Assembly: GCA_016784945.1 (NCBI GenBank)
Contig: JADHTP010000004.1
Span: forward strand, 1-35,491
Source: Deltaproteobacteria bacterium
Lineage (GTDB): Bacteria; Myxococcota_A; UBA9042; DTJE01
DNA length: 35,491 nucleotides
Reading direction: 5' to 3'
Shown: piece after piece, positions 1-35,491 of the stretch
Numbering within the stretch: the first letter of the stretch is position 1
Layout: each line of letters opens with the position of its first letter
Made by a program: the position numbers and the translations under genes
The notes under the pieces: model-generated
What the model saw: the letters and a program-made list of their open reading frames with translations, nothing else
Told to the model about the DNA's origin: nothing
The model's database searches: none

Positions 1-648
1 AGGCAGCTGGCTGGAAAGATGGGGCTCAAGGACGTGACGGTCTATCACGCATCGGACATGGGCGAGGGCTTCTCCTATTTCATCCTGTACGGAAAATGTC
101 GTCACACCGTGGATTTCACAAGGATCACGGTGCCGAAGATCACCACGCGGACAATGACCTTCAAGGAAGTGAACGAATCCGTGGGTCTCGAAACCGACAG
201 ACCCATCAGGGTCATCGGAGCCTGCACCGGCAGCGACGCCCACACCGTGGGTATCGACGCCATCATGAACATGAAGGGATTCGCCGGTCAGTACGGGCTC
301 GAACGCTACACGGCCTTCGACACCCGGAACCTGGGCAGTCAGGTCGCAAACGATTCCCTGCTGGCCCAGGCGCTGGAATTCGACGCGGACGTGATCCTGG
401 TGTCCCAGGTCGTGACCCAGAAGGACATCCACCTCGGCAACCTTGCCGAACTCGTGGACATGGTGGAGGCCCAGGGAATCCGTGAGCGCGTCCTCATGCT
501 GTGCGGCGGTCCGCGGATCAACCACGAGGTGGCCCTGGAACTCGGCTTCGACGCCGGGTTCGGTTCGGGGACGACGCCCCTGGACGTGGCATCGTACATT
601 GCCCAGGAGGCAATCCGGCGCAGCCTGGCATCGGGAGGCGACTCATGA
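1..648 (+). CDS. kamE: Lysine 5,6-aminomutase beta subunit-like, B12-binding (5' truncated by window edge)
   Basis: Frame open from position 1 (RQLAGKMGLKDVTVYHASDMGEGFSYFILYGK); contains GACTGSDAHTVGIDAIMNMKGFAGQYGLERY, the DxHxxG-type cobalamin motif in KamE/OraE-like context, plus a CGGPRINHEVALELGFDAGFGSGTTP Rossmann-like tail. Confidence 0.85.
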   Translation, partial: RQLAGKMGLKDVTVYHASDMGEGFSYFILYGKCRHTVDFTRITVPKITTRTMTFKEVNESVGLETDRPIRVIGACTGSDAHTVGIDAIMNMKGFAGQYGLERYTAFDTRNLGSQVANDSLLAQALEFDADVILVSQVVTQKDIHLGNLAELVDMVEAQGIRERVLMLCGGPRINHEVALELGFDAGFGSGTTPLDVASYIAQEAIRRSLASGGDS

Positions 649-1550
649 GCGAGGAATGGAAGGTCCAGTTTCCCATGAACTTCGGCTTCCTGCCCCTGGA
701 GTCGTGCCGCTACGATGGCGCTCGCGTGGCCATCCTGCCGGTACCCTTCGACAGCACCGCGTCCTTCAGATCCGGCGCCCGGGAAGGGCCCCAGGCCATC
801 CTCCGCGCCTCCGAGTCCATCGAGGTGTTCGACCATGAAACGGGCACGGACCTGGTGAACGTGGGTGTGGCCACCCTGCCACCGCCCCTCCTGGACAGGG
901 GAAACCCCGAGGCCATGGTGGACGCGGTGGAAGAAAAGGTCCGCGCCATGGTCAAGGACGGCAAGTTCCCCGTCCTGCTGGGCGGTGAGCACACGGTCAG
1001 CCTCGGGGCCATCCGGGCCCTGGCCGCCGAAGAGGGACCCCTCACCGTCCTTCAGATCGACGCCCATCTCGACCTCAGGGACTCTTTCGACGGCACGCGC
1101 TACAGCCACGCCTGCGTCATGCGGCGGGTCATTGAAGACTTCCCTTCCTGCCGCCTGGTCCAGGTGGGGATCCGCAGCGTGAGCGCGGAGGAGGCAGGCT
1201 ACCTCGAAGAGACCGATCTCCATCCCTTCTTCATGGAACGGGTCAGGGCTCTCGGCCCGAAGTTCGTGGACCGGGTGATCGGCGATCTGGGCGAAAGGGT
1301 CTACCTGTCCCTGGACCTGGACGGAATGGATCCCGCCTGGATGCCCGCCGTGGGCAATCCCGAACCGGGGGGCCTGGGATACTACGATCTGATGGATCTC
1401 CTGCGTTCGGTGTGCACTCGGACCCGCGTGCTTGGCGCGGACATCGTGGAACTCAGCCCGCTCCCCGGAGAGTTCCGGTCCGACGTGGCAGCGGCCAAGA
1501 TCCTGCTCAAGCTCATCGCCTGGCTGTTCAAGGACTCCCCGTCAACCTGA
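645..1550 (+). CDS. speB: Agmatinase/arginase-family ureohydrolase
   Basis: Metal-site motifs GGEHTVSLG, QIDAHLDLRD, YSHACVMRR and SLDLDGMDPAWMPAVGNPEPGGL. ATG at 645 overlaps the kamE stop (ATGA). Confidence 0.85.
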   Translation: MSEEWKVQFPMNFGFLPLESCRYDGARVAILPVPFDSTASFRSGAREGPQAILRASESIEVFDHETGTDLVNVGVATLPPPLLDRGNPEAMVDAVEEKVRAMVKDGKFPVLLGGEHTVSLGAIRALAAEEGPLTVLQIDAHLDLRDSFDGTRYSHACVMRRVIEDFPSCRLVQVGIRSVSAEEAGYLEETDLHPFFMERVRALGPKFVDRVIGDLGERVYLSLDLDGMDPAWMPAVGNPEPGGLGYYDLMDLLRSVCTRTRVLGADIVELSPLPGEFRSDVAAAKILLKLIAWLFKDSPST

Positions 1551-1605
1551 ATTTCAACGGAAAGACGGACCGCTGCAAGCCCGGAAGTCCTGAATAAAAA
1601 ATACC

Positions 1606-1662
1606 TTGACAGACCAGATTTCCGGAATTAACTTGATAATCAAGACCAGGTTGGTCGTATTT
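1606..1662 (+). promoter_or_regulatory. AT-rich intergenic region with TTGACA (1606-1611) and two adjoining inverted repeats (CTTGATAATCAAG 1632-1644; GACCAGGTTGGTC 1644-1656)
   Basis: Perfect palindromes read directly, upstream of the 1692 ORF. No convincing -10 at ideal spacing from TTGACA. Confidence 0.4.
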
Positions 1663-1691
1663 GTCTAATTGGTGGGAATTAGAGGTGCTCC

Positions 1692-1898
1692 ATGAGATTC
1701 ACATACTCCATACCGGAAGTACTCGGCTTTAATGAAGATTTCTACTGTCGTCCCAGGCGCAAGCACCTCCCGTTGGAGAAGTGCCTGGACGATTTCATGG
1801 AATCGAACGCTTTCGAGAAACGGCGTTCGGCCTGTTTCCGTTGTCCCCAGGGACGCCGGAATCGCGAGAGTTTCGCCGAAGGATCGGGCGACGAATGA
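1692..1898 (+). CDS. Small 68-aa protein with four Cys, possible zinc-binding fold
   Basis: MRFTYSIPEVLGFNEDFYCRPRRKHLPLEKCLDDFMESNAFEKRRSACFRCPQGRRNRESFAEGSGDE; preceded by gaggtgctcc; C-x11-C-x16-C-x2-C arrangement. Confidence 0.55.
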   Translation: MRFTYSIPEVLGFNEDFYCRPRRKHLPLEKCLDDFMESNAFEKRRSACFRCPQGRRNRESFAEGSGDE

Positions 1899-1901
1899 TC
1901 A

Positions 1902-3119
1902 TCAGTTCGTCTTCAACACGGTGGTCACACTGGCACAGATCGGACCGCCGATATTGAACGACGCCGCGTAGGTCGGGTTCTTCACCTGGAGTTCGGCTGG
2001 CGCCTTTCCCGTCAATTGCATGAAGTTCCAACCCACCATGGCAATACCCGTGGCGCTGATGGGATGGCCCTTGGCGATGAGGCCGCCCGAGGTGTTCACG
2101 GGCAGGGCTCCGCCGTTCACGTCCGCCTTGCCATCCACGAAGTATCGTGCCCCCTGGCCCGCCGGCACCTTGCCCAGGATCTCCACGGCCATGGCGCCCA
2201 TGATCCCGAAACAGTCGTGCACCTCCGCCACGCTCAGGTCGTCGGGCTTCACGCCGGCCATCTCGTAGGCGCTCGACATGGCCCGATAGGCGCCCGCGGG
2301 CCGCAGCACGTCCCGCCCGCTGGTGGACAGGGGATCGGTGGCCTGGCCGAATCCCACCAGTTCCACGGTGTCCCCCTTGGGGATCCCCAGGCGCTGAAGT
2401 CCGGTCTCCGTGGCCAGCAGGATCGCGGCGTACCCGTCGCTGATCTGGGAACACTCGAAGGTCTTCAAGGGCAGGCCCTCGGCGATGTATCGATTGGGGC
2501 CGCCCAGGGTCATGATCTTCTCGACGGTCATGTCCACCCCCCGCATCTGGGCCAGGGGGTTGTGGGCGGCATGGCCATAGAAAGTAGTCGGCACGTGGGC
2601 CAGGTCCTCCTCTGATACGCCCCATTCCTTCATGTACTTGTCCATCACCTCGGCGAAGATGTGGGGAAAGACAAACAGTTTGCCCGGTCGATCGTCCGGG
2701 TGGGAGGCCGTGCCGAGAACCTTGCCGATGAGCTTGCCATCAGCCTTGCCTTCGTCGTCGCGCATCTTTTCCACGCCCAGGGCGACGCCCACCTCCCCTT
2801 CACCGAGGAGAAGCTTGTGGATCACGCTGAGAATGGCCTGGCCACCGGAGGCGCAGGCATTTTCCACGGTCTCGATGGGTTTGCCCTCCATCCCTTTTTC
2901 CGACGCCACCAGACCGGACAGCAGGACCTGGTCGTTGAGCAGGGGGGTCAGACAGCCGGCCACCGAACCCACGTCCACGGCCTCCATCTGGAAGTTCCCG
3001 GCCCGGACCAGCCCCTGCAGGGCCTCGCTGATGAGGTCGGGCGCCGTCAGGGCCCCGAGCTTCCCGAAGGGGCTTTGATGGTAGGCGGCAACGTACAGTC
3101 GTTTCTGTGTGGGCAGCAT
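1902..3119 (-). CDS. Thiolase (SCP2/acetyl-CoA acetyltransferase family)
   Basis: ENACASGGQAI (active-site Cys), EVHDCFGIMGAM, NTSGGLIAKGHPISATGIAM and GGPICASV motifs. Confidence 0.85.
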   Translation of the reverse strand: MLPTQKRLYVAAYHQSPFGKLGALTAPDLISEALQGLVRAGNFQMEAVDVGSVAGCLTPLLNDQVLLSGLVASEKGMEGKPIETVENACASGGQAILSVIHKLLLGEGEVGVALGVEKMRDDEGKADGKLIGKVLGTASHPDDRPGKLFVFPHIFAEVMDKYMKEWGVSEEDLAHVPTTFYGHAAHNPLAQMRGVDMTVEKIMTLGGPNRYIAEGLPLKTFECSQISDGYAAILLATETGLQRLGIPKGDTVELVGFGQATDPLSTSGRDVLRPAGAYRAMSSAYEMAGVKPDDLSVAEVHDCFGIMGAMAVEILGKVPAGQGARYFVDGKADVNGGALPVNTSGGLIAKGHPISATGIAMVGWNFMQLTGKAPAELQVKNPTYAASFNIGGPICASVTTVLKTN

Positions 3120-3145
3120 GTTGTTCTCCTTTGATGTGAGCTCGT

Positions 3146-3529
3146 TCAGCCGAGCACGGAACGCAACTCGTCGCAGGCGGTCATCAACTGGCGGACCAGT
3201 TGAGGATCCCCTTTCAATCGCAAGGCCACGGCGGAGGTGTTCCGATCCCGCGTCACCCCTTTTACGAAGACATCCCGATCCTCCACGACCTGGGATACCA
3301 GGTTATCGGCCCAGTCCAGGAGGCTAGAGGCCTCCCGTGCGACGCCATCGGGGATCGATTCGCCCGACACACGGACCTTACGGGCCTCCACGAACAGGGC
3401 GCTGATCCGCAGGTAGCGCTCGTCCAGGTCGGGGTGGCTCTCCGATAGGGGCGGCTTCTTTTCCGGCTTCTTCTCCGCCTTGGCCACGGGCTCGCTTTCT
3501 GTCTTGGTCACGGTCTCGTTGTCAGTCAT
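3146..3529 (-). CDS. Uncharacterised 127-aa protein, overlaps selA 3' end
   Basis: Codon bias consistent with coding; start overlaps the selA stop by 8 nt; Lys/Pro/Glu-rich N-terminus then a helical domain. Confidence 0.6.
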   Translation of the reverse strand: MTDNETVTKTESEPVAKAEKKPEKKPPLSESHPDLDERYLRISALFVEARKVRVSGESIPDGVAREASSLLDWADNLVSQVVEDRDVFVKGVTRDRNTSAVALRLKGDPQLVRQLMTACDELRSVLG

Positions 3530-4937
3530 TGTCGTCCTCTCCGGCTTTCAGTCCGGCCAGCGCCCTGGCCACCGGTTCGCTCTGCCCATCGAGCAGCGTC
3601 CTCAGGTCCAGGACCAGCCGGCCCCCGTGGACACGCCCGATAATGGCGTTTTCGTTTTCCCGCAAGGACCTCTCGACGAAGGTCTCCGATCGGCCTTTCA
3701 GGCTGACTTCCACCCCGAAAGACGGGATGATCCTGCCCGGCAGGGTGCCTCCGCCCACCTCGGCCTCCGTTGGAACCACACGCAGTTCAAGGCCGGCCTC
3801 GGCCCGGATGCGCTTGACCCTGCGGACCAGGCTCCGGCAGCGTCCCCGCACGGTTTCCGGCGATGCCGCAAGGGCGGCAAGGACCGGAATATCCTCCAGG
3901 CGTCCATCCAGGTGACGCCGCAGGGTGGCCTCCATGGCGGTGATGGTGAACCGGTCCACCCGAAGGGCGCGCAGAAGGGGGTTCTTGCGAAGGCTGTCGA
4001 TGAGGTCCGCCCGGCCCGCGATCACGCCGGCCTGGGGTCCGCCCAGAAGCTTGTCCCCCGAAAAACAGACCAGGTCCGCCCCGGATTCCAGGACATCCTT
4101 TGGCGAGGGTTCATCCAGTCGGGACAGGGGGCCCTGGTCCGTGAGACGACCGCTGCCAAGGTCCGCCGTGAACACCAGTCCGTTGCGCCGTGCGAGATCC
4201 GCCAGTTCCCGGTAGCCGGTCTCTTCCGTGAAACCTACCATCCGGAAGTTCGACTGGTGGGCCTTGAAGATCATGGCGGTGTCCTGCCCCAGGGCCACTT
4301 CGTAGTCCGCCAGGCGCGTCCGGTTCGTGGTCCCCACCTCCACGAGTCGGGCCCCGGACTGGGTCATCACGTCGGGGATCCGGAACCCGCCCCCGATCTC
4401 GATGAGTTCACCCCGCGAGACCACCACCCCCCGACCCGCCGCAAACTCGGACAGGATGAGCAGGACAGCGGCGGCATTGTTGTTGACCACCAGGGCGGCC
4501 TGGGCCGGCATCAACTGCAGCAGCAGCGCCGCGACGTGATCGTGACGGCTGCCCCGGGCGTGGGCGGTCAGGTCGAATTCCAGGTTGTTGTAGGTCGACA
4601 GCCGCTGGTCCACATCCTCCAGCACGGCCCGTGACAGGGGCGCACGACCCAGGTTGGTGTGGATCACGATGCCCGTCAGGTTGATCACGGACCGCAGGGA
4701 TCCGGCGTGGAGTCGGCCCATCCGTCGCCGGGCTTCACGGCCAATGGATTCCGGCGCCATTTCGTCCTCGCCCACGAGGTCGCCCCCGCGAATCCGGTCG
4801 CGCAGCGCCGCGATGGTCCGGCGTACACATTCGGTCAGCACATCCCGGCCCGCCCGTGGATCGGAATCCCCCGGTTTCAGGCAGTCCAGCACCTGGTCGA
4901 CGGCAGGCAATCTCTTAAGGGTATCGGACACATCCAT
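3522..4937 (-). CDS. selA: L-seryl-tRNA(Sec) selenium transferase
   Basis: INLTGIVIHTNLGRAPLS, NNNAAAVLLIL, GVVVSRGELIEIGGGFRIPDVM, LVEVGTTNRTRLADYE and FSGDKLLGGPQAGVIAG (PLP Lys). Start probably MDVSDTL at 4937 (ORF open to 4955). Confidence 0.92.
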   Translation of the reverse strand: MDVSDTLKRLPAVDQVLDCLKPGDSDPRAGRDVLTECVRRTIAALRDRIRGGDLVGEDEMAPESIGREARRRMGRLHAGSLRSVINLTGIVIHTNLGRAPLSRAVLEDVDQRLSTYNNLEFDLTAHARGSRHDHVAALLLQLMPAQAALVVNNNAAAVLLILSEFAAGRGVVVSRGELIEIGGGFRIPDVMTQSGARLVEVGTTNRTRLADYEVALGQDTAMIFKAHQSNFRMVGFTEETGYRELADLARRNGLVFTADLGSGRLTDQGPLSRLDEPSPKDVLESGADLVCFSGDKLLGGPQAGVIAGRADLIDSLRKNPLLRALRVDRFTITAMEATLRRHLDGRLEDIPVLAALAASPETVRGRCRSLVRRVKRIRAEAGLELRVVPTEAEVGGGTLPGRIIPSFGVEVSLKGRSETFVERSLRENENAIIGRVHGGRLVLDLRTLLDGQSEPVARALAGLKAGEDDND

Positions 4938-4976
4938 GGCCGCAAAAGCTAGCACGGGGCCTGCGGGAAAACAAGC

Positions 4977-5005
4977 TTGACATCCCCTGGGGCGAGTGCC
5001 AACAT
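4977..5005 (+). promoter_or_regulatory. Candidate promoter TTGACA-17-CAACAT
   Basis: Consensus -35 with 17-nt spacing but weak -10; lies between divergent selA and the lipoprotein gene. Confidence 0.3.
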
Positions 5006-5089
5006 TCGTCCCACGTCGACGTCTGTCGGTTCATTAAACGGATGAACGGACGGAACCACGTATTTTTTCCCGGGCTGGAGGAAGAGCCG

Positions 5090-5632
5090 ATGAGGAAACT
5101 AGGAATCGTCGTGGCGGCCGTGGTCGCCCTGGCTTTCGCTGCATCCTGCGCCAAGAAGGCGACACCCGCCGAGTGCAAGGCCGCGTGCCAGAAGCAGGCG
5201 GGTTTTGCCGAGCCGACCAAGCCGGCCGAAGACCCCATCAAGAAGGTCCAGGCTGACTTCGAGGTCAAGGTCAAGGCGCTCCAGAAGGAGCAACTGGCCG
5301 CCATCACGGTGATCGATCAGGAACTCCAGGGCAAACTGGCCGAGGCCAGGAAGGACGCGAAAAAGGAAGCCCTTGCCGAAGAGTACAAGGCCAGGAAGTC
5401 CGAAAAGGCCAAGGAGTTCGCGCCCCGGTTCACCGAACTCAACAAGCAAAAGGCCGACGGAATCAAAGCGGCCACGGAAGCCAAGGCCAAAGCGGAAGCC
5501 GATGCCAAGGCCGCCGCCGAAAAGGCCCTGCAGGATTGTGCGGACAAGTGCGTGAAGGACCGCACCGCAAAAGCCAGGGTGGATTGTCAGCTCAAGGCCA
5601 AGACCCTCGAAGACTTCGGCGGATGCAAATAA
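5090..5632 (+). CDS. Predicted lipoprotein, Lys/Ala/Glu-rich coiled coil with two CX3C motifs
   Basis: Signal peptide with lipobox (MRKLGIVVAAVVALAFAASC); ECKAACQK near N-terminus and DCADKCVKD near C-terminus flanking a long helical stretch. Confidence 0.7.
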   Translation: MRKLGIVVAAVVALAFAASCAKKATPAECKAACQKQAGFAEPTKPAEDPIKKVQADFEVKVKALQKEQLAAITVIDQELQGKLAEARKDAKKEALAEEYKARKSEKAKEFAPRFTELNKQKADGIKAATEAKAKAEADAKAAAEKALQDCADKCVKDRTAKARVDCQLKAKTLEDFGGCK

Positions 5633-5640
5633 CCACCGCC

Positions 5641-5920
5641 ATGCACCGGATTCTGCTCCTCGCAACCTGCCTGACGCTGATCCAGGACATCGCCGTCGCT
5701 TCAGGTGAATGGAAGAAGGTCCATTCCAAGTCGGCGAGTTGATGCTCGACCTGTCCCACGTGCAATCCGTGGCCGACCAGACCGAACTGTTTCTGGCGGG
5801 CGTGGACATGTCCACCGGCCAGACCGGCTTCCCCTCCCTGCAGTCCCTGGTCTACTGGACCCAGGACGGCGGCCAGTTCCTGAAGCCATTCGAGGGCTCC
5901 AGGCCCGTGGAGACCGGTGA
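5641..5920 (+). pseudogene. Probable frameshifted, truncated exported protein resembling the first blade of a Ycf48/BNR-like propeller
   Basis: Frame 1: MHRILLLATCLTLIQDIAVASGEWKKVHSKSAS then TGA at 5740. Good codon periodicity continues in frame 3: MLDLSHVQSVADQTELFLAGVDMSTGQTGFPSLQSLVYWTQDGGQFLKPFEGSRPVETG. It then degenerates. Confidence 0.4.
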
Positions 5921-6021
5921 TGCTCGTGTCGGCCCTTTTGGGCCTGGCGATCCTGGCCCAAAAGGCGGCTCCCGACACACCTGGGTCCCCGACGGTCAGG
6001 TTTTCAAGGCCGCAGACCATC

Positions 6022-6051
6022 TTGACTTTCCAATTTCGTTCTATCGATAAT
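6022..6051 (+). promoter_or_regulatory. Candidate sigma70-type promoter for speD: TTGACT-18-GATAAT
   Basis: TTGACT 6022-6027, GATAAT 6046-6051, in an AT-rich patch about 90 nt upstream of the speD start. Confidence 0.5.
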
Positions 6052-6140
6052 AGCCCTCGCTTCGGCTCGACTCTCCGGTGGAAGGACCGGCGGGGGTCAA
6101 GCGCGTATCCCGATTGCGGGCTGTTGGGAGGGCCGGGAAC

Positions 6141-6545
6141 GTGAAGGCACTGGGACGTCATCTCGTGGCGGATTTCCATGGGTGTGCATCGGACCTGAAC
6201 GATCCGGAACTCGTGGTGAGCACGCTGGTCCGTGCCTGCGAGGTCGCCGGGGCCACTGTAAAGGAATGCACCCGTCACCACTTCAGCCCCTACGGGGTCA
6301 CGGCGGTGGTGATCATCGCCGAATCCCACCTGGCCATCCATACCTGGCCCGAGTACCGCTTCGCCGCAGTGGACCTGTTCACCTGCGGCACGGACGTGGA
6401 CACCATGAAGGCCTTCGAGTTCATCCGGACCGCTCTCAAGGCGTCGCGGGTCGAACTGCAGGACCTGCGCCGGGGTATCATGAGCGACGGTGAGACCGCG
6501 GGCAGGGAGTCCCCCTGTCCCCCGAAGATCCGCGTGGTCGCCTGA
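6141..6545 (+). CDS. speD: S-adenosylmethionine decarboxylase proenzyme
   Basis: GTG start VKALGRHLVADFHGC; ESHLAIHTWPEYRFAAVDLFTCG contains the ESH pyruvoyl cleavage site. The ORF caller extended upstream to 6078. Confidence 0.9.
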   Translation: MKALGRHLVADFHGCASDLNDPELVVSTLVRACEVAGATVKECTRHHFSPYGVTAVVIIAESHLAIHTWPEYRFAAVDLFTCGTDVDTMKAFEFIRTALKASRVELQDLRRGIMSDGETAGRESPCPPKIRVVA

Positions 6546-6600
6546 GGGCCCCCGGTCCCCACCGCCAGCCAATGAAGTCCCAAACGTGTAGAATCGGGTC

Positions 6601-8484
6601 ATGAACCGTCGTTCCAACATCATCATGGTCTGGGTCGTACTCGGCCTGATCGTGCTGGCAGCCCTCTTTTTCGGATCCAGGGACGAGCCCCCTGCCATGG
6701 CCTATTCCGACTTCAAGTCCCTGATACGTGAAAGAGCCGTGGCCAGTGCCGTGGTTTCCGGATCGGAAATCGAAGCCACCCTGGTGCCGGACTGGCGAAC
6801 GCGCCTGACTGGCAAGGCGGTCCTGAAGAAAATGCCCCCCGGCGCTTCGAAAATCGTGACCACTCTCCTGCCCGTGGAGGATCGTTACCTCGTCAGGGAC
6901 CTGGAGGGAGCCGGCGTGGAACTGAAGGGCGAACCGTCGGACCTGTGGGTGTCCGTGCTGCTGACCTGGATCGTTCCCCTCCTGCTCGTCATGGCGTTCT
7001 GGATCTTCATGATTCGCCGGCAGGCCCGGTCCCAGGGAAGCGTGGTTTCCTTCGGAAAATCCCGGGTGCGGGTGTACCGGCACGACGACGTCAAGGGCTC
7101 CTTCGAGGACGTAGCGGGTGTGGACGAAGCCCGGGAGGAGTTGCTGGAGGTGGTGGAATACCTGCGCCAACCGGAGAAGTTCATCCGGGTGGGCGCGAAG
7201 ATCCCCAAGGGCGTCCTGCTGGTGGGACCCCCGGGAACTGGCAAGACGCTCCTGGCCCGAGCCGTGGCCGGTGAAGCCAACGTGGCGTTTTTCTCAATTT
7301 CGGGATCGGAATTCGTGGAGATGTTCGTGGGGGTGGGGGCCGCCCGGGTGCGGGACCTCTTCGAACAGGCCATCAAGGCCTCTCCCTGCATCATTTTCGT
7401 GGACGAACTCGACGCGCTGGGCAAGGTCAGGGGCGTGTCCATGGCGGGCGGCAACGACGAACGTGAGCAGACCCTGAACCAGCTCCTCGTGGAGATGGAC
7501 GGCTTCGAGACCAACCGCGGCGTGGTGATCATGGCGGCCACCAACCGCCCCGAGATCCTCGATCCCGCTCTGCTGCGACCCGGGCGCTTCGACCGTCAGA
7601 TCCTCGTTGACAAACCCGATCGAAAGGGCCGGGAGGCCATCCTGGGGGTCCACGCGAAGAACGTGGCGCTGGGCCCCGGCGTGGACCTGGAACGGGTGGC
7701 CGGTTCCACCCCGGGACTGGCCGGCGCCGACCTGGCCAACATCGTGAACGAGGCCGCCCTCCTGGCGGCACGGCACGGCCGGGACAGCGTCACTCAACCG
7801 GACTTCGATGAGGCCATCGAAAGGGTGGTGGCGGGCCTCGAAAAAAGGGGCCGCCTCATCACCGACAAGGAACGGCGCATCATCGCGGTCCACGAGGTGG
7901 GGCACGCCGTGGTGGCAGAGTCCATCCCGGACCAGGACCCGGTACGCAAGATCTCCATCGTGCCCCGTGGTCTGGCCGCTCTTGGCTACACGTTCCAGGC
8001 CCCCACGGAAGACCGCTACCTCCTGACGCGGACCGAATTGAACGGGCGGTTGTCCGTGCTCCTGGGCGGTCGGGCCGCGGAGGTCCTGGTGCTTGGAGAG
8101 ATGTCCACCGGGGCCCACAACGACCTGGCCCGGGCCTCGGATATTGCCCGCTCCATGGTCACGCAGTTCGGCATGAGCCAGCATATCGGGCCCGTCTCGC
8201 TGGACCCCCGCAGCCAGGGTGCGGCCTCCTCCCAGGATCCTTTCATGGCCCCCGAATACGGGAACCAGGTAGCCGATCGCATCGACGTGGAGGTCAAGCG
8301 GCTCGTGGAAGAGGCGGAGTCGAGGGCCGTCTCCATCCTGACCGGGCGGCAAAGGGAACTGGAGGAAGCAGCGGACCGTCTCATCGAACGGGAGTACCTG
8401 GACGGCGATGAACTCAGGGAACTGCTGGAGGCCAAAACGCCGGCCCCGGAAGGGGAACTTTCTGACGGGGAGACGGACCGATGA
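6601..8484 (+). CDS. ftsH: ATP-dependent zinc metalloprotease FtsH
   Basis: N-terminal TM helices; [18 protein letters not shown] Walker [10 protein letters not shown] Walker B; SRH-like region [27 protein letters not shown] zinc site. Confidence 0.95.
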
Positions 8485-10883
8485 AAAGGATGGCATACCT
8501 GTGGCCCTTCCTCGTCCTTTTCCCGGCGCAATGCGCCGACGTCAACCACCCGCCCGACGTGGCCCCGGTGGGGGATCTCACGGTCACGGTGGGCGAGGCT
8601 CTGTCCATTGCCCTGGTGGCCACGGACCCCGACGGGGACTCCGTCACCTTCGAGGTGCAGGGGGCGCCTGCGGGAGCACGGGTCACGGCGGACGGCCAGG
8701 GCGGATGGCGATTCGAATACAGTCCCCTGGCGTCCCATGCCGGCCCCAGCGGAACGACCTATGAACTCGTGTTCACCGCCCTCGACCATCGCGGGGGTGA
8801 GACCCGGGAAGCCACGGACCTGCACGTGCTGCCCGAGGGATCGGTGCCCGAATTCAAGGGACCGTTCGCGTGGACGCTGAACCTGGCCGAAAATGATCAC
8901 CTGACCGCGTTCATCCAGGTGAAGGACGCGGACACCGCCTCCCTAGTGATCGAATTGATCAAGGGATTCGAAGGGGCCCTGTTCGACCAGGTGGACGGAC
9001 ACACGGCCTCCATCTACTGGAAGCCACGTCCCCACCAGGTGGGGGGAAGCCCGGTCTATACCTTCACCGTGTCCGCCGACGACGGGTCCCACGCCAAGGT
9101 CTTTGCCGACTTCGCGGTGGTCCTGGTCAATTCCGAGATGTTCGGCGGATGCCCGGGCACACCGCCCACGGCAACCCACCAGCCGCTGTCGGACCAGCAC
9201 GGCGGCGGTTCCTACTCGGTTTCGGTGGAGACGGACGACCTGGAAAGCCAGGTCCGCGAGGTCACCTGTTTCTGGAGCGCCGTCAAGGGCACACCGGAAC
9301 CGGAGATGAACCGGCTGGAACTTCCCGGGTCCATCCCGAACCTTGCAGCGGCAGCCGATTCCGGCCGCCTGGTGTACTACCACTTCCTGGCCACCGACGA
9401 TGACGACCAGACGTCGGACTATTGCGACCACGCGGTCCGTCTGCCGAAGACCGGCGAATTCGCCTTCGCGGCCTATGGACCGGATCACCCCGACACCTGT
9501 CTCGGGGACCTCTACGGCGACCCCCAGACCGTCCCGGCCCAGCTACCTGAAGGGACGGTCACCGGCCTGCGTCTGTGCCATGGAACGGAAGACGTGTTCA
9601 CGCGCCTGTTGGTCCATGGCGAAGGACTGGCCGTGGCGGCGACGCCCATGTCGGCCTCGGGACCCTTGACTGTCATCCTGGAGGACCCCCAGGGGGCCAT
9701 TCTGGTCCAGGCGCCCTTCGGTGCCTTCACCACGGCCCTGGTCGACGGGGAATTCCGGGTACGCGTGAGACCCGACGACGGTAAAGCCGTGACCTATTCC
9801 CTGGCGGCGACCACCTCGGCCGACCCCTGCCAGGACGACACCTTCGAGCCCAACCAGACACCCACGACGGCTTCCCTCATCACCCAGGGCCTGCATCAGG
9901 CCACCCTGTGCCCCGCGAACCCGGACTACTACGGGTTCCACCTGGATGCCGGTAAAGCGGCAGCGGTGACCCTGACCTTCGACCCCCAGGAGGCCGATCT
10001 CGACCTGACCCTCTTCGAAACGGACTGGTCCGTCCCCATCCGGGTGTCGGCCTCGACCCTTGGCACCGAGGAACTGGTGGCCGAGGCCGCGGTTCCCACG
10101 GACTTCCTGGTTCGCGTGGACGCCGTGGGGCTCGATTCGTCCGCCTACGGCCTGGACCTCCAGGTGGAGGGTCAGGAAACGCTGTGCGAAGACGACCTGT
10201 TCTCGCCCAACGCCTCACCATACCAGGCGCCCGTGGTCTTCGAGGCCACCTACCCCAAGCTGAAACTGTGTCCCACGAAGACTGACTACTTCGAAACGGG
10301 ACTGAACGGGGGAGAAACCCTGTCCGTGTGGGTGGAGGTGCCGGCGGGACAGGTGGCGCCGCCCCTGGCCATCCTCGCAGGCGATGGACAGACCGTGCTC
10401 GCCCAGGGCAATACCACCGGCCAGATGTCCCAGGCGGAGGTGGTGGTGCCCGGACCGGGCCCGATCCTGATCCGCACGGGACCGGTGACGGGGCAGGCGG
10501 TCAACTACTCCCTGGGATTCGCGGCGTCGGACCCTCCCGGGCCCTGCGGACCGGACCGGTTCGAGCCCAACGACCAGGTGGAAACGGCGCCGTCGTTGCC
10601 CCAGGGCCTCACTACCCACCTGACCCTGTGCCCGGGGGACGTGGACATCTTTGCCACGAAGATGGGGGCATGGCAGACCATCGCGGCCTACGTGCTGAAC
10701 GGTTCCGTGGCCGTCAGCACCTCGATTCTGGATGCCGAAGAGGCCCTGGTGGCCGCGGGGACGCCGGCCCAGTACGGTGAGGAACTGTTCTTCCTGACCC
10801 AGGAAACCGGCACCTTCTACCTCCAGGTCCGGGCCTCGACGGGGGGTCAGGGCTGGTACGACGTGTTCCTGCAGACAGAGTGA
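8481..10883 (+). CDS. Large exported protein with Ig/cadherin-like N-terminus and tandem PPC-type (pre-peptidase C-terminal) repeats
   Basis: Signal peptide; VGEALSIALVATDPDGDSVTFEV; repeats C-x-D-D-x-F-x-P-N ... LCP-x-D-x-[DY] (DPCQDDTFEPNQ..LCPANPDYY; TLCEDDLFSPNA..LCPTKTDYF; GPCGPDRFEPND..LCPGDVDIF). Confidence 0.7.
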   Translation: MKRMAYLWPFLVLFPAQCADVNHPPDVAPVGDLTVTVGEALSIALVATDPDGDSVTFEVQGAPAGARVTADGQGGWRFEYSPLASHAGPSGTTYELVFTALDHRGGETREATDLHVLPEGSVPEFKGPFAWTLNLAENDHLTAFIQVKDADTASLVIELIKGFEGALFDQVDGHTASIYWKPRPHQVGGSPVYTFTVSADDGSHAKVFADFAVVLVNSEMFGGCPGTPPTATHQPLSDQHGGGSYSVSVETDDLESQVREVTCFWSAVKGTPEPEMNRLELPGSIPNLAAAADSGRLVYYHFLATDDDDQTSDYCDHAVRLPKTGEFAFAAYGPDHPDTCLGDLYGDPQTVPAQLPEGTVTGLRLCHGTEDVFTRLLVHGEGLAVAATPMSASGPLTVILEDPQGAILVQAPFGAFTTALVDGEFRVRVRPDDGKAVTYSLAATTSADPCQDDTFEPNQTPTTASLITQGLHQATLCPANPDYYGFHLDAGKAAAVTLTFDPQEADLDLTLFETDWSVPIRVSASTLGTEELVAEAAVPTDFLVRVDAVGLDSSAYGLDLQVEGQETLCEDDLFSPNASPYQAPVVFEATYPKLKLCPTKTDYFETGLNGGETLSVWVEVPAGQVAPPLAILAGDGQTVLAQGNTTGQMSQAEVVVPGPGPILIRTGPVTGQAVNYSLGFAASDPPGPCGPDRFEPNDQVETAPSLPQGLTTHLTLCPGDVDIFATKMGAWQTIAAYVLNGSVAVSTSILDAEEALVAAGTPAQYGEELFFLTQETGTFYLQVRASTGGQGWYDVFLQTE

Positions 10884-10886
10884 CCT

Positions 10887-11834
10887 TTGCAGTTTTCCGT
10901 GCACGTGCACGTGGACGACACCAACGGGGAATCAGCGACTGTGGATACAGGTCCCACCTCCCGCAACATCAAGATGATCATCCAGTTCGACGGTACGGAT
11001 TTCTGCGGCTGGCAGTTGCAGGACGACGTAAGGACGGTACAGGGGGTGCTGGGGGACGCAATCCGGGAACTCACCGGTACTGCCGTCACACTGCATTCGT
11101 CCTCCAGGACCGATTCCGGGGTGCATGCCCTGGCCATGCCAGTGGGGTTCCAGCTGGACTCGAACCTGCCCATCAGGGCCTTCCACAGGGGTCTCAATTC
11201 CCTCCTTCCCCGTGACCTGAAGGTGGTGACGGCCGAGGACGCGGCCCCGGACTTCCACACCCGGTACATGCACAGCACAAAGTCCTACCGGTACCGGATC
11301 CTCAACCACCAGACGGCCCTGCCCCTGGAACGTCGCCATTCCTGGCACGTGCCCCAAACCCTGGACGTGGAGGCCATGGAGTCAGCCGCGGAATGCCTCG
11401 TGGGGCACCACGATTTTTCGTCTTATCGATCGGTCCATTGCGACGCCCATTCGGCGGTCAGGACCGTGGATTGCCTGGACGTGGCCATCGCGGAACCGCA
11501 CCTGGTGACCCTCTACGTCAGGGCCGGGGGCTTCCTGAGGAACATGGTCCGGATCATCGCCGGCACCCTCGTCCAGGTGGGTCTGGGACGCTTCCCGCCC
11601 GGGTGGGTGCGGGAGGTGCTGGAGGCCCGCGACAGGACCCGCGCCGGTCCCACGGCACCGCCACAGGGCCTGTTCCTGGTGGAAGTGGTCTACCATCCGA
11701 CACAACCGCCGCAGGGGACCCCCGCCGGGTCACCGCCGTCTGCGCAGGACGGAAAGGGCGGCCCGCATGTCGTCCGTTCCGACGGCCCTGCCTGCGACGA
11801 GCACCACGGTGAAGACACCAGCGGCCGCCAGTGA
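10887..11834 (+). CDS. truA: tRNA pseudouridine(38-40) synthase
   Basis: IIQFDGTDFCGWQLQ, SSRTDSGVHAL (catalytic Asp), FLRNMVRIIAGTLVQVG. Exact start uncertain; C-terminal extension overlaps the flippase gene antisense. Confidence 0.9.
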   Translation: MQFSVHVHVDDTNGESATVDTGPTSRNIKMIIQFDGTDFCGWQLQDDVRTVQGVLGDAIRELTGTAVTLHSSSRTDSGVHALAMPVGFQLDSNLPIRAFHRGLNSLLPRDLKVVTAEDAAPDFHTRYMHSTKSYRYRILNHQTALPLERRHSWHVPQTLDVEAMESAAECLVGHHDFSSYRSVHCDAHSAVRTVDCLDVAIAEPHLVTLYVRAGGFLRNMVRIIAGTLVQVGLGRFPPGWVREVLEARDRTRAGPTAPPQGLFLVEVVYHPTQPPQGTPAGSPPSAQDGKGGPHVVRSDGPACDEHHGEDTSGRQ

Positions 11835-13256
11835 GCGCACTGGCCAGGGAACCGACGCACCCGCCACGTGATCCAGGCCGATCACCACGCAAAGGCCCCC
11901 GACGGCGATGACGGCCGTCCGGACCCACGCGGCCCCGGGAAACACGCGCCGCAGGAAAACCAGGCTGGTCACGGCCCCGCAGGCACAGCCCGCCATGGTG
12001 GACAGGGAGGCCGCGGTCCACGCCTGCGCTGGGTCCTCGGCATCGGTCAACAGCCAGAACAACAGGCATGCCTGGACCGCCACCGCCACGCCTCCGCACA
12101 GGAGCGAGACCAGCGGTCGGCCCGCCGACGCCAGGATGGCGTTGCCCACGAACATCAACGCCATGAGGCTCACCGCTGTGAGCAGGGGCACCAGGACGGA
12201 GCCTCCCCCGGAATAGGCTTCCCCGAACAGGAGGGTAAGGAGGCCTTCCCCCGCCGTGCCCAGAACGGCCACGGCCAGGCCGGAGAGCACTGAAGCCAGG
12301 CGCATGGCACCGGCCACAGCGGCGTTGGCGGCATCCGTGTCATGGGCGCTGGTGGCCCTGGAAACGAAGGGGAAGACCACGAATGTCAGGGATATGACCG
12401 CCTGGTATGGAATGGTGGCCACGTTCTTTGCGGCCCCGTAAATCCCGGCGGCAAAAGACGCCTCGTCGGCCAGGGCCGGATCGGACCACCAGGCATTCAG
12501 GCCCCCGCCCAGGGAAGCCTTGATACCGATGATGTCCGCCTGCAACAGGAGGTTCAATACCAGAGCGTAGCCGCCCAGCGGCAGGAGGAACGATAGATAC
12601 CTTTTCTTCAATGGGTCGCCCGACCCGGCGTCGGGGCCCAGTCCCGCCACGAAAAAGGCCAGGCCCAGGACCAGGAAGGCTGCGGTCGCAAAGCCACCGA
12701 AGGCCCAGGTCACGGAACCGGTGGCCACCACCAGGGCCACCATGAAAGCGGTCTTCATGGTGGAATAGGTCACGTCCAGCGCCGCCTGTCGGCCGAAACG
12801 CCGGGTCCCGTTCAAGGTGCCCACCAGGACGGCGTAGTAGGCGTAGGCCAGGACCACCAGGGAAGCCACCCGCAAAGGGGTTCCCAGGCCCGGGTCCCGC
12901 AGCAGAAAGCCGGACAGTTCGTCGGCGAACAGGAACATCCCGAGGAAGATCGGGCCGAAAAGAAAGGTCTGCACGACCACGGCCGATCGTCTCACCGATC
13001 GAAGGGGGGCCCCGGACTCCGATGACAGCTTGGACACCGCCTGGACCGTGGCTGTAATCACCACCATGGTGACCACGTTGAGGAGCCCGGAAACCACGCG
13101 GTACCGGCCGAACAGGACCGGATCCCCGAAAAGCCGTGGGAATGCCAGTGAAGCAAAGGTGGCCGTCAACAGGAAGTAGAGCTTGGCCCCCGTGATGAAC
13201 AGGAACCCGCGCCCCGCCTGTCGGGTGATATCGTTGTGGGAATCGGTGTCAGCCAT
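11730..13256 (-). CDS. MATE/MurJ-Wzx-like polysaccharide/lipid flippase
   Basis: About 14 predicted hydrophobic segments across 508 aa, N-terminus ITRQAGRGFLFITGAKLYFLLTATFASLAFPRLFG typical of the PST/MurJ-like superfamily. Confidence 0.75.
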   Translation of the reverse strand: MADTDSHNDITRQAGRGFLFITGAKLYFLLTATFASLAFPRLFGDPVLFGRYRVVSGLLNVVTMVVITATVQAVSKLSSESGAPLRSVRRSAVVVQTFLFGPIFLGMFLFADELSGFLLRDPGLGTPLRVASLVVLAYAYYAVLVGTLNGTRRFGRQAALDVTYSTMKTAFMVALVVATGSVTWAFGGFATAAFLVLGLAFFVAGLGPDAGSGDPLKKRYLSFLLPLGGYALVLNLLLQADIIGIKASLGGGLNAWWSDPALADEASFAAGIYGAAKNVATIPYQAVISLTFVVFPFVSRATSAHDTDAANAAVAGAMRLASVLSGLAVAVLGTAGEGLLTLLFGEAYSGGGSVLVPLLTAVSLMALMFVGNAILASAGRPLVSLLCGGVAVAVQACLLFWLLTDAEDPAQAWTAASLSTMAGCACGAVTSLVFLRRVFPGAAWVRTAVIAVGGLCVVIGLDHVAGASVPWPVRSLAAAGVFTVVLVAGRAVGTDDMRAALSVLRRRR

Positions 13257-13265
13257 GGTCTCGGA

Positions 13266-14657
13266 CTATTGTTTGCTCTCGCGTTCGAATCGCCCCTGGA
13301 CAGCCTGACGATAGTCTTCCCCGGTGTCGAGAAGATCGACGAGGATGATGAACAGCTTCCTTTTCGCATCCTTGGCTGTGAGTTTCCCGGCCTTTCGGGC
13401 GGCGTCAACCTCCCCCATCATGGCCAGTCCTTCCTGCCCGTTTCTGGCCAGGCGCCCCACCGTGGTTTCTTCACCCAGAACGCCAGCCAGGGCCTTGCGG
13501 GAACGGGTGAGCCGCTTGAGAAGCTTCGAACGGGATGGTTCGCCCGAAGACTTGACGCAGATGATGCCGAGGGTCTGGTGTACGCGATTACTGGACTTGA
13601 GCAACCGGTTCACAACGTCCCAGGCGGCCACCGTGCCCCCCTTCTTGAACACCACCTGGCGACAGAAGTCCACCATGGTCTTCATGGGGTCTTCGAAGGC
13701 CCTTGGGTAGACATCGTCGTCCTTCAGGGCATCCATGACCTCACCCATGACGTCGAATCCTTCCAGCTGGACGAGATAGCGGGACGCGCTCCACCGGTCG
13801 TCCGCGTTCTTGCGGGCCAGCAGGCGCCTGAGCCGCAGGACCACCCCGGCCCGATCCCCCTTGAGGTCCCCGGAGTCTTCCAGCAGGTCCGTGGCCGCGT
13901 TGAAGGCGGCGGCCCTCACGTCGGGGTCCTGATCTTCGTTGGAAGCGAGGTCCAGGAGGTGATTGACGGCATCGGGGCTCCGGATCTTGCCGATGACGAC
14001 CACGTGGGTGAACTGGACCACGACGTCCGGGATGGCGTGCAGCACCTTCATGGCCTCGAGGAGCTTCAGACTGGATTCGGGGTCCTTCAGGCCCACCACG
14101 TAGTTGGCCAGCTTGTCTACGTGGAATCCGTGCCGGATCATGAGGACCGCGCCGTCCACGCCTTCCATGCCCAGGTCCGAGATCTGGTTCACCAGGATCC
14201 GCGGCTCCACCACGTCCTTCACCTTCTCCGGGGTGGAATCCGGTTTTAGTCCATCGAAGGCCCAGGCCGCCAGGCGTTTCTGAAATCCCCCCCGCTGGTC
14301 CGACGGGATCCGGTTCAAGCCGATGAAGGCCGCGTCACGCACCGGCGCCAGCTTTTTCCGGTCGCCCACCAGGGCCGGCAGACGACCCACCAGGTTATCG
14401 GTGAGCCGAACCGCCAGTTCGTCCCGGTCCTTGCACCCGTCCAGGAAGGTCCGGGTCTGGAGGGCCCATCCGGCCTCGATGAGAGCCATGAAGGCCCCCA
14501 CCCGTTCTTCCATGGAATTGGAGCCGTCCTGCACGTAGTCGTGCAACTGCCGGATGCCGTTTTCGTTGGCGGTGTACTTTTCGAAATTCCCGGGACCGGG
14601 TCGGCCGCATGCAACCAGGGCCGCTGCCGCAAAGAGCATGATGAGCAACCGGCGCAT
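13266..14657 (-). CDS. Lipoprotein with HEAT-like helical repeats
   Basis: MRRLLIMLFAAAALVACGRPGPGNF lipobox; repeated helical pairs such as DPDVRAAAFNAATDLLEDSGD. Only the 3' half of the 928-aa ORF call is accepted. Confidence 0.7.
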   Translation of the reverse strand: MRRLLIMLFAAAALVACGRPGPGNFEKYTANENGIRQLHDYVQDGSNSMEERVGAFMALIEAGWALQTRTFLDGCKDRDELAVRLTDNLVGRLPALVGDRKKLAPVRDAAFIGLNRIPSDQRGGFQKRLAAWAFDGLKPDSTPEKVKDVVEPRILVNQISDLGMEGVDGAVLMIRHGFHVDKLANYVVGLKDPESSLKLLEAMKVLHAIPDVVVQFTHVVVIGKIRSPDAVNHLLDLASNEDQDPDVRAAAFNAATDLLEDSGDLKGDRAGVVLRLRRLLARKNADDRWSASRYLVQLEGFDVMGEVMDALKDDDVYPRAFEDPMKTMVDFCRQVVFKKGGTVAAWDVVNRLLKSSNRVHQTLGIICVKSSGEPSRSKLLKRLTRSRKALAGVLGEETTVGRLARNGQEGLAMMGEVDAARKAGKLTAKDAKRKLFIILVDLLDTGEDYRQAVQGRFERESKQ

Positions 14658-14762
14658 TGACAGACTCCTTGCCTTGATACGGCTTGGTTCTAGCATCCAG
14701 CGCGCCCCGGGGTCAACCTGGGACGGCCCGCGGGCGGCCCGCCACGGGACAGGGTTGTCGTC

Positions 14763-14792
14763 TTCGACCGCCGGCGTTGACTGGGGTATACT
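14763..14792 (+). promoter_or_regulatory. Candidate promoter TTCGAC-18-TATACT upstream of the response-regulator operon
   Basis: TATACT 14787-14792, 27 nt before the ATG at 14820; AGGAGGG ribosome-binding site follows. Confidence 0.4.
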
Positions 14793-14819
14793 CGTCGGGC
14801 ACGACGAAGGAGGGTGCGG

Positions 14820-15389
14820 ATGAACGACGTAGCGACGATTCTTATCGTGGACGACGAGCAACCGGTCCTGAACGCGCTCGAACGTTCCCTGGGACTGGAC
14901 GGCCACAACATGATCAAGACCACCAGCCCCAAGCGCGCACTGGAGATCGTGGGCAGCCAGAAGGTGGACCTGATCATATCTGACCATCTCATGCCGGAAA
15001 TGAAGGGACTGGACCTTTTGCGGGAAGTGAACCGCCTTCGCCCCAAGATCATCCGGATCCTGCTGACCGGCCATGCGGACCTGGAACTGGCCATGAAGGC
15101 CATCAACGAGGGCGAGGTCTACCGGTTCTTCCAGAAACCCTGGGACGACGAGAATCTGCGACTGGACGTGCGCCTGGCCCTGTCCCACCGGAAGCTCGAG
15201 ACCGAGAATGTCCGGCTTTCCAACGAGGTGGACAAGCAGGCGGGCATCATCAACCGGCTGGAAAAGGACCATCCCGGGATCGGCAGCGTGGAGAGAACCT
15301 CCACCGGGGCCATCGTCATCGACGACGACGAACTGGACGTCAAGCATTCCAAAACCGGTGAGATCATCCTCGACGACAAGGACTTCTGA
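14820..15389 (+). CDS. Response regulator, CheY-like receiver with acidic C-terminal tail
   Basis: ILIVDDEQ, LIISDHLMPEMKG, ILLTGHAD, FFQKPWD; no DNA-binding domain recognised. Confidence 0.85.
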   Translation: MNDVATILIVDDEQPVLNALERSLGLDGHNMIKTTSPKRALEIVGSQKVDLIISDHLMPEMKGLDLLREVNRLRPKIIRILLTGHADLELAMKAINEGEVYRFFQKPWDDENLRLDVRLALSHRKLETENVRLSNEVDKQAGIINRLEKDHPGIGSVERTSTGAIVIDDDELDVKHSKTGEIILDDKDF

Positions 15390-15407
15390 CACCGATCGGA
15401 CGGAATC

Positions 15408-16223
15408 ATGACACAGGCAAGCCCCCTCCATCCAGTGGTCCTGGTGGTGGACGACGATCCGGGCTGCGTTCGCGCCATCCGACGCGCCCTGGAATACGCG
15501 GGAATGGGGACCGTGGCCGCCACCAGCCTGGAAGAGGCCCATGAGGCCCTTCAAAGGCACGACCCGGCCTGCGTGATTACGGAATTTCGCATGCCTGACG
15601 GGCAGGGGGTGGAATTCCTGACCCGGTCCCGGGAATCGGTCGAACACCTGGGGCGCGTCATGCTGACCGGGGTGGTGGACTTCCTGGCGGTACAGGAGGC
15701 CGTCAACCAGGGCTCCGTCCACGCCTTCTTCACCAAGCCCTGGGACAACAACAGCCTGGTTCAGGGCGTCAAGGGTGTCATCGAACAGTGTCGTCTCGCG
15801 CGCGAGAACACGGAAATGATGCGACAGCTGTCGGAACACAACCGGGTCCTGGAGGCCACGGTCAAGGAAAGGACGGGGCAGCTCGAACAGGCCAAGAGCG
15901 AGCTGGAAGCCGTGTTCGATTCCTGGGACGAGCCGGTGGCCATCGTGGACAACCGGTTCACGGTCCTGAGGGCCAACAAAGCCTATTCCAGGCAGGCCGG
16001 GCTGGTCGTGCGGGATGTGCCGGGCCGCCTGTGTCACGAGGCCCTGTTCCACCGGGAATCGCCCTGTGAGGACTGTCCCCTCGGGCGCGAGCCCGTTGAC
16101 GACGGCCCGCGGGAAGGCCGGATCGCGCAGGACGGGAACGAGTGGCGCATCATGACACGGTCCATGGGTATCGCCCGTCGAACCGGGCAGGCGGCGCTCT
16201 GTCGCTACGAGCTCCTGCGGTGA
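15408..16223 (+). CDS. Atypical receiver-coiled coil-PAS protein with Glu at the phosphoacceptor position
   Basis: VVLVVDDDPG, CVITEFRMPDGQG, VMLTGVVD, FFTKPWD; PAS segment AVFDSWDEPVAIVDNRFTVLRANKAYSRQAG...RLCHEALFHRESPCEDCPLG. Confidence 0.8.
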   Translation: MTQASPLHPVVLVVDDDPGCVRAIRRALEYAGMGTVAATSLEEAHEALQRHDPACVITEFRMPDGQGVEFLTRSRESVEHLGRVMLTGVVDFLAVQEAVNQGSVHAFFTKPWDNNSLVQGVKGVIEQCRLARENTEMMRQLSEHNRVLEATVKERTGQLEQAKSELEAVFDSWDEPVAIVDNRFTVLRANKAYSRQAGLVVRDVPGRLCHEALFHRESPCEDCPLGREPVDDGPREGRIAQDGNEWRIMTRSMGIARRTGQAALCRYELLR

Positions 16224-16510
16224 AGGTCGTCACGGCACATCCCGAGGGCACGGTGCTGGAAATCAAGGTCCGCCCACGGGCCGGGAAATGCCGGGTGACC
16301 CATCGAAAAGACGGTACCGTTGTGGTGGAAGTCACGTCGGCGCCCGAAAACGGCCAGGCCACGAAGCAGGCGCTTCGTACCCTGGCCCGGGCCGTGGGGC
16401 TGAGGTCTTGTGACGCCACCATCTTGAAGGGCGCCAGAAACCGAAAGAAGACCGTGCTGCTCAAGGGCCTTACGAAGGGGGCCTGCCTGGCCGGACTGGA
16501 AGTTTCATGA
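16220..16510 (+). CDS. DUF167/YggU-family protein
   Basis: GTG start overlapping the previous stop; LEIKVRPRAGKCRV...VEVTSAPENGQATKQALRTLARAVGLR...ILKGARNRKKTVLLKG. Confidence 0.8.
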   Translation: MKVVTAHPEGTVLEIKVRPRAGKCRVTHRKDGTVVVEVTSAPENGQATKQALRTLARAVGLRSCDATILKGARNRKKTVLLKGLTKGACLAGLEVS

Positions 16511-19092
16511 GCAAGGGACCGAAAAAATCCAAGGGACCCACGGAGCCGCTGACCCACATGGTGGCGGCCATTCCCCTGGCACTGGTGTCCGGGTGCCTGG
16601 TGTTCCTGTCCTTTCCCACCTATGACCTGTTTCCCCTCCAGTGGGTTGCCCTCGTTCCCCTGCTGGTGGCCGTTCGAGGACGCGGCCTGCAAAGCGGACT
16701 GTTCTTGGGTTTCTGCACGGGACTGGTCACCAATGTCGGCGGTTTCTACTGGATTTCCGGACTACTGGGGGAATTCGGCCACATGGGTCCCATCCCGTCG
16801 GTCGCGCTGATGCTGGTGGTGGCCTCCTACCAGGCCATACCCAACGCCCTGGCCACGGGACTGTCGGCCATCGTGGCCCGACGTTTCGGGCCGTCGGCTT
16901 GGTTCCTGGCCTTTCCCGTCCTGTTCACCGCCACCGAGTTCCTGGTGCCCTTCATCTTTCCCTGGTATTTCGCCAACGGTCAGCAACCCTTCCACGCCGT
17001 CACCCAGATCGTTGATATCACCGGCGTGTCCGGGCTGACCTTCCTCCTGGTTCTCGTGAACTGTGCCCTGGCCGCCGTGGTGACGCAGCGGCTGGCGAGG
17101 CAGCCCTTTCCAATCGTCCGGGTGGCCTCGGCGGCCGTCGTGCTGCTGGCATCCCTAGTCTACGGTGTGATGACCCTGCGCAGCGTGGACAGACAGGTCC
17201 GGGAAACCCGCAAGTTCCGGGTGTCCATGGTGGAAGCCGACGTGGGCATCTGGGAAAAAGAGGCCCAGCTTCCCGACGGGTCTCCCATGCCCTGGGAACA
17301 GCAGGTGCGCATGCTCTACGGCAACCTGCTTAAGCACCAGTTCCTCACGGCCGATCTGGAGCGCGAGGCGAAACCCGACCTTATCGTATGGCCCGAGTCT
17401 TCCTATAACCCGCTGCACGCGGTCTTTGCCCGGCGAACCGACGCCTTCGCCGTCACGGCCGGCGCGGGCGGCAAGGCGTCCTGGATCACCGCCCGGGGCA
17501 CCCGGCCCCTTCCGGGCGCGGACACGGCATCGCTGAGCGTCACGGGCATCCGCGGCGTGGCGGCCGCCCACGAGGAGTTCATCGTCGCGGTGGGAGCGCG
17601 TGGAGCCATCCATGTCTTCAACGGCCGGACATGGACCCGGGAACCATCGGGCACCGATCGCGACCTCTTTGCCGTGGCCGCCATTCCGGGGACCGGGGAT
17701 GCCCTGGCCGTGGGCGCCCAGGGGACGGTCGTGCTCCGCAAGGGAGGCCGCTGGGACACCCTGGAACCGGGGACCTCGGTGGACCTGAAAAGCGTCACCT
17801 GGTCGGGCGGAAGGAGCTTCGCCACCTGCGGTGACCAGGGGACACTCGTGACCCTGAAAGGCCGCCGGGCCACCTTGATCGACACGGGCACCACACAGGA
17901 CCTCCTGGCCCTGTCCTGGTCGGACCAGCGGGGATTGGTGGTCGTTGGTCGGGAAGGCTCCGCTCTCCGGGTGGAAGGCAGGCGAACCCTGAAATGGGGG
18001 ACAGGGGCCATGGTGGACTTCCTGGGCGTGGCGGCCGGAAAGGACACCTGGATCACCGGCCGAAAAGGCCTGTTATTGCGGTGTCGCGAGGAATGCGAAC
18101 GGATCAGGACGGGGCTCGACGAGGACCTCGTATCGGTTTCAGGTGACGGGGGGGGCAAGGCCTGGGCCGTGGGTGCCCGCGGGACGGTGCTGGCCCTGTC
18201 CGGCGACGCCGCGCGAAAGGTGGCTCCATTGGCGGGCCACGGTCCCCTGGGCAAACAGCGATCCGTGGCCTGGGTGCCCCTGCGCGAAGGATACCCCCTG
18301 TACCGGGACGTCCGCTATCTCTACACGTCCCCCGAACCGCTCCCCGGCGCCGGCTCCGCCGAGGATCCCGGACAGGCCGTGGACGCCGACCACGACACAC
18401 CCACCCGGGACCGGAATGCCGCCATTCGGGGATTCTCCACACCGTTGCTCATGGGGGCGATCACCTACCGGAACCTACCGGGCTTCGACAGCGAAAGCGA
18501 GTACTTCAACACGGCCCTCCTGGTGGCGCCGGACGGGGAGGTCCTGGGGCGCTACGACAAGAACTACCTGTTGATATTCGGCGAGTACCTCCCCTTCTCC
18601 GACTGGTTCCCCTTCCTGAAGACCTGGCTGCCCGAGGCCGGAGACTACCGGGCCGGCGAAACCGTGGAGGTCTTCGAACTGGACGGCGTCCGTATCGGCC
18701 TGATGATCTGCTACGAGGACATCATCCCCAGTTTCACGCGGCGCCTGGCGGACAAGGACCCCCACATCCTGGTGAACGTCACCAACGACGCCTGGTTCGG
18801 CAAGACCTCGGAACCGTATCAACACCTGCAACTGGCCACGTTCAGGGCCATCGAGAACCGCCGGTTCCTGCTGCGATCCACCAACACGGGGATCACGGCC
18901 GTTGTGGACCCCGCGGGACGCATACTCCAGCACACGTCCCTGGAGGAAGCGGAGGTCCTCACGGCGGACATCGCCGTCATGACCGGGGACACGCTGTACC
19001 GGCAACTGGGGGACGTGTTCGCCTGGGGATGCTGCGTGCTGTCTCTGCTGGGGTTGGTGGCCACCCGGTTGCGACGGGGAAAGAAGGCATGA
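16507..19092 (+). CDS. lnt: Apolipoprotein N-acyltransferase with beta-propeller-like insertion in the nitrilase domain
   Basis: N-terminal TM domain (VLFTATEFLVPFIFPWYFANGQ); nitrilase motifs VWPESSYNP, RYDKNYLLIFGEYLPF, LMICYEDIIP and VNVTNDAWFGKTSEPYQHL. About 275 aa of FAVGAxGTV-type repeats lie between the WPE and K motifs. Confidence 0.9.
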   Translation: MSKGPKKSKGPTEPLTHMVAAIPLALVSGCLVFLSFPTYDLFPLQWVALVPLLVAVRGRGLQSGLFLGFCTGLVTNVGGFYWISGLLGEFGHMGPIPSVALMLVVASYQAIPNALATGLSAIVARRFGPSAWFLAFPVLFTATEFLVPFIFPWYFANGQQPFHAVTQIVDITGVSGLTFLLVLVNCALAAVVTQRLARQPFPIVRVASAAVVLLASLVYGVMTLRSVDRQVRETRKFRVSMVEADVGIWEKEAQLPDGSPMPWEQQVRMLYGNLLKHQFLTADLEREAKPDLIVWPESSYNPLHAVFARRTDAFAVTAGAGGKASWITARGTRPLPGADTASLSVTGIRGVAAAHEEFIVAVGARGAIHVFNGRTWTREPSGTDRDLFAVAAIPGTGDALAVGAQGTVVLRKGGRWDTLEPGTSVDLKSVTWSGGRSFATCGDQGTLVTLKGRRATLIDTGTTQDLLALSWSDQRGLVVVGREGSALRVEGRRTLKWGTGAMVDFLGVAAGKDTWITGRKGLLLRCREECERIRTGLDEDLVSVSGDGGGKAWAVGARGTVLALSGDAARKVAPLAGHGPLGKQRSVAWVPLREGYPLYRDVRYLYTSPEPLPGAGSAEDPGQAVDADHDTPTRDRNAAIRGFSTPLLMGAITYRNLPGFDSESEYFNTALLVAPDGEVLGRYDKNYLLIFGEYLPFSDWFPFLKTWLPEAGDYRAGETVEVFELDGVRIGLMICYEDIIPSFTRRLADKDPHILVNVTNDAWFGKTSEPYQHLQLATFRAIENRRFLLRSTNTGITAVVDPAGRILQHTSLEEAEVLTADIAVMTGDTLYRQLGDVFAWGCCVLSLLGLVATRLRRGKKA
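17410..18240 (+). repeat. About seven tandem ~40-aa propeller-like blades encoded inside lnt
   Basis: Repeats of the form D-L-x-x-V-x-(5-8)-x-x-A-V-G-A-x-G-T-V-x-x-x-x-G-x-x-W: DLFAVAAIPGTGDALAVGAQGTVVLRKGGRWDTLEPGTSV / DLKSVTWSGGRSFATCGDQGTLVTLKGRRATLIDTGTTQ / DLLALSWSDQRGLVVVGREGSALRVEGRRT / DLVSVSGDGGGKAWAVGARGTVLALSG. Confidence 0.75.
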
Positions 19093-19105
19093 TCCTGCCC
19101 CATCC

Positions 19106-20035
19106 CTAGGCGTTCTCCACCACGATGCCCGTTACCTCGCCATCGACCTGCACGCCCGGGAACACCACGGCCTCCTCGACCGCGGCGTCCGATCCGATGC
19201 GGGCGCCCTCGCACACCACGGCCCGCGGGCCCACCCTGGCGCCCGCGTCCAGGAGGGCGCCGGGACCCAGTATCACGCCGTCCGGCCCGACCCGGAACCC
19301 GTCGAGTCCCACGTCCGCATACAGTCCTGGCGCCTCTTCCAGGAGGTCCCACTGGAGGTCAAGGAAACGCCCGGGCGTGCCGATGTCGCAGAAACGGCCG
19401 TCCATCACCCGGCCGGCCACGTCCTTTCCCGAGGCGAGCAGGGGAATGATCCCGTGGGTCACAAGGCAGGATTCCACGCCGGGAGGCAGGTGCTCGAACA
19501 GGGATGGGGACAGGACCGATACCCCGGAGAACACGAACTTCGGGCCGCCGTGGCCTTCGGGTTTTCCCCGGATGCCGACCACCCGCCCCTTTTCAAGTTC
19601 CACCAACTGGGCATCGGGCCTCGCCGGGTCGTCCACCAGGGCCAGGGTGGCGTCGGCGCCTAACCGCCTGTGATGCTCCACCAGCAAGGACAGGTCCCAG
19701 TCGTGGAACACGTCGCCGTTGTGTACCAGGAACGCCTCTTCGCCAGCAAAGAAATCCCTCACCGCGCTCAGGCCGCCCCCCGTGCCCAGGATGAAGGTCT
19801 CATCCGACCAAGTGATGTTCACGCCGAGTCTGGCGCCCGAAGCCAACCGCCGCACCAGTTGGGCCGGCAGGTGATGGAGATTGATCACGACCTCGGACAC
19901 GCCCGCATTCTTGAGGCGCCTGAGGGCCCACTCCACCACGGGCGCGCCCAGTACGGGAAACAGGGGTTTCGGGACCTTTTCGGTGAAGGGCTGGAGTCGC
20001 TTGCCCAGCCCCGCTGCCAGCACCATGGCCTTCAT
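19106..20035 (-). CDS. Sugar-1-phosphate nucleotidyltransferase, MurU-like
   Basis: MKAMVLAAGLGKRLQPFTEKVPKPLFPVLGAPVVEWAL, VHNGDVFHDWD, FCDIGTPGRFLDLQ; C-terminal hexapeptide-like repeats. Start 20035 or 20050. Confidence 0.8.
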   Translation of the reverse strand: MKAMVLAAGLGKRLQPFTEKVPKPLFPVLGAPVVEWALRRLKNAGVSEVVINLHHLPAQLVRRLASGARLGVNITWSDETFILGTGGGLSAVRDFFAGEEAFLVHNGDVFHDWDLSLLVEHHRRLGADATLALVDDPARPDAQLVELEKGRVVGIRGKPEGHGGPKFVFSGVSVLSPSLFEHLPPGVESCLVTHGIIPLLASGKDVAGRVMDGRFCDIGTPGRFLDLQWDLLEEAPGLYADVGLDGFRVGPDGVILGPGALLDAGARVGPRAVVCEGARIGSDAAVEEAVVFPGVQVDGEVTGIVVENA

Positions 20036-20046
20036 GCCTTGATCCT

Positions 20047-21087
20047 TCATCCGAAGTGGTCGGGGAGATATTTCGCCAGGATCTTCCGGGCAGGGGTGAA
20101 TTCGGGGAACCGTTCCAGGGCCTCCCGGGCATAGGCCAGGGACTGATCGATGTTTCCCAGGAACTTGGGATTCCCCTTCACCCGGTCGATGTACACGAAC
20201 CGTCCGGCGTCCTTGAGCTTTCTCTGGAGGGCCTGGATCTGGAACGCCTCTTTCAGTTCCTCGGCGGGAGGCACCCACAGGCCGGCGTCGGCGCGCGCCT
20301 CGCGGAAGATCTGCTGGTTCTCCGCCACCTCTTCGACGCTGAAGGTCACGTAGGAATCCCTCAGCAGGGCCACCAGGTCGTAGAGGTAGGGCCCCTGCAG
20401 GGCGTCCTGAAAATCGATGAGCCGCAAATGGTCACCCTGGACCATGAGGTTCCTGCTCTGGAAGTCGCGGTGCACGAAGCCCTGGGGCAGGCCCGTAAGC
20501 CGCTCAACCACCCCGTCATAGAAGGCGTACAGCTCATCCTTTTCCCCGGGTGTGGGCGTCAGTCCCGTCCAGGCCAGAAGGCCCCATTCGTGGAAGTGTT
20601 CCAGTTCCCAGCGCAGCAGGTCCTTCCCGAACCGTCGTTTGAACGCGATGCAGCCGGGGTCCGGATTGGACTGGGCCCAGGCCTGCATGCGGACCATGAT
20701 GTCCACGGCATCCCGATACAGAACGGCTTTTTTGCTACCGAAGGCCAGGGCCCGCTCCACGGTCATGTTGCCCAGGTCTTCCAGTACGATGATCCCGGCG
20801 TCCAGGTCCACGAAGGACACGCCGGGTACGGGCAGACCACCCCTTGCAAGGTATTCGCCCACGTCCAGGAAGGGGACGGTGTCGGGCCGTTCTCCGTCCA
20901 CCACTTCGTCGCTCTTGAGAGGATCGTCGGCCATCTTCATCACGATGGCCGTGTTCCCGTTGGGCGTGGGGGCCCGGAAGTAGGACCGGCTGGATGCGTC
21001 CCCGGCCAGGGGGGTCACGTCGGGATCGGTGCGGCCTTCGACCACGGCCAGAACCCTGGTGACGGTGTCCTTCCATTCCATGGACAC
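20047..21087 (-). CDS. Aminoglycoside-phosphotransferase-fold sugar kinase, AmgK-like
   Basis: LPQGFVHRDFQSRNLMVQ, LRLIDFQDALQGPYLYDLVALLRDSYV; directly upstream of the MurU-like gene. Confidence 0.8.
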   Translation of the reverse strand: MSMEWKDTVTRVLAVVEGRTDPDVTPLAGDASSRSYFRAPTPNGNTAIVMKMADDPLKSDEVVDGERPDTVPFLDVGEYLARGGLPVPGVSFVDLDAGIIVLEDLGNMTVERALAFGSKKAVLYRDAVDIMVRMQAWAQSNPDPGCIAFKRRFGKDLLRWELEHFHEWGLLAWTGLTPTPGEKDELYAFYDGVVERLTGLPQGFVHRDFQSRNLMVQGDHLRLIDFQDALQGPYLYDLVALLRDSYVTFSVEEVAENQQIFREARADAGLWVPPAEELKEAFQIQALQRKLKDAGRFVYIDRVKGNPKFLGNIDQSLAYAREALERFPEFTPARKILAKYLPDHFG

Positions 21088-21196
21088 AGTCTACCGTCAT
21101 TGACCCGATCCGGTGAAATGGATGCAGGGAATCATTCTGGAAATGAGGCAAAACCGTTGTGATGGCGAAGGGGTCGGGTGGGGGACGGAACGCAGC

Positions 21197-24100
21197 CTAC
21201 TTGAGGATGCCTTCGTCCACCAGGAGCTGCTCGATGAGGGCGATGCGGTCCTCGAGGTCCTCGATCCGCTGGTCCCTCTGCTGGATCTGCCGGTCCAGGG
21301 TCTTGAGGCCCGCCATGAGGAGACCGTCCATGTCGTTGAGGCTGTAGCCGTGCTTGTCCACGCCGTTACCGTCCGCAGTGGCCATACCCAGTTCGTCGGG
21401 CAGGCTCTCGGCGATCACACCGATGTGAGGCACCGTGCGGTAGACCTTCCTGACGGCCAGTTCAAGGTGCTTCTCCCGCTCCCGGCCACCCACCTCTACC
21501 TCGATCCTCTTATCGATTTCCTCGCCGCTCATGGAGGTTTCTTCGTATTCCTTCCGCTTCTTGGCCTCGATCCCGCGTACTTCCTCTTCGGCTATAGCCT
21601 GGGCCGACGCGCGGTCCCGTATTTCCTCATTCATGTAGAACTTGGCGGAACGGACCTGGCGCAGGCTCGACAGAACCCACTCGTCGTCCTTGGCATCCAG
21701 GTCCTGGATGTCCTTCTTGAACTTCTCGGAGGAAATGGTGATGAATCCATAGGACTCCATCCGGTGCCATACCCGGTACTCGCGATTCCAGTGATAACCC
21801 ATCCAATAGCCGTTGTTGCTGTGCGGAATGATGTGTCCCGAATTCATCCAGGAGGTGGCCTGGTAGAAGTCCGAGCCATGAAGCCGCAGACCGTCCACAC
21901 GGCCGTAGTTGGCGTGGAAGTGGCCATGAACGTAGGCGTCATAAACACCCAGGCGACCGGTCTGTGAACCACTGCCGTCGGTCCCGTCCCAGTAGCAGCC
22001 CGTGTTGTTCCGGTCATAGAACCGGTCACCCCAGACGCTGCCGGAGGTGTAGAAGCCCGTGTTGGTCCACAGGCCGTAGGAAGAATGGGAGCCCAGGTAC
22101 CACGACGTGTTCCAGCCGCCGCCGTTGACCCGGCCGGGGTACATGTAGTTGTACTGGTACATGGAGATACCCTTCGAACCGCCGCCGAGCCAGGGGGCGA
22201 ATTGACCCAGGACCACGTTGGCATTCTTGGAAAGGTAGATGGATGATCCCATCCGCGAGTTGCCCGCCGGGTCCACGTAGTAGGTATGGTCGTTGCCGTC
22301 ATAGTACAGAGGAGCCGTCATGTAGGTCAGGCTCTGGGACCAGCCCTGGACCGACAGGTTCGGGTTCGTGCTGGAATTCTTGCGCAGGTTCAGGTTGTTG
22401 CCGCTGGGGGTGAGGTTCATGTCGTTGCCGTTCCAGCGGATCCCCTCGTTGGATTGCATGAAATACAGAGGATCACTCAGTTGCAACCTGTTGATATTCG
22501 ACGTGGAGGCCGGGTTCACGTAGTAGCCCGGATTGTCGGCATCGCGGAAGACTCTGGCGTCCAGGTTGCCGTACACCGTCATGGTGTTGCCGCCGCAACC
22601 GCCGGTGAAGACCCGAACGGGCCCGCAACGGTAGTGGTTGATCTCGAGGGGATCGCCGGCCGCACCGGTGTTGATGGTATCGAAATAGGCGTTGTTGCCG
22701 TAAAGACCATAGGAATTGCTGCCGCCGGACCGGACGGAACCGTAGTACCGGATGACGTTCATGTCGCTGGTGCCGTTCGGGTCGGCGTCCCGGGCGGTGT
22801 TGCCACGGTCCACGAACCGGTTGGCGATGACCTCGTCGGCTGTGATGTCGCCGCTGGTGGTGAAGCTGATGTTGGACGCCAGGTCGCCGCCGGCGATGGT
22901 GCCGTTGGCGATGTCGGCCGAAGAAACGGCGCCGTCCTTGATGTCCGCGCTGTCGATGCCGCCGCCGGCCTTGGTGGTCAGTTCACCCAGGAACTCCAGG
23001 TCACCCTTGTGGTAGGCCTTGCCGTTGGCGTACAGGGCGTGGGTGACACCCGTGTTGCCGGGGGCCTCGGTGTAGATTTCGAACCGTTCCGACTGGTCGT
23101 ACTCGTTGCCAAGGACCAGTTGGAAGGCGATCTGCTCGTCGGAGGCAGTGGTGTGGTTCCGGAAGTAGGCGTAGTCCTGAGAGCCGCCGTCATACAGGTG
23201 GAACTTGAAGCCAGCGTTCAGGTACAGGTCCTCGGTGCCCTTCTTGAAATACAGGGCGCCATGGTCGTGGGCCGCGGGTGACACTTGGGTGTAGTCCACA
23301 GTGACCAGGGCGTTGCCGTCCACGCTGAGGCCCGATCCGAACTTGGCCACACCCACCGCGGACGCGGTGGCCTTGTCGATCTTGGAACCCGAGATGGGGC
23401 CCGCGATCTTGACGTTCGTCACCTGCATGTTGTTGATGTCCGCGGTGTCCACGCAGCCACCGGGGCAGTTCACGTCCACGGCCGGACCACCCTTGGAACT
23501 GGAACCGGCGTAGTTGTTCTGCAGTTCGGCGTTGCCCACGCAGCCCGTACAGGTCAGGCCCGTGGCGTCGCCACCCTGGCTGGCGGAAGCCGCGTAGTTG
23601 AAGTCGATGTCGCTGTTGCCCACGCAGCCGGAGCACTGCAGGCCCGTGGCATCGCCGCCCTTGGCGGTACCGGCCGCATAGTACACGCTGCCGTGGATTT
23701 CACCTTCCACCACGCAGCCCGAGCAGGCCAGGTCGGAAGCCGCGCCGCCCTTGCTGGCCGATCCGGCGTAGTTGAAAGCCACGTCACCGGTGCCGACGCA
23801 ACCCACGCCTGCTCCGCCGAAGTTGGGGCATTCCACGTTGGTGGCCGGGCCGCCCTTGGAATTGGAAGCGGCATAGTTGAAGTCCACCTCACCGCTGCTC
23901 ACGCACTGGGAAGAGCAGGTCAGGTTGAGGGCCGCGCCGCCCTTGCTGTCCGAATCCGCGTAGTTGAAGTTGATGTCGGCGTTGCCCACGTTGCCGTCGG
24001 CAATCTTTGCCGCGGTCACCGCGTTGTTCTGGATGTGGTGGGTGCCCACCGCACCGGCGGCGCCGGTCGGGTCGTCCTTCAGCTTGTTGGAATCCACGGC

Positions 24101-24763
24101 GTCGTTGGCGATCTTGTCCGTGGTAACGGCCCCGTTGTACAGGTTCCAGGAGCCGATGGTGCTGCCCGCGATGTTGCCCACGCCGGTGAGGTTCTGGGCA
24201 CCGGTAATGGTGGTGGTGGCCACGTCGGTGTTGGCCACACATCCGTTGCAGACCAGGTCGTCGGCCGGGCCGCCCTTGGTAGCGGAACTGGCGTAATTGA
24301 CCGCCAGGTCCGCCAGGTCGATGCACCCGGACGGGTTGGCGCAATCCACGTCGGTGGCGGCACCGAGCAACTCGTCGCATTGCTCCGCGTGCTCTGCCTG
24401 GAAGGCGAAGCCAACCGAAGTGATGGCCCGTCGTGGCAGGACGTCGGTCCCGATCTGGATTTCGAGGTATACCTGCGACTTGTCAACGAATACCGTGGGC
24501 GATACCGGCCCCAGATAGACGTTGAACACGCCGCCTACCACCGATGCGGTCTTGATCTGGGTGAACAGAAGCGACCCACCGCTGGAGGCGTCGAACAGCC
24601 GGAACGTCATGCCGTAGTTTCCCGTCACGACCTCGCCGGCAACATTGCGCAACACGCCCTGCACATTCAATTGTGAGGGGACGTGATCCTGCGCGTAGGC
24701 ATCACCGACAGCCATGCCTACGACAAACACGCAGGCCAACACAAACTTGAGGAGCGACTTCAT
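21197..24763 (-). CDS. Giant exported protein: Cys-pair repeats, tail-fibre-like region and C-terminal peptidase S74/intramolecular chaperone domain
   Basis: Signal peptide MKSLLKFVLACVFVVGMAVGDAYAQ; repeats NYAxSxSKGGxAxxLxCxGCV; phage-fibre-like DRNNTGCYWDG / YYVDPAGNSRM motifs; C-terminal ITISSEKFKKDIQDLDAKDDEWVLSSLRQVRSAKFYM and PHIGVIAESLPDEL. Confidence 0.85.
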   Translation of the reverse strand: MKSLLKFVLACVFVVGMAVGDAYAQDHVPSQLNVQGVLRNVAGEVVTGNYGMTFRLFDASSGGSLLFTQIKTASVVGGVFNVYLGPVSPTVFVDKSQVYLEIQIGTDVLPRRAITSVGFAFQAEHAEQCDELLGAATDVDCANPSGCIDLADLAVNYASSATKGGPADDLVCNGCVANTDVATTTITGAQNLTGVGNIAGSTIGSWNLYNGAVTTDKIANDAVDSNKLKDDPTGAAGAVGTHHIQNNAVTAAKIADGNVGNADINFNYADSDSKGGAALNLTCSSQCVSSGEVDFNYAASNSKGGPATNVECPNFGGAGVGCVGTGDVAFNYAGSASKGGAASDLACSGCVVEGEIHGSVYYAAGTAKGGDATGLQCSGCVGNSDIDFNYAASASQGGDATGLTCTGCVGNAELQNNYAGSSSKGGPAVDVNCPGGCVDTADINNMQVTNVKIAGPISGSKIDKATASAVGVAKFGSGLSVDGNALVTVDYTQVSPAAHDHGALYFKKGTEDLYLNAGFKFHLYDGGSQDYAYFRNHTTASDEQIAFQLVLGNEYDQSERFEIYTEAPGNTGVTHALYANGKAYHKGDLEFLGELTTKAGGGIDSADIKDGAVSSADIANGTIAGGDLASNISFTTSGDITADEVIANRFVDRGNTARDADPNGTSDMNVIRYYGSVRSGGSNSYGLYGNNAYFDTINTGAAGDPLEINHYRCGPVRVFTGGCGGNTMTVYGNLDARVFRDADNPGYYVNPASTSNINRLQLSDPLYFMQSNEGIRWNGNDMNLTPSGNNLNLRKNSSTNPNLSVQGWSQSLTYMTAPLYYDGNDHTYYVDPAGNSRMGSSIYLSKNANVVLGQFAPWLGGGSKGISMYQYNYMYPGRVNGGGWNTSWYLGSHSSYGLWTNTGFYTSGSVWGDRFYDRNNTGCYWDGTDGSGSQTGRLGVYDAYVHGHFHANYGRVDGLRLHGSDFYQATSWMNSGHIIPHSNNGYWMGYHWNREYRVWHRMESYGFITISSEKFKKDIQDLDAKDDEWVLSSLRQVRSAKFYMNEEIRDRASAQAIAEEEVRGIEAKKRKEYEETSMSGEEIDKRIEVEVGGREREKHLELAVRKVYRTVPHIGVIAESLPDELGMATADGNGVDKHGYSLNDMDGLLMAGLKTLDRQIQQRDQRIEDLEDRIALIEQLLVDEGILK
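23445..24360 (-). repeat. Tandem Cys-pair repeat region (about eight units) within the S74 protein gene
   Basis: Units such as NYAGSASKGGAASDLACSGCVVEGEI, YYAAGTAKGGDATGLQCSGCVGNSDIDF and NYAASASQGGDATGLTCTGCVGNAEL, with recurring DNA-level similarity. Confidence 0.8.
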
Positions 24764-25170
24764 AGGGCCACCTCCAAATACGCACCGTGGTTCCATACCT
24801 TCCCAAGACCTCAAAAAACGACCGCCACGCTGGCGTTCGTCTCATTTCCGAACAAATAACCGGCAAAGAGACAGTTTCTCGCGCAAATGGACATCCGTTG
24901 CCCCAAACCCCGCAAGAATTTCACAGCCATCCTTTCGGACTTTTGTCCTCTTACCAGCAACTCCAAACAGATCAAGCACTTCGGGACCACACCAAAACGC
25001 GCCGGTCACCCGAAGCAAAGCCGAAGTAAGAATTTAGCACGTTTTGTACCACCCGTCAGCACTCCCCGGATAAAGTTCACGGGGGGGGCGCCATCGACAT
25101 GTCGTGGTCGTCGAACACCAATGGGCTTCTCCTGCCGCTGGGGGTTCCTCACCGTCCCAGTCGTTTCAGA

Positions 25171-25199
25171 TTGACACGTGGGTTTGCCTACCCTATCCT
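25171..25199 (+). promoter_or_regulatory. Candidate sigma70-type promoter TTGACA-17-TATCCT
   Basis: Consensus -35 with optimal spacing, about 40 nt upstream of the 25237 lipoprotein start. Confidence 0.55.
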
Positions 25200-25236
25200 C
25201 CATTTCCAATTGTTCCAGCCTCACAAGGGGGCACTC

Positions 25237-26016
25237 ATGAGAATGATACAGGTTTTTCCCGGACTTATCCTCGCCACGCTGGCAGGGGTGACGTTGGCGT
25301 CCTGCAAGGACGACGAGCAACTCGCCGAACCCGGTGAGACAAAGAAACAGGTCCCTGCGGTCACGGAAGCCGGTCCCGAGCCCGCCCATGAACGGTCGGC
25401 GGAACCGACGAAGAAACAACCCGTCGACGGGAAGACGCAGGCGGCACCCCCGAAAATGGCCGCTCCTGGTCCGGGGAGCGTCCCGGGTCCCGCCGAGAAG
25501 ATGGCGCCTCCGCCCGGACTCCCGCCATCGGCCCCGCGGCCCGTGGCCGTCAAGCCGCCGGTGCCGGCCCCTGCGCCCGCGGCACACACGCCCAAGTCCC
25601 TGCTGCCCGACCTGCGGCTGCTCCTCACGGCCACGGACGTCACCCAGACGGCGGGTCCCAAGGCCGTCTTCCGCAGGAAAGCCATGCCGGGCATGGTGGT
25701 CACGGCGGAACAGGACGCCTTGTACTATGAACCGGAGAAGGGCTCGTCCTACGGATTCGGCATTCAGGTGTTCCACGAAAGGAACGGGGCAAAAGCCAAG
25801 CAGCGCTTCGAGTCCATGTTCGCCTCCTACCCCAACGCGGTGGAAATCCCCCCCGTGTCGGGCAACAGTTTTTTCGCGTACTGGGACGAGGTCCTGTTCG
25901 TGGCCTTCATGCCCCAATATAAAGATACGATTGCCGTGGTCTCCTGCGGGAGGCCCTACTGCGATTCCGACGATCTCTACGGCCTGGCGCAGAAGGTCGG
26001 CAGCCGACTCAAGTAA
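25237..26016 (+). CDS. Lipoprotein with Pro/Ala-rich linker and uncharacterised C-terminal domain
   Basis: MRMIQVFPGLILATLAGVTLASCKDD lipobox; Pro/Ala-rich low-complexity linker; C-terminal MVVTAEQDALYYEPEKG...VVSCGRPYCDSDDLYGLAQKVGS. Confidence 0.7.
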   Translation: MRMIQVFPGLILATLAGVTLASCKDDEQLAEPGETKKQVPAVTEAGPEPAHERSAEPTKKQPVDGKTQAAPPKMAAPGPGSVPGPAEKMAPPPGLPPSAPRPVAVKPPVPAPAPAAHTPKSLLPDLRLLLTATDVTQTAGPKAVFRRKAMPGMVVTAEQDALYYEPEKGSSYGFGIQVFHERNGAKAKQRFESMFASYPNAVEIPPVSGNSFFAYWDEVLFVAFMPQYKDTIAVVSCGRPYCDSDDLYGLAQKVGSRLK

Positions 26017-26018
26017 CT

Positions 26019-27518
26019 ATGGACGGCAAGGAAACAAAGGTGCTGGTCGCGAACCGTGGCGAGATCGCGGTGCGGGTCCTGCGCGGTCTCCGCGAGGCCG
26101 GCTACGGCACGGTGGCGATCTTCTCGGAGCCCGACGCCACCTCGCTCCACGTCCAGATTGCCGACGAGGCCGTGGCGCTGGGGGGCAGCACGTCGGCTGA
26201 ATCCTACCTGGACATCGGCAAGGTCATCGGGGCGGCCCGGGACTCGGGGACCACGGCCATTCACCCCGGGTACGGTTTCCTGTCCGAAAACTCCGATTTC
26301 CGGCGGGCCTGCGACGACGCCGGGATCGTGTTCATCGGCCCACCCGAAGGGGCCATCCGCGACATGGGCAACAAGCTGCTGGCCCGCAAGACCATGTCCG
26401 CCGCCGGCGTGCCCGTGGTGCCGGGAAGCCTGGACCCGGCCACGGACGTGGCAGCGGCAAAGAAGGACTCCGCCAAGGCCGGCTATCCCGTGATGCTCAA
26501 GGCCGTGGCCGGCGGCGGTGGCAAGGGCATGCGAAAAGTCGAGCGGGAGGAAGACCTGGCCGCCGCTTTCGAAGCCGCGTCCCGCGAAGCCTCTGCATCC
26601 TTTTCGGACGCCGCGGTCTACGTGGAAAAATTCCTGCGCGGGCCCCGTCACGTGGAGGTCCAGGTCCTGGCGGACGGGGAAGGGCGGGTGGTCCACCTGT
26701 TCGAGCGGGAATGCTCGGTGCAGCGCCGCCACCAGAAGGTGATCGAAGAAACCCCGGCCCAGAATCTCCCGCCCGACGTGCGCGACGCCATGTGCGAAGT
26801 GGCCGTGCAGGCTTCCAAGGCCATCGGCTACCAGTGCGCGGGCACCGTGGAATTCCTGGTGGACGAGGACCACAACTTCTATTTCCTGGAAATGAACACG
26901 CGGCTCCAGGTGGAGCACCCCGTCACGGAGGCGGTGGTGGCCGTGGACCTGGTGCAGGCCATGGTGGGAGTGGCCCTCGGGGAGCCCCTGCCATGGTCCC
27001 AGTCCGACCTGTCCCAGCGCGGACACGCCATCGAATGCCGGGTGTACGCCGAGGACCCGTTCCATGATTTCCTGCCTTCGCCCGGCCACCTGTATCGCTA
27101 CCGGCGACCCTCCGGCCCCTTCGTGCGGGTGGACGACGGCGTGGACGAGGGGGGAAGCGTCAGCCAGTTCTATGACCCCATGATCGCCAAGGTGGTGACA
27201 TGGGGCGAGTCCCGTGACCAGGCCATCTCACGCATGATCGGAGCGCTCGGCGAGTATTCCATCGGCGGTGTCCGCCACAATATTCCCTTCCTGGTTCACG
27301 CCCTTCGATCCGTAGAGTTCGCCGGCGGGCGGTACGACACCGGCATCCTGGACAGGCTGGGTCCCGTGGAAGATCAGGCTCCCACCGGGGAGGAAACGGC
27401 CCTGGCGGCGGCGGCTGCGCTCCTGGGCAATGGGCACAACGGACACGAACCGACGCGCAAGGACCCGCAGCCCTCGGCCTGGAGACGCGCGCTGATGCCC
27501 TCGAACGGGAGGAAATGA
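26019..27518 (+). CDS. accC: Biotin carboxylase subunit of an acyl-CoA carboxylase
   Basis: KVLVANRGEIAVRVLRGLREAG, IHPGYGFLSENSDF, KAVAGGGGKGMRKV, ECSVQRRHQKVIEETPA, FYFLEMNTRLQVEHPVTE. Confidence 0.93.
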   Translation: MDGKETKVLVANRGEIAVRVLRGLREAGYGTVAIFSEPDATSLHVQIADEAVALGGSTSAESYLDIGKVIGAARDSGTTAIHPGYGFLSENSDFRRACDDAGIVFIGPPEGAIRDMGNKLLARKTMSAAGVPVVPGSLDPATDVAAAKKDSAKAGYPVMLKAVAGGGGKGMRKVEREEDLAAAFEAASREASASFSDAAVYVEKFLRGPRHVEVQVLADGEGRVVHLFERECSVQRRHQKVIEETPAQNLPPDVRDAMCEVAVQASKAIGYQCAGTVEFLVDEDHNFYFLEMNTRLQVEHPVTEAVVAVDLVQAMVGVALGEPLPWSQSDLSQRGHAIECRVYAEDPFHDFLPSPGHLYRYRRPSGPFVRVDDGVDEGGSVSQFYDPMIAKVVTWGESRDQAISRMIGALGEYSIGGVRHNIPFLVHALRSVEFAGGRYDTGILDRLGPVEDQAPTGEETALAAAAALLGNGHNGHEPTRKDPQPSAWRRALMPSNGRK

Positions 27519-27521
27519 CCC

Positions 27522-28019
27522 GTGCGGCGATGGATGATCGAGACCCGCGGCGGCGGCACCAGCGAAGCGGCCATCCAGAAGGTGGCCAGGGACCACGTGA
27601 TCGTGCGGGTGGGCGATGAAACCTTCCGGCTTGAAATCCGCCGCGCGGGGGACTCGGTGGCCTTCGTGCTGCCGTCGGGCCGCACCGTCACACCCTTCGT
27701 GGGACCCGCCGCCGAAACGGGACAGGAAGTCCTGGTGGACGGTCGGAGCCTGTATCTCAGCGAGATGGGAAACGGCGCCAGGGCCTCCGGGAACAACGGA
27801 TCCACCCAAAAGAAGGTCTGCTCCCAGATGCCGGGCCGGGTGGTGAAACTGCTGGTGACCCTCGACGACGAGGTCGTCAAGGGTCAGGGCCTGGTGATCC
27901 TGGAAGCCATGAAGATGGAAAACGAGGTCAAGGCGAACCGCGACGGCCGGATCGGCGGCATGTTCGTTTCGGAAGGAGACCTGGTGGACGCCGGCGCCGA
28001 CCTCCTGGAGTTCGAATAG
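27522..28019 (+). CDS. Biotin carboxyl carrier (biotinyl domain) protein
   Basis: MPGRVVKLLVTLDDEVVKGQGLVILEAMKMENEVKA; GTG start directly after the biotin carboxylase. Confidence 0.88.
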   Translation: MRRWMIETRGGGTSEAAIQKVARDHVIVRVGDETFRLEIRRAGDSVAFVLPSGRTVTPFVGPAAETGQEVLVDGRSLYLSEMGNGARASGNNGSTQKKVCSQMPGRVVKLLVTLDDEVVKGQGLVILEAMKMENEVKANRDGRIGGMFVSEGDLVDAGADLLEFE

Positions 28020-28022
28020 ACG

Positions 28023-28036
28023 GGTCCGGACGGACC
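28023..28036 (+). terminator. Small hairpin after BCCP (GGTCC-GGAC-GGACC then TTCGTCGTTT)
   Basis: 5-bp GC stem and 4-nt loop followed by an interrupted T-rich stretch. Weak intrinsic terminator candidate. Confidence 0.3.
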
Positions 28037-28112
28037 TTCGTCGTTTACCCTTTCCCGTGGACCGTATACCGTACAACCTGTATGGAAGACCGACTCGGAC
28101 CAGGAGACGAGT

Positions 28113-29771
28113 ATGAACGACAAGGGCCGGGACCACGACCTCCAGGAGTTCTACCGGACCGCCGGAGCGGATTCCCAGGGAAGGCTGAAGGACGACGAAG
28201 GCCATTGTCTTTCCACCGGGGAAGACATGCCTTTCCTGTTCACCGAGGGTGATACGGCCCACGGGGACGGGGAACTGCCCGGACGCCCGACCTACCGGCG
28301 CGGGGTGTACCCCACCATGTACCGGGGACGGTTCTGGACCATGCGCCAGTACGCCGGTTTCGGGACCGCCGAGGCGACCAACCGACGATTCCGCTATCTG
28401 CTGGAACAGGGCCAGACCGGCCTTTCCACGGCCTTCGACCTGCCCACGCAGATGGGGCTCGACTCGGACCACGCCCTGGCCGTGGGCGAAGTGGGTCGGG
28501 TGGGCGTGGCCATCGACACGGTGGACGACCTGGACCGGGTGTTCGAGAACATTCCCCTGGACCAGGTGTCCGTTTCCATGACCATCAACGCCACCGCCCC
28601 CATCCTGCTGGCCATGCTCCAGGTGGTGGCCGAGGAGCGGGGACTGGACCCCTCGGTGCTGAAAGGCACCACCCAGAACGACATCCTCAAGGAGTACGTT
28701 GCCCGCGGCACCTACATCTACCCTCCGCGACCCAGCCTCGACCTGGCCGCCGACCTCATCGCCTATTGCAGCAAGCGGCTCCCGAAGTGGAATCCCATCA
28801 GCATCAGCGGCTACCACATCCGGGAAGCGGGGTCCGATTCCGTCCAGGAAGTCGGTTTTACCCTGGCCGATGGCCTGGCCTACGTGCAGGCGGCCGTGGA
28901 CCGGGGCTTCGACGTGGACCGCTTCGCCCCGCGGTTGTCCTTCTTCTTCGGCTGTCACAACCATCTCCTCGAGGAGGTGGCCAAGTTCCGGGCGGCCCGC
29001 GTGGCCTGGGCCACCCTGATGAAGGAGCGCATGGGGGCGAAGGACCCCCGTTCCATGGCCCTGCGGTTCCACACCCAGACGGCGGGGTGTTCGCTCACGG
29101 CCCAGCAACCTGAAAACAACGTGGTGAGGGTGACGCTGCAGGCCCTGGCCGCAGTGCTGGGCGGCACCCAGTCGCTGCACACCAACGCCCAGGACGAGGC
29201 CCTGTCCCTCCCCACGGAGGACACGGCCAGGGTGGCCCTTCGCACGCAGCAGATCATCGCCCACGAATCCCACGTCACGGACTTCGTGGATCCCCTGGGA
29301 GGCTCCTACGTGGTGGAGGCCATGACCGATCGCATCGTGCAGAGCGCCCTGGACCTGGTGGACCAGGTGGATGGGCTCGGGGGCATGGTCGCGGCCATCG
29401 AGAAGGGCTTCGTGCAGAACCGGATCGAAGAGACGGCCTACCGGCACCAGCAGGACCTGGAGGCCGGGCGTGCACGGGTGGTGGGCATGAACTGCTTTAC
29501 CGGCGAAGAACCCCGGGGCGCCACGGATCCCGAAGACGACGAGGCGGGCAGCCTTGTGGAACTGGAAGCAAGCCAGATAGCCCGGTTGGGGCAGTTCAGA
29601 AAGGACCGGAACGAAACCGAGGCGCAGGCGGCCATCGACGGAGTTCGTGAGGCCGCCAGGGAGGGGGTCGGCGTGGTGGAGGCCGTTGTGGAGGCGGTCA
29701 GACGACGGGCCACCGTGGGCGAGGTGTCCGGCGCCATCGAGGACGTGTTCGGCCGCTTCGGACCCGCGTAG
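28113..29771 (+). CDS. Methylmalonyl-CoA mutase-type acyl-CoA mutase, large (substrate-binding) subunit without B12 domain
   Basis: [119 protein letters not shown]. Confidence 0.9.
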
Positions 29772-29800
29772 TCATCGGCCACCGGGAGGGAAAGAGGGTC

Positions 29801-30979
29801 TTGAGACTGCTGGATTCAGTCCAGGAAAGTTCCATCGTGGTGGTCCTCGGCGACGGGGGCGTGGGCAAGACCACCGTGGCTTCCGCCCTCGCCATGCTGG
29901 CCGCGGCCCGGGGACGTCGGGTGCTGGCCGTCACCGTGGACCCCTCCAACCGCCTCAAGACCGCCATGGGCCTGACCGGGCGGCCCGGCGAAGAAGAGCC
30001 CGTGGATCTCGGGGGTCTTCCCGTTGCCGAAACGGGAGGCTCGCTTCATGCCATGGTCCTGGATGCCGCCACGGAGATGGACCGGTTGGTGGATCGCCTT
30101 CTCCCCACGCCGGAAGCACGTCGGCGGATCACGGACAACGTGTTCTATCGCAAGGCCGCCGCCACCATGGCGGGCACCCACGAATACATGGCCATGGAAC
30201 GGTTGCTGGAAGCCCTGGAGTCCGGGCGATACGACCTGGTGGTCCTGGACACGCCCCCGGAACGACACGCCCTGGATTTCCTGGATGCACCGGCGCGCCT
30301 CGACGGGTTGCTGTCCAGTGACGTGTTCCGCCTGTTCGTGACGGCGTCCGCGGGCCTGGGACGAATCGGACTCGGCGCCTTGCGCTGGCGTTCCGTGATC
30401 CTGAAGGGCATCAGCAAGTTCGCCGGAGAGGAGACATTTCTCGCCATCCTGGACTTCGTTCTGGCCTTCCAGCCCCTGTTCGAGGGCTTCAGACAGCGGG
30501 CGGCCCGGGTCGGTTCGTGGTTCACGGGGCCGGACTGTTCCACCCTCATCGTCTGCAGGCCGGGCCCGCAGTGCGCCCGGGAAGTGTGTTCCACCCTGAA
30601 CGCCCTGCGCGGACGGGGCATCGAACCCGCGGCAGTGGTGGCCAACCGGGTCCGGTTCTGGCCGCCTTCCGGATCCGACGCCCGGACCGCCAGGCCGGTG
30701 ACGGCCAGCACGCTCCGGAAGACGCTGGAATCGAATCCGGCGCTCAGCCTCCATGATCCGGCCACCATCGAGCGACTGGCCGCCCGCACACTGGACCTGG
30801 CGGGGAGCTACCGTGAACTGGCCAAGGAGGACCGGGGCCACATGGAGTCGCTGGCGGCCTCCACCGGGCCGGTGGCCCTGTACGAGATCCCGCTGCTCAA
30901 GGGAGAAGTGCGGGACCCCGCCACCCTCGCCCTCTTCGCCGCCGTTGTCGAACAAGCCGTTTCAGGCGATCTTGCGTAG
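29801..30979 (+). CDS. ArsA/Get3-family anion-transporting ATPase-like protein
   Basis: VVLGDGGVGKTTVASALAMLAAARGRRVLAVTVDPSNRLKTAMG; YDLVVLDTPPERHALDFLDAP. TTG at 29801 is the annotated start. Confidence 0.8.
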   Translation: MRLLDSVQESSIVVVLGDGGVGKTTVASALAMLAAARGRRVLAVTVDPSNRLKTAMGLTGRPGEEEPVDLGGLPVAETGGSLHAMVLDAATEMDRLVDRLLPTPEARRRITDNVFYRKAAATMAGTHEYMAMERLLEALESGRYDLVVLDTPPERHALDFLDAPARLDGLLSSDVFRLFVTASAGLGRIGLGALRWRSVILKGISKFAGEETFLAILDFVLAFQPLFEGFRQRAARVGSWFTGPDCSTLIVCRPGPQCAREVCSTLNALRGRGIEPAAVVANRVRFWPPSGSDARTARPVTASTLRKTLESNPALSLHDPATIERLAARTLDLAGSYRELAKEDRGHMESLAASTGPVALYEIPLLKGEVRDPATLALFAAVVEQAVSGDLA

Positions 30980-32398
30980 ACCGTCCACGGGATTGATGCG
31001 GATGGCCCGCAGGGAAGACAGGAGACAGGACAGCAGAACCACGAGAACCGACAGGCCGGCAATGGCGGCTATGTCCTCCCAGTGGATGATCGCGGGCAAC
31101 TCGGTGATGTGATAGACTTTCGGATCCAGGGCAAAGCCGATTTTCTGGATCAGGCGCACGATACCGTACCCCAGCACCAGCCCCACGGCCACACCGGCAC
31201 AGCCCAGGATGAACCCGTGGGTCACGAAGACCCGGTACAGCTGACGGCGGGCGGCCCCCAGGGCCACCAGCGTGGAAATCTCCTTCAGCCGCTCTCGGGC
31301 CACCACCAGCTGGGTGCCCACGATGTTGAAGGCCGCCACCACCACGATGATCAGGAAGAACAGGGCAAGGACCACCTTCTGCATCCTCAGGGCCGAAAAC
31401 AGGTTGCGGTTCATCTGTTTCCAATCGATGAGCCGGTACCGGCTGGGCGGCCCCGCACCGAGGTCGCTGTATTCCAGTCCCTTCTTGAGCCGGGACACGC
31501 CAGCAAAGAGGTCCTGCACGTGTGGTTCGCGGTCGGCGGGGGGCAGGATCCCTTCCGTGAGACGGGACGCATCGCGCCGAAGCCTGGCCGCGTCCCGCAC
31601 CAGGTCCGGGAGTGTATAGGGTTGGAGGGCGGACAGGACCTCCAGGCGCATCCGATCCGTGTCGAACAGGTCTTCGAGACGAATTTCGATCCATCGCACG
31701 GCGGGTCCCCGATTGAGGAACCGCTGTGCCGATGCCAGGTCCATCACCACCAGCCGTGAGTCGTACTCGTAGAACCCCGAATCGAAACAGTCCCTGACCA
31801 CGAAGGACTCTTCCATGGGGGCCATGCCCAGGGGACCGGCGGTGCGACCTTCGAGGCCGCGGATGGGGGTGGTCAGCGTGACACGGTCCCCGGGCGCCAC
31901 CCGCAGCCGATCGCGCAGCTCGCACCCGATCACCACCTCCATGGGGGCGCCTTCCTGAAAACGAATGGATTCCAGTGACCCGCCGTGGGTCAGGTCCCTC
32001 AGGTTGGAAACCCCGTCAATCCCGTCCAGGGCCACACCCTTGACGATGGCGCCGGCGGTGCCCGAGTCCGACGAGACCATCATCTCGTCGTAGGTGGAGG
32101 GATTGGCCCCCTGAACCCCGGGGACCCGGGACAGCCGATTGGTGACCTCCCGGTAGTCTTCGAACCGTTCACCCCTTTTCAACACCACCAGGTGGGGATA
32201 GACACCGAGGATCCGTTCGCGGAAGGCCTCCTCGAAGCCGCCGGTGACGGACAGGACCGCCGTCAACGTAGCCACCCCCACCCCGATCCCGAGGACGGAC
32301 ACCACCGTGGCCACGGACACACGAGACCGGTTCCGACCCGCGAAAAGGGTCAGGCCCATGGACCATGAAAAAGGCAGTCTCTTGAGGAGTCCTCCCAC
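30962..32398 (-). CDS. LolC/LolE-type lipoprotein-releasing ABC transporter permease
   Basis: LFAGRNRSRVSVATVVSVLGIGVGVATLTAVLSVTGGFEEAFRERILGVYPHLVV; C-terminal FtsX-like TM domain. Confidence 0.85.
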   Translation of the reverse strand: MGGLLKRLPFSWSMGLTLFAGRNRSRVSVATVVSVLGIGVGVATLTAVLSVTGGFEEAFRERILGVYPHLVVLKRGERFEDYREVTNRLSRVPGVQGANPSTYDEMMVSSDSGTAGAIVKGVALDGIDGVSNLRDLTHGGSLESIRFQEGAPMEVVIGCELRDRLRVAPGDRVTLTTPIRGLEGRTAGPLGMAPMEESFVVRDCFDSGFYEYDSRLVVMDLASAQRFLNRGPAVRWIEIRLEDLFDTDRMRLEVLSALQPYTLPDLVRDAARLRRDASRLTEGILPPADREPHVQDLFAGVSRLKKGLEYSDLGAGPPSRYRLIDWKQMNRNLFSALRMQKVVLALFFLIIVVVAAFNIVGTQLVVARERLKEISTLVALGAARRQLYRVFVTHGFILGCAGVAVGLVLGYGIVRLIQKIGFALDPKVYHITELPAIIHWEDIAAIAGLSVLVVLLSCLLSSLRAIRINPVDGLRKIA

Positions 32399-32476
32399 CA
32401 GCTCTCCCGGATGATCGGGGGTCGCAACGAAGAATACTATTGACTATTGGCGCAGGACTGTCGACCATTTTCACCC

Positions 32477-34060
32477 GTGAGCACTCAATCGAAACTCCGG
32501 TCGGGGCCCTGGTGGAAAGTGCTGCTTTGTGCCCTGGCCACCGCCGCGATGCTCGTGGCGATCCTTCCGGACCACGGCCTCTGGTACCTGACGCCGGTGG
32601 CCCTCATTCCCCTGTTCTTCGTGCTCCCGGACCTGTCCTGCGGCAGGGGATTTCTGGCCGGGTGGCTGGCGGGGACCCTGGCCAACATGGGCATCTTCCA
32701 CTGGATCGTCCATACCGCCGTCACCATGAGCGAGTTTCCCTTTGCCCTGGCCTTGCTGGTTCTGCTGGCCTTTGCCATGTACTCCGGCCTTCCGTTCGGA
32801 TTGCTGGCCCTGGTGGGCCGCTCCCTGCTCAAACGACGGGGGGCCGTGTGGACCGTGCCGGCGGCCCTGGTGACCCTGGAATTCCTGTGGCCCAACCTCT
32901 TTCCCTGGCACCTCGGCAACGCCTACTTCCGGGTGCCCCTGCTGATGCAGGGAATGGACCTGACGGGAATCTACGGAGGCTCGTTCGTCTCGACCGCGGT
33001 GGCCGTGGCGGCGGCCACCTGGCTCCGCGGACGCAACCGAGGGGACCGGGTGCCCCTTTCCGTGCCGGTAGCGGCCGCGATCCTGGTGGCGGCCTGGACG
33101 GGCTACGGCGCCATCCGGCTCCAGACCCTGGACAGGGGCGAATCGGCCCCCACGCTGACCCTGGCCCTGGTGCAACCCGACATCACCGCCGAAGACAAGA
33201 AGCGCCGCGATGGCAAGAGCCGGAAGGCCCTGTTCGCCAGGTTGAAGGGGCTCACGGAATCGGCGGACCTGGAAGGTGTGGATGCGGTGGTCTGGCCCGA
33301 AGGGGCCTTTTCCTTCTATTTCGCCCCGGATTCGGAAGGACGGAAGGGCTGGACGAACATCGTTCAGACGTCCCGTCGCCTGGTGGCCATGGTAAGGGAC
33401 CTGGAAAAGCCCCTGGTGTTCGGATCCCTGACGCGCCCGCTGAACTCGCGCACCCGCAACTCGCTGGTCATGCTGGGTTCCGACGGACGGGAAGTGGAGC
33501 GCTACGACAAACGGGTCCTGCTGGCCTTCGGCGAGTACATGCCCCTGTCGGACACATTCCCGTTCCTCAAGAAGAAGGTCAAGGAAGTGTCGGACATGGT
33601 GGGAGGGGACCGGGCGGTTTCCTTTCCCGTGGGTCCCGGCCGGGCCCTGGGTTCCATCTGCTACGAGGCCATCTTCCCCACGCTCACCCGCCAGTCCCTG
33701 ATCGAGACCGGATCCAATCTCATCCTGAACGTGACCAACGACGCCTGGTTCGGCACCAGCGGTGCTCCGGCGCAGCATCTCATGGTCCAGGCCCCCCGGA
33801 CCGTGGAACTGCGGGTTCCCCTCGTCCGACTCACTGAGACGGGGATCTCCGCCGTGATCGGGCCATCGGGCGAGTTCGCCTACGAAACGGAACTGCACGA
33901 AAGACGGGTGGACCGGGTGGTCATTCCCATGGTGGACGGATCGAGCGTCTACCGGGAGGTGGGGGACGTTTTCGCGTGGGCCTGCGTGGCGCTGGTGATC
34001 GCGTCCCTGGCCACGGGCTACTTCAGGAGGAAGAAGTCCCTTTCCACCAGGATCGGATAG
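32477..34060 (+). CDS. lnt: Apolipoprotein N-acyltransferase (second paralog, no insertion)
   Basis: VVWPEGAFSFYF, RYDKRVLLAFGEYMPL, GSICYEAIFPTLTR, LNVTNDAWFGTSGAPAQHLM. GTG start likely at 32477 (ORF open to 32447). Confidence 0.9.
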   Translation: MSTQSKLRSGPWWKVLLCALATAAMLVAILPDHGLWYLTPVALIPLFFVLPDLSCGRGFLAGWLAGTLANMGIFHWIVHTAVTMSEFPFALALLVLLAFAMYSGLPFGLLALVGRSLLKRRGAVWTVPAALVTLEFLWPNLFPWHLGNAYFRVPLLMQGMDLTGIYGGSFVSTAVAVAAATWLRGRNRGDRVPLSVPVAAAILVAAWTGYGAIRLQTLDRGESAPTLTLALVQPDITAEDKKRRDGKSRKALFARLKGLTESADLEGVDAVVWPEGAFSFYFAPDSEGRKGWTNIVQTSRRLVAMVRDLEKPLVFGSLTRPLNSRTRNSLVMLGSDGREVERYDKRVLLAFGEYMPLSDTFPFLKKKVKEVSDMVGGDRAVSFPVGPGRALGSICYEAIFPTLTRQSLIETGSNLILNVTNDAWFGTSGAPAQHLMVQAPRTVELRVPLVRLTETGISAVIGPSGEFAYETELHERRVDRVVIPMVDGSSVYREVGDVFAWACVALVIASLATGYFRRKKSLSTRIG

Positions 34061-34266
34061 TCGAAGACCGTCTGCAGCAGCAGGAATCCCACACCGAACA
34101 GGATCGAGGCGACGCTCACGAAGAGCGTCACATATTCGTGCCAGGCGCGCCGACGCACCAGCAGGCCCAACAGCAGGATGGTGATCCCCGTACACAGCAG
34201 GGCGAGAAAGGCGAAGAGCCGGACATCCACCAGGATCCACCCGGCATACAGACCTGCCCGGGTCAT
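34018..34266 (-). CDS. Small 82-aa membrane protein
   Basis: MTRAGLYAGWILVDVRLFAFLALLCTGITILLLGLLVRRRAWHEYVTLFVSVASILFGVGFLLLQTVFDYPILVERDFFLLK; start overlaps the upstream CPBP gene stop. Confidence 0.6.
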   Translation of the reverse strand: MTRAGLYAGWILVDVRLFAFLALLCTGITILLLGLLVRRRAWHEYVTLFVSVASILFGVGFLLLQTVFDYPILVERDFFLLK

Positions 34267-34850
34267 GGGCGCCCCTCCCGGTACAGACGGATCACCAGCG
34301 GGATGTTCACCGCATCGATGACGGCATGGGCCACAGCGGGCGCCAGCACCCCTCCGGACACCATCCTCAGACAGCCCAGCATCACGCCGGTCACCAGGGC
34401 AAAAACGCTCCAGGTCAGGAACCGCCCCCGGAACAAACCATGGGCCGCGCCGAAAAGCAGGGAGGTTCCGGCCAGGGCCGCCGTGTCCCCCCAGGCGGAC
34501 CCGATCAAGGTCCAGAGCGTACCACGGAACACCGCTTCTTCGGCCAGGCCGGCCGTCAGTGACAACAGAAGCGCTCCCCAGACGGGAATCCCGTCGAGGA
34601 CCTCGCCGAGCAGCCCGATCAGGCGTTTTCCGGCCCGCGTCCTGGCGGCGAACACCAGGGACAGGACGGCCACGGGAAGGCCGGCCAGGAGGCCCCAGGC
34701 CAGGTGGTGCGGCCAGGGGGTGGGACCGATCCACCCATAGCCTACGGTGTGGGGCCACAGGCGGGAAGAAGCCTCGGAGGCTGCCAGGATCAATCCGTAG
34801 AAACCCGCGGCTGCCAGGATGAAACCGATCCTCGAGCGGGACGAATCCAT
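34263..34850 (-). CDS. CPBP-family intramembrane metalloprotease (CAAX protease-like)
   Basis: TAGLAEEAVFRGTLW, LLFGAAHGLFRGRF, PAVAHAVIDAVNI. Start at 34850 or 34874. Confidence 0.85.
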   Translation of the reverse strand: MDSSRSRIGFILAAAGFYGLILAASEASSRLWPHTVGYGWIGPTPWPHHLAWGLLAGLPVAVLSLVFAARTRAGKRLIGLLGEVLDGIPVWGALLLSLTAGLAEEAVFRGTLWTLIGSAWGDTAALAGTSLLFGAAHGLFRGRFLTWSVFALVTGVMLGCLRMVSGGVLAPAVAHAVIDAVNIPLVIRLYREGRP

Positions 34851-34902
34851 GGCCCAACCGTAGGTCAAACGCACGGACGGGGCAACCGCCCACAGAAAAC
34901 GA

Positions 34903-35340
34903 TCCCTTGTAGGGGCGAAGCGTGTGGCCGAGTTCGAGCGGGAGAACCAGAAGCTGACACGGAAGCTGTCGAACGCGGAGCTGATAATCGAAGTCCAAAA
35001 AAACGTGGCATCGCTCCTCGGGATCTCGATGGAGACCGAGGAGAAGGGGAAGAAGGGGAAGAAGGGGTGATGCAGGCCGTCGCACAGATCGCGCCGCAGG
35101 TGGGGACCACACTGGCGTGCCGTGCGCTCGGTGTTCCCCGGGCGACGTTCTACAGGCTGCGGCAGGCTGCGGCAGCTCCCCCGGATGTCGAGGTGCTGCG
35201 GCGTCCGCGCCCAACCAGGTCTGGTCCTGGGACATCACGAAGCTCAAGGGGCCGGTCAAGTGGGTCTACTTTCACCTGTACGTCATCCTCGACATTTTCA
35301 GCCTGCACGCCGTAGGCTGGATGGTCGCCACCCGAGAAAA
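34903..35340 (+). pseudogene. Degenerate IS3-family transposase (OrfA tail plus internally deleted OrfB)
   Basis: OrfA-like RVAEFERENQKLTRKLSNAELIIEVQKNVASLLGI...stop at 35068; OrfB-like MQAVAQIAPQVGTTLACRALGVPRATFYR (frame 3) then QVWSWDITKLKGPVKWVYFHLYVILDIFSLHAVGWMVATRE (frame 2). Confidence 0.75.
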
Positions 35341-35491
35341 TCGGCGTGGAGTGGGCGGAAGTCTGCTTCGTGCCGACCGCTGTAGGCCACAGCAAGAAAG
35401 GTCTTGAGTACCGCTACCTGGCAACGCGGGAGGCGATGCGCGATACGGAACTGCCCGGGCTGGAATCACTGCGAGAACTGCCTTTTCCCAC
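35337..35491 (+). pseudogene. C-terminal fragment of a different transposase (IS4/IS1380-like), running off the window
   Basis: Frame 3: KIGVEWAEVCFVPTAVGHSKKGLEYRYLATREAMRDTELPGLESLRELPFP, abutting the IS3 debris without a visible start. Confidence 0.55.

Follow-up and report, generated by a model that had tools for sequence, protein, structure and literature searches.

The window (the whole 35,491-nucleotide stretch of DNA analysed here) encodes an apolipoprotein N-acyltransferase, Lnt1, whose catalytic domain is interrupted directly behind the catalytic glutamate by a domain that is predicted to be a seven-bladed beta-propeller (Table 1). We regard the insertion as genuine and as spread across the class, in an enzyme that matters to the cell envelope; its existence and fold are well supported, and its function is what we infer from the evidence below.

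Table 1. Coordinates of the features discussed in the text.
Feature	Position in the window	Strand	Basis or details
yggU (DUF167), directly upstream of lnt1	16214..16510	+	PF02594
Lnt1, apolipoprotein N-acyltransferase with internal propeller	16507..19092	+	861 aa; ORF translation, TIGR00546, Lnt fold
Lnt1 N-terminal membrane domain and first nitrilase part (residues 1-302)	16507..17412	+	LNT_N, predicted helices
Lnt1 catalytic glutamate E297 (= E. coli E267)	17395..17397	+	WPE motif; E in 40/40
Lnt1 inserted seven-bladed beta-propeller, predicted (residues ~303-597)	17413..18297	+	AF2, Foldseek, alignment with insert-free relatives
Lnt1 linker (residues ~598-640)	18298..18426	+	Alignments; recognisable in insert-free relatives too
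Lnt1 second nitrilase part and C-terminal TM helix (residues 641-861)	18427..19089	+	CN_hydrolase; conservation
Lnt1 catalytic lysine K685 (= E. coli K335)	18559..18561	+	Invariant, 40/40
Lnt1 catalytic cysteine C735 (= E. coli C387)	18709..18711	+	Invariant, 40/40
FtsX/MacB-type permease, divergent from Lnt2	30962..32398	-	PF02687 FtsX, PF12704 MacB_PCD
Lnt2, second Lnt without insert	32447..34060	+	537 aa; TIGR00546 231.8 bits, LNT_N, CN_hydrolase

Sequence, modeled fold and active site all place Lnt1 in the Lnt family, with N-acylation itself a predicted activity. The protein scores 255.8 bits against the NCBIfam lnt equivalog model TIGR00546 (cut-off 132.9), and a Pfam search finds LNT_N at residues 28-187 (PF20154, 5.8e-28) and CN_hydrolase at residues 656-823 (PF00795, 7.3e-31), with no match between the two. 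Helices are predicted over residues 18-233 of the Lnt1 model, with strands after, and when the full-length model is compared with the PDB by Foldseek, the top 24 matches are all Lnt (best E 6.4e-22, target-normalised TM 0.72-0.82). The triad of E297, K685, and C735 is kept in all 40 aligned insert-bearing proteins, and its neighbors E693, Y736, and E737 are invariant in the same set. ORF translation, Pfam, and TIGR00546 thus agree with the initial annotation, which had described an 861-residue Lnt with all motifs intact. The Lnt enzymes of E. coli and P. aeruginosa (5n6h, 5n6m, 8aq2; TIGR00546) share with Lnt1 the membrane and nitrilase domains, the E-K-C triad, and a similar fold, but their arm 5 is a short loop, in the place of which Lnt1 has its ~295-residue propeller.

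Comparison with insert-free relatives places the extra domain at residues ~303-597 (window 17413-18297); it starts six residues past E297 and so lies, as had been claimed, directly behind the WPE glutamate. The initial annotation was also right that extra residues are present, but it ended them at 18240, ~57 bases short of the true end. Seven AVGxxG-type motifs at residues 316, 360, 400, 439, 478, 515, and 553, spaced 37-44 residues apart, account for the approximately seven ~40-residue repeats noticed earlier; 5000 shuffles of the same residues gave a mean of 1.1 such motifs and a maximum of 7. Third-position GC is 0.83 in the insert, between the values of the flanks (0.80 and 0.88), a pattern as expected for one native gene, and the frame is open through the insert in all 40 proteins of the full-length alignment, so that the proposal of a true in-frame fusion with consistent codon bias stands.

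Structure prediction, which the initial annotation had put forward as a check, was carried out with AlphaFold2 on a 40-sequence alignment from the window and its relatives, and it returned a confident propeller both for the insert in isolation (residues 298-614; pLDDT 91.6, pTM 0.89) and within the whole of Lnt1 (pLDDT 91.1, pTM 0.90). In a Foldseek comparison of the insert model with the PDB, seven-bladed designed propellers come first (7bid, E 1.1e-9, TM 0.74/0.81), followed by YCF48 bound to a D1 peptide (E ~1e-7). Together, the seven repeats, the strands in the models, and the best match to a seven-bladed design lead us to model the insert as a seven-bladed beta-propeller, with ring closure judged from the structural match. 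The sequence profile of the insert matches Ycf48 chains at 6e-13, ranked just after two other propeller proteins, and PF14870 (PSII_BNR) is matched by 7 of the 40 inserts (best 1.3e-7), the window's own insert falling below Pfam thresholds. A Ycf48/BNR-type propeller, as originally suggested, is therefore a fitting description of what the insert resembles, although we do not count it as a Ycf48/PSII_BNR member. Ycf48/HCF136 (2xbg, 5ojr, 8am5) is likewise a propeller with seven blades, located on the exported side of a membrane, and is the nearest natural fold to the insert, as well as being among its best sequence-profile matches. It is, however, a separate lipoprotein that serves in photosystem II assembly, a role neither expected in Myxococcota nor claimed for the Lnt1 insert, which has no photosystem context, and the two are only 11-16% identical in fold alignments. 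Conservation drops from the enzyme core (mean majority-residue share 0.56-0.66, with 0.66 across residues 641-820) to the insert (0.40), in which the pair C526/C530 is among the residues invariant within the nearest families.

The position of the insert relative to the active site can be read from the insert-free relatives, in which WPE(S/T)(S/A)Y runs almost straight into the linker LPRSAKRFPPSKAPL...DRNAPIRGF. A linker pattern, PRDxxxxxxSxxPLP...DRNAxxRGF, is common to these relatives and the window protein, and the propeller breaks Lnt1 exactly between the WPE motif and this linker. In E. coli Lnt, the loops after E267 are arms of a funnel leading to the catalytic triad (PMC5500888 Fig. 7); by homology, the insertion site would be arm 5, a loop ringing the Lnt pocket that comprises the segment past E267 toward helix alpha2 (PMC5500888), a correspondence that we read from the alignment and the figure legend. 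Lnt arms 1, 3, 7, and 9 differ in shape between reaction states, and arms move upon the binding of peptide products (PMC10313180). Because the insert starts only six residues past E297, the N-terminal end of the propeller is tethered close to the catalytic glutamate, and if the propeller is closed, its C-terminal end must also lie near this residue. In two families of other Myxococcota (f41 and f42; L124-L127), Lnt carries an unrelated ~100-residue extension at the same site past the WPE glutamate, from which it appears that the loop accepts insertions.

The initial annotation had called for a search for other Lnts with an insertion at the same site; among 52 examined genomes of the window's uncultured Myxococcota class, 46 have the insert (43 inside one frame, 3 split over contigs), and 11 of the 12 families of the class are represented, the exception being f5, a family of one genome. 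As for the remaining six, G009 and G016 have only an insert-free copy, the gene is cut at a contig edge in G001, and Lnt1 was not found in G033, G047, and G049. Among 141 sampled genomes of the phylum, full-length matches to the 40-row insert profile fall solely in Lnt frames of the class; elsewhere, matches run part-way and lie in other frames. A presence of the insert throughout Myxococcota is not supported in this sample, and the long Lnt frames taken from the rest of the phylum owed their length to other causes. As a separate observation, family f19 (e.g., G058 and G121, one contig each and 97-99% complete) gave no Lnt match in the listed genomes, and five f19 genomes searched with TIGR00546 gave weak nitrilase-like matches only; this family may be without Lnt.

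In a tree built from the enzyme core with the insert left out, Lnt2 is split from the remaining Lnts with a support of 100/100, and the insert-free L075/L076 and L098, representing two lineages, are nested among insert-bearing Lnt1 sequences. One genome (G003) has both an insert-bearing (L016) and an insert-free (L075) copy of the same Lnt branch; another (G035) has two different insert-bearing Lnts (L026, L128). The simplest reading is one gain followed by at least two losses, and the insert-free same-branch copies L075, L076, and L098 imply that at least some lineages can dispense with the propeller. A single clade of all Lnt1 sequences of the class is not rejected (p-AU 0.075), with free trees breaking the clade weakly, and a strict single origin of class Lnt1 is to that extent not firmly shown.

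Lnt2 has counterparts in most genomes of the class, that is, an insert-free second Lnt is the rule. The permease gene beside it in the window may, judging from its domains, be LolC/E-like. Lnt1 has response regulators, yggU, a nucleotidyl transferase, and APH as neighbors, and near relatives share the gene order upstream (two response regulators, then yggU and lnt1; tblastn, 11 relative loci). Genes for LspA and Lgt-like proteins are present in the window's genome; in the window's family (f1), each genome has two or more Lgt-like matches, and the first lipoprotein modification step may be duplicated there. The window also contains, on the - strand at 21197-24814, a gene for a 1205-residue repeat-rich protein, the C-terminal part of which resembles, by eye, a chaperone domain of the tail-spike type.

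Separate exported propeller proteins with the same AVGxxG repeat are common across the class; they have the repeat of the insert but are not fused to Lnt. The insert is 29-33% identical to such stand-alone propellers of the window's genome (G000, contig C51; L114), and a relative of a ~640-residue (641-aa) propeller ORF is found in 49 of the 52 class genomes. By a simple pattern used without a background rate, a lipobox-type signal is present in 18 of 31 propeller ORFs with a visible start region, including both tested ORFs of the window's genome (L114; LTAC and AGAC). In many class genomes, propeller proteins of ~650, 900-930, and 1400-1500 residues cluster on the same contigs, and many of the clustered proteins have a lipobox (L114, L134-L153). 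Propeller proteins with a lipobox would be Lnt substrates; from this one may suspect, though not conclude, that the Lnt1 propeller derives from, or recognizes, the propeller lipoproteins of the class. Since nearly every class genome has both, the presence of the insert cannot usefully be contrasted with that of the propeller lipoproteins.

How might a propeller at this site act? We envisage that a Ycf48-like propeller was gained inside the loop after the catalytic glutamate (arm 5) of a class Lnt, and that Lnt1 would still follow the customary ping-pong mechanism via C735, passing an acyl chain from a phospholipid to the N-terminal cysteine of diacylated lipoproteins. With both ends tethered near the catalytic glutamate, the propeller would sit where the pocket opens to the periplasm. 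Its surface would dock or gate substrate polypeptides, for which the propeller lipoproteins of the class are possible candidates, or a partner, and could in this way adjust the choice of substrates admitted or the timing of product release; the insert-free Lnt2 may take the remaining substrates. Pointing in this direction are the confident models, the binding of Ycf48 to the newly made membrane polypeptide D1 (PMC10403576), the arm 5 site, the kept triad, the class-wide spread, and the propeller ORFs of the same repeat type throughout the class; the faster evolution of the insert and the insert-free copies of the same branch speak against it. We put the chances that the propeller works in the periplasm as a docking or gating module, placed at the mouth of the active site of an otherwise normal Lnt, at about even. 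A bolder version, in which the class would sort its lipoproteins by a two-Lnt system with a peptide-binding propeller rim, differently acylated or timed pools, and the propeller lipoproteins as clients, seems doubtful at present.

The propeller could instead serve handover or scaffolding, by binding the machinery that next sorts lipoproteins, such as a Lol-type transporter, or some other protein of the envelope, without contacting the substrate during catalysis. Propellers elsewhere are often modules for protein-protein contacts (BamB, TolB-Pal), and an FtsX/MacB-type permease does adjoin an Lnt gene in the window; this gene, however, is the insert-free lnt2 rather than lnt1, whose own neighbors include no obvious partner, and we consider such a role unlikely. 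We likewise hold it rather improbable that the insert is a passenger that the enzyme tolerates, in which case one of the propeller repeats abundant in the class would have landed in a permissive loop and would have weak or no function there. Its fast evolution, the insert-free copies in two nested lineages, and the unrelated f41/f42 extension at the same site would all fit a passenger, but an open, foldable domain of similar size has been retained in 11 families and 46 genomes, and residues such as C526/C530 are invariant within the nearest families.

More improbable still is that Lnt1 has taken up a new acyl acceptor or donor, with its specificity supplied by the propeller and Lnt2 left as the general lipoprotein N-acyltransferase. 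Although the two Lnts of most class genomes and the multiple Lgt-like matches in the window's family are in line with such a division, Lnt1 scores higher than Lnt2 on the Lnt equivalog model (255.8 versus 231.8 bits), and all examined catalytic and second-shell residues are retained. Finally, the window is one contig of a fragmented metagenome-assembled genome (MAG; 247 contigs, 68% complete), a source in which two genes could be joined into a chimera by assembly; yet the same join is found in dozens of independent genomes, in one of them in a protein 60% identical to Lnt1 over nearly its full length, and on named public MAG contigs (L038-L042, L044, L045), which were found with short peptide patterns, a search that leaves room for similar Lnts outside the phylum. 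The recurrence of the join rules out an assembly error, as the initial annotation had held, and leaves the chimera with a vanishingly small probability.

The mycobacterial Lnt-Ppm1 is an end-to-end fusion of Lnt to a polyprenol-phosphate-mannose synthase and, like Lnt1, has an extra functional domain, but not one inside the catalytic domain; in the open-access literature searched (with subscription papers and preprints outside its scope), we found no earlier report of a propeller in Lnt. Lnt is essential in many Gram-negative bacteria, is studied as a drug target, and is thought to recognize mainly the lipidated N terminus of its substrates. A conserved propeller within residues of the catalytic glutamate would lend itself to testing whether Lnt can be made selective or gated, and it might explain why two Lnts are retained in class genomes; Lnt copies with and without the propeller, found even inside a single genome (G003), form a ready experimental pair.
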